Shown: positions 1 to 64,000 of the stretch, piece after piece
Layout of the letters: every line of letters begins with the position of its first letter
Position numbering within the stretch: the stretch's first letter is position 1
Assembly: GCA_903813345.2 (NCBI GenBank)
Contig: CAIIXF020000001.1
Span: forward strand, 43,619,366-43,683,365
Source of the DNA: Owenia fusiformis
Taxonomy: Eukaryota; Annelida; Polychaeta; Sabellida; Oweniidae
Direction: 5' to 3'
DNA length: 64,000 nt
The notes under the pieces: model-generated
The model's database searches: none
Told to the model about the DNA's origin: nothing
Seen by the model: only the letters and a program-made list of their open reading frames with translations
Made by a program: the position numbers and the translations under genes

Positions 1-2158
1 CATTTGTGCATTCGTCTGTCTGGGTGATGATAACTCAGATGCCAGTTGACAGATTAGTTTCACATTTTATAGGCTGATGACAAAGGACCTCTGATTGAAG
101 TTAGGAGAGCTATAGAGAATGGCTCCCATACACCCTTCCATACATCTGTCTGTCCAGGCAATAACTCTGTTAGCCCAATCTTGTTTATATTTAATACATA
201 TAAGTTCTGCTTGAAAGCCAATTTTCAAAATGGCCGGTGACCATTTTAGTGTCAATTTTACAGTATTTTAGGTGCAACATATAAAATTGTAATATTGATA
301 TGTTTAAAATGCAAAACAATTATATAGGATATTGATTAAGTTGATAATTTAATTATTTTTTTAAAAGAAACATGGTGGCCATCTTATTTTACATCTATCT
401 TATGATTTTTGCTGTAGCTGGAAAAAAAGTAGAGCAATTTTGTTCATACTTGATATGTGAAATTTCATAAGTATGGCACACTGTCTAATGACACTTTGGC
501 TAGAAGGTGGCCATTTTGAATAATTTTATGTGATGTTTTATGTTTTTTACTATAGCTCAAAAAGGTGTGAAGCAATTTTTTAATGTGGCTACTTAGAAGC
601 ATTACACTTTTCCATGACAATTTGGCAAGTGGGCGACCATTTTGGAAAATAGGGGCAATTTTAATGTGTGTTATTTTTATGTCACCATAAAAAAGTGGTG
701 ACATATTGTTATGGTTTCCATTTTTTGTGATGATGGTTGGCAATCGGCAGTTGACGTCTGTTAAAAATTCTTACAACTACTGTTTTTTTAAATCATCTAC
801 AAGTTATCAGAAGTTCAACTTTTTTCAACTTGCTTCAACTGCCCAATTTTTTTCCTCAAAAGTTCAAATCGAACTGTAGATTTGATAGATTCATTATATA
901 GTGAGCAACTGGGTGGTGACATTGTCATGTTAATGTCTTGTTTTAAAGTGTTTTGCTTTGTGTGATAAGAATCTATTAATTTTCATCTCTCTAAGTGGTG
1001 AGATATTGTTATAGTCTCCAGCTTTTTGTGGATGCCATCTGGTGTCTGCATGGCATTTGAACAAATAGCAGGTGGTGATATTTTTCAACATTAACATATC
1101 TAGAGGAATATTCAATTTACTTACAGTATATGAAATCTACCATTTGGTTTTAAGAACTCTGATAAAAAAACTAATATTTCAAGTTGGAATATAATAATCT
1201 AAATCTTGTGTGTTATTACTATTATATTTTCCAAATCATGCTAATCCTAAGGTGTTTTTTTGTTGATCATAATATGTACTTCATATTTAAAGGAATGGAG
1301 TAATTAAGAAAGGAAAATAGACAGCCAAAGAGTATAATTCAGTATAAGTCAGCATAACACCTTGAAAATCTAAATCATAGAAGTAATCTATTTTATTTTA
1401 CTTTACTTCTTTTAAATTATCCAAATTTAACCTCACTTCATTCGAGCCATTTGTCTAAATTACTCTGTATGGTGCGGGGTTAGGATGAAGCACTTTAAGA
1501 TAAGTTGGTCTAATAAGTAAGTACACTGCCATATTTGTGGTCTGGTATGCCACTGTGTTTGAAAAAAGAATGCTCAGAAGTTTTACCAAGACTCCTTATA
1601 GATATATGATGCATCTTTTGGATTCATAAATTTCAATGGCTATCAAATGAAAGTAAATTTAACATTTTCTAGTTGTTATGTCAAAAAAGCTCAAGAATAT
1701 TTTGCTGTACAATATTTACCCATGGGTACTAAAAGTTAAGGCAGTATACTAGGTTAAAGGTAATTGGATGCAGCGAACACTTATCTGTCAGCCTTCTCCG
1801 ACATAAATAATGAAAATAGGGATTTCCACTGCTTTCCATTAATGAACAGTGGGAAATATTGATTTTGTGGTGTATTCTGAATCTAATTTCTGGGATTTCC
1901 GTGTTCTTCAGACTATCCATAGAGGTCATTTGTACATTAAAGTCTTACTGTAATGTAACTGATAACAGGGCATAATCATTTATATAAAACATCTCAGACT
2001 AAATAAGTCTTATCAGTAAATGATTGGGTTGGAGCTGATTATCATTAAAGCAGTGGTGTACTACGATAAACAATTCTAAGTCACTACAACTTCAAACCAC
2101 AAATACCTCAAATAAAGCTAGACCAAGGTGAAATATAATTCTATAAGGATTTCTGAAC
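1..2158. other. Intergenic stretch with degenerate repeats
   Basis: No exon is recognised here. From about 360 to 660 a loose repeat recurs, marked by GGCCATCTT or GGCCATTTT phrases (at about 376, 508 and 630). It resembles the phrases in the 9.9-12 kb repeats. The ORFs on both strands are short, lack family resemblance and have low-complexity composition. Confidence 0.5.
675..1085. repeat. Fragments of a GTCACCAC-ended dispersed repeat
   Basis: The phrase GTGGTGACATATTGTTATGG near 696 is followed by TTTTTTGTGATGATGGTTGG. The same succession, with changes, begins again near 990 and is seen in the longer copy at 5675-6110 and near 55740. The copies here are partial and diverged. The family looks like a non-coding inverted-repeat element with ATGTCACCAC/GTGGTGACAT ends. 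Confidence 0.5.
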
Positions 2159-2169
2159 ATGGCATCGGG
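2159..2169 (+). CDS. Candidate alternative first coding exon of uridine phosphorylase
   Basis: The sequence gaacATGGCATCGGG is followed at once by a strong donor, gtaagttg. It encodes Met-Ala-Ser plus two bases of the next codon. Its 11 coding bases leave phase 2, exactly the phase needed by the acceptor at 3738, so splicing would give a start MASG joined to SPIHIP instead of MATIDAGKYKS. The start context (A at -3 as gaacATGG, G at +4) is good. No transcript evidence is available, and a chance ATG-donor pair cannot be excluded. Confidence 0.35.
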
Positions 2170-3179
2170 GTAAGTTGTAGTTTTATGTGACTTGTTATTA
2201 ATCTCTTAATCCAATGGCATGGAGTCAATGACCTTGATGAAGTCATGCATTACATATGTTGTACAAAATACATTTTGGTTATTATCTCACCCTTTGGGTG
2301 CTATATTGTGATCAGTTTGTTGGTACTCATTGGTGGATCTGGTGGACCCCTTGGGTGGGCCCAGAAAAAAAATTGTTACTACTACATTTTCTCGAATAAG
2401 CCCATGGGCCCTGAAATCAATGAGTGTTTTCCCTTGTGATAAAAGTCCATGGGGCATATTTTGAAAGGTTGTTTAAAAAGGAAATGCTGCAGACTAGGGG
2501 GAAGTTAGGTACTTCATTTTTTTTTATTAATGTTAAAACAAAGCAAAATACAGCCGTCCCAAAAAATGTACTGAGATAAGATGAAAAAAATCTGATGAAC
2601 AATTTATTTTCATAAGTATTTCAAAGTTTCAATGGGTAACTTTTTTTAGTTTTAGAGAAGATTGTTTTAGTACCATCACCTATTTTTCAAATTGCATTCA
2701 TTCTGTATCATGTGAAAAGTTCTACTTTCGATGAAGGAAAGAGTTATTCCCATCTCATTTGGGTATATTTTTGGGACACACTGTAATATTAAATAAATAT
2801 TTGTACAAAATAGCAACATTTTAGACATACATGTACAAAATTAGGTCCAATAATTTGAGAATTAGTTTCAATATGGACATACCCCAAAGGTGTTATTGGA
2901 AAATCTTGTATTGGTTTTTTGGCTTTATTTATGTACACAATGGTATGATCCAACAATAGAATGCATCTATTATTGCACCCTGTTATTGGAATTCTACACT
3001 TCCTTGGTTAATAAATGAAATCATTGGTTTTTATTGCCAATATACAATAAAAGTGCTCTGATCAAGGTTCAGTTTTTTCATGGTGCAAATAAAAAGCTGT
3101 TTACTGAGAATTTAATACAGGGATTTCAGTTTAAGTACTTGAAGTTTTACAATATAGAGAGGTAAAGAAACGTACAATT

Positions 3180-6859
<3,680 letters not shown>

Positions 6860-9390
6860 AGGTCAATGTCATGCGTGATAGATCCAGAGACATCAGTATT
6901 GTCTACGTATTAGATCTAAACATTATGAATGTTTGTTATCCTTGGACAATTCATCCATTTTGATATCCATCTCAATACAAGGGGTTGCGATGTCTTTTCT
7001 ATTTATGTTTTGTTACATCTAGTCTAGGGAAAAAGATCTTATTGTTTATTTATTACTTATTTCATTGGTTATTGTCGCCTGTAGTCTGTATTTAAGTATA
7101 AACAAATACATAGGTAGTGAGCTAGCACCGAAAAATGTATCGGTTTCTGAACAAATTGATTTTACTTGTTTCTTATGTATTTTTATGTGATACTTCAGAA
7201 ATTTTTTGTCTGACACGCCATATCTGGGGCCAAAGTTGTCAAAATGGGGGTTTTAATCCCGAAATGGAAAATTACAAGGGATACATTATCATAACTGAAT
7301 AATTCGTTCAGTTGATCTTCAATCATCATAATAATTTTATTAAGAGTTGATGTGATCACTCTGAGGTCGTATGGAAAGTTTCAATGGTCTGTCACTCACG
7401 GTTGTCATGGAAACCACAATTTTTGTTGAAAAAATCCTTCATTTTAGTAAAACCTGTACCTGTACATAATATAGAATGTGGATTATTTTTCAAATCAACA
7501 GATATTTGAATATTTTAGCACTCTCAAACTCATTAGGGCAATTCAAACATTTGTTTAAATATAAAGGATATTGCTTTATAGTGTTTGTCCACCAAGATGT
7601 CTCATGACCAAATATCTTCCAGTGAATGCTTTTAATATGAGTGTTTGTAAAAACTATAAATGAGATTCACTTTCAATTTATTATTAATAAAGAAAAATCT
7701 TGATTTCCACAACAACAGTACATGTATTTATCCTATAACACCACCAGCTCATAATTAAATCAACAATTGCAATAGTTATAGGCTATAGTATGGATAAAAC
7801 TAATAATTGTCATTTTCAAGGGAAATGTATTCCTCTGGATAGCATTGTCAGTCGTTATTACTGTCATTGGTATTTTTATGTGTCATAAGGAATAGGGATG
7901 TTTCTTTCCTCTGAGTGAAGGGCACCAGACTTCATCGACTGTTTCTTCTTTTGTTGAATGATATTTATTGCATTATCACGTTCTTGCCAATGGGAACACA
8001 ATGTAGCCATGTCATATGAGATAATTAAGAATAATACAAAACTGTTCTGAGGGAAAATAACAAAATATTTAGGTTAGATGTTTTGCTATTACAGGACACA
8101 ATGAATTGTACCTGATCTATTGCACTTGTTTCTTGTAAGCTAGCCTTTAACGTCCCGATGTAAAGTTTGAAAATATGTTTTTCTCATTCACTTTTTACTC
8201 ATTGTCATATTTTTGAAAACGTTTCCTACCATTTTTCAAATAAAAGTTGAAATTTTTAGCCTAATCATTAAATATTACATTATACAGTGCAAAAAACATT
8301 ATCTTTTTAACACTACTATGCAACGATCGAACAAAGGACACACTATTTCAATAATAAAATGTCATATCTGATGTGCCATTTCAATGTTTTAACATATCAA
8401 AAATGTTTTGCAACCTAAGTGACCTCATCGTGACATCACTCGAGCGACGAAAACTTTTTAAAAGAATTGAAATTCTTTCTGTGTTAATCTTTTCTAAATA
8501 TGCTTAACTTAAAAAAAAACAATGTCGATTGTCTAACCAGATTAAAAGGAAGAATATATCCTGATTTAAATATTTGATTATAGTACCTTTGGTTTCTATG
8601 AGAACTTAAATTTTGAAATGCATTTTTCTCTTACCATCTTCATAAATGGATGAGTTCACTTCATGCATATTTATGAACCAATTTTTAAGGCAAAAAACAT
8701 GTGAGGATGACTGCTATGTGTTTGTGTGAATTATCGTTTTTCAAAATAAGTGATAAGTGTTATCTCTAAAAGTTTAAATAAATTCATCATTTTCAAACAA
8801 AAGTTTTACATACTTTGATAACATTTGGTAAGACTACAATATAAGCCAAAGTGGTTTAAACTTTATATGGGGCTCCTTATATTCGGGCTACAATCTTCTA
8901 AAGCTGCAAACAAGAATATCATGCTTTAAATTACTTTCAAATTATTGACTCCTTAGTCCTAGAGTTAAATCCTTTAACATTTATATCAATTTATGTAGAA
9001 TTTTAGGCCATGCCCTACTGTATGAAAGGATAAGTGTAATATAGAACCTTTGGGTCTCTATAGTAGGCTAAGTTGTTTGGGATAAAGTTGATCAAGTGAA
9101 TAGACTGAGCAATTAACTATTGAAACCTTTTTATCATCACAGATTGAAAAGAATATTTTGAGTAAAGTATACATACGTAAGGCAAACATACAATAAACAG
9201 AGATATAGTTCATAGGATATGAAGTGGGGACTGTTGTACATGTTAAACATCGTTTTTAGGGATTACTATATCTGAAATAAGGTTAGTGCAAAAAGCTTTG
9301 TTTTACTTATTTGAAATGAAGAAAATATGGATTTTGATTTGATATTAGGAGTATTTAAATAAGTCAAGTTCACAAAGTGTAAAACCTTAA
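6860..9390. other. UPP 3' flank and intergenic stretch
   Basis: The proximal part is presumably the 3' UTR of uridine phosphorylase. A polyadenylation-type hexamer AATAAA occurs near 7686 (ttattaataaagaaa), but many AT-rich matches exist and the true end is unknown. No repeat structure, RNA gene or exon was recognised in the rest. Confidence 0.4.
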
Positions 9391-9792
9391 GGTTCAGCTG
9401 GAAAGTAACATTTTGGTAAAAATTGCAATACCTGCACATGTTATTTTCTGGTACAAAATTAAGTATGAAGGCATGTGTGTATTTCCTTGCTTTTTTCAGG
9501 AAAGTATCATTACACTGTCTACTTTAGTAAACCTGGAAACGGGCCAGTGGTAGCTCCTGTGTTGTCTGGAAACTTTGAAAGAAAATTTGGAAAAATAGAA
9601 AGTGTGAGATATCAGATTTTCCTGGAGTTCCCATTGAACTCCTACCAGATATTCTAAAAGAAGACAATGTAATGATACTTTCCTGAAAAAAAGCAAGGAA
9701 ATTGACAAACGTCTTCATACTTTATTTTGTACCAGAAAATAACATGTGCAGGTATAGCAATTTTTCACCAAAATGTTATTTTCCAGCTGTAC
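9391..9792. repeat. Inverted-repeat (MITE-like) element
   Basis: Arms of about 130 bp run inward from 9391 and 9792. GTTCAGCTGGAAAGTAACAT on the left mirrors ATGTTATTTTCCAGCTGTAC on the right, and ACCTGCACATGTTATTTTCT on the left mirrors AGAAAATAACATGTGCAGGT on the right. The short overlapping ORFs on both strands follow from the palindrome and are not genes. Confidence 0.75.
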
Positions 9793-9929
9793 CGGTTATT
9801 CTTTCCATTCAACATTTTGGTAAAAAATTGCTATACCTGCACATGTTATTTTCTGGTACAAAATAAAGTATGAAGGCATCTGTGTATTTTCATGGTTTTT
9901 ATCACACCATCGGTGGGATATAGTCGTCA

Positions 9930-11930
9930 TACTGGTCGTGGTCGTGATCGTGATCGTCCCGCTTTTTGTCATCGCCGTTTAAGGAAAACTGCTCATCAGA
10001 TTTTCTCCAAATTCGCAGAGATGATAGAGCATATGAAGTACTAGAGCTGATTAACTTTTGGGTGGCCATCTTGTTTTCTGGCGGCCATTTTGAAGGTTTT
10101 TCGAAAAATCTTCTCATCGCCATTTCAGGAAAACCGCTCATTGGATTTCCTTCAAATTTACACAAATGATAGAGGATATAATACTAGAGCTGATTAAGTT
10201 TTGGGCGGCCATCTTGTTTTCTGGTGGCCATTTTGAAGGTTTTTGAAAAATCTTGTCATTGCCGTTTCAGGAAAACCGCTCATCGGATTTCCTTCAAATT
10301 CGCACAGATGATAGAGGATATCAAGTACTACAGGGCGTCCACAAAAAAAGTATACCCAACTTCAATGCCAGGTTGCTAGAATTCTGAGCAATTTTTCTAA
10401 AATACAAAGGTAGCAGTAAAAGGCCTAGTTTGTCCTCCATCCAATGGTACCTAGATCATTTTGTAACTGTCACTGTTGACTGAGCAATCATGACTTTTAT
10501 GAAAGGTTGTAAAATCAGCAGTGTGCCAAGTGTTATATTTACGTTATGAGATGTTGTTATATAAAATCCAACATAAAATGTTAAATGATGTTCCAATATT
10601 TATTAATGTTCAGGATAAATCCTACGCTAGTTGTAAAAGTTACATGTTGATATTATCCTGTTTCTTAGCTCAAAAGCTAACGGTTTTAAGTGTTAATTTA
10701 GAATTTCGATAGCAAGTTATGTATTTTTGAAGTTTAAATCTAAATGATGTTTGTGTTGCTTAAACCAAGAATGTCCGAAAAGGTGATTCTGTACTGGAAA
10801 GATGCTATATTAACCAGATTCAAAAGAATGTTAAGACCGCCTCTTTTCCATACAAGGAATGCTAACGAAAGTAACACTCTTAAAATTTGAACCATACAAT
10901 ACAAGTTAGCATTCAAGTAGGAATGACACTGTGAATGTTTTTTTGTGTTAAAAACATTGTTAATGTTCAAATTGATACTTGTTTTATGTTCTTTACACTT
11001 TTACATAATTTTCCATAACTTTTAGTTGGTACCTCCCTCTCGAGAAATTGGATCCGAAGAGTCTCTTGAACAGCAATGAAACTTCTACAATGCTGATATG
11101 CAGCTTTGAAGTCAATTGTATCCCCATGTAAAGTCAATAACCCTTGCTGAAATCCTCATTTTCTCAGAACAACTCGAGTTTATTGAGGCTAAACAAGTAG
11201 ATTCATGTTGGACAGTATTGCCAGAATCCATTTTCAATAGTGAGAATAGGGGTTCTATAAACAGTACACGGGACTTGCTTTTTAGAACCTTTTGTTGGCT
11301 ACTGCTCAGGTGTCAGTTGAACCATTTTTACAGGCCTATTTTAAAGTAATTTAAGCTTTTTGCGGAACCTTTTTTCATAAGAGAGTTACTTAGTCCCAAG
11401 TCCAGTTCAGTATGGAAGGCCTGTCCTCTAACTTAATGTAACAGAAAAAAGAATACTAAGCCAATTACACATCAATTGCCAAACAGGAAGGTAACTTGGC
11501 ACAGTGCTAGATTTACCACCTCTCATAATGGTCAAGATTACCCAGTCATACATGTCATTTACATTATGATCTTGGTTCCATTTGATGGAGAATAAATCAG
11601 GCTTTTTACTGCTACCTTTGTATTTAAAAGAAACTGCTTAGGATTCTAGTAATTTGGATTTGAAGTTGGGTATACTTTTTTTGTGGACGCCCTGTAGAGC
11701 TGATTAACTTTTGGGCGGCCATCTTGTTTTCTGGTGGCCATTTTTAAGGTTTTTCGAAAAATCTTGTCATTGCCATTTCAGGAAAACTGCTCGTCGGATT
11801 TCCTGTACATGATAGGGGATATCAAGTTCTAGCACTTATTAAATTTTGGGTGGCCATTTTGTTTTCTGGCGGCCATTTTGAAGGTTTTTCGATAAATCTT
11901 CTCATCGCCATAATAGGAGAACAGTTTTCC
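9930..11930. repeat. Tandem repeat of about 140 bp, split by a nested element
   Basis: Units contain, in order, TTTCAGGAAAACCGCTCATC, TTCGCACAGATGATAGAG, AGAGCTGATTAACTTTTGGG, GGCCATCTTGTTTTCTG and GGCCATTTTGAAGG. Copies start near 9971, 10112 and 10255, and resume after the nested element at 11695 and near 11840. The conserved wording in each unit allows an empty-site comparison for the insertion. Confidence 0.75.
10331..11694. mobile_element. TA-flanked CAGGGCGTCC inverted-repeat element
   Basis: The termini CAGGGCGTCCACAAAAAAAG and CTTTTTTTGTGGACGCCCTG form an almost perfect inverted repeat, and similarity continues inward (GGTAGCAGTAAAA against TTTTTACTGCTACC). Each end is flanked by TA. 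The neighbouring tandem unit at about 10036 reads TACTAGAGCTGATTAAC uninterrupted, which confirms a TA target duplication. This fits the Tc1/mariner (IS630) superfamily. No intact transposase is seen, and the short ORFs inside are unrecognised. Confidence 0.75.
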
Positions 11931-12445
11931 TGGTTCATAGTGTCTGGTGTGATCTCGTTCACGTCCTGTGCCTTGTTTCAGGAAAGTATCATTGCACTGT
12001 CTTCTTTTAGTAAACCTAGTAATAGGTCAATGGTAACTTCAGGAAATGCTGATATTTCAAGAAAAATCATTCAAAATGGCCGCCTTTTCAATTTTCCAAA
12101 TTAATTGTTCTCCAAGTTTCTCCATAACACTGGATTTCCAATGACCAATTCCAAGGTTTGCTTAGAGAAGACAATGTAATGATACCTTCTTGAAAAAAGC
12201 AAGGAAATAATGCCTTCACATGCCTTCATACTTTATTTTGTACCAGAAAATAACATGGGCAGGTATAGGAATTTTTTCAAAAATTTGGGTTGGAAAGAAT
12301 AACCTTAAAACCTTTCCTTAGAATCCTCCAAGACCTTCAGAATTGTGCCGATTTTCAAGTCAAAATGAGTGTCATTTTGGCATGTAAAATACTGCACCAT
12401 TTAAAGGTTTGCGTGAGACCCCCCTCACCAGTAGCAGTGGGACTC

Positions 12446-12895
12446 ACACGGTCCTAACTCACCGGGGCGTATCGAAACCAAAACGCCCCGCAAAACCGTT
12501 AATTTGAATTTCAAATCTATCCTTTCTTTGGAAAATCAATGATTGTGCGTCTCAAAGTACACCGTTTTCCTTCAAACTTGTTCCATTAAAACCTTCACAG
12601 AAATGCCTTTCACTCGAGACATTGCTTTTGTGTACAGAGTCACTCGTTTTAGCGGCGTTTTGGTTTTGGTTCCCAGATGTGAGATGATGCAAATCCTCAG
12701 AGATTTCAACCAAAAGCCTCGATATATCGCCAGTTCTTTAATTATTCTCCCCATATTTTGCACAAGGACTCCCATTAGAACACTCCATCTCTTCGTCAAC
12801 ATATTTATTACATTGAACGCAGCAATTTCCAAAGGTCCTACGCATCTGTTCGAAATTGATCAAAACGCCCCGTTCTCTTCCAAAACGCCCCGTTG
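12446..12895. repeat. CACACGGTCC-ended repeat with CGCCCCG motifs
   Basis: It begins ACTCACACGGTCCTAACTC and continues with CGTATCGAAACCAAAACGCC and GTTAATTTGAATTT. The same sequence occurs inverted at 30985-31325, and a related palindromic copy is at 27286-27695. The overlapping ORFs on both strands have no protein family resemblance and are read here as repeat sequence. Confidence 0.65.
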
Positions 12896-13977
12896 GATAT
12901 CTATACAACTTATCTAGATACTAAAATATGACAGGTTCTAAGCTGCTGATAATTTGTAAACAAATCTGACTAATATCTTTCTTCTAACTAGTATTATGCG
13001 AAAAGGGTTTTTTTGCATTTTGCATTTGGTTAAGTTGGCTCTCAAGCACGGACTTGAAGCACCCAGTGGCATTTGGACCATTCCTTGTCCACGTCACAAT
13101 GACATGTAAATGAAAGGCATCCAATGAACCAACTAATGAATTGCTTTAATCCCTACAAGGCATTTCAAGTCAAAGTGCCCCTATTTTCATGGGTTAGCTC
13201 CATTATAACAAGGACGTCTATCTATCGTCTATCTAGGAGATAGACGTCCTTGATTCATAATGACTTGCATAAAGTAGACGATCAATTACTATATTTTGGT
13301 TGCATAGTGATTAAAAATGTATCACGAGACGACTATTTTCAGTGAAGGAGCGGATGTATAAGAGTGTATCGGTATAATTAAATATTTTTGCCTTGGATGT
13401 CATATAGTAAAATTAAATTATGGCATGAACATAGTCGTGGCAAAATGTTCTATGTGCTATAATATTGCATATCATCCCGAGTGTAAAGTTGAAGATGATG
13501 ATATGATACGCATTACACGACGCACGTATGCACAATAAAAAGATAATTTGGAGAGAATACGCTAGACAAGGATGTAAAAATATAAAAACATTCTTGATAG
13601 GACAAGCTTTTTAAAACACAAATAGTGTTTTATCATTTCAAGTAGTAACTGCATATCTTCATTTAATTGTGTGATGAAAAATGTAAAAAAGTTAAAACCA
13701 CTCTGTTTAAATGCAGGTATATAAATAAGCTTAAATAAATAAATATGCTGCAATGGTTGAGTCTTTCTGTGAGAGTACTAGTGATCACAAAAGTATATCA
13801 TTTTTCAGTTGCATCAGAAATATAAAGAACATGTTTTGTTTTGTATGTCTCTGGTTACATGTACATCATTACATTAACTGATCCGCTCTCGGTCGATAAT
13901 TTATAATTCATACTGTTGAAAATGCATGAATTTAACATGGCATGCTATAGCTGTAGGGGTGTAGTTCATCTATGACC
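12896..13977. other. Intergenic stretch with a short perfect hairpin
   Basis: Nothing coding was recognised. At 13210-13251 AAGGACGTCTATCT is followed by its reverse complement AGATAGACGTCCTT with a 14-nt spacer, making a stable stem of unknown role. Confidence 0.4.
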
Positions 13978-14149
13978 CCTGTTACACAGGCCAGTTGAAA
14001 TGCTTCGTTACGAAGCAATTTGACAAAAAGCTTCGTAACGAAGCAATTTTGGGCCTTCGTTGGAAAAGCTTAGTTGATAACGAAGCAATTGAGTAGAAAA
14101 TTCAACGAAGGTTAGCTCCCAACGAAGCTTTGTTGGCCTGTGTAACAGG
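13978..14149. repeat. Short inverted-repeat element packed with GCTTCGTTACGAAGC palindromes
   Basis: The terminal inverted repeat CCTGTTACACAGGCCA / TGGCCTGTGTAACAGG is perfect over 16 bp. Inside are the palindromes GCTTCGTTACGAAGC and GCTTCGTAACGAAGC and several CAACGAAGG or AACGAAGC half-sites. Related sequence continues to about 14200 with TGCGCATGCGCG and appears inverted at 28147-28300. Confidence 0.7.
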
Positions 14150-15697
14150 TAGCTTCGTTAGAAAATGCTTAGTTGGCGGTTTGCGCATGCGCGTAATAAA
14201 GAGCACATTCATCATTTTGTATTAAATGAGAGGAATCGCGAGGAAAGAACATGTTTTTAAGTACGTATTATTATAATGCTACGTTTTGATTAAAATAATT
14301 ACCTATTTGCGTCACTGATTGACGCTAACTCAAGCCCTAAACGCCACGTACAAATGTGATTTACCGTCTTCGTAGCATTTCATTCGATTCCCTGCCTTTC
14401 CTCGCATTGATATGACAAAAAGTATTAAACTAAAAACGCAGGTTTTACCGTATATAGTTTTGAAACGTTTATCTGATCTATAGAGAATAAACCTAGAATA
14501 TTTAAATGTCCCTCTTTCGGAAAACTCCGTCTCAAGTGTGGAAGGGTAAACTTTTGAAAGAGGGGGGGGGGTCTTGGAAATGCATATACAATATTTTTCA
14601 GCTCTCTTATACCATATACAATATTTTTTTACCCCTTTTATACCATATACAATATTTTTCACAGCTCTTATACCATATACGATATTTTAGGTGAAATACA
14701 ATATACGATAATTTTGAAACTGCTTTTGATTAAAGTTTGGATATTTATAAGGAAATAATATTAGGAGAGAATCCATGTACTAAAGTAAATGTATTATTAT
14801 AAGGGAAATAGACTCCACATACATACCACAATGATTTCATTTATTACATTAGGAATAAGACACCATTCGGGTACATCCACATGTTCAGAAAAGCTATGAC
14901 CACATTTTATTTTCAGGTAAACAAGTTGATTTAAAACACATTTATGATTAAGATTCATGACTTATCTTTAGTGTTTCACAACCTACTTTGACCAAAAAAC
15001 TAACTTTAACATTTCTGCAATTTGCTAAAGCCATTAGCCCATTACCTGTAAAAGTACCATAAAGATATTCAAAATTAGCACAAAACCTGCATCATTGGAA
15101 TGGGTGGAACTCAGTGTTCCTCTTTCTTATGACCTACTTTCCCATGACATATTTTAATGTCAATGGAATCTTTCATAGTGAGCCAGGGAAAAGAATTGAT
15201 GCAAAATTGAGAATGTGGAATAAAAGATTCATCATGTGTTCTATGAAAATAAAGTTTGCTGAGGAAAATATGTATCAGATAGGTAATGAAGATTCACAAT
15301 GCACAATAATTTTGTAAAGCAGTTACCTGAAAATATTAAGTATTGAAAACAGTTTCAGAAGTAAAGGACTTCACAAACTTCCATGTAGATAATTCATTTT
15401 TGATTGGACTCGAGTCTGGAAATTAGAGTTTGAAATAAAGGCAAAACGAGACTTGATTGTTTAAACATTTGAAACAAGAGACACTTCGGGGTTTTAGATA
15501 AGGCAGCCTTAAAGACAGTATAAGTTAAACAAAGGTGTGTCAAAATAAAGCAAATTTCCATAAAGTTCAAACCACATGTTTCACGAATGATTTCAAGGCA
15601 AAGATGTATTGATGAGAATGAAAACTACTCTATGCAACTAGAAATAACTTTGTTTTAAAAGACCACAAACGGTATCGCAACAGATTTCAGTCTTGTA
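14150..15697. other. Intergenic stretch with TATACCATATACAATATT repeats
   Basis: At 14580-14700 the phrase CTTATACCATATACAATATT recurs about four times beside a G-tract (from 14562). The same phrasing is found at 17240-17285 and, inverted beside a C-tract, at 26540-26640. The remainder to 15697 shows no gene. Confidence 0.5.
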
Positions 15698-16063
15698 TTG
15701 GATTTTGGCTATTTTCTGAGGATTTGAACAGGTGCATATGTTAGGCCAATGCATTAACTCCAGAACAAGCAATCATAGAGATTATAAAATAATTTGGACT
15801 TTAAGTCAGGGAAGGTGCAAATTTGCACCCCATCAACATGTTTTTTCTGTAATGTTGTCCTGATTTCCAGCCCTTTCCACACCTGTTTTTCAATGTTTGT
15901 TGCATCGATCACTCTGTTGCGTTTTAAATAAAAATATGATTCATGCAGGGGTTTTAAAGATATCAATTTTGAATGACCAAAATTTAGCTGAAAACAATGG
16001 ATCACATGAGTTTTCCCTAACATATGCACCTGTTCAAATCCCCAATAAATAGCCGAAATCCAA
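15698..16063. repeat. Inverted-repeat element with about 48-bp arms
   Basis: The left arm TTGGATTTTGGCTATTT then GGATTTGAACAGGTGCATAT is mirrored by ATATGCACCTGTTCAAATCC then AATAGCCGAAATCCAA at the right end. The interior is non-coding. Confidence 0.65.
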
Positions 16064-16239
16064 CATATGACAGTTTGAAGACCAAATAAAAACCTTTCGC
16101 TATATTATGCTTTGCATTGTGATGCTTGTATTAAAAAACATGTGCTGTATGAACACTTTATACTCAAATATTTTAATGATTTATCCCACATACCCCGAAA
16201 CACGAGTAGCCATAGTGACCATATTTTTCATCAAAGTTA

Positions 16240-16795
16240 AGATGAGTCAACGTCCCCAACGTGCAAATGCCAATGTTTTTGCTATAAATCAAGCAACAAT
16301 GGTCTGTGCGACCTGTAATAAATATATAAGCAACGTTTTTATCACAAAATTCTTTGCCGGTTTTTTAAAATAATTTTCCAAATGATAAATAAAAAATAAT
16401 CGAATAATTGAACGGAGGGGGGGGGGGTGAACGGAGGGGGGTGGGGTGGAGTAATATGTCTTTAAGGTGGAAGAAATTTCCACAAATTCGTGTACTTGAA
16501 AAATGAACTCACTTACTCAGTAACTTGATGTTACAACTCTGAAAAGTGAAAAATGGTGACATATGGAGTTAATGGAAGTTTTCATATGCCTTATAGACAC
16601 ATTACTCCCCCCTCCGTTCAATTTTAATAACGTTCGATTACTTTTTATATAACGTATGGTAACGTGTTTTACAAAACCAATGATTACAATAGTTTTGTGA
16701 TAATTACTTCACTTACAAGTATTTATTACAGGTCGTGTAGACCCCTGTTGGTTGATTTATAGAAAAAAATTGGCATTTGCACGTTGTCGACGCTG
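16240..16795. repeat. Foldback-type repeat around a GGGG-rich centre
   Basis: ACGTGCAAATGCCAATGTTT (left) is mirrored by AATTGGCATTTGCACGT (right). Further in, GACCTGTAATAAATA mirrors TATTTATTACAGGTC, and TTGAACGGAGGGGGGG mirrors CCCCCCTCCGTTCAA. Arms are about 190 bp with moderate divergence. No coding sequence is seen. Confidence 0.6.
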
Positions 16796-17229
16796 CACTT
16801 TTTTAATAGATCTTTTATTTTAGAACTCCACCGTTCAAAAAATCCAAGAAGACCTAACATATTCCCCCGTCCACTGCGTCTATTCATTTAGCCATTCAAT
16901 TGTAAACTTTCTCTTGAAAAAATAAATCTTCGAGATTTGTTGAATTTTCTACCAAAAATCAGCTAGATCTACCCCCCCCCTTCGTTCATTTCTTCTGATC
17001 ATCCGGCGTGATTCTTATTTGAGACTATATTTAACACCTCCTGTGAAAATTTGAAGGGCACAAAACTCTTAGTTTGAGAAGGATTTTTTCTAAACTTACA
17101 GTATTGATTGACCTGGAATGTGGAACCAATTAGAGAGACTACTTTTCCATGTTTTTCCAACACGGTTACAGTAAGAGAGTTGGCACAATAGGGAACTTTA
17201 GGGTGCACTTTCTTCATAATTAGCCTTTT

Positions 17230-17495
17230 TAATTCTAGATACCATATACCATATATTTTCTATTATACCATATACCATATTAGGAGAGTGGGAGATCCAG
17301 CAAAAAGGCCTTATTTGTTGACCTTAATTAAGATAGCTTGCAACCGCATGAGTCATACCTGACTTTCATAATATGAATATGCAGATTTCAAAAATGACAA
17401 TAATAAAAATTGAAAAATGGCCGATCACTATGGAAACGAGACGCAAAAGCCACGCCCACTTTTTAAATTTCTTACTTGGTGGTTAATACATTTTA
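17230..17495. repeat. Left arm of a long inverted-repeat pair (partner 26190-26640)
   Basis: Ordered blocks shared with the reverse complement of the partner include GGAGAGTGGGAG, CTTAATTAAGAT, GCAACCGC, TTTCATAATAT, AAAAATGGCC, TATGGAAACG and GCCACGCCCACTTTT. The match is diverged but collinear over about 200 bp and weakly continues into the flanking tandem repeat. Confidence 0.6.
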
Positions 17496-19260
17496 GACTG
17501 TAACTTTCTCGATTTTTAACAAATCTTCACATTATTGGTATCTGCTGAAGCGTAATAATGAGTTCTTTCACCTCAAGCATAAATAATGTTAATTCGCTCA
17601 TTTGCATATCAATTATGACGTCATAACCCTTCTTTTGGCCTCAATTTTCCATATAGTTACAACAAAGTAACAGTGTTTTATTAGTTACACTTCTTAAAAA
17701 TGGATAAAAGTAGGTAAATATAGTGCCAATACAAGCAAGAGTATGTAGGCTTTTCGGATATACTGATATTGAAGGCTGCATGTTGGTTAGAATAACATAA
17801 AAACTCGTTGCCATGGTTACCGTGAACTTTTCAGTAATTTAGGCAATAAAACGTTTTGGACTGTAACTTTCTTTGTTTTTAAGCAATCTTAGCATTATTG
17901 GTATCAGAAGAAGCGAAATAATAAGTTCTTTCACCGCAAGCATAAATTATGTTAATTGACTCATTTGCGTATCCATTGTGACGTCATACCCCTTATTTTG
18001 GCCTCGATTTTCCATATATTTACAATAAAATAACAGTGTTTTATTAGTTAAACTTCTTAGAATGGATGAACGTTGATAAATACAGTGCCAATACAAGCAA
18101 GAGTATGTCAGCTTTTTGGATATACTGATATTGAAGGGTGCATGTTGGATAGAATATCATAAAATCTCGTTTCCATGGTTACTGTGAACTTTTCAGGAAT
18201 TTAGGCAATAAATACTTTTTGGACTGGAACTTTCTTTGTTTTTAAGCAATCTTAGCATTATTGGTATCAGAAGAAGTGAAATAATAAGTTCTTTCACCGT
18301 AAGCATAAATTATGTTTATTGGTTCATTTGCGTATCCATTATGACGTCATAGCCCTTCTTTTGGCCTCGATTTTCCATATATTTACAATAAAATAACAGT
18401 GTTTTATTAGTTAAACTTCTTGAAAATGGATGAAAGTAGGTAAATGCGGTGCCAATACAAGCAAGAGTATGTCGGCTTTTCGGATATACTGATATTGAAG
18501 GCTGCATGTTAGTTAGAATAACATAAAAACTCGTTGCCATGGTTACCGTGAACTTTTCAGCAATTTAGTCAATAAAAACATTTTGGACTGTAACTTTCTT
18601 TATTTTTAAGCAATCTTAGTATTATTGGTATCAGAAGAAGCGTAATAATAAGTTCTTTCACATCCTGCATAAATTATGTTAATTAGCTTTATATTTACAT
18701 ATACATTATGACGTCATAACCCTTGCTTTGGCATCAATATTCCAAGGAGGATTGGCTCCCAGAGTGCAACATCGATATTCTGCCCCATATATGGGTATGT
18801 CGTGCTACAAAATTTGAATTCCAACGACCGCCATTTTGTTCACTTCAACATTTGAATCGTGAATTTTCGTCTTATTTCCCAACGAAAAATTCCAAAACTC
18901 ACAAGAAATGATCGAGATATTGGTTCGAATATTTTGAACTGTTTATTTTGAATTTATAATCGGTTATAAATTCAGAAAATAACGACATTTCGGCGTTTTC
19001 ATTGTTGGAAAATATCGACTTCGATTCTGGGAGCCAATCCTCCTTGCAATATTCCATATATTAAAAATATGATAAGATTGTTTCAATGGCCTCACGTCTT
19101 AATAATGGTTAAAAGTAGGTATATGTATTGCCAATACAAAGAAGAGTATGTCAATCATCTAGATATACTGATAACTTAAAGTCTTCATGTTGGTAAGCAT
19201 ACCATAAACACTCGTTCCCATGGTTACAATGTACTTTTTAGTCGATGAATCCTATTTTGA
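17496..19260 (+). repeat. 363-bp tandem repeat array (about 4.5 units)
   Basis: The anchor GACTGTAACTTTCT (or a close variant) falls at 17496, 17859, 18222, 18586 and 19259. The steps are 363, 363, 364 and, after subtracting an inserted element, 361. Each of the first four units carries a TGACGTCA palindrome in an ATTATGACGTCATA-like context (about 17610, 17979, 18341 and 18708), and also CCATGGTTACCGTGAAC. Confidence 0.9.
18743..19046. mobile_element. hAT-type MITE with 8-bp target duplication
   Basis: The terminal inverted repeat CAAGGAGGATTGGCTCCCAG / CTGGGAGCCAATCCTCCTTG is perfect over 20 bp. It is flanked on both sides by CAATATTC (18735-18742 and 19047-19054), an 8-bp target duplication as made by hAT transposases. 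It interrupts the fourth unit of the 363-bp array. At 304 bp it has no transposase. Confidence 0.85.
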
Positions 19261-19329
19261 CTAACTTTCTTGGTTTTTAACCATCTTATATTAACGATAT
19301 AAACGATGTGTATTATGGTGTCATGATAG

Positions 19330-20520
19330 CAGAGTTAGATCTCCTTTGCCTGCTTTTGAGCTCTCAAAGCTCTTCATTTTATAACTTATCTGGTTCAGGA
19401 AAACACATCAGCACAGCGCCATAGTGGATCACAGCTACGCTAGCTCTGATGAAATCTGTTCTCAGAATTCCTTCTCTGTTAATGTTGTTAATGTCAGCAA
19501 TCGCCATCTGCGTCAAGGTTATTCTCCCATCTCATGCCATCTCCATAAACAGGAGCCAAAAGCAGCAACAGAACAATCAGCTTGAACAAGGACATTTCTC
19601 TCGCTAGGTTTCAACTATTCTCCTCACTGTTTGTGCCTTGCAAGAGTTGGTAACCATGCTTCTATCCAGATTAAGAAATTGTACAGGATGAATTGCTGAG
19701 TTACTGGATATAGAACTCTTACTCTCGGGGAGCTTTTCTCTCTTATGACCTCTTTTGGGGCTTTAGACAAACATAAGACATGTGCCCTTAGGCTGATCAA
19801 TCAAAACATACCAATTGACAGCTCTGCAAAACATTCCTTCTCACAACAACTCCTATAATTAATGCCACAATGTGCACAGAGCTCTCTTCTTGAAACGTTT
19901 GACAGACTCTTTTATATTCCTCTTCATCTCCATCTTTATTTCTTCAACCATTTAAGGAGGTTTTCCCCCACATGATCACTAGAAGAAAAGGAGATATGAT
20001 GATCCCGTTGTATTAGCTTGAGTCCTTTCTGGATCCATTCAGATTCCTGATACGCTTCCTCCCCTGGGCCACTTCCATGGTCTGATCAAGAGACTTTGGA
20101 TCTCTTCTGTGTACTGCTGCTCATCATCAGTTATGGCATTCTCAGAGCTCTATACCTCGCTAGTCTATCTTGTGAAGAGCAAGGCATCTCGAGATATGTT
20201 AAAGCCTCCACCAGGTCATCATAGGCATACCCCTCTTCCAGCTCCTGCACTAGCTGCTGCGCTTAATATCTTCCATCAACTGGTTAGTAAGGCCTGCCTC
20301 TTCTCTTCATCATTTCTCTGCTTGCTCACCATGCAATTCTTGAAGTATGCTTTGAAGTCTAACCACAGTGTGTTCCCATCAAACAATGGGGTTGGTTTAA
20401 TCTTGGTTTTCCTTCCAAATTGTGCTGACTCTAGAGCCATCTCATACATGCCCAATGCTTTCTCAGCAAATTTAGCCTTTATAGCCTGTCCTTGATTGTC
20501 ATCTGAGCGCTGTACTATTA
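19330..20520 (-). pseudogene. Decayed retroelement gag-like remnant
   Basis: Read on the minus strand, about 20250-20515 gives an open stretch with the phrase PLFDGNTLWLDFKAYF followed by an Asn-Asp-Glu-Glu-Lys segment and ALLTS. After a stop and a frame change comes a further stretch with AYDDLVEAL and a Tyr-Arg-Ala-Leu-Arg ending. This order matches the conserved core of Ty3/gypsy-type Gag proteins. Downstream to about 19330 all frames are broken and no protease, reverse transcriptase or integrase motif was found. The + strand ORF over the same bases is an antisense shadow. Its partner LTR-like region lies at 21.6-22.3 kb. Confidence 0.5.
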
Positions 20521-20529
20521 CTCTCGCAT

Positions 20530-21599
20530 TTTTATAACATTTGACCTCAGAGTTCCCAAACCTTTAAGACATCATTTGGGATTCAGTTTAATTCAATTCT
20601 CTCTTACAGTGAGTCACAGGATCTCCTCTCATACCAGGAATGTCTGTTGAATATATAAGCAAAAATGCCAAAACTTTAAGGAAACCCAAAAAGAAAAGCA
20701 AACTGTAAGTGCAAATTTGTCATAAGAAAAGTAGACCCTATATATCCCAAAACCATGATGTAACGTGAAAAGAAACAATGTCTCCCCCTCCAATCGAGAA
20801 CCAATATCACAATCCAGGACCAGAACACCAAGGGACATTTCATTCATACTGAAGTCATTACAATACATGTTGAAGAAAAAATTGAAAAATTTATAGCCAA
20901 TACTCATAACATTAAAATTAGTTGTAGATACCTGTACCAGTACTCATAAAAGATAGAGTATTCAGTCTCAAATGATGAAGTTAGAGGAAGCTGCCTCATC
21001 GGTCTCAATATATAGGTAAACAATCTGAAGCAATTTAATGAGGATGTTGTCGGGACAATTGGGTCTATTTCAACAGAATATACTGGTCTTGTGTGCCACA
21101 GTTTGTACGTAAGATGTCAAAGTTGTATATTTGCCCCTAAAATTCAGACATTGTCCTGACAACACCCTGATCGAAGTGCCTCAGATTGCTACCTCGTACT
21201 TTTTCTGGTAACTCAGACCTAGAAGAAGTCAGTACATATGGTCTTAGTCTGGATTCACCTAATCTGGATTCATTTCTTTTGGAAATACTTTGGTCTCCAC
21301 TAGGAGTCGTCTTGGCTCTCTCATTTTGGCCCAGTTTTAGTGTGTCATCCACTTTAAAACCAGGAGCATCTCACTTTTCTCTCCAGACAAGACTGTTCTT
21401 CTTGACACCTTTCATTTGGAGGGGTTTCAAGCTGTTTCAATCACAACTTGGGAACCAATTTCACAATTTCTTCTGGAATCCTCTTCATCCAACTTCCTTG
21501 ACATCTCATCTCTTTGGGCAACAGAACCCATCACTGCCACCAATGTCTCGCTTTGCCTTTTCCTGAGTATCCCGTATGCTCATTAAAAAGAATATCAGG
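20530..21599. other. Degenerate sequence between gag-like and LTR-like parts
   Basis: Probably more of the decayed - strand retroelement. A 71-codon minus-strand ORF at 21137-21352 is hydrophilic and Arg/Ser-rich but not recognisable, and the + strand ORF at 21186-21566 overlaps it. Nothing firmer can be said. Confidence 0.3.
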
Positions 21600-22560
21600 G
21601 GCGATCAATAATAACTCTTAGAGGTTTTTCTATGAGTGCCGACCTTGTGTGGTGGTACCGCAGTTAAAGATGGCTCACATGAAACAATTGCATACACATT
21701 TTTAAATCTATTCCAACAAAGATGATACAGAAAACACAAATATCCATATATGATTTAATGTCACTATGATTGTGTATCTTTGGGAGTCGGCACATCTCTT
21801 TGGGAAATATATTCTCTGCTCTTGGAATGGGTTCAGCTCTAGGAGTAACTCTGCTCTAGTAGACTATAGGAGTCACTTCGTCTATATAGGAAGTATCGTA
21901 TCTGGTCTTGGACAGTGTCTGGGCTCTAGGAGTAAACTCTGCTCTGAGAGTCTCTCGTAACTTCTCTGAGTATTACCAATTCACTCTCTCTCAGAGTAAT
22001 CTCACTTGGGAGAAATTAGAACTCAAGGAGTATCATGATTCCTTAAGTGTAATCTCAGCTCCAGGAGTCATCTCATCCCTGCGGGAAATCATGTTTCTGC
22101 TCTTGAAATGGGTCCAGGCTCTGGGAGTATCTTCTGCTCCAGGAATTGACTCGCTACCAGAGTGATCCCTAATCTACTTCTGCTCAAAAGAGAGCTACAT
22201 CTCTATGAGCAAACTCGTCTCTTGGAAGAGTCGAGGCTCTAGAAGTAACCTCTGCTTTGGAAATCACTTTGAAACAGGAGTAACCTGAGCCTCTGCTCTT
22301 TGGTGTGGTCCAGTACATCGATCAACAATATGAGATTAGACAGAGTTATAATCACTCGGAAGAAATCAGAACCACCTGGGAGAAATTTTCTCTCAAAGTG
22401 GCCATCACTTCCGGCAATGAAAGATGGCTAACCACAAGTTCTATGGGATGAAGAAGGCCAAAGGGCGGACCGCAAACTACGCATGATGGTGTCAACCTCA
22501 AGGAGGACTCACCCTCAATTTCGTTCCTAACGAGGTCTTGTCTCTTCAAGATCTTGTGTT
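21600..22560 (-). mobile_element. LTR/leader-like part of the - strand retroelement
   Basis: The reverse strand is rich in phrases such as GCAGAGGTTACT, ACTCCCAGAGCCTGGACCC and TTCCAAGAGAC. These recur in the + strand region at 33.8-34.4 kb. The segment at 21621-21642, read in reverse, matches the leader at 34741-34763, including GAAA followed by ACCTC. It lies upstream of the gag-like remnant in the same orientation, as an LTR and leader would. Exact borders are not visible. Confidence 0.5.
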
Positions 22561-23021
22561 ACTCTTATTCACATGATCAGTTTCTCACACCCAAGTTCAG
22601 ACACCCATTATTGATGAAAATTTATTCAGCCAGGAAAAGAAGATTAAGGCATCTGATTGGCTGGTGGCCAGTTACTTAATAGCTGATTATTTGAAACTGT
22701 CTGCCGAACCAGTAAACATTAGTATGTCTATGTTTCATTATGCATATATATATACTACCCTTTACTAAAGATATTCTGAACTACAGGGAACAAAATATGA
22801 AATGAAGTCAAAATGACATCAACTGAAACTACCTATAATTGACATAGTATTGCCCAAAACTGACCATTTTAGTCCATAACCTAACTTTGCCAAGTGGTTG
22901 ATAGGTTAACATTTTAACGTCATGGCTCCCCCTAGCTATGCCTAGTGAATTAATGAAAGTAAATGGCATAATACTGACAAAAATACATCATTTTTGTAAA
23001 TGTTTTACCGTTGCTAGGTGT

Positions 23022-24540
23022 ATCTGGTCAACTTGGACCTAGTTAACTCAGACCCTAGTTAAAGGTATTCTGGGAGATACAAGTGACAAAATATTGCTTC
23101 TGGAACGAGATCAAACGACTTTGACATATTCTTTACCCTACCTATGTTGCAATTTAACAATCAACGCAAGTATACATACCATATTTAAGCACATACCGGA
23201 CACATTCATTAAGATATTTCTTGATTGATCAAATCGATTATTCAGATTTTGCCTTGGATTTGATTTTAAATGCTTCTAAATGATTTTCTAATGCTTACTA
23301 TGATTTCTATTCTATTTTTATTTCGATAAGCATTTAATCAGGGTGTTGAAGTTAACAAAATATAGAGGTACTACATTAATTCCAATATGCAGTATGAAGA
23401 AATATATCAGTACATGTACATTTTTGTTTTAAGGTTCAGCTTGAAAATAACAATTTATTGTTTGTAATACATTTTGGGTATATTATTAAAGCTTCATGTA
23501 AAATCATAGTATTGGTGACTACATTTTCACAGGCTGGTATCGAAAGATTTGTCCGCTGTGACGGAGCATGCTATTTTTCGTAAAAACACTAAGAATGCTT
23601 CACACTTTATTTTTTAGCTCATATATTTCGTTACATCAAGGAAAAATACTTGCTCCATGCAATGGATACATCATTTGCGGGTAACCTTCACTTCTGTTTG
23701 AAGTCCAATAACGCTTGGAGTAAAAGCTATTGAAAACGGCGCCAGAGTATCAAACTCTAAAATGTACCAATTCTTTTTAAACTTTTTAATGGCATGATAT
23801 AGTGACACGATAATATTAAAATATGTTTTCAGCATAACTCTAAATGTATCAATGAGATATTTTATAAAAAATAATACGAATATTTTTTGTCCGCTGTGAC
23901 GGAGCATTTTCACAGTTTACATTTGCAACTGCTCCGTCACAGCGGACAAAAAAATTAAACATTATTTTTTATAAAAGAATTAAAAAGACCAAATACATCA
24001 AGATCTCATTTATACCTTCATAGTAATGCTGAAACCATGTGAAAATATTATCGTGTCGCTATATCGTGCCATTAGAAAGTTAAACAAGAAATGGTACATT
24101 CTGAAGTATGATACTTCGGCGCCATTTTCAATAGCTTTTCATCCCAGCGTAATTGGACTTCAAACAGAAGTGAAAGTTACCAGCAAATGATATATCCATT
24201 GCATGGAGTAAGTAATTTTGTTTGGTTTAATGAAACATATAAGTTAAAAAATAAATCGTGAAGTATTCTTAGTGTTTTTATGAGAAATAGCATGCTCCGT
24301 CACAGTGGACAAATATTTCGATACCAGCCTGTGCTTTTAGGCATATTTAATCCTATTTGATTTCACAATTAGAATGTATGATTTATGATTGACTCTTGCA
24401 ATTATATATGATCACTTTTGCTTTAATATATTAAACATAACTCAAAATATTGAAAAAAAGATTCAGAAATACATTGGTACTAGTTGACTAGGGCCTGAGT
24501 TGACTAGGGTCAGAGTTAACTAGGTCTGAGTTGACTAGGA
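23022..24540. mobile_element. Element with GAGTTGACTAGG end repeats and a 15-bp flanking duplication
   Basis: It is flanked by ACCGTTGCTAGGTGT (23007-23021) and ACCGTTGCTATGTGT (24541-24555), which match at 14 of 15 bases. The left end holds CCTAGTTAACTCAGACCC. The right end holds several tandem phrases of the form GAGTTGACTAGGG in inverted sense. The interior contains a large foldback (23528-24333). The superfamily is unknown. Confidence 0.5.
23528..24333. repeat. 806-bp foldback with nested GTCCGCTGTGACGGAGCA motifs
   Basis: The ends CACAGGCTGGTATCGAAA / TTTCGATACCAGCCTGTG are perfectly inverted and the arms run about 370 bp each. The motif TTTGTCCGCTGTGACGGAGC sits next to each end and again, as a face-to-face pair, at the centre (23887-23950). 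The minus-strand ORF in one arm is a palindrome by-product. Confidence 0.8.
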
Positions 24541-25870
24541 ACCGTTGCTATGTGTTTGCTAGGCATATGTTATGACTACACAATGCCTAAATATATAAGG
24601 GTTATGTACTGGGAGGTTTTGGATATGGGGTTTATCCAGAGTGAGATATGCGTATCTACCTGAGGGACTGTAGGGACCAAAGGTAGATGTGCATATCTCA
24701 CGAGGGATGAATCCAATATCCAAACCGACCGTACATAACTGCTTTATCCTATATCAAGTAGAGTCTTTCTTTCTTGAAAGTTATCATATTTTCCAATATA
24801 TCATTTTAAAGGTTATGTAAAATGCTGATCACCCTTAGAATATCAAAAATGAACTCTTCCTAAATTGCTACAATGTTTCTTGTAAGGTTGTAGTTGACCA
24901 TTGATTACGTCAAAAGAAGTTAAATTACCAGAATAGTGAATGGACGGTGAAAAGTTGATACTGCAATAATGGAGGACAGGGACGAAAGATTAATTGAAGA
25001 CTAACAAAAGGAGAAGCTTTATAGCCATGAAACATTGCTTAAATGTATCAAAAGGCTCCCAGAAGCCTAGAAAGTGGAACACTCCTGTTTGTGAACATTT
25101 TGGAAGCGTATCCTCGTAGAATTGAGACTGCCTGAGCTGCTTGGGGGAAACATACGAACTATTAAAAATGTGAAATATCGACATCACTAAAAATGCTCTA
25201 AAAAATTTGTAATGTAACCTATCACTCGGAAAATTGGTGTGTGGTCAGCAAATTGAATTCCCTTTAAGATTTTTTTTGATAAACCTATGTTAGTTCTAAA
25301 TTAAAAAAATATGGGGGATGGAGAACAGACTTATATGATGCCCTGTACAGTGTATTTATGAAGCTCAGATGTGCTTTGTGGTTGCATAAATTGTAAATTA
25401 CATAATTTTGGACAAAATACCTCATTTTCGGCAGCTTTTGACCATTTTTAGGTGGTTCCTAGGCAGGTACATTTTATTTTGTTGCATAGTGTCCGTTTTG
25501 AACACACACATTGGTATTTCTTAGATTATAATACTAGTGTCTTAATCTTAAATGAGTGTTTTGATAACATAACCTGTGAGTAAATGGTAGAATACTGATG
25601 GACTATCTCATTTTTTGGCGAACTTTAGAACGTTTCTATGTGGTTTCTAGGCAACACATATGACATCACAATAACCAGTGTACAAAGACAGTGATATATT
25701 GTAGGGTCAATGCTGACGGGTGATTCTTTCTCCATATATAGATGTTTTAGTGCCTATACAATGATGAAACTAGGGCAAAATGGCCATAATAAGGCGTTTT
25801 AATCCATTCCTAAGTGGTTGCTAGGCAACAAGATGACATCACAAGTTCTTAACCACTTTATATGCGCCAC

Positions 25871-26189
25871 GTTTTGTTTTCCAACGTCCAAATGGTTTGG
25901 TAGCAAACAGGCATGGACATACACACACAGATAGACAGAGAATCAGTAAATTGTAGTAAAATGCGATTAAATAAGGATTCAGCATTTTACCATAGTGTAG
26001 CCATGGGTTTAAGAGGCTCTAGAACAAAAGTGTATTAATGTTATGTAACATCAAAGGTATCACTGGAAAGAGCACATTAACGTGAACAAAAGTAATCTAA
26101 TTTTATTTGATAAGAATATTCACTAAGGTATTTAATTGACATTTATGTGGAGCAATTCGTTAAATATACCTTAAAATGAGAATTTAAGG
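25871..26189. other. Intergenic, nothing recognised
   Basis: Short stretch between the repeat field and the inverted arm. No exon, RNA or repeat structure was seen beyond a short ACACACACAGATAGACAGAG-like simple run near 25920. Confidence 0.4.
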
Positions 26190-26640
26190 ATATTATGACG
26201 TCATAATTGCCAGGTGAACAATTGAAACCGACTAAATAATACATAGGGTGACGGGACATTTTATTACCTTCAATATGGTACCAATATCATTAAAAATAGT
26301 TAAAAATTAAAAAAGTTATGGCCAATATTGTGTTTATCATTCTTTATGGCTAATGAAAAGTGGGCGTGGCACTTTGCACCCGTTTCCATGGTAACGGGCC
26401 ATTTTTCAAAACTTTTCATTGTCATATTTGGAATCTCCATATCAATATTATGAAAGAACAACATGTTTTGAGCGGTTGCAGTCAATCTTAATTAAAGTTC
26501 CATATTTGACCCTGCTCCCACTCGCCTATATTTTTTACACCTCATACCATATACGATAAATTTTGCCCCCTCTTATACAATATACAATAAATTTTCAGCC
26601 TCTTATACGATATACAATAACTCTATACACCCCCCCCCCC
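26190..26640. repeat. Right arm of the long inverted-repeat pair (partner 17230-17495)
   Basis: The reverse complement carries GCGAGTGGGAG, CTTTAATTAAGAT, GCAACCGCTC, TTTCATAATATTGAT, AAAAATGGCC, CATGGAAACG and GTGCCACGCCCACTTTT in the same order as the left arm. It also holds an ATTATGACGTCATAA palindrome (about 26196), like the 363-bp array next to the left arm. The outer end is TATACAATATACAATA phrases and a C-tract at 26630-26640. Confidence 0.6.
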
Positions 26641-27285
26641 TTGAAATTACATAATATATGCTTACTAAATAGAAAGTTGTGGCATACATGTTTAATATTA
26701 ATTTTTTCTTGCGCCTCGAATAATTATACCTTGAATGTAATTCTAAAAGTGTTAATACCATGATACTGATACAATTGCTTCCCGGTGAATCACATCAGGG
26801 AATATAGCCGATTTAATTGATTCGAAAATGTCTCTCTTCAGAAATCGTATTCAACTGGCTATCGCCCCATTGCAATACATGTACTTGTACTAGTCGTTCC
26901 ATTATTTTATTCTTCGACGATTTTAAATTGTAATTGAATTTAAACTTCATGTTGAAATATATTGAATTAATTACGTTTCAAAACTTCCGTATACAAATAC
27001 GGTAAAACCTGCGGACAAGGAACGGTGGTCAAAATTGTTTCTTGTCGACAGATATGCCACAGAGAGGCTGCATGTTTTAGGCCAGCCCCAAACACTATTG
27101 ATGTGTCGTAAGACGATGCTTACAACTGATACTCAAGTTTCTTCCTATTTGCGCCATTTTCGAATTCAACGGACGGCTGATGGATTAACATACTAATTTA
27201 TGTCAAACTCACTCAAATATGCATGGAGTATTGGCGAGACGGGTAATATTCATATTAAAATGAATTGGTCATGAAATAGTAGTTA
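26641..27285. other. Intergenic, nothing recognised
   Basis: No exon, RNA gene or clear repeat was identified in this AT-rich stretch. Confidence 0.4.
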
Positions 27286-27695
27286 CACACGGTCCTTACT
27301 TCGACCGTTAATTTGAATTTTTGACCTACCGGATGTTTGAAAATCAAGGATTACGAGTCTCATACTGCACCGTTTTTCTTCAAACTTGTTCCATTCAAAG
27401 CATAACAAAAATCCCTTTCTGATGGTACATTATTCTCTTAAACAGAGTCCCTACTTCCAGCGGCATTTTGGTCCCCAGCTGTAAGAAGGCCTTCTAACAG
27501 CTGGGGACCAAAACGCTGCTAGAACGAGGGACTCTTTACAATAAAGTAATGCACCGACAGAAAGGCAATTTTGTTTTGCTTTTAATGGTATAGGTTTGAA
27601 GAAAAACGGTGCAGTATGAGACTCGCAATCCTTGATTGTCAAGCATCTGGTAGGTCGAAAATTCAAATTAACGATCGAAGTAAGGACCGCGTGAG
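27286..27695. repeat. Palindromic element of the CACACGGTCC family
   Basis: The ends CACACGGTCCTTACTTCG / CGAAGTAAGGACCGCGTG are inverted with one mismatch. Arms of about 190 bp meet at a centre with AGCTGGGGACCAAAACG inverted against CATTTTGGTCCCCAGCT. It is related to 12446-12895 and 30985-31325, which share GGGGACCAAAACG, GTTTGAAGAAAA and AATTCAAATTAAC. Confidence 0.75.
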
Positions 27696-28146
27696 TTAAA
27701 CCACCAGCCGATCACCGAGATATTTTAGTAATGGCTACACTATTTGAAATATAACTGAGAATTAGTCCATTTGGAAATTGAACGTTTTTATACGATTATT
27801 ACATACTAGTCGTCTGTATAAACCCCAAATCCAATTGCTCCTAGTAATTAACATAGGCCTATTTTTATTCCATATGTTTTCCAAAGGAAATGATAGAAAA
27901 TGAAAACAATACTTGTAATCGTATTGACAGCTGAAATGTATAAAAATCGAAATTATAGGAAAAATGTATGGACATGTGTACGGAATGATCACATTCATCT
28001 TGTTTTATTTTCCCGAGAATTTTGAACTAGTCTTTTTCTGTGCTGACTTCGTTGTTAAATAAAGAATAAAAAATTAGATTTTTGAGTTTGATCAATGGTT
28101 TATATCAAAAGAATAAAAATATTAATCATAATAAGAGGGTGGGGCA
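27696..28146. other. Intergenic, nothing recognised
   Basis: AT-rich sequence with no recognisable exon. The minus-strand ORF here is Ile/Phe-rich, typical of AT-rich DNA, and lacks any family signature. Confidence 0.4.
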
Positions 28147-28300
28147 GATGAGTAATGCGCACGCGCAACGAAGCATTTTAAGTGCAGTGTAACACCAAAT
28201 AATTGCTTCGTTAGGGTTGGATAAAGCCAGTGTGGACACAATTTTTTCGCTAACCTTCGTTATAAAAATGCTTCGTTACAGCAGTGTAACAGGTACCATT
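28147..28300. repeat. Inverted relative of the 13978-14200 palindrome element
   Basis: It contains TAATGCGCACGCGC, AACGAAGCATTTT, ATTGCTTCGTTAGGG, CTAACCTTCGTTAT, ATGCTTCGTTACAG and GTGTAACAGGTACC. In reverse complement the order CCTGTTACAC, AACGAAGC, AACGAAGGTTAGC, then a GCGC palindrome matches 13978-14200. Confidence 0.55.
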
Positions 28301-28675
28301 CACTGATATAGCTATGGTGAATAGCTGTTTGGTAAATGAGGCTTTTAGGTTTATACTTATCATTCTAGCTGTTGGTGCTGCACGATAAACTCCATCAAAA
28401 AGAAATTATTTTTGAAGGAACATCATCACTGTCACAAAGTCGAAAGGTTGAAAAGTTGTTGCATACCTTTTAGGCCTCACATTAGGAGGTCCTTAAAATT
28501 TTGAGATTTTAATGGTGTTAATATCTCTGAGAATCAATCGACTCAACCAGAAAAGGTCTAATAAGTTTTCACTTATATTCGCCATTTATCAAGTTAACAT
28601 TGTATTTCATCTAGGTATTGTGTGTATGTTATAGCAAATTCAGCACGTTGCAATAAACTGGGGCCACAAGCATAT

Positions 28676-29534
28676 TCACCCTTGGTATACGCAGCTAACG
28701 AAAATTGACCGGTACGGGTCAAAAGCTAGACCGGTACGGGTTAACGGTTTTATTTGAATTTAAAACAGCCATAACTTGCTCAATATTGACTTCCTCGTGT
28801 CTAATTTGAAATATATGATGCCTCCCGATGCTTTTAAGTACCCCAATTTTTTACAGATTTTTAAACGGACCAAAACTCTCTAAATGCGCATTTATGCTCT
28901 TTTCTCTGTCTCATTTTCACGATAACTTTTATTTAGTACTTCTAACATATAAGATCTATTTTTCCCCATCAAGGTATGATGTAAATGACATGCTATTTAC
29001 ATCTTGTGAGTTTCAATGACGCGCGTTTGATTTTATAAAAAATGCCAGATGTAACACACATGTATAAAGATTCCTAAATTATGTTCATGCTATTGCCCCG
29101 AACCGGTCCGTCTTCTCGCTGCAAGCAGGATGAAATTCTTTGTCACAAAGTTTGGCATTTTTTATAAAATCAAACGCGCGTCATTAAAACTCACAAGATG
29201 TAAATAGCATGTCATTTACATCATACCTTGATGGGGAAAACTAGATCTTATATGTTAGAAGTACTAAATAAAAGTTATCGTGAAAATGAGACAGTCGTTC
29301 TCGAGAGAAAAGAGCATAAATGCGCATTTAGAGAGTTTTGGTCCGTTTAAAAATCTGTAAAAATTGGGGTACTTAAAAGCATCGGGAGGCATCATATATT
29401 TCAAATTAGACACGAGGAAGTCAATATTGAGCAAGTTATGGCTGTTTTAAATTCAAATAAAACCGTTAACCCGTACCGATCCAGCTTTTGACCCGTACCG
29501 GTCAATTTTCGTTAGCTGCGTATACCAAGGGTGA
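28676..29534. repeat. 859-bp foldback element
   Basis: The ends TCACCCTTGGTATACGCAGC / GCTGCGTATACCAAGGGTGA are perfectly inverted and flanked by TAT on both sides. The arms of nearly 370 bp are close to identical (for example AACGCGCGTCATT against CAATGACGCGCGTT). They carry repeated GACCGGTACGGGT phrases near the ends. A centre of about 110 bp separates them. Confidence 0.85.
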
Positions 29535-29786
29535 TATTGCTTTTCTTGTAATCAAGTGTATTGTATTGTCGTATTGAACATAACCTGACAATTGGTATAG
29601 AATCGTATGTATTTTAAACGTGAAGACGTGGTATTAATGGACAAGACAGGCTAAATCTTAAACTCACGTTGATTGGTGTTTAGAATCGACTATGGCAAAC
29701 ATACAAACGCACATACCGATGGGCAAAATGTTTCAGAATGAAACAATACTTTTGTCATAGACTCTGCGACCTACAGCTTCGACCTA

Positions 29787-30932
29787 CAGGGTGTCCAAAA
29801 AGCGGGCCAAAAAGAAAGTTATAAAAACCCTTCGACCTGCACCTTTGAATTTTCTTATGAAAATTGTCAAAGTCCAAAAATATTTCTTTGAAAAACGACT
29901 AAGTCCAACTTCACATAGATTATGAAATTGAACGGAGCTCTGTCCTCGTCGAAAGCTAGCTGTCATCTCTTGAGTTTACATCGGCGAAATACTTTAAAGT
30001 GTGCGCCAAAATTTAAAACTGCGCAGGCGCAGCGCTCCCGCTAACCTATATAAAGAGATTACCAGGTACAGGCTTCAGAGGTAAGCCAGGAAGGTGTACA
30101 ACTATCGTCCCGTGCTGATTTCCCTTATAATCGTAACCAGGCAAGTTTCACCATTGGAATTGAAAATGACTATTAGATATACTTTGTAGATGTTTATATA
30201 TGAAGGTATTAAGTGTATGCATCAATCAAATGGCTCATTTTGAACATATAAAAGTATTTGTGTTTTGTTTCCCAGGGAATTGTATTCCCATGTAGTACAC
30301 ACATAAATAGTGTACATTATGTTGTACTTGAATAGCCTGGCTTATATAATATTGAACAGTTGAAGGGCATGCTGATTGTACACACGAGTACATGCATGAA
30401 GGCCTAATATTGATATTGCTTGCATACCTAAGTAAAAATAAACTCTTCTAATCCCCTAAGACGGCGGTAAACGTAGCCCGATTTATCGGGGGCTTTAAGG
30501 CCTGGTGACGTCATCACTTTTCGGACAAGATTTCAAAGTTAAATAACAAGTTATTGACGCCATATCCCGTTTTAATATTGATGATCACACAACAAGACTA
30601 TAATAAATTGGAACTCAATAAATAGAATAGTAATTGATCGCTACTTACTCTAATTTTACTTCGATTCAATCGAATCAAAACCAGGAAGTAAGTTCTAAAA
30701 AGGGAAACTTCCATTTAAACTACCCGATTGACTACCGATCAACATCAACAGAATCTTAATTTGATAACATGAAAACGCTATTTCACCCCTGTAACTATAC
30801 CTAGAGTACTGCAAACGTTGCTACAATTTAAGATCTTAATGATCTCACCTGTGAACCACAAATCAAGTGACTCTTGCGTGGTCTGAGATCGGCAAAAATA
30901 GCTTCTATAATATTTTCTTTTTGGACACCCTG
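29787..30932. mobile_element. TA-flanked CAGGGTGTCC inverted-repeat element
   Basis: The ends CAGGGTGTCCAAAAAG and CTTTTTGGACACCCTG are perfectly inverted and each is bordered by TA, as for Tc1/mariner relatives. The 1146-bp interior includes a CCCGATTTATCGGGGGC palindrome near 30478 and no recognisable transposase. Confidence 0.65.
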
Positions 30933-30984
30933 TAAGTCGAAGGTGAAGGTCGAAGGTGCAGGTCGAAGGGTTTTTATAACATTC

Positions 30985-31325
30985 CGTTGTAATGGGAGTC
31001 CTTGCGCAGAATATGGGGGAGAGTGATAGAAGAATAGGCGAGATATCAAGGATTGTGGTTGAAATCTCTGAGAATTTGCAACTTCTCACATCTGGGGACC
31101 AAAACGCCGCTAGAACGAGCTAGGGACTTTGTAAACAAAAGCAATGTCTTAACTGAAAGGTATTTCAGTGAAGGTTTTAATGGAACAAGTTTGAAGAAAA
31201 CTGGTGTAGTGTGAGACTCACAATCATTGATTTTCCAAAGACAGGGTAGATTTGAAATTCAAATTAACCGTTTTGCGGGGCGTTTTGGTTTCGATACGCC
31301 CCGGTGAGTTTGTACCGCGTGGATA
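30985..31325. repeat. Inverted copy of the 12446 repeat
   Basis: Its reverse complement follows 12446-12790 block by block: CTCACCGGGGCGTATCGAAA, AACGCCCCGCAAAACGG, TTCAAACTTGTTCCATT, GTTTTGGTCCCCAGATG and AAGGACTCCCATT. The overlapping minus-strand ORFs are repeat sequence. Confidence 0.65.
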
Positions 31326-32749
31326 AATCTAATAGAATATTGTGACAAAAGTTGTGATTTTCATTTTTTGTTCAATTTTGTACTTTTATATGGAGTCAGT
31401 CGACTCTTTCAGAGAGTTTAATGGCTCAAATGTGTACATACAGAATGTCACGTAGGCACTGGGATGTTTACAGGATCAGCAGACTGTAGTGGAATAAATT
31501 AGAATAATTAAGCACCCAGCAACCAGCCAATCAGATTCTTTTATTTGAATTTCCCTCCAACTTAAGTTGTAGTTTTCCCATGATGCAACTTGAGGTGTCT
31601 GGATTTTATTGAATCAAAGTAAACCAAGATCTTGAAGATATAAGACCTCGTCAGTTTGGATTTATTTATGTACAAGTGTGTTTTATTTAATCTGTGGACT
31701 TATTAAAGCATTATTTTGTATATATTGGATTAGATGCAGTAATCGTTAGATGCAGATTGTATTCATTGCGACTGTTACTTAAATTGATCCAAGTAACTGA
31801 AAATTGGTTAAAATAATAATTTATAGTTTATTGATGATTCATTCAAATAAAATTTGTGTTCCTTTGTATGGAAACTGTTACAATACATGAATACAATACA
31901 TTACAAACTCTTAGTTTGTTAGTTAAATACAAACAGTAATGTGACATATTATGACACTTAAAAAATTACAGTTTATTGACAAAACATACATAAAATAAAT
32001 AAGACTCAAAACAGGACAACATAAAATAAAACAAAACATAAAAACATAAAATAAAATAACAACTTATAACACATTTAATTGGCGCAAGGGCGACTAGTTT
32101 GCAAAAAAATATATTTATTATGTTTTCATGATAATTTAAAGTAATCAAACTGGTCGTGCCCACCCTAATTGTGAATTCTTGATAAAATGTAGAGGGTGGG
32201 TTTAGGGTGGGGAAATGAAGTTTTATGTCAACTGGAATTTTAAAAAGAAGCTGTTGATATAAGAAGTTCTTTGTTGTAAATAAAAGATTGAAATTACTTT
32301 AATTAATTACAATATTGAAAATAACTTGATTTGAAATAAATGAATGAATAAAAACCTTACCTGGAATTTTAAAAAGAAGCTGTTGATATAAGAAGTTCTT
32401 TGTTGTAAGTGAAGGTAAGTAAAATTGGCGGGTAATAATTATAATATGGGTCATGTGACAACAGGTAAGGTTTCTATTGGTTGAAGTCTCAAAGATTTAT
32501 GTTGACCAATTAAATTACAGCATTTTAGATACCAACAATTGGTCTCAAAAATACGACAGAAGAAACTAAAATACAAGACAACAGCCAGTGTTTTGGTAAG
32601 TTAGCCATTTTCTTGATTGAGGTTGGCATAAAATGGGTAATTAGCTGTCCGCCATCTTGCTTTCTTGTTCCCACAATTCCCCGGCGGTCGGCCATCTTTG
32701 ATTTTGAAGAAAGTGACGTCATTTTTGAGAAGTTTTGAGCTTCAGATTC
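31326..32749. other. Intergenic stretch with a 54-bp direct duplication and a possible promoter-like patch
   Basis: GGAATTTTAAAAAGAAGCTG onward is present twice, at about 32229-32282 and 32356-32409. At 32650-32720 lie CCGCCATCTTGC and CGGCCATCTTTG (YY1-like sites in reverse) and a TGACGTCA palindrome. Such a cluster can mark a promoter, but no transcript start is proven. Confidence 0.35.
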
Positions 32750-34763
32750 TCTGATTAGATTTGGCTCTCTCTAATCTCATTTCTTTGAACGATATTCGTG
32801 AGTCATTCTGCTCTGAATATTGGTGGCTCCAAGTCATTACCCCTCCAAGCTATAAATGCTCATACTTTGTCGAGGCGATCTGACTCTCACCCAGGGTTGT
32901 ATGTTGAGGAAGGTTTACTCTCATCGGAGCAAAAGTTACATTATATTGGAACTGAGGTGCTCCAAGGCGAGAAATAACAGCTCTGTCTAATCTCATCCTT
33001 TGATTGACATTCTAGAGTTGTTATTCTCTACAGAGGTTGTGGCGTGGTTTCTCCTGAGAGGAGGTGACTCTGAGAGCAGAGGTTACTCCCGGAGCCACTT
33101 ATGTTATGCTGGCCTGTAAACGAACTTTTAGTTAGTGCACTTAATGCTACTCAAGCTGGTCTTATCAGCTAGTGAGTGACGTCACTGCTAGGATTTCCCA
33201 CCATATGGCCTAATGCTTACACAGAAACTCTTTGGTATCTAAAATGTGTGATCATCTTAAAAATAGTATTACAGCTTGTAATTAATACTGAGTTGGGTCT
33301 TGAAATTAACACTTTGTGAAAGCACTATCCCTTCCTCTAATGTTTCCAGGGTTTCTCTTAATTTGAGTGAAAGTTTATCAGATTAAAGCACCTTGATGAC
33401 AGGCTGGTTAGTTAATAAATGTATTCTCTCTGAACATTCTGGCAACTTGAACATTAAATCTCTCAAAATTGCAGGAAGGGATCAACTTGATTCAAAATTG
33501 TTCATTTAGAGAATTGTCTTGCCTATGCAGGATTGAAAGAATTGTTTTGATCCCTTCCTGCAAACGCCCCCCAGACATATTTTACTAAGACTACCCCCAA
33601 AATTGGGAAACCCTAATCCTAGTTACATCTCACAAGCAAGTGGCTGTCTTATAATAGCAACCAAATGCCAGCAATGTTAAAAAGGTCAAGTTACACATTA
33701 GCGCTTTAGTGGTAGTCAGCTATCCAGGCTTTGTTTACATTCTGCAGCAGCTGATAGCAGGTCACCGGCTTTTCCTAAACTAAAAGATCACTGCTTAACA
33801 TAAGTGGAGCCTGGACCCCTTCTAAGAGACATTGTAGCTCATAGAGTGAGAGCACTCTTTGAGTAGAGGTTATTCCTAAGACGAGGCGATTCCCGGGGCT
33901 GAGGTACTAGCAGTGTGTGGATCTCGTTCAAGAGCTGAGGTTACTCCTGAGACGAGGCGATTCCCGGAGCTGAAGGTACTCCCAGCGTGTGGATCTCGTT
34001 CAAGAGAGAGGTATATCCTGTGAAGTGGTGACTCCAAGAGCAGAGGATACTCCCGGAGCCTGGACCCCTTCCAAGAGACAGTGTAGCTTAAGAGTGAATT
34101 GAGCAGAGGTTGTAGAGAGGTATATCCTGAGAAGTGGTGACTCCAAGAGCAGAGGTTACTCTCAGAGCCTGGACCCCTTCCAAAAGACAGTGTAGCTCAT
34201 AGAGTGAAAGCACTCTTTTGAGGAGAGTTTTAAGGTGGTTACTCCCGTGACAAGGCGACTCCCGAAGCAGAGGTTACTTCCGGAGCTAGGACCCTTCCAA
34301 GAGACGAGTTAGCTCAAGAGGGAGAGCTCTCTTCAACCAGACGTGAGCAGAGATTAATTGTGTGGTCAGACGATTCCTGAAGCAGAGGTTACACCTAGAG
34401 TAGAACCAAGTTCCAGAGCAGACTATTGCAGAGAGCAAAGCATAGCTGAGACCAGAGTAGACAAGCAGAGAGCAGAGCAGAGTGGACAAGCAGAGGAGCA
34501 GAGTATGGCAGAGTAGAGTAGAGACAGACAACTCAGAGCCAGAGTGTTTTGGACTCTTGTTCATATATAGAGACATTTGTATTTGAGTTATTGGCCACAA
34601 AGGCATTATTAAAGGACACTGAAATTTATTGTGATTATTTTTTGTGTTGAATTGATTGTTAAAATCCTGTAATTGATTGTTTTGTACATTCCTGTGTTCT
34701 CCATCTCCTAGCTCAGTGACAGCCGAAGCACAAAACCAGCTCGGCGCCCGTGAGAAACACCTC
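32750..34763 (+). mobile_element. LTR-like region and leader of the same retroelement family
   Basis: From about 33040 the sequence is built of repeated phrases such as GAGCAGAGGTTACTC, CTCCCGGAGCCTGGACCCC, TTCCAAGAGACAGTGTAGC and GGATCTCGTTCAAGAG, in roughly 150-bp imperfect tandem units. The same vocabulary is found inverted at 21.75-22.3 kb. The segment 34741-34763 (TCGGCGCCCGTGAGAAACAC onward) matches the leader of the - strand copy and resembles a tRNA primer-binding site. No gag follows; the scramblase start codon comes 109 bp later. LTR borders are not resolved. Confidence 0.5.
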
Positions 34764-34871
34764 CGAATCCCTTATCATCGCCACCAGACCTTCTCCGAGG
34801 GAGTACGGGTACTCGGCGGGAGTCTGGCGTGCGACAATATAGTTATATTTGCATCGTATCCCTTTAGGAAC

Positions 34872-37800
34872 ATGAGTGAGCCTTATTCAAGCCAACACCA
34901 AGACCAGGCAAGACCTCCTGGACACCTTACCCCACTTGATCCTATTCACCCACCTTATACAGACAAGTCCCTACATGTAAAACCAGTACTGCCTCCAACT
35001 ACAGCCGACTATAGTAAGTAGAATGTAAGAAATACTGAGGCTCTGGAATTCAGTTATAATTATGTAAACACAATTAAAGTACCATAAGGGGTAAAAGTAA
35101 AACAGAAAAACACAAAAATAACATTTACAACAACCAGAACAAATCACCAATATCTCATATAATACAGAGATCTGTGTAAATGAAGTGCCATTGAATGTTC
35201 CATTTCGCAGGTTCACTTTAAGGAGGTGTTCAACTGGACAGACTTCAATAATCATATCAATAAATTTTAACTAAAATGGCAATACTGCATAAAAACATAC
35301 ACAGTGTTTTGATAGGACAATGGTAGAATGCAGTGGCGGAGGAGGAGCAGGGGTCCCCCTTTGATAAGCCCCTTAAAAAAAATTGAGGCCCAAATTTTAG
35401 GGCCTAATTGAATCTGCTTCTCCCCATATAAACTGGACAATTTTGTATATATTACACACCATACAGCAACAAAGTTTTCCTTGTTTTTTGCCTGACAAGG
35501 CTACATACATGACATAACTCCATGATACATTGGAATGAAATTGATCATTTCAGGTCACCAACAAAATAGTCAAAATGAAAATAGTCAACCCGGATCTGGC
35601 CAACATTGTCAGCCTAACCAACCTGGGAATCCTCAACCAGGATATGCTCAACCGGGATATGGCCCCCCTGGATCTGTCCAACCTAGTTATGTCCAACCTG
35701 GATATGGTCAACCCAGATATGTACAACCTGGCTATAACCAACTAGGGATGCAAGGTACTGGGTATTTTATATTTTATATATATTGTCTTGGATATAATAT
35801 TGGTGAATTAACACTAGCGCGCTAAGACGTCTTAGCTAAAACGTTTTAGCGTTAAAATGTAATGTAAATCCAGATTTACCCAAGAGCTCTCGGCTAAGAG
35901 CGCTTAGCTAAAACGTTTTAGGACCCTAGTCATAGCCAAGACGTCTTAGCGTTAAAACGTTTTACAAGCAAGTGTATACCTACATATCTCTAAGACGTTT
36001 TAGGAAAACAGGTGTAAACTCGATCTTATTTCCTAAGACGTCTTGAAAATGGTAATGTAAACTCAACTTAATTTTTCTAAAACGTTTTAGCCAAAACGTC
36101 TTGAAATGCTGCGCGTAGTGTAAATTGGGCTAATGTTGGATATACTGTACTTAGGTAATTTTAAAAAGAGGATTAGCTGATTATCTTTTTCGGCTCACCT
36201 TAATTAGAAACATATAAAACTGTTGTCTCTGTCTTAACTGAGGAAGGAAGATCCAATAGTGACGATAGCATTGTGCAATGTACTTGTTAAAAGGTATTAC
36301 TATTACAATTTCAGAAATATTGCCTGTAAAGTCACTTTATGTATCAGTTTGACAATTTCTTTAATTTATTATTAAGTTATTGCACTACCCCTAGGTGTAC
36401 ATATGGGAGCCCTTGCTGCACAACCTCAGAGGGAGGTCCAATGGATGTCACGTCCAGAGACTATACCAGGATGCCCCCCTGGCTTAGAATACCTCACTAA
36501 GATTGACCAGATTCTTGTACACCAGCAAGTTGAACTCCTGGAAGGTTTGGATTAGTTACTAGAATGTCGAACACAGCAAACAAGATTTAACAATAATTTG
36601 CTCAAATATTATGTAAATACTGAACATTAACTTACAATTATTAGATATTGAAATAACCAACCGATGTTTCATTAATGGGTTCACTCGTGTAAATAATTTA
36701 AACTATTGCATCTGTAGTTTACCTTGAAGGCCCCATGCAACGTTTTTTTTTTATCATTCAACAAATATTATATCTCAAACACCTTTTAGCCAATTTGTTT
36801 CAGTCATGACAGGTTTTCATATGGAAAATAAATATCAGATCAAGAACAGCCTTGGGCAACAGGTGTATTTTGCAAAGGAGGAAAGTGATGGGACTGGTAG
36901 GATTTTATATGGACCATCCAGAGCATTGTCATCCATGTCACGGATAACCTTGGACAGGTTTGTTTCTTTGAAATGTAAAGAGAGTCTTGTATTTGGCCAT
37001 TGGGTTGCTCCCTCCTTACCTGCCCATTCTCTTCCTTTATGCAATTTCTAATGAACCACTGTGTTTAGATATCAATTATACTGAAACATAAAATGGAAAT
37101 GGATGGAATGTAATCCAATACAGTGAAAAGTCTGTAACTGCTAAAGTATGATTTCATATTTCATTACTGAATCCATTTCATTACTGACTTCATGTATATT
37201 TTGTTGCTGAATCACGGGGTACCATCGAATAATTTTGGCAACGTACCGGAGAACGACATTTTACTAAGAAATGGCAATAATTTAGCACAATATATTTTTT
37301 AACTAGAGTTCTCCTTTGATTTTGACAAAAGTAAGTATTCCATGCAATGGCTATTTCATTCATGAGTTTGTAGGAATTCTGTTGGAACCCAGTTCTGATC
37401 AAGTACGAAGTTATTGAAATCGGCGCAGTCGGACTTTACTCCGAAAGATGGTTTTTCGATTATAACTTTTTACAACATTTAAGTATAGACTTTTGAAAAA
37501 AGTACAGAATAGTCCTTATACTATTGAATAATTCTGTTATTTCTGATTCACACGACTCTGATTTGTTTAATTAAAAAGAAAGTTTTAAAAATATTACTTA
37601 GGAACGTAACCGGAGCTGGGAACGTCACCGGAGCAGATCAGTTGCATTATATAATTTAAAAAAATAAAATATATGATTTAAAGCATATATATTAATAAAT
37701 ACGCATTCGAACAATCCCGTATGTTTTTAAATTAGTATATGTGCTTTAAATCATTTTTTTTTTGATTAAATAATTCAACTGATCTGCTCCGGTTATAACT

Positions 37801-40800
37801 TTTCACAACATTTAAGTATAGACTTTTGAAAAAAGTACAGAATAGTCCTTATACTTTTGAATAATTCTGTTATTTCTGATTCACACGACTGTGATTTGTT
37901 TAATTAAAAAAAAAGTTTTAAAAATATTACTTAGGAACGTAACCGGAACTGGGAACGTAACCGGAGCAGATCAGTTTAATCAAAAGAAAAAAAAATGATT
38001 TAAAGCACATATACTAATTTAAAAACATACGGCATTGTTCGAATGCGTATTTATTAATATATATGCTTTAAATCATATATTTTATTTTTTTAAATTATAT
38101 AATGCAACTGATCTGCTCCGGTTACGTTCCCAGCTCCGGTTACGTTCCTAAGTAATATTTTTAAAACTTTCTTTTTAATTAAACAAATCAGAGTCGTGTG
38201 AATCAGAAATAACAGAATTATTCAATAGTATAAGGACTATTCTGTACTTTTTTCAAAAGTCTATACTTAAATGTTGTAAAAAGTTATAATCGAAAAACCA
38301 TCTTTCGGAGTAAAGTCCGACTGCGCCGATTTCAATAACTTCGTACTTGATCAGAACTGGGTTCCAACAGAATTCCTACAAACTCATGAATGAAATAGCC
38401 ATTGCATGGAATACTTACTTTTGTCAAAATCAAAGGAGAACTCTAGTTAAAAAATATATTGTGCTAAATTATTGCCATTTCTTAGTAAAATGTCGTTCTC
38501 CGGTACGTTGCCAAAATTATTCGATGGTACCCCGTGTGAATTGGGTCTCAGGTTATCCTGTAACTTGAACTCTTGATACTTGACATCTTAAAATGGGTGG
38601 GGAATGAAGGGTTAATTCTTACCTATTTTTATTTGTTGTTATTGGCACAGGAAGTGCTCAGATGTACAAGGCCTCTTAATCATTCTATGCAAGTAACAGT
38701 TGAGGCTCCCGTGGGACAGACAATTGGCTCTATGATACTAAGGTAGAATTTTCTTTATACTGGTTAGCTATAGGATACAAGTGACCACTTGTATATTTAA
38801 ACAAAACTCAATGATGATTTAATAAGTGATATCTGTTAGATCTGTGTATCAGTTCAACAATTAACATTATAAAATAAAATGCATAAAATTATATATTTTG
38901 TTGTTTCTGCTGTTATTACAGGGTGAGCATAAAAATGTTACCCTCTAGTTTTGGAATAACTCTCAATTATGGAGGAAACGACTTAGAGATATCATGTTTT
39001 CTGAGGAGACACTCAATCAGAAATGTTATGAAATAAGTGTAACAACCCTTGATAGACTTTGGATCCAAGGGTCCTAGGTTCGATCCTACGCAGGGCATTG
39101 AATTTAGCACACTTTCTTTCAATTTCTTTATCTGGCTTGTTACACTATGCTTGGTAGTAAGTTAGTTATTCCCCTGGGGCACCCTCGGGTCATTACATTG
39201 GTGTCAGATGTGGGATCAGAGCATTGGTTGTATCCTTTGCGCCCTTTTGTATATGGAAGTCACTGCTAGGGAAGCAGGGCTGACCACGAGGGTGTGGTCC
39301 TTTCAAAGGGGGAGATAGTGTAACGACCCTTGATAACAAGTTGCTACTACGGCCCAGCTGTAGTGGCTTAAGCCTTTATAGCTCAGTCGATAGACTTTGG
39401 ATCCAAGGGTCCTAGGTTCGATTCCCATGCGGGGCATTGAATTTAGCACTTTCAATTTCTTTATCTGGCTTGTTACACCATGCTCGTTAGTTAATTAGTT
39501 ATTCACCTGGGGCGCCCTCGGGTCATTACATAAGTAATAAGCAAATCAATTCATCATATTTGACAAGATAATTTTATAAAAAGGACATTAATTGAAGATA
39601 TGATTGAAAGCAATCAAGAAATGACCCAAATGATGGCTAAGACAGAAATCCCTATTTCAGAAAATTGCATTCTTGTCATTTTTGGACGATTTCCCATGAT
39701 AGCATACCTGGACGGAAGACAAGATTACTCTAAATCTCAAAATCATAGATGCAATACTGATTAGAAGTACACCACTGTTTTCTGCATAAACACTATAGTA
39801 TACACAAAAGAAATCATGAAGTTATTCCAAAATTAGAGGGTAACATTTTCTGGGGTCATCCTGTGTATGGTTACCTTATGATTTACAGAGGCAGTGGTTT
39901 AGTACCAAAATATGAGATCCGTAATGCCAACGAGCAAGCTATATTTCATGTTGAAGGACCTACTTGTGCGTGCCAGGGGCCTTGTTGCACAGGAGATCAC
40001 GATTTTGTGGTAAGTTCCAGCAGTCTTGTCTCATTCATTTTTTAACCCTGATAATGTTTGAAAATTGACATAGGGTATTTAAATGTCATTAACTAAGAAA
40101 CAACTAATTTTTATGTAGATTGCATCGCCTGAAAGTGCCCAACAAGTTGGGAAGATTAGTAAACAATGGAGTGGCCACATGAAGGAGCAAATGACCAATG
40201 CTGATAACTTTGGTATTTCATGTAAGCTTTAGGCAATATTCGTTTTGCTGGTTGCAACCCTTCAAAACATGATTATTCTGTTTTTTATTACAGCACCTTA
40301 TGTTACATAATCATCAGTGTCTAGCTTGGTAGTGGCCTTTCTTCCAAGCGATTTAGATTTCAGCGATTTAGCATTTTAGCAATTAGATGGTCATAAAACC
40401 AAAGGTATAGCAAGACACATCAACTTGAAAGACCTTTTTAGCATTAATACAATGTCCACCAAGTCCAAAGGTCGTACATGAGTCATCGGTATTATTTGTT
40501 CATTATTCAATCATTTTGTACACAAGCTAATGACACAAAGTTTTATGGGGTCTGGACCAGCAAAATGAATGCAACCTTAATCTACATACAACTAGTGTAA
40601 TATAAGGATTAAAGTAAAATATACAGGGTGGGCCAAAAAACACCACTTTTTTCAAAATGGTATAACTTTGAAGACACCCAATCTAAAAAATTGCCCACCT
40701 AAAGTTGGCAATTAAGACAGGTTGAAAGAAACTTAGCCAACATTTAACTGATACTGCTATATCAGCAAGGTAACTAAGACTTAAAGCCATCATCAGAGAG

Positions 40801-41806
40801 GATGGCGGACCAATTGAACTCCTCATTTAGATCAAATATAATCCAAGTTGAAGGACTTGTTATATAATATTTTACTAAGAACCCCTAGCACTATGTAACT
40901 GCAAAATTTGGGGTATATACGTTGGAAAATAAAAAAGTTATAGTGTCTTGAAAAAAAAGTGGCGTTTTTTTGGCCCACCCTGTATATACTTATACAGTAG
41001 TTTTATTGGTCTTTAATGGTTAACAAGACAAGTATTGATTTGTCAATTTTTAAAATAAAATCTGTTTGTAATTGTCAAGTCTCAAATGTTTCAACAAACA
41101 TAACAATTGGAGTTTATTTGAATTTAAACAATCCTATTATATACTAATAGTCTAATCTAAATCTTGTCTTGGATGAAGCCTCAGAAATCATCAATAAAAA
41201 TGATATTTAAAATGATCTGATATTCTGTGTCTATCATACCAAGTTTGATTTCCAGTTCCAATGGATCTTGATGTCAAGATGAAAGCTGTTATGATTGGTG
41301 CAGTTTTCCTTATTGTAAGTTTCTTTGCTGAATATAAGACATTGGAGCGGTCAGAATTTGGTCACACCATTGTGACAATGTTTATCCAATATGTTGTAAA
41401 ATATTTAATATTTGGCGCATGGTCACAATTGAAAACCGAAGTGATTCGTTGTTGAACATCAAATTATCCTTTATATCAGTTGATGATAGAGACCTTGTGT
41501 TCTCCCCAATAACAATTGCAGAAAGACAAATGGTTAATGCCGGTTGACTTCAATCAATTAATCCATTTTAGTCACCAGGCTTTGCAGTTGAAAACATTTT
41601 ATAGGACTATATGAAGAACTTTATTGAACAACACAGCATTTAGTCTCTGGCCTACTTTTTACTAAAATTATCCCACTAAACTTGAGCGATGTATCAAAAA
41701 AAGTTGCATGTTTAACTTGACCTAGCTATTTATTTCATAGGATTTTATGTACTATGAAAATCATCAAAACAGAGGACACCATCGCCATCGCCAACATTCG
41801 TTTTAA
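34872..41806 (+). CDS. PLSCR: Phospholipid scramblase (9 coding exons, complete)
   Basis: A membrane-anchored protein of the PLSCR family, linked to Ca2+-dependent movement of phospholipids between bilayer leaflets. Coding exons: 34872-35013, 35554-35754, 36395-36544, 36804-36957, 38662-38742, 39889-40009, 40119-40221, 41256-41314 and 41741-41806, all in phase, 358 aa. Exons 1-2 give a Pro-rich N-terminus with [12 protein letters not shown]-like repeats. Exon 3 has [19 protein letters not shown], exon 4 [19 protein letters not shown], exon 7 [10 protein letters not shown]. Exon 8 has [20 protein letters not shown], the EF-hand-like Ca2+ site plus the C-terminal membrane helix that runs into FLIDFMYY. 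The acceptor at 38662 (gctcag), not the one 11 bp upstream, keeps frame. The cysteine cluster that is palmitoylated in human PLSCR1 is absent, and the first Asp of the Ca2+ loop is Asn. The C-tail is His-rich. The protein start follows an acceptor (ctttag at 34867), so a 5' UTR exon lies upstream. Confidence 0.93.
35815..36125. repeat. Cluster of AAGACGTCTT and AAACGTTTT palindromes in PLSCR intron 2
   Basis: About ten imperfect palindromes alternate: TAAGACGTCTTAGC, CTAAAACGTTTTAGC, CTAAGAGCGCTTAGC, GTTAAAACGTTTTAC, CTAAGACGTTTTAG. They are spaced by phrases of the form GTAATGTAAACTC or GTGTAAACTC. No outer inverted repeat of clear length was seen, and no coding potential. Confidence 0.75.
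37213..38536. mobile_element. 1.3-kb foldback element in PLSCR intron 4
   Basis: The ends CACGGGGTACCATCGAATAA / TTATTCGATGGTACCCCGTG are perfectly inverted, and TGAAT flanks both sides as a target duplication. The arms are almost identical: they yield the same reading frame on opposite strands at 37190-37402 and 38347-38568. Inside, a block with GGAACGTAACCGGAGC and GATCTGCTCCGGTTA occurs three times, two direct (37455-37650, 37790-37980) and one inverted (38100-38300). No protein is recognised. Confidence 0.85.
39038..39530 (+). mobile_element. Miniature LTR retroelement (TRIM-like)
   Basis: Two direct repeats, 39038-39197 and 39319-39530, start TGTAACRACCCTTGAT and end GGGTCATTACA, the TG...CA and inverted tips of LTRs. 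After the first comes TTGGTGTCAGATGTGGGATC, a primer-binding-site-like string. Before the second comes AAAGGGGGAGATAG, a polypurine tract. The internal part is only 121 bp and cannot code for anything. TAAG flanks both sides (39034-39037, 39531-39534). The first LTR lacks 52 bp present in the second. Confidence 0.8.
39372..39436 (+). other. tRNA-like module inside the LTR
   Basis: TAGCTCAGTCG (39379-39389) fits an RNA polymerase III A box and GGTTCGATTCC (39415-39425) fits a B box at tRNA spacing. GCCTTTA at the start can pair in part with GCGGGGC at the end. The T and anticodon stems are degraded, so a functional tRNA is unlikely. The first LTR keeps the B-box side only. Confidence 0.7.
40624..40982. 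mobile_element. TA-flanked CAGGGTGGGCC MITE in PLSCR intron 7
   Basis: The ends CAGGGTGGGCCAAAAAA and TTTTTTTGGCCCACCCTG are inverted, with TA on both sides. The arms extend inward (CACTTTTTTC against GAAAAAAAAGTGGCG-type sequence). It is 359 bp and non-coding. Confidence 0.8.
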
Positions 41807-42481
41807 TTGATTAAATGTAAGTATCTCCCCACGGCTTTTCATCTCTGTGTTAATGGAAATGCAAAAGTGATACATTTATGATATCATTCGCTTTGAGAGA
41901 TCTTATTTTTATCAAAGAGTTCATATTAATGATATGATGTTATGATTGCGACGATTTGATAAAACTAATTGATATGAATAAATGATTTGGTTTCATACCA
42001 TGATTTTTATCAAAATTTATTTTTTTGAATTAACAGAAGAACCGAAACATGAAATGTATTTATACCATCCAACAGTTTCCAATGTTGCTTTATAATTAAG
42101 CTATCTACATTCTAAGTTCTCCGACATAATTCATATCACGTAAGAAGACAATTATAGGATTGATTGTACATGATAGTACCTGTTTCAACCAAGCAATAAA
42201 TTATTTATTCATTTATACATTGAAATAATTTTTTGCTTTCAGGGATATATATCTAATGAGATCATTGCTAATCAGCAGGAATCATGTGCAGTCCAGACAT
42301 TGACAATAAAAGGAGCATATTTCTATTTCAATACTTTTGAAACATAAACCATATTCGGATTATATGCCAATGAATTTATCAACTTCTGCTAGTGAAGTAT
42401 GTTGTACAAGATAGAACATTTTTTACATTTTGTATTATGTATTACTATTATTCTGAAAAGTAATTCTATTTTAGCCTAGTT
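41807..42481. other. PLSCR 3' flank
   Basis: Probable 3' UTR and downstream sequence. AATAAA-type signals exist near 42195 (gcaataaattattt) but cannot be ranked from sequence alone. Confidence 0.4.
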
Positions 42482-43230
42482 TTTGGCTCACACAGTGAGC
42501 CTATGGGATCGACCAGGCGTCCGTCCGTCCGTTGGTCCGTCCGTCCGTTGGTCCGTTGGTCCGTCCGTCAACATTGGCCGCACAAATTAAAACTGCTATT
42601 CGGATTGAGTCGTACCCACATTCATTTTATGCATATCCATAATGCCTATTTTGTGATTGACAAGTTTTGTGATTGACAAGTTTCTCAAAGTTTGCCTTAT
42701 ACTAAATCATTTCTTGCAATGAATTACATCATTACTAGATTTAAGCATTCCCTACATATTGCTCAATATATGTCAGCATCAAATTTTTACAGTTTTTGAG
42801 ATATTTGACGTCAAAAAACAGTAAAAATAAATTATTTTTCAACTTGCTTCAATTTGACCAAATTTTGTTTTTAAATCATCTACAAGTTGCCAGGAGCTCA
42901 AATCTGACATTAGTTTTAGGATTTGACCTTTACTTGACCTTCAGTTACCTTCGAAAGGTCAAAAAAGTTGATTTTTCAAATTAATTTTTGGATGTAAATT
43001 TTGTTCAGCTTAATCACAAAAGACCTTACTGAGCTCTGAATAAGTCAAATTTTCAAGGTCAAAGGTCATCAAACTAGGTCACACAACTGTGCTATCAAAG
43101 TTTACGAGGTATTTCTTTAAGTTCAAGACTACAAATCCAAATCAATATTTTTGTTTTAAAGTCAGGATATACATTCCTCTGAAGGTCCAAACTGTGTGAG
43201 CACAGGACCGTGGGTCCTATTTTTGTACTG
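42482..43230. repeat. GGCTCACACAGTGAGCC element with GTCCGTCC run
   Basis: It opens with GGCTCACACAGTGAGCC, a near-perfect palindrome, then CTATGGGATCGACC and a (GTCCGTCC)n simple run. It closes with AAACTGTGTGAGCACAGGAC. The interior has CATCTACAAGTTGCCAGGAG, similar to the interior of the GTCACCAC element at 5.8 kb. Non-coding. Confidence 0.6.
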
Positions 43231-43676
43231 TTTCAGTGTATTGAAACTGGAAATAAATACAATATATTTTTTGATATACTTCCTAAAAAAGGAAAGATGG
43301 AATTTACAAGAATTAGCTTTATATCTTCAAACAAACACAACAATTTATAATCCTAGATGAAATACATTCATCCAATTCCCAACATTTCCTGAAACTGGGA
43401 AGTTAGGACATTCTAGTTACTGGAGACCTTAAGCAATGCATATATATAAAATCGAAACGGAAGCCTGTACTTATAAATCGCCCTTTACAAATGCTTGTTT
43501 TCTCACATAAACAATGTTCGGTTACAGTGTTTACTTAGTCTGTTACTTAGACTACACATTATCGTGTAATATGCCATTGATAGGTATATAGAAGGTTTTC
43601 TGTGATGAAGCTGATCGGGTATCTGAAGTAGACTAATTAGCACTTGTTTTGTATGTGTGCCATACACATTACTGTA

Positions 43677-44308
43677 CAGGGTGTCAAATGGCGTTGTGCC
43701 CCCCTTCCACAGCATTAACTAGGAGAAGTACACATACATTATATATATCATAAGAAAGAGCATTCAATTCTGGATAAAATGAACCCTAGATGACCAGGGT
43801 CAGATATTGCTACAAAGTTTCATAAACATTTGAAATGCACCAGTATAGTGCTATTTTTATTGATTTTTAAAAATTCCTGCAAAGACCTTTTTGGTATTGG
43901 TGAATACCCGAGCAACATCTCTGACTTAAATGCTTCAGTTCAAATTGAGCCCATATTAATGGATAAAACAGAGCTACTTATGGAAGTTGAAGCTGTAGAG
44001 AACAGATATTCCATAGATATCCTCCAGGGGAACCTCAAAAAGTATTGAGATCTCTGCTCGAGATATTGCTCCTTTCAATGCCCTTTTAACTTGATATCCA
44101 GCCTGACTGGCAGTCGTTTAAAGTTGCGGGGGATGGTCAAACCCTCTTTTAAAAGTTGGTTCAAATTATGTATCATTTTCTATCATCCATCTTCATCTTT
44201 TCACACTCTAAGAACAATTAAATGCTCTTTCCAATGGTATACAGTATGCATGTGTACCTCTTCTAGTTTATGTTGGGGAAAGGGGGCACAACGCCATTTG
44301 ACACCCTG
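43677..44308. mobile_element. TA-flanked CAGGGTGTCAAATGG inverted-repeat element
   Basis: The ends CAGGGTGTCAAATGGCGTTG and CAACGCCATTTGACACCCTG are perfectly inverted over 20 bp and flanked by TA. Arms of about 110 bp extend further in (AAAGAGCATTCAATT against AATTAAATGCTCTTT). It is 632 bp. The small ORFs inside are unrecognised. Confidence 0.8.
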
Positions 44309-44558
44309 TACATGTGTTGATTCATTAACTTTGCGTTCATGGTTACCTTGTGAAAAACATCACTAGCTTAAAGTCTCGACTATCTATCATTAGTCTCCAC
44401 TATTCCTCTTAAAATTACATGGTGAACAATATTGTGAAAATAGTATTGTTGGTAAAACTTAATCAAAGAAAGATATTAAAATCAAAATGGTCATCATAAA
44501 ATATACCCAGCATGTAATAACAACCAGGCCTAGAATATAATACCCAAGGCAGCCCTGG

Positions 44559-44777
44559 AAAAGACGAGTCTCGGTTTGGAGAACAAAGTTCATCAGTCTA
44601 CTGCGCTAAAGATTTTTTGAAAAATATAGAAATACACTGTAACACCCAAATTAAATTATGGATATTCAAAACAGGACATTTAAATCTACAATATGTAAAA
44701 ATATCAAAATTGTCCAAAGCAGGCGTTACGTGCAGTAGACTGATGAACTTTGTTCTCCAAACCGAGACTAGTCTTTT
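44559..44777. repeat. 219-bp MITE with about 46-bp terminal inverted repeats
   Basis: The left arm AGTCTCGGTTTGGAGAACAA then AGTTCATCAGTCTACTGC is mirrored exactly by GCAGTAGACTGATGAACT then TTGTTCTCCAAACCGAGACT. The same TTTGGAGAAC vocabulary is seen in the MITE at 45609-45808. Confidence 0.85.
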
Positions 44778-45608
44778 ATGTTTGTCAAGAAACAGCTGAC
44801 TAATGAAACGAGAAAACCACCTTAAAATTTACCTAACATACCCAAGAATTAATTATTCTGAAATTCCAATACTGAATATTTTATTTTAGGGAGATCTTTT
44901 AATATTGTTGAACCTCTAGCAAGGCTCAGTTCTGACATTTTCTTAGCTGACATGTTACTATTTCCAGTATTTCCTTGTCAATTGCAGAACCACCAATAAA
45001 ACTTGCAATAAATATGATAACAATTAAGTCACGACAACAACAACCAAAACAGTGAACTTATATAAGCTATACTACTTTATTCTGATAAAAGAGAAACAAC
45101 ATGAAAACAGTAGTTAAAAAATACAGAGTACTATACCAGTACATACATTTGTCATTAAAAGATTGTCTTGGAAAATATAAGGCATCTATTCTACATGTAA
45201 CTAATATAACATCACAAGGACTTCATCTACTTCATTTATCAAAAATTAATTCCAATAACCATAGGCAAAGATGATACACTTTAATTTACTATAATAAACA
45301 TGACAGATTTCTATCACAAACATAAAGCCAACAGGTCATGAATGTGGCCCCCAGAGTTTTTGCAAATAAAGCACAAGGCATTTACATGCAAATTGTCACC
45401 ACATGCCTTTTGTTACAGAGGCTGTATGTTGTTACAGACACTGAACACCAGCCAAAAAAGTTGGAGACTAGAACAAATGTTTGTCGCCACTTCTGGTGAT
45501 GACAAAAAACCTGTCTACTCCAATACCTTTGGGATTGCCTCACAGCTCAGATCTTTTGAAAGATGACACATCTATAAAGGACAATTTTCAGTTTGGATAA
45601 CCATAGAC

Positions 45609-45808
45609 GATTTTCGGTTTGGAGAACCAAATTCATCTGCATATTTCGACGTTATCAATGTTGCCAAAAATGAACATTTTTGTGTATTGTAAATTTAAAT
45701 GTCCTCTTTGTATACTTTAAAATCTACAATACGTAAAAATATGAAATTTTTGGTAACATGGATAACGTCGGAATATGCAGATGAATTTGGTTCTCAAAAG
45801 CGAAAATC
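45609..45808. repeat. 200-bp MITE in duplication copy 1
   Basis: The arms GATTTTCGGTTTGGAGAACC then ATTCATCTGCATATT are mirrored by AATATGCAGATGAATTTGGT then TCTCAAAAGCGAAAATC. Copy 2 carries it at 56720-56919, so it was present before the duplication. Confidence 0.8.
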
Positions 45809-46062
45809 ATCCTTTACCAAATCTATCTTTGCCATTTGTATTTGCACTAATAAATACATGAATGGAATGTGTTATAATGAGAAAAAATAGTTCTGGTTAA
45901 AGTGGATATATGCTTATTACAAATCTTGAGCACTTTATTTGGAAAGTTTCATGTATGCTATATACCTACACAACATGGATGGAATGTTAAAAATCACAAT
46001 TTATATTATATTATTAAATAAGTGGCTAATATCCAACAAACTACAAAAAAATATAAATGTAA

Positions 46063-48907
46063 CTAGATTTGTGAAATTGAACAAGTTCAATTTAAGACTC
46101 CAGATTTATTTGACCTAGATAGATCAGTAAAGAGCTGAGTAAGTAACTGAGTAATTGGCTGAGTAAGTACCTTAGTAGTAGTTGAGTAAGTAGCTGAGTA
46201 AGTAACTGAGTAAAAAGCTGAGTAGGTAGCTGAGTAAGTAGCTGAGTAAGTACCTGAGTTAGTAGCTGAGTAAGTTGCTAAGGAAGTAATAACTAATTAA
46301 GTAATTGAGTAAGTAGTCAAATAAGTAGCTGAGTAGGTAGAGAGGTAAAGTAGGGTATGCAGGAATTTTTGAAAGTATATTTGATCAATCTGCATCGTGA
46401 ATACTGGCAAGTGCGAATTTCAAACTTCAAAATGGCGTAGAATCTAAACCGGTGGTCGGATTGCAATTTTAATTTCAGATCCAGATTCCTGAGGAAATTC
46501 TACCCCTAATTCATAACTCATACTTTAAAATTGGAGAACTTTTTATTTTGACCTACATTTCGGACACCATATCTCAAAAGTGGGTCAAAAAACTTATTGA
46601 CGGCAAAATGTTAACATTATTAGCACACTCTTTGCTACAAGTTTACAAAATTTCGGAGAATATCATTGAAGTGTAGTGTCAGAATCGCAAAATAAAAAAA
46701 ACTATGAATTTGACCTAGATTTTGAACTAGGTATTTTGGTGTCCAAACTTTGAAGGAAAGTAGCTTTTGAGGTCCCCTTCTTCTATGGGCTTTCATTATT
46801 TTTAGCTGTACTCATTCTATATCTCGTATTTTTATACTTCAAAAAATTATTCGGTCCCATTGATTTAACATGGGGCACCAAATTTAGCGATTTTTGAGAT
46901 TTCAAAACGCCATAACTTCAGAACAAGTAGTCGGATCGAAATTTGGTTTGCAGATCTAGATTTCTGAGAAAATTCTACCCTTAATTCATAACTCATACGT
47001 TAAATTTGGAAAACTTTTAACTTTGGCCTACTTTTCGGACACCATATCTCAAAAGTGCGTCAAAATACTTTCTGACGGCAAAACGCTAACACTATTAGCA
47101 TACTCTTTGCTACCTGTACACAAAATTTTAAAGCAAATCATTTAAATATAGTGTCAGAATCGCAAAAATAAGGGAAAACTATAAATTTGACCTAGATTTT
47201 GACCTAGGCATTTTGGTGTCCAAATTTTGGAGCTAAGTAGCCTTCGAGGTCCCCTTCTTTAATAGGCGTTCATTATATTAAGCTGTACTCAGTCTATATC
47301 TCGTATTTTACACTTCAAAAAAATCTTTTTTCCCATTGACATAACATGGGGCAGCAAATTTAGCGATTTTTGAGCTTTCAAAACACCATAACTTCCGAAC
47401 AAAAGGTCGAATCAAAATTTGATTTGCAGATTCGGATTCCTGATAAAATTCTACCCCTTATTCATAACTCATACGTTACATTTGAAGATTTTTTTATTTT
47501 GACCTACTTTTGGGACACCATATCTCAAAAGTGGGTCAAAATACTTTTTGACGGCAAAAGGCTTACACTATTAGCACACTCTTGGCTACATGTATACACA
47601 ATTTCGAAGAATATAATTAAAGTGTAGTGTCAGAATCGCAAAAATAAGGAAAAGCTTTGAATTTGACCTAGATTTTGACCTAGGCATTTTGTTGTCCAAA
47701 TTTTCAAGATTAGAAGGTTTTGAGGTCCCCTTCTTTTATGGGCTTCCATTATGTTTAGCTGTACTTAGTCTATATCTCGTATTTTACACTTCAAAAAAAT
47801 ATTTTTTCCCATTGACATAACATGGGGCACCAAATTTAGCGATTTTTGAGCTTTCAAAACGCCATAACTTCCGAACCAGAAGTCGGATCGAAATTTGGTT
47901 TGCAGATTTGGATTCCAGAGAAAATTCTATCCTTAATTCATAGCTCATACGTTAAATTTGGAAACTTTTTATTTTGACCTACTTTTCGGACACGCCATAA
48001 CTTCCAAACCGGAAGTCGGATCGAAATTTGGTTTGCAGATTCGGATTCCTGAGAAAATTCTATATTTAATTCATAACTCAAACGTCAAATTTTAAGAATT
48101 TGTTATTTTGACCTACTTTTCGGACACCATATCTCAAAAATGGGGCAAAATACTTTCTGACGGCAAAAGGCTAACACTATTAGCTGACTCTTAGCTACAT
48201 GTATACAAAATTTCGAAGAATATAATTAATCTGTTGTGTCAGAATCGCAAAAATAAGGAAAAACTTTGAATTTGACCTAGATTTTGACCTAGGCATGTTG
48301 GTGTCCAAATTTTGAAGCTAGATGGCTTATGAGGTCCCCTTCTTTTAAAAGCTTTCATTATATTTAGCTGAACTCAGTCTATATTTCGTATTTTTCACTT
48401 CAAAAAAATATTTTTTCCCATTGACCTAACATGGGCACCAAATTTAGCGATTTTTGAGCTTTCAAAACGCCATAACTTCCGAATGGGAAGTCGGATCAAA
48501 ATTTGGTTTGCAGATTCGGATTCCTGAGAAAATTCTACCCTTATTTCATAGCTCATATGTTAAATTTGGAGAACTTTTTGGTTTTGACCTACTTTCAGGA
48601 CGCCATATCTCAAAATCGCTAAGAGAAATCAAAAAATGGATGGCACACTCTCGATTTGATTTTTTTTAAGCTACATGTAGAAAATAAGATGAAGTAGTTA
48701 CGACAAACAACAACGAAGATAATTGACAGAATGTTGATTTGACCTTGATTTGACCTAGTTCTTGACCCTTGACCTAGATAAAAATTTGACCTAATTTCCC
48801 ATCATCCCAGGTACTGCCCCTAGTTGATCATGTAAGCAGCTTAAAGTAAATTCTTTTAGTTGGTGAGAAATCTGGGAAGGAGGAAGATTCTGAAAGAATA
48901 ATAATAA
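46063..48907 (+). repeat. Array unit 1
   Basis: This longest unit (2845 bp) has a diverged 5' end (CTAGATTTGTG) and a GCTGAGTAAGTA minisatellite at about 46130-46345 in place of the GGATAGGAAGG run. It has four to five internal subrepeats, with CGCCATAACTTC anchors near 46908, 47383, 47860 and 48468. Confidence 0.75.
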
Positions 48908-50273
48908 CTAGACTTGAGAAATTGAACGAAGTTCAATTTCAGACTCCAGATCCAGACTTTTTTAAGCCCAGTCATCTAAAATAAGCCGGGTAGGAAAGGA
49001 TAGAATGGGTTGGAACGATAGGATAGAATAAGAAAGAAGGATAGGATAGAACAGAATAGGAAGAAAGGATATGATAGGAGAGGATAGGAAGGATATGAAG
49101 GAAAGGATACGAAGGAAGGATAGATAGGAAGGATAGGATATGATCAGATAGGAAGGATGGATGAATTTTTCAATATTTTCTTCTCTACTCTTGACTTTCT
49201 ATCAGGATACCATCAGATCGATTTTCCGAAATTTCAAAACGCCATAACTTCCGAACCGGAAGTCGGATCTAAATTTGGTTTAAAGATTCGGATTCCTGAC
49301 AAAATTCTACCCCTAATTCATAACTCATACGTTAAATTTGGAAACTTTTTATTTTGACCTACTTTTCGGACACGCCATAACTTCCGAAGCGGAAGTCGGA
49401 TCGAAATTTGATTTGCAGATTCGGATTCCTGACAAAATTCTATTCCTAATTCATAACTCATACGTTAAATTTGGAGAACTTTTTATTTTGACCTACTTTT
49501 CTGACACCATATCTCAAAAGTGGGTCAAAATACTTTCTGACAGCAAAAGGCTAACACTATAAGCACACTCTTGGCTACATGTATACACAATTTCGAAGAA
49601 TATAATTGAAGTGTAGTGTCAGAATCGCAAAAATAAGGAAAACCTTTGAATTTGACCTAGATTTTGACCTAGGAATTTTGGTGTCCAAATTCTGAAGCTA
49701 GATGGCTTTTGAGGTCCCCTTCTTTTGAAGGCTTTCATTAAATTAAGCTGAACTCAGTCTATATTTCGTATTTTTCATTTCAAAAAAATCTTTTTTCCCA
49801 TTGACTTAACATGGGCACAAAATTTAGCGATTTCTGAGTTTTCAAAACGCCATAACTTCCGAACTAGGAGTCGGATCGAAATTTGGTTTGTAGATTCGGA
49901 TTCCTGACAAAATTCTACCCCTAATTCATAACTCATACATTGAATTTGGAGCACGTTTTGGTGTGACCTACTTTCTGGACGCCATATCTCAAAATCGGTT
50001 TGAGATATCAAAAAACTAAATCGACCCTAGCTTTCCTACTTTTTTATGAGGAACACAATGAAAAAAACCTGGATCGAAAATATTGAAGGACGACTGAGAA
50101 AATTGAAAAAAGTGACAAAGTACTGGATTTGACCTAGTTCTTGACCTTTGACCTAGATAAAAATTTGACCCAATTTCCCACCAACTAGATACTGAACCTA
50201 AATCAACGGTATAATGGTCTTTACTGGATACCTTATAGTTACTGAAAAAACTCAAAAAGAAAAATAAGAATAA
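48908..50273 (+). repeat. Array unit 2
   Basis: It is 1366 bp, with the 5' hairpin at 48918-48940, a GGATAGGAAGG-type run at about 49000-49160, and subrepeats from 49235. It ends AAAAATAAGAATAA without the 3' hairpin. Confidence 0.8.
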
Positions 50274-51826
50274 CTAGACTTTGGAAATTGAACGAAGTTC
50301 AATTTCAGACTCCAGATTAAGACCTTTTTTAGCCGAGTCATCCAGAATAAGCTGAGTCATCCAGAATAAGCTGAGTCATCCAAAAAAAGATGGATGAATA
50401 AAATAGGAAGGTAGGATAGGATAGAATAGGAAGGAACGATAGGATAGAATAAGAAAGAAGGATAGGATAGAATAAGAAGAAAGGATATGATAGGATAGGA
50501 TAGGAAGGAAAAGACACGATCAAAGGATAGATAGGAAGGATAGGATAGGATAGGATCAGATAGGAAGGATAAATGAATTTTTCAATATTTTCTTCTCTAC
50601 TCTTGACTTTCTATCAGGATACCATCAGATCGATTTTCCGAAATTTCAAAACGCCATAACTTCCGAACCGGAAGTCGGATCTAAATTTGATTTAAAGATT
50701 CGGATTCCTGACAAAATACTACCCCTAATTCATAACTCATACGTTAAATTTGGCGAATTTTTATTTTGACCTACTTTTTGGACACGCCATAACTTCGGAA
50801 CCGGAAGTCGGAACAAAATTTGGTTTGCAGATTCGGATTTCTGAGAAAATTCTATATTTAATTCATAACTCAAAAGTTAAATTTGGAAACTTTTTATTTT
50901 GACCTACTTTTCGGACACGCCATAACTTCCGAACCGGAAGTCAGATCGAAATTTGGTTTGCAGATTTGGATTCCTGACAAAATTCTACCCCTAATTCATA
51001 ACTCATACGTTAAATTTGGAGAACTTTTTATTTTGACCTACTTTTCGGACACCATATCTCAAAAGTGGGTCAAAATACTTTCTGACGGCAAAAAGCTAAC
51101 ACTATTAGCACACTCTTGGCTACATATATACACAATTTCGAAGAATATAATTGGAGTGTAGTGTCAGAATCGCAAAAATAAGGAAAACCTTTGAATTTGA
51201 CCTAGATTTTGACCTAGGCATTTTGGTGTCCAAATTTTGAAGCTAGATGGCTTTTGAGGTCCCCTTCTTTTGAAGGCTTTCATTAAATTAAGCTGAATTC
51301 AGTCTATATTTCGAATTTTTCACTTCAAAAAAATCTTTTTTCCCATTGACTTAACATGGGCACCAAATTTAGCGATTTTTCAGCTTTTAAAACGCCATAA
51401 CTTCCGAACCGGAAGTCGGATCGAAATTTGGTTTGCAGATTCGGATTCCTGACAAAATTCTACTCCTAATTCATAACTCATACATTGAATTTGGAGCACG
51501 ATTTGGTGTGACCTACTTTCTGGATGCCATATTTCAAAATCGGTAAGAGTAATCAAAAAACGGATGGCACACTTATGAAAGGGCTGTTTGTAAGCTACAG
51601 GATGAAAAAAAGAGGAAGACGTTTCGAGAAATAACGACGAAGATAATAGACAGAAGGTTGAAAATGTAAGATTTGACCTAGTTCTTGACCTTTGACCTAG
51701 ATAAAAATTTGACCCAATTTCCCACGAACTAGATACTGAACCTAAATGAACTGTATAATGGTCTTTACTGGATACCTTATAGTTATTGAAAAAACTCTTA
51801 AAGAAAAATAATAATAATAATAATAA
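50274..51826 (+). repeat. Array unit 3
   Basis: It is 1553 bp, with 5' hairpin, GAGTCATCCAGAATAAGC phrases, a purine run at 50395-50570, subrepeats, and an AATAATAATAATAATAA end without the 3' hairpin. Confidence 0.8.
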
Positions 51827-53467
51827 CTAGACTTTGGAAATTGAACGAAGTTCAATTTCAGACTCCAGATTTAGACCTTTTTTAGCCGAGTCATCCAGAA
51901 TAAACCGAGTCATCCAGAATAAGCTGAGTCATCCAGAAAAAGACGGATGGATAAAATAGGAAGGTAGGATAGGATAGAATAGGAAGGAACGATAGGATAG
52001 AATAAGAAAGAAGGATAGGATAGAACAGAATAGGAAGAAAGGATATGATAGGAGAGGATAGGAAGGATAGGATAGAACAGAATAGGAAGAAAGGATATGA
52101 TAGGAGAGGATAGGAAGGATAGGAAGGATAGGAAGGAGAAAAGATACGAAGGAAGGATAGATAGGAAGGATAGATAGGAAGGATAGGATAGGATAAGATC
52201 AGATAGGAAGGATGGATGAATTTTTCAATATTTTCTTCTCTACTCTTGACTTTCTATCAGGATGCCATCAGATCGATTTTCCGAAATTTCAAAACGCCAT
52301 AACTTCCGAACCGGAAGTCGGATCGAAATTTGATTTTCAGATTCCTGACAAAATTCTACCCCTAATTCATAACTCATACGTTAAATTTGGCGAATTTTTA
52401 TTTTGACCTACTTTTCGGACACGCCATAACTTCCAAACCGGAAGTCGGATCGAAATTTTGTTTGCAGATTCGGATTCCTGACAAAATTCTACCCCTAAGT
52501 CGTAACTCATACATTAAATTTGGAGAATTTTTTATTTTGACCTACTTTTCGGACACCATATCTCAAAAGTGGGTCAAAATACTTTCTGACGGCAAAAGGC
52601 TAACACTATTAGCAGACTCTTGGCTATATGTATACACAATTTCGAAGAATATAATTGAAGTGTAGTGTCAGAATCACAAAAATAAGGAAAACCTTTGAAT
52701 TTGACCTAGATTTTGTCATAGGAATTTTGGTGTCCAAATTCTGAAGCTAGATGGCTTTTGAGGTCCCCTTCTTTTGAAGCCTTTCATTTAATTAAGCTGA
52801 ACTCAGTCTATATTTCATATTTTTCACTTCAAAAAAATCTTTTTTCCCATTGACTTAACATGGGCACAAAATTTAGCGATTTTTGAGTTTTTAAAACGCC
52901 ATAACTTCCAAACCAGAAGTCGGGTCAAAATTTGGTTTGCAGATTCGGATTCCTGACAAAATTCTACCCCTAATTCATAACTCATACATTGAATTTGGAG
53001 CACGTTTTGGTGTGACCTACTTTCCGGACACCATATCTCAAAATCGGTTTGAGATATCAAAAAACTAAATCGACCTACCTTTCCTACTTTTTTATGAGGA
53101 ACACAATGAAAAAAACCTGGATCGAAAATATTGAAGGACGACTGAGAAAATTGAAAAAAGTGACAAAGTACTGGATTTGACCTAGTTCTTGACCTTTGAC
53201 CTAGATAAAAAATTGACCCAATTTCCCAGAAACTAGATACTGGACCTAAATTGACCATATACAGGACTTGACTCAATGTCTTCTAGTTAAGGAGAAAACG
53301 TTTGTAGAAGAATAATAATAATAATAAGAATAAGAATAAAGAAGAATACTGGCAAAAACAATAGACTCCAGATTGACATCTGGAGTCTAATAAGAAGAAG
53401 AAGAAGAAGAATACTGGCAAAAACAATAGACTCCAGATTGACATCTGGAGTCTAATAAGAAGAAGAA
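51827..53467 (+). repeat. Array unit 4
   Basis: It is 1641 bp with the same order of parts as unit 3 and a long purine run (51950-52215). It ends with two copies of the 3' segment carrying the TCTGGAGTCTAATAAG hairpin end (hairpins 53363-53388 and 53428-53453). Confidence 0.8.
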
Positions 53468-55522
53468 CTAGACTTTGGAAATTGAACGAAGTTCAATTTC
53501 AGACTCCAGATCTAGACTTTTTTAAGCCCAGTCATCTAAAATAAGCCGAGTCATCCAGAATAAGCTGAGTCATCCAGAATAAGATGGATGGATAGAAAAG
53601 GAAGGTAGGATAGGATAGAATGGGAAGGAACGATAGGATAGAATAAGAAAGAAGAATAGGATAGAACAGAATATGAAGAAAGGATATGATAGGAGAGGAT
53701 AGGAAGGATAGGAAGGAAAGGATACGAAGGAAGGATAGATAGGATGGATAGGATAGGATCAGATTTGAAGGATGGATTTTTCAATATTTTCTTCTCTACT
53801 CTTGACTTTCTATCAGGATACCATCAGATCGATTTTCCGAAATTTCAAAACGCCATACCTTCCGAACCGGAAGTCGGATCTAAATTTGATTTAAAGTTTC
53901 GGATTCCTGACAAAATTCTACCCTTAATTCATAACTCATACGTTAAATTTGGCGAATTTTTATTTTGACCTACTTTTTGGACACGCCATTTCTTCGGAAC
54001 CGGAAGTCGGATCGAAAATTGGTTTGCAGACTCGAATTCCTGAGAAAATTCTACCCTTAATTTATAACTCATATGTTAAATTTGGAGAACTTTTTACCTA
54101 CTTTTCGGACACCATATCTTAAAAGTGGGTCGAAATACTTTCTGACGGCAAAAGGCTAACGCTATTAGCACACTCTTTCCTACCTGTATACAAAATTTTG
54201 AAGCAAATCATTTAAATATAGTGTCAGAATCGCAAAAATAAGGAAAAACTATGAATTTGACCTAGATTTTGACCTAGGGATTTTGGTGTCCAAATTTTGA
54301 AGTTGGGTAGCCTTCGAGGTCCCCTTCTTTCATAGGCTTTCATTATTTTAAGCTGTACTTAGTCTATATCTCGTATTTTACACTTCAAAAAAATCTTTTA
54401 TCCCATTGATATAACATGGGGCACCAAATTTAGCGATTTTTGAGCTTTCAAAATGTCATAACTTCCGAACCGGAAGTCGGATCGAAATTTGGTTTGCAGA
54501 TTCGGATTCCTGAGAAAATTCTATACTTAATTCATAACTCAAACGTTAAATTTGGAGAATTTTTTATTTTGACCTACTTTTCGGACACCATATCTCAAAA
54601 GTGGGTCAAAATACTTTCTGACGGCAAAAGGCTTACACTATTAGCACACTCTTGGCTACATGTATACAAAATTTCGAAGAATATAATTAATCTGTAGTGT
54701 CAGAATCGCAAAAATAATGAAAAACTTTGAATTTGATCTAGATTTTGACCTAGGCTTTTTGGTGTCCAAATTTTTATGAAAAGAAGGTTTTGAGGTCTCT
54801 TTCTTTTATGGGCTTCCATTATGTTTAGCTGTGCTTAGTCTATATCTCGTATTTTACACTTCAAAAAAATATTTTTCCCATTGAATTAACATGGGGCACC
54901 AAATTTAGCGATTTTTGAATTTTCAAAACGCCATAACTTCTGAACCGGGAGTCAGATCGAAATTTGGTTTTCAGATTCGGAATCCTGAGAAAATGTCCTA
55001 TAAGACTGATATCCTGGATATTGGATTCGGAGAACTTATTTTTGGACCTCGTTTTCGGACACTGATATCTCGAAATCGGTTTGAGATACCAAAAAACTAA
55101 ATCGACCCTTGGTTTTCTACTTTTTTATGAGGAACACAATGAAAAAAACCCGGATCGAAAATATTGAAGGACGACCGAGAAAATCGAAAAAAGTGACAAA
55201 GTACTGGATTTGACCTAGTTCTTGACCTTTGACCTAGATAAAAATTTGACCCAATTTCCCACCAACTAGATACTGAACCTAAATAAACTGTATTATGGTA
55301 CTTACTGGATACCTCATAGTTATTGAAAAAACTCCCAAAGAATAATAAGAATAAGAATAAGAAGAAGAATAAGAATACTGGCAAAAACAATAGACTCCAG
55401 ATTGACATCTGGAGTCTAATAATAAGAATACTGGCAAAAACAATAGACTCCAGATTGACATCTGGAGTCTAATAAGAATACTGGCAAAAACAATAGACTC
55501 CAGATTGACATCTGGAGTCTAA
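53468..55522 (+). repeat. Array unit 5
   Basis: It is 2055 bp and ends with three copies of the 3' segment (hairpins 55392-55417, 55445-55470, 55495-55520), the last forming the border with host DNA. Confidence 0.8.
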
Positions 55523-56719
55523 TAAAAAGAATATCCTGTTCTGTGGTGTTTCTTATCCCATCATGGATAATCCCTCAGACATTATTGGATATCCTTTAAA
55601 TATTGGACACTTTTGCCTATTGTATAATATGAAACATTAACATGCAAAATGTCACCACCTGTCATTTATTCAAGAAACACACCTAGTGCTGGACACCAAT
55701 CGCCTTCACAAAAAGATGGAGACCATAACAATATTTGTATGTCACCACTTTTGGAGGTGACATATCAATAATTTGTGATGATGCACCGTCATATTATAGA
55801 CACATTCGGTGAATTTACAATAGACAGTGCTCATCATCCTTCAAGATCAGCCTTAGATTAGACAGTGCAAGTTTTTTTGTACATACTCGTAGATGTATCA
55901 TAATATAATACATTATGCAATACAAAAAACCTTGTAAATCTTGTTGATGTGCTTTACATTTTGTTAGATTGGACGGATTTATATAATCACAACTCAGAAC
56001 TGCTCTCAGGGAGCAGATGATGAAATGCTTCATACATATGCTGACATTTTCTTAGCTGACATGTTACTATTTCCAGTATTTCTTTGTCAATTGTAGAACC
56101 ACCAATAAAACTTGCAATAAATATGATAACAATTAAGTCACGACAACAACAACCAAAACAGTGAACTTATATAAGCTATACTACTTTATTCTGATAAAAG
56201 AGAAACAACATGAAAACAGTAGTTAAAAAAATACAGAGTACTATACCAGTACATACATTTGTCATTAAAAGATTGTCTTGGAAAATATAAGGCATCTATT
56301 CTACATGTAACTAATATAACATCACAAGGACTTCATCTACTTCATTTATCAAAAATTAATTTCCAATAACCATAGGCAAAGATGATACACTTTAATTTAC
56401 TATAATAAACATGACAGATTTCTATCACAAACATAAAGCCAACAGGTCATGAATGTGGCCCCCAGAGTTTTTACAAATAAAGCACAAGGCATTTACATGC
56501 AAATTGTCACCACATGCCTTTTGTTACAGAGGCTGTATGTTGTTACAGACACTGAACACCAGCCAAAAAAGTTGGAGACTAGAGCAAATGTTTGTCGCCA
56601 CTTCTGGTGATGACAAAAAACCTGTCTACTCCAATACCTTTGGGATTGCCTCACAGCTCAGATCTTTTGAAAGATGACACATCTATAAAGGACAATTTTC
56701 AGTTTGGATAACCATAGAC

Positions 56720-56919
56720 GATTTTAGGTTTGGAGAACCAAATTCATCTGCATATTTCGACGTTATCAATGTTGCCAAAAATGAACATTTTTGTGTATTG
56801 TAAATTTAAATGTCCTCTTTGTATACTTTAAAATCTACAATACGTAAAAATATGAAATTTTTGGTAACATTGATAACGTCGGAATATGCAGATGAATTTG
56901 GTTCTCAAAAGCGAAAATC
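56720..56919. repeat. 200-bp MITE in duplication copy 2
   Basis: Second copy of the element at 45609-45808, with small differences (for example TTTTAGGTTTGG for TTTTCGGTTTGG). Confidence 0.8.
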
Positions 56920-57690
56920 ATCCTTTACCAAATCTATCTTTGCCATTTGTATTTGCACTAATAAATACATGAATGGAATGTGTTATAATGAGAAAAAATA
57001 GTTCTGGTTAAAGTGGATGTATGCTTATTACAAATCTTGAGCACTTTATTTGGAAAGTTTCATGTATGCTATATACCTACACAACATGGATGGAATGTTA
57101 AAAATCACAATTTATATTATATTATTAAATAAGTGGCTAATATCCAACAAACTACAAAAAAATATAAATGTAATAAAAAGAATATCCTGTTCTGTGGTGT
57201 TTCTTATCCCATCATGGATAATCCCTCAGACATTATTGGATATCCTTTAAATATTGGAAACTTTTGCCTATTGTATAATATGAAACATTAACATGCAAAA
57301 TGTCACCACCTGCCATTTATTCAAGAAACACACCTAGTGCTGGACACCAATCGCCTTCACAAAAGGATGGAGACCATAACAATATTTGTATGTCACCACT
57401 TTTGGAGGTGACATATCAATAATTTGTGATGATGCACCGTCATATTATAGACACATTTGGTGAATTTACAATAGACAGCGCTCATCATCCTTCAAGATCA
57501 GCCTTAGATTAGACAGTGCAAGTTTTTTGTACATACTCGTAGATGTATCATAATATAATACATTATGCAATGCAAAAAACCTTGTAAATCTTGTTGATGT
57601 GCTTTACATTTTGTTAGATTGGACGGATTTATATAATCACAACTCAGAACTGCTCTCAGGGAGCAGATGATGAAATGCTTCATACATATG

Positions 57691-58586
57691 CATTTCTTTC
57701 TTTATCTCACATTACTGAAACAAATGCATATAGCAAAACATGCATGAACAATTGTATACTTTTTATCAAGTATTGTATAAGTATCTAATACACAATATTT
57801 AAGTTTACAAATATGCTTACAATCACAATGCACACAAGTTTAACAAATTTATGTACTCACTGCAATGTAAGAAATTTTATTTTTGAATGCTGATTTTCAT
57901 TTTGAGCAGTGCAAGCTTTTGTACTGTAAGCTTTTGTACTCTTGAATTTCCTCACTTGAAATCATGAATGCTTTGAATTAATTTAAATCCTGTGATTGCT
58001 TACACATACAGGGTGACCCGAAAAAAGGAGACCATTGAAGTAGGCAATATCTCCTAAACTAGACAAGTGACATTGGTGAAATTTTGCACTCATTAGAAGA
58101 GTTCTATGGAAATTTGTTCCTGAAAGTTTCAATAAAGATGACTGTTCCGATGTGTGCAAAATTTCATTGATGTCACTTGTCTAGTTTAGGAGATATTGCC
58201 TACTTCAATGGTCTCCTTTTTTCTGGCCACCCTGTATAAGTTATAATTCACTCCTTTTTTCTGGCCACCCTGTATAAGTTATAATTCACTGCATTATAAA
58301 CTTTACTGAGAAATAAAGTGAGGTTTGCAAATATAAAAATAATATATAAGTGCTGCAAAGCTTACTAAAATAGAACTGATGAAGCAATAGAAATATAACG
58401 AAATCAAATTTTTCATAGTCTTGCATCAAACCCTGTGCTGGGATGGAGGGAATTTTTTTATAACCCCTTTCTGGCTAATGCACAGGAAAAATAGTGGGCC
58501 CATTAGTCTCGTATTTTTCCATAAAAAGCCAATTTTCAGTGGGTTGGATATAGATGGGATTAAGAGACTTGATACAAGACTAACCT
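57691..58586. other. Intergenic, 3' flank of the LRR-Ig gene
   Basis: Apart from the MITE at 58009-58234 nothing is recognised. The + strand ORF at 58421-58663 overlaps the end of the receptor gene and is not a credible gene. Confidence 0.4.
58009..58234. mobile_element. TA-flanked CAGGGTGACC MITE
   Basis: The ends CAGGGTGACCCGAAAAAAGG and the mirrored CCTTTTTTCTGGCCACCCTG, with TA on both sides. The arms continue through GAGACCATTGAAGTAGGCAA and TTGCCTACTTCAATGGTCTC. It is 226 bp. About 39 bp of the right end plus flank is repeated just downstream (58252-58290). Confidence 0.85.
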
Positions 58587-60494
58587 TTAAACAACAGTTT
58601 CAGTCTTTGTTACAACAACATGGCTTTGTACTTCTGTGTCAACATTTGTCATGGATGCAATAGATATGGTATGACTTATATCACCAGTTCCACAAAGTTC
58701 CTTCATGGAGTGAATATGATGTTTAACTTGCTCTACTCCTAAGACAACACCCTCTCTCATACGTTGTCCATACTGACGACTTGATGCACGAATAGTTTGA
58801 AGTTTGTAACGACTGTTTTCACCAAGTTTGTGAATGTACTGAGAACCGGATTGTTTCAAATCTTTCATTTGTATTTTCACTTCTTTCATTTGTGATCGTG
58901 CCATTGTCATACGACGGTCAACTTCAATTCTGAGTTGGCGTCGTGCTTCCTCCAAACTTTGCCTCAGTTTGAGCTTGACAGCTCCATCAATTTCTTCTTC
59001 CGAGTCACTGGTAGCAAGGGGTGTATTTCCTCCATATTTTTGAGGAGAGGCACGCAGGGATTGGATCCAGAAAGGGCTGTGTTGACAAGGCGCTGGAGAA
59101 TGTAGGGGAGTATGTTCTCCACATTCTGAATCATCAATGATAATATCAGGTAGGTCAAACATTTTTTTATTTTTTTTTAAACATGCCTCAAGACACAGAC
59201 ATATTCCACCATAGATCAAAGTCAGCACTATACATATCCCTGCAGATCCAGCAGCCAGAATCATATTTATCATGAATATCTCACTTATAGTTGACTTCTG
59301 TGTGACAAATATTGTTTCATTAACATACCCACTTGGATTTATAGCAGTACATGTAAATTGCCCTGCAAAATAATTTCTAATCTGCGAGATAACCAGGCTT
59401 CCATCTTTTTGCACTGTGGCTTCAGACTTGAAGTAACTTCGAGCACCAGCAAATGCATGTTGACCCTTGTGGATGTATAATTCTGGGGGAAGCCACATTG
59501 CATGTGAGGGGTGAACGAGAATCTGTCCCATAGGAGTTGTCCAGTATACTCCAGGAGTAGGTTCGCCAGATGCATTGCACCACAAAGTAACATCTTGTAA
59601 ATGACTCACAGTAATATTCTGTGTAATATTTAGGATTATTGGAGGCTGACAAGTTAGCTCATCAAATTCCAATTGTTCAATCGGGGTACCTTGTAACACT
59701 AGAGGTTGGTTGCATATCATTCTTTGACGATTCTTATAATATGCATGATTGTGAAGATCTCGAATAATCCAGTTCAAGCCACATTGGCAATTCCATGGAT
59801 TATTTTCAAGATGAAGATGCGTTAAATTATTCAAGTTGATCATTGCTTGTTCATGTAGGTGTACAAGCTGATTATCACACATATGAAGAACCTTCATGTT
59901 TATCAATGTATTGAAAGCTGTAGGGGATATCACATTTATCTTGTTGTAGCTGATATCTAGATGTGTTAAAGAGGTAAGCCCATTGAATAGATCGGCTCCA
60001 ATCTGTATTATCATATTATGACTTAAATCAATATGGGTTAGATGGGACTTTCTCAAGAATATACCATTGGGGATTTTGGTCAGTGAATTATGGCTTAAGT
60101 TCAATGATGCTAGGTTATCCAAATCCTGGAATACATCAGATCTCAAATTGTCAATTGTGTTTTGTGACAATTGTAATGATTTTAGATGAACTAATCCAAT
60201 AAATGTAAATTCATCTATTTGGGAAATATGATTGTTCAAGAGATGAATGTGACGTATATTGGGAAGCATCCACAGTTTGTTTATGCTATGAAAATTTGCT
60301 CCATGTATGTCTAATTTATGAATCTGGGATTTCCAAATAGAGAGAAGTAAATCAGTCCAAGATTCACTTAGTCCATTGGTGCATGACACAGATGTTTTGG
60401 CGCAAAAACATTCGTCGGGACATGCATTGACAGGTATCAATAAAAACACTAAAAAGTAATTGAATGTACATATTTTGATCGGCATAATCGCCAT
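58587..60494 (-). CDS. LRR-Ig single-pass transmembrane receptor (single coding exon)
   Basis: A 635-aa type I membrane protein. Order: signal peptide 1-24; LRR N-cap with CPDECFC (25-31); about seven leucine-rich repeats to residue 230 (for example LASLNLSHNSLTKIP); LRR C-cap NPWNCQCGLNW (232-242) to Cys282; one Ig-like domain about 284-398 with Cys306, Trp318 and Cys382; transmembrane helix about 408-435 followed by KKNKK. The tail of about 190 aa has an acidic patch (SDSEEEID, 496-503), a charged helical, possibly coiled-coil segment (505-548), and a C-terminal ETVV that fits a class I PDZ ligand. N-glycosylation sequons occur at 289, 293, 307 and 392. The layout is that of neural adhesion/guidance LRR-Ig proteins (LRRC24, LRIT, AMIGO, LINGO, Kekkon groups). 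I cannot assign an orthologue. The start ATG is the first in frame after an in-frame stop. Overlapping ORFs on this strand are shadows. Confidence 0.93.
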   Translation of the reverse strand: MAIMPIKICTFNYFLVFLLIPVNACPDECFCAKTSVSCTNGLSESWTDLLLSIWKSQIHKLDIHGANFHSINKLWMLPNIRHIHLLNNHISQIDEFTFIGLVHLKSLQLSQNTIDNLRSDVFQDLDNLASLNLSHNSLTKIPNGIFLRKSHLTHIDLSHNMIIQIGADLFNGLTSLTHLDISYNKINVISPTAFNTLINMKVLHMCDNQLVHLHEQAMINLNNLTHLHLENNPWNCQCGLNWIIRDLHNHAYYKNRQRMICNQPLVLQGTPIEQLEFDELTCQPPIILNITQNITVSHLQDVTLWCNASGEPTPGVYWTTPMGQILVHPSHAMWLPPELYIHKGQHAFAGARSYFKSEATVQKDGSLVISQIRNYFAGQFTCTAINPSGYVNETIFVTQKSTISEIFMINMILAAGSAGICIVLTLIYGGICLCLEACLKKNKKMFDLPDIIIDDSECGEHTPLHSPAPCQHSPFWIQSLRASPQKYGGNTPLATSDSEEEIDGAVKLKLRQSLEEARRQLRIEVDRRMTMARSQMKEVKIQMKDLKQSGSQYIHKLGENSRYKLQTIRASSRQYGQRMREGVVLGVEQVKHHIHSMKELCGTGDISHTISIASMTNVDTEVQSHVVVTKTETVV

Positions 60495-60662
60495 CTTTAT
60501 CGCTCATTCATGGAAAGTCGGTGGATGATTGCAGGTCTGAATGTGCACCTGCAGAAGTCCTTCATTGCCTAAACAACGCCTGATCAGTCACGATAAGCCA
60601 TCTTCATTTTCACTGTGCTTGTAACGTTATATTCATTTATCACATTTTCCTTGACCTGCTTC
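60495..60662 (-). other. Probable 5' UTR exon of the LRR-Ig gene
   Basis: On the minus strand an acceptor TTTTTCAG ends at 60663 and is followed by exon-like sequence up to the ATG at 60494. It holds a short upstream ORF, ATGGCTTATCGTGACTGA (about 60604-60587). This is inferred from the splice consensus only. Confidence 0.4.
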
Positions 60663-61284
60663 CTGAAAAACAACAAATCACAGGTAAAAACTCAATCAAG
60701 GAAGGAAATGAGGCTGCAGTTCTAATAATTCATCATAAAAACAAACTTGACCCTTTTGGCTTCCAAATAAAACGAAATCATAGTAAACTAATACAGTATA
60801 AATTATGCAGGATATACAGATAAACCAAATAACAGTTAAGCTATAATTAGCTAAACTTGCAAACTTACAAAAGAAAGTTTTTCCGCCTGAAGTTTTCTGA
60901 AAATCCCAGTTCCGGTATTACATTTTCCTCTCCTCACCATCAACCAACTCAATATAACTGTATAGACTGAACAATTCCAACAAACGTCTAGCTATAAAAT
61001 AGCATTAAAATTTGACATATAATTGGCTGAATCTACTTAAACACTTCCGTGCATAGATTCTTTTTAATTGTTCTTTTATAGGTATTATTAATCATAACTT
61101 GAGGGAGGATGTTCAATAAATAGTTCTATTTTATTCACGTGACCTAATCGTATTTGCATATTCTATGATCAACAAGAACGACGGCCATTTTGGAGTACTT
61201 TAGTGAACCCATAACATTAACTATTATTTTCTTTAGTTTTGTAACGATATAAAGGATTAAATATATATGTGAATACAGCTAAAT
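60663..61284. promoter_or_regulatory. Presumed bidirectional promoter region
   Basis: It lies between the divergent LRR-Ig gene and the signal-peptide exon at 61285. At 61182-61195 GGCCATTTTGGAG reads AAAATGGCC on the minus strand, a YY1-like core often found near starts. No TATA box or start site can be fixed. Confidence 0.4.
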
Positions 61285-61354
61285 ATGTCAGCATTTTGTC
61301 GGTGTGGCGTTGTGCTTACTCTAGGGATTCTAGTAGCAGTTCTTGGTGTTGAAG
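61285..61354 (+). CDS. First coding exon of an unidentified secreted or membrane protein
   Basis: An ATG opens 23 codons plus one base (MSAFCRCGVVLTLGILVAVL and GVE, then G) and is followed by a good donor, gtaagg, at 61355. Residues 8-21 are hydrophobic and fit a signal peptide. A possible continuation uses an acceptor ending ...gacgaag at 62202 and reads G-H-D-T-E-A-L-E-E before a donor gtaagttg near 62236, but that acceptor is weak. The alternative acceptor atgcag (about 62190) puts a stop in frame. The remainder of the gene lies beyond the window or was not recognised. Confidence 0.55.
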
Positions 61355-64000
61355 GTAAGGCATGATTTTTATTTTTTGTAAAAAAATCGCTGATTTATAT
61401 TTTCAGGCACCTTTCTCTCTTAGTCTTGTTTCTTTCAGATATATTCTAAATGTAGATTTAGAAAAATGTTTCTGTAATTCCTGAATTCGCAGTGATATAT
61501 CTGGATTACTATGATAGGCTTTCACCCTACTCCAAATCTATTGTTACGATTTGGAAATATCTGAAATTCAGGATACCCAAAATTCATGACAAAGATTTTA
61601 TTTTTGACTCCCTAGCTTAGCAATAGGCTATTAATACTCTAAAAATACAATTTCCTAAGTAAAGGACTCAAGGATGGTATTTACTGTCACAAATATTTAT
61701 ATCTTTGACGACAGGCACCCATAAAGTTGATGATTCTTTAGACTCGGAGTCAATAATACGCTAAAGAATCGTTATGGTTGAAACTTACTCGAGTCTCTTG
61801 CCAATTCTTGGCTAGGCTAGAGGTAATTTCATCTGGAATACTATGAACTCCATTTGAAAAAAGCTGGCCGACGTGTCATAAATTTATTGAATATTTTAAA
61901 AATTGCCAGATAAATCATTATGATTAAAATGGGATCGGCTCGGCTCATTGATGAGATATTGCATGATTTCGTCTAAAATTAAAACAAATGGCTTTAAGAA
62001 AAATGGCGATATTCGAAAACTGGTTAGCCATCCAGAAGATGTGAACTAATACTTTGATCACCTCATGTGTGTTTTGGAATTTTTGGTGAGGTAATGAGAC
62101 CAAAACTCGCAATTCAAATTGTGATGTGGAAAAATGGCGGACATTTGATTTCAAATTTTACGATTATGACATGACCCGTTATACATGCAGGAATTTATCT
62201 TTGGACGAAGGCCACGATACAGAGGCCTTAGAAGAAAGTAAGTTGAAACTGAAATACCTTCAAATGTTCCCTACATCTCAATTTCTCCATTTGTGAAAGT
62301 CTGTAAGTTATCTGCTGCTGATCAGGACTTCTTCTATTGAGAAAGCAAAATGGTGGTTTTGATGGAAGTTCTGCAATTAAAGTTAACATCATTTGGTAGA
62401 AAATATCCACTTAAGGATAAGGGGAAGTCCTGATCGGCACAAAAGTAGATGGTTACTTACCGACTGTCACATTTACAAATGGAGAAGCAAGCAGCTAAAT
62501 TCAGTATTTCTCAATGCTGTAGCGGGTGATGTTTTGAAATAGGAAAGTTATCTAGAATGTGGGGCAATGCACAATGATATTTGATTATACAGGTGTTTGT
62601 CATATGGTGTTTGCTATATACCTGGTACATGTGTATTACTTGTATTTTTATAGTACATATGTCCTGCCAGATTCTTGTCCAAGATAACTGACTTTTGAAA
62701 TGTCAAAGCTGGTAAAAATCAAATCATGTTTTTTTGCTAATATCTCAACTACAAGACCTCTACAAATGTACATTGATCTAAGTAGAAGATTTTTTCATTC
62801 TTAAATGGGAGCAGCACTTAAGTTTTGATGTGCATTCTATGTGAAGTAAGGCACTTTATTGTTTTTAATCTTTAGTCAAATTCATAAAGAGGCAAATTTT
62901 TATTTAGTTCTATATATTTGTCTTTTAAAGCGTAAAAATTAAAGGCCCCTTAAAAGCACCGGTAGACAGGGTGGTATTAGTAGGCAGACATTGACATGTG
63001 GTACATCGTTATTAACACGTATTGTCCCATTCAACATCATGAATGACAAATTGTACCTGATAACCATGTAGCACATAAAAGCCCACCTGTTACTTCTCAT
63101 AGTGAGAGAATTGTATCTCTTGTAAACATTCATTTTACTATGTAAATTATCAAACATTTATTTATGATCAGCTCAGGAACAATTATAATTGTTGTAATAA
63201 TCTAACTGACATAATATTAATGGTTTTAATTACATATTGTACCTGCTAAATAGGTGACACTTCTTTTGTCTAATTTGTACAATATTTGACTTTTAAAGGA
63301 GTGTAAGAACAGCCCTTATTTCAGTCAAGTCAGGATGGGTATAACTCTTTACATAATTTGATTGTCAAAGGATTTAATCGCTAATTTTACAGTATTCATC
63401 ATTGAAATTGTCCCAAAGTTCCATTGCCAGTAGCTGACATGGGGGCTTTTTCAAAGTACATTGTAATTGAATTTATCAAGGGAAAATATTTGAAGAAGCA
63501 TATAGATCCAGTTGTAATATTCATCACTACCGGTAAAATTTGGTATATCTTGGGATTTCTTTTATGCATATTAATACTAAGTGGATGAGATAAGCTCTGT
63601 AAAAATGATTAGCTGTAAAAGTTTGTGAGATAATACTGGTAAGTAAATAATATGCAAAGTACCAATATCTCTACATTATGTTGTATCAGATAGTTACCTA
63701 TGTATTACATCACATTATGAATCATGCAGCTAGTAATCCTTACCAATATGTTATTGTAGTCTATTTGAGGATTTCCCCTATGTACTGTATAATTGATACA
63801 ATATTCATGATATAGTAAATTAAGACATGTGGTATACATGCAGGGTATTGTCTAGAGAAAATAAACTGCTATAATGATAATCATATGCATCTTCGTTCAC
63901 TCCGCTCCCGTTGGTCGATGAACGCAGTGAAGACCCGAGCGTGCGAAGATGGGTGATATGGGCATTGCCTTTAATTTTCTACCATGCCTCTGGAAATGTT
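61355..64000. other. Probable first intron and downstream sequence of the 61285 gene
   Basis: No confident second exon. A GC-richer hairpin-bounded patch (63888-63951) stands out. The minus-strand ORFs in this stretch show no family features. Confidence 0.35.
63888..63951. repeat. Small GC-rich inverted-repeat patch
   Basis: CATCTTCG at 63888 is mirrored by CGAAGATG ending at 63951. Inside, GTTCACTCCGC and GCAGTGAAGAC-like strings give further partial pairing. At 64 bp it is clearly richer in GC than its surroundings. Confidence 0.5.

Follow-up and report, generated by a model that had tools for sequence, protein, structure and literature searches.

The order of the ends in a five-unit transposon array lying in the window, i.e. 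the whole stretch of 64,000 nt of Owenia fusiformis DNA analysed here, very probably results from the repeated insertion of non-autonomous Helentrons into a (TTATTC)n tract that lies a short way inward of their own 5′ hairpin. At the level of the sequence, the evidence established for this comprises the termini of the units, a gain of TT at two insertions, the TTATT context, a bracket-like order of 5′ and 3′ ends, the matching of end and body types, and the splitting of the tract.

The head-to-tail array of five units reported in a first-pass annotation is real and spans positions 46063-55520, with repeated unit starts at 46063, 48908, 50274, 51827 and 53468. The claim that all units share the same start holds for the repetition as such but not for its exact sequence, CTAGACTTTGG being exact in only three of the five, with CTAGATTTGTG at the start of unit 1 and CTAGACTTGAG at that of unit 2. 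Likewise, the hairpin plus CTAA described at the far border is present, but there are three hairpins and not one (H1 to H3 below), and the junction of units 4 and 5 contains two further hairpins (H4 and H5). With H denoting a 5′ hairpin and C a 3′ end, the ends follow one another as HHHCHHCCCC, and the features of the locus are:

44932-46062: host copy 1 of a duplication, one flank of the insertion, 99.2% identical to 56041-57173
46063-55520, minus strand: whole array of five non-autonomous Helentron (HINE) copies, 5′ end at 55520, 3′ end at 46063
55495-55520, minus strand: 5′ hairpin H1, outermost, preceded on the minus strand by host ...CTTTTTATT
55445-55470, minus strand: 5′ hairpin H2
55392-55417, minus strand: 5′ hairpin H3, innermost of the first stack
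55340-55372, minus strand: T-rich (TTATTC)n tract inside H3, read from the sequence, proposed landing tract
53468-53511, minus strand: 3′ end C (3′ subTIR, hairpin, CTAG) that would close H3
53428-53453, minus strand: 5′ hairpin H4
53363-53388, minus strand: 5′ hairpin H5
51827-51870, minus strand: 3′ end C that would close H5
50274-50317, minus strand: 3′ end C that would close H4
48908-48951, minus strand: 3′ end C that would close H2
46063-46105, minus strand: 3′ end C that would close H1, outer 3′ border, followed on the minus strand by TT and host ACATTTATA
55520-56041: host copy 1, other flank, 98.7% identical to 57171-57691; its first bases overlap the element end and the AA/TT ambiguity
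57168-57180: empty site in host copy 2, uninterrupted, ATGTAATAAAAAG (minus strand CTTTTTATTACAT)

Read on the minus strand, the units follow the plan of Helentrons and HINEs, namely TTATT, then a 5′ subterminal repeat that is a palindrome, an inverted copy of its 11 bp near the other end, a hairpin, CTAG and TT. The inverted subterminal repeats (subTIRs) AGACTCCAGAT and ATCTGGAGTCT are identical over 11 bp, which is the minimum for Helentrons and HINEs. The 5′ subTIR palindrome begins straight after TT, i.e. 2 nt from the terminus if TT is counted in the element, in agreement with the distance of about 2-4 nt in this group, where this repeat is palindromic in several families; hairpin H1 and its tail have a DNA fold z of -5.9. 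At the 3′ border, the hairpin is followed by 10-11 nt whose last bases are CTAG. Measured back from the final base of CTAG, the 3′ subTIR starts at 44 nt and the palindrome ends at 10 nt, within the respective ranges of about 38-60 bp and about 8-35 bp from the 3′ terminus, the former only if measured as here and not from the inner edge of the subTIR, which is only 33 nt away. The array has a single ORF of at least 120 aa (52824-53276, 150 aa, TTG start), in line with the lack of coding capacity of HINEs. The earlier view of the units as non-autonomous, rolling-circle and Helentron-like elements is supported. The orientation given to them had to be reversed, the side with CTAGACTTTGG and a hairpin being the 3′ end and the side with a hairpin and CTAA the 5′ end. 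As the two sides had been swapped, and as a 5′ TC is a mark of Helitron1 (PMC5148889), the missing 5′ TC does not imply the divergent lineage that had been considered.

The host duplication of about 1.65 kb and the unoccupied state of its second copy are likewise borne out. Taken alone, the alignment of the window to its empty site is ambiguous by up to three bases and permits either no target site duplication or one of TAA, an ambiguity that was resolved with other copies. A gain of TT with no other change of the target is seen at two insertions with empty sites, i.e. in the window and at locus L015, where the joined flanks matched across the junction at 40 scored places (query positions 90-220 of 220), six of which were read; for L025+39+26 and L048, joined-flank searches for an empty site returned only the two flanks themselves. 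In 39 loci, TT directly precedes all 99 of 99 5′ hairpins and directly follows 75 of 76 3′ ends, which contradicts the previously assumed insertion between A and T. The longer motif TTATT precedes 96 of the 99 hairpins, the three others being insertions on the host side as judged by eye (L013, L040+17, L061). The usual target is therefore TTATT, of which the TT could be duplicated or be the element's own.

These ends and targets leave hardly any probability for two other kinds of transposon. A canonical Helitron in plus direction, starting with CTAG, ending in a hairpin plus CTAA and inserted between A and T, would account for the CTAA after a hairpin at one border, and even on the minus strand the 3′ hairpin with CTAG fits CTRR; it is extremely improbable, as the other strand fits a Helentron or HINE in its ends, in the distances between subTIR, hairpin and CTAG and in its TT target, while inverted subTIRs are present and a 5′ TC is absent. 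PIF/Harbinger transposons generate a 3-bp TWA target duplication. A cut-and-paste element of this kind, with TAA duplicated, would be suggested by the window junction, which has TAA on both sides, and such a duplication, named in the first-pass annotation as an observation that would speak against a Helitron, was looked for with negative outcome. The single unit at L013 has CAA on its near side and TAA on its far side, and array borders agree with it in having CAA (L018) or AAA (L023/L024) on the left versus TAA on the right, so that a TAA duplication is contradicted unless all three were mutated later; as, in addition, the termini are not plain inverted repeats, this origin is next to impossible.

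In the genome as a whole, a pattern for the unit start that allowed any letter at some positions had 631 + 768 matches and the exact far hairpin plus CTAA had 207 + 231, compared to zero for either reversed-pattern control, and the pattern in the window is therefore not due to chance. Five insertions of single units with fixed ends were found (L013-L016, L020), in which the (TTATTC)n tract is 21-33 nt long; at nested insertions, the tract remnants have a median of 9 on the left (n = 55) and of 18 on the right (n = 33).

Across loci, which were not a random sample but picked by exact end patterns and mostly on C1, the numbers of H and C are equal in 13 of 17 loci judged by eye to be closed and, amongst those with several units, in eight of 12 (Pearson r = 0.95), so many equal counts being reached in 0.28% of shuffles. 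If arrays are bracketed, an outer hairpin should belong to a later body, and indeed, among 29 classifiable cases, the later body gave the correct tail of the outer H in 22 (mean of the shuffles 6.9; 22 was reached in none of 100,000 shuffles), or in 18 of 23 with one pairing per locus (shuffle mean 5.1), using a rule fixed after the sequences had been seen, i.e. the nearest body from another locus with at most one mismatch in the 19-nt tail. In 15 cases with unlike inner and outer H, the body following the first C agreed with the outer one 13 times (11 of 13 at a score of at least 30). For two arrays with three H, the forecast made before retrieval, namely a third body of group A and host sequence after the third C, was correct at both. 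A search for the T2 tail pattern returned 60 places, 16 of which were retrieved, and also picked up a tail type not defined in advance, attgcttttgccagttttc. Two loci (L060, L069) had the exact layout for which a prediction had been formulated, with T2 just outside the innermost T1 and a body directly after the first C, and both fit, while L055, with T2 outside T2, contradicts the bracket rule. A search for an outer tail T3 closely followed by an inner TGTCA hairpin gave no matches.

Further misfits to the rule are the seven failed pairings among the 29, next to seven of 36 cases that could not be classified; the latter include the outermost pair of the window, in which the body, unit 1, belongs to a kind that follows another tail elsewhere. 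Four closed loci are off by one, namely L018 (1 H, 2 C), L025+39+26 (2 H, 3 C), L041+19 (3 H, 2 C) and L023+38+24 (5 H, 4 C), and L053+54 is balanced at eight each only with a looser C pattern, the first parse having given 8 H and 7 C. This revised parse, with looser C spacing and fewer mismatches allowed in H, removed a spurious H from L041+19 and another from L023+38+24 and gained at least one C each in L044, L047, L050, L052 and L053+54. L045 has two C with no H within the preceding 2.9 kb, L051 has only half a hairpin, and L044 has one H followed by four C, although neither of its ends is closed, as a further C precedes the H and a body comes after the fourth C.

Rolling-circle replication might also have produced several units in a single event, as concatemers or by passing the terminator at the 3′ end; passages of published reports describe this for Helitron arrays of bat and silkworm (PMC4067079) and propose it for plant centromeric arrays (PMC12628747). 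Here, ten of the 43 internal C have an H within 120 nt, and bypass starting from an inner H could yield H-poor arrays such as L018 and L025+39+26. Concatemers of whole units would be ordered HCHCHC, but the other 33 internal C have no adjoining H and at least 250 bp before the next end, the H being stacked at the front, so that of the rolling-circle tandem array initially proposed the array stands but not the simple tandem order; the observed order of the ends fits nested self-insertion instead. As, moreover, bodies within one array differ in type and match their bracket partners, we consider such a one-event origin unlikely. Still less probable is growth as a satellite, by unequal crossing-over between the T-rich tracts with separate multiplication of the H modules by slippage, although the tracts are repetitive, the H modules are spaced at about 49-75 bp and neighbouring bodies are of the same type in some arrays (L044, L050). 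Fixed ends with TT on both sides, the existence of single-unit insertions, bodies that differ in many arrays, H and C counts that track each other, and the match of outer H and body, which would be unexpected, all argue against it and against an ordinary satellite.

Under the favoured nesting in the own 5′ tract, HINE units would be moved in trans by a Rep/helicase/endonuclease protein via a single-stranded, probably circular, rolling-circle intermediate. The (TTATTC)n tract inside each 5′ hairpin would present a row of preferred TTATT targets, so that new copies would insert into the tract of one already present. Every such event would add one 5′ hairpin to the stack in front and one body with its 3′ end behind the stack, thus giving a head-to-tail array with balanced brackets in which the first hairpin pairs with the last 3′ end, and from which we infer that the bracket order is the time order of the insertions. 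Helentron-type Rep/helicase/endonuclease genes are present in the genome, and no partner with the ends of the array was seen in the stretches read at 11 loci of 58 Rep matches. These were partial reads in 4-kb pieces, covering the 3′ side of ten loci (L027/L028, L029-L037) and the 5′ side of four (L071-L074), of which all but L072 belong to loci whose 3′ side was covered as well; a 155-bp tandem repeat fills most of the pieces of L029 and L031, and the ends may thus lie beyond the stretches read. A scan for a palindrome with CTAGTT gave no match at the 3′-side loci, and a further listing of palindromes contained none with the plan of the array family.

Comparisons with known systems draw on passages of the cited reports. 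The HINEs of Helentrons from Metaseiulus, Culex and Drosophila (DINE-1; Thomas et al. 2014, PMC4067079) share inverted subTIRs, which measure 11-15 bp and form palindromes in several families, a 3′ subTIR followed by a 3′ palindrome, a TT target without other target change, internal microsatellites or tandem repeats and the absence of coding capacity, whereas the Owenia arrays usually target TTATT and fit nesting in their own 5′ tract. Cg_HINE of the Pacific oyster (Vojvoda Zeljko et al. 2020, PMC7492417) is similar in its left module of subTIR and inverted repeat with a microsatellite, its central satellite-like repeats, its right module of subTIR and palindrome, and in that no autonomous partner could be tied to it; its tandem repeat is located inside one element, in contrast to the whole elements stacked here. 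The Helitron2 elements FoHeli of Fusarium likewise have asymmetric terminal inverted repeats and multiple 5′ termini, and FoHeli1 and FoHeli2 also have a hairpin at either end; self-insertion was proposed for them, and three tandem copies in Metarhizium were explained by two insertions into a 5′ end or by rolling-circle replication (PMC5148889). Those are single or few cases as opposed to the many arrays and the pairing test presented here, and FoHeli1 and FoHeli2 target TNAT/A instead of TT/TTATT. Truncated Helitron arrays of plant centromeres (Xiong et al. 2016, via PMC12628747) also consist of tandem units, many with multiple 5′ ends but only one 3′ end, which was attributed to rolling-circle amplification, unlike the approximately equal and bracketed 5′ and 3′ ends in Owenia. 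Among the matches listed from the open-licence literature, no bracket-type pairing test of Helentron arrays was found in print.

For the change of a dispersed transposon into a tandem array, the routes given for Helitrons in the passages covered are rolling-circle amplification, end bypass and, in fungi, self-insertion. The latter, already proposed for fungal Helitron2, has here been tested on many arrays. Single loci carry enough marks, i.e. paired subtype ends, the split tract and empty sites, to separate these routes, and the marks point to self-targeted nesting. As arrays would in that case record the order of insertions, the transposition history could be read locus by locus without dating. 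More tentatively, it is conceivable that the 5′ tract serves as a landing pad and is maintained for the benefit it brings, that the arrays built by attracting new copies to the front end move as composites with an outer start and an inner stop, thereby mixing front ends and bodies and turning a dispersed transposon into satellite-like DNA, with the brackets as a record of jumps at each locus, and that HINE families with other subTIRs share the pad. Such arrays are easily mis-annotated, be it on the wrong strand or as satellites.

The genome searched comprises 498 Mb in 525 contigs. The five-unit array proposed in the first-pass annotation could be located from its unit starts to its end, and resides in a 1.65-kb host duplication whose two parts are 99.2% and 98.7% identical and whose second copy holds the empty site. 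The start ascribed to all five units is exact in three of them only, and the far border does carry a hairpin, but there are several terminal hairpins and not one.

Features of the window (C1:43619366-43683365; window positions)
17485-18744: 363-bp tandem repeat, 3.5 copies
46063, 48908, 50274, 51827, 53468: unit starts
53363, 53428, 55392, 55445, 55495: five hairpins, 26 nt each
55520: array end
58587-60494, minus strand: 635-aa open frame next to the array, LRR/Ig membrane protein-like by eye

Read on the minus strand, the 5' side of the element consists of TTATT, the hairpin AGACTCCAGAT-loop-ATCTGGAGTCT and a 19-nt tail, most commonly of the type attgtttttgccagtattc, followed by a (TTATTC)n tract and a body that contains satellite-like repeats as well as a microsatellite. 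The 3' side comprises ATCTGGAGTCT, a hairpin with a 10-bp stem and ten nucleotides ending in CTAG, and then TT. What had been annotated as the 5' end is actually the 3' end, and the minus-strand plan agrees with that of non-autonomous Helentrons (HINEs) in PMC4067079 and with the Helitron2 ends in PMC5148889. As single-stranded DNA, the two hairpins fold with z of -5.9 (5') and -3.4 (3'), the variant 3' end of unit 1 less well (z only -2.2).

With respect to its distribution, the unit start, with some letters left open, occurs 1,399 times genome-wide and the exact far hairpin plus CTAA 438 times, with reversed-pattern controls giving 0 in both cases. All 40 scored copies of the 301-bp unit-1 start (of 1,404 initial candidates) show 99-100% identity, and they are spread over many chromosomes as well as unplaced contigs. 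The array unit is a dispersed element and not a local satellite; the HINE family is real and, because of this identity, apparently recently active.

Target sites were compared at twelve loci having a 5' hairpin (H) and a 3' end (C); host-like sequence lies outside both ends in eight, and L017, L019, L021 and L022 have a further unit on their left. The right side reads TAA in all twelve, while the left side (in window orientation) differs between loci in its third base: it reads CAA in L013, a single unit, and at the L018 border, and AAA at the border of L023/L024. A 3-bp TAA target duplication, which had been raised as potential counter-evidence to a rolling-circle transposon, is therefore excluded. 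All twelve loci carry AA, or TT in the minus-strand reading, on both sides. Across 39 loci, TT precedes the 5' hairpin in 99 of 99 cases and follows the 3' end in 75 of 76; TTATT precedes 96 of the 99, a count including nested hairpins, which lie in TTATT tracts by nature. In the 17 closed loci, which are flanked on both sides by host or non-family sequence, the outermost hairpin also comes after TTATT in 14 (by eye; exceptions L013, L040+17 and L061).

The joined flanks of L015, whose host sequence is repetitive (40 scored copies), match across the junction in 40 scored places (of 1,089 candidates), the match covering query positions 90-220 and hence just 20 nt on the left side. All six of these empty sites that were inspected run GCTTTAATTATT-ACATTTATA, compared with ...TTATT[element]TTACATT when filled, and the window's empty site (host copy 2) agrees with them; therefore TT alone is gained on insertion. 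This TT may be either a duplicated target or the element's own part, and PMC4067079 describes the same ambiguity. The target string TTATTACATTTATAT is common to the L015 and window insertions, with some further flank similarity.

A PF14214 search for Rep genes gave 58 matches, and for 23 of these the open frame is at least 3,000 aa long; one example is the single open frame at L027:13-8940, and many such genes are on small unplaced contigs. The one protein scanned, P0001, contains OTU, Rep, PIF1 helicase and C-terminal Exo_endo_phos domains, the OTU and a herpesvirus-tegument-like domain (PF04843) lying N-terminal to Rep, and its Rep motif VEFQMRGSPHVH is the S form that PMC4067079 describes for Helentrons; a Helentron protein is therefore present in the genome. 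The family's ends were sought in the sequence covered at 11 Rep loci (of the 58 matches) and none was found; likewise, in PMC7492417, oyster HINEs are not tied to a partner.

The order of ends in the window is HHHCHHCCCC, with five H, five C and a C count never above the H count, and the five single insertions (L013-L016, L020) read HC. A new copy might land in the tract just inside the H of an older copy, whereby hairpins would pile up in front and bodies would line up behind at bare CTAG/TTATT junctions; if so, the numbers of H and C must be equal, as with opening and closing brackets. Among the 39 parsed loci (23 first, then 16 more), 17 were closed as judged by eye, and the counts are equal in 13 of these.

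H and C counts (H/C) in closed loci
L013-L016, L020: singles, 1/1 each
L040+17, L043+22, L048: 2/2 each
L046, L060+81, L061+82: 3/3 each
Window: 5/5
L053+54: 8/8 under the later, looser C pattern (8/7 under the first)
L018, 1/2; L025+39+26, 2/3; L041+19, 3/2; L023+38+24, 5/4: unbalanced, each off by one

Bypass of a 3' end, or a start from an inner H, could explain the off-by-one loci, and composites with two H and one 3' end are proposed for Fusarium in PMC5148889. In the remaining 22 loci, either one end is open within the fetched stretch or an intact H is lacking (L045, L051). Amongst the loci not closed, L042+21 shows two H and one C; L044, open at both ends, shows a single H followed by four C, which counts against nesting, as does the choice of the locus sample by exact ends.

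H tails and body starts fall into subtypes, and a tail-body key was taken from 44 neighbouring H-body pairs. For each body directly after a C, the tail of the nearest body from another locus was compared with that of the bracket-assigned H, at most one mismatch being a match. Among 36 cases 29 were classifiable, of which 22 match and seven fail, compared with an average of 6.9 matches in shuffled pairings (22 was reached in 0 of 100,000 shuffles); when each locus contributes a single case, 18 of 23 match versus 5.1. In two of the seven unclassified cases, host sequence follows the last C of an unbalanced locus; the window's outermost pair (score 27, unclassified) is type-inconsistent as far as can be told and counts against nesting. 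Within arrays, two H and one C are followed by a body in 24 cases. The two H differ in 15 of these, 13 of which have a body fitting the outer H and two a body fitting the inner one (outer in 11/13 without two weakly classified cases). For the three-H arrays L060 and L061 it was predicted in advance that the third body would belong to group A, judged by body start and the AGTCTT form of C, and that host, judged by eye, would follow the third C, which held at both. The tract is 21-33 nt long in the five single units, and the left remnants between stacked H (median 9, n = 55) and the right remnants following C (median 18, n = 33) together make up about one tract.

Other sequences also occur in or beside the arrays. 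A second palindrome, AGGAGGCCCC...GGGGCCTCCT, adjoins arrays (L047:633-659 and 684-708; L049 ~3799-3825, minus strand) after TCTAGTTATTATTAT or TTATT, and represents a second HINE-like family, the TTATT pad possibly being common to both. Sequences starting with AGAATGCC directly follow TTATT inside stacks (L054 ~4,900-4,960, minus strand; L070) and are palindromic in L053+54, which suggests that yet another, third family has nested in this tract.

Rolling-circle concatemers, in turn, would give the order HCHC, and 10 of 43 internal C indeed meet an H within 120 nt; however, the remaining 33 have at least 250 bp, mostly recognisable bodies, ahead of the next end, and C followed by H is allowed under the bracket rule too, as sister insertions. 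Self-nesting within an internal target tract is the best explanation for the arrays. The idea of self-insertion has already been published; what is added here is a test across many arrays in one genome that separates nesting from concatemers.
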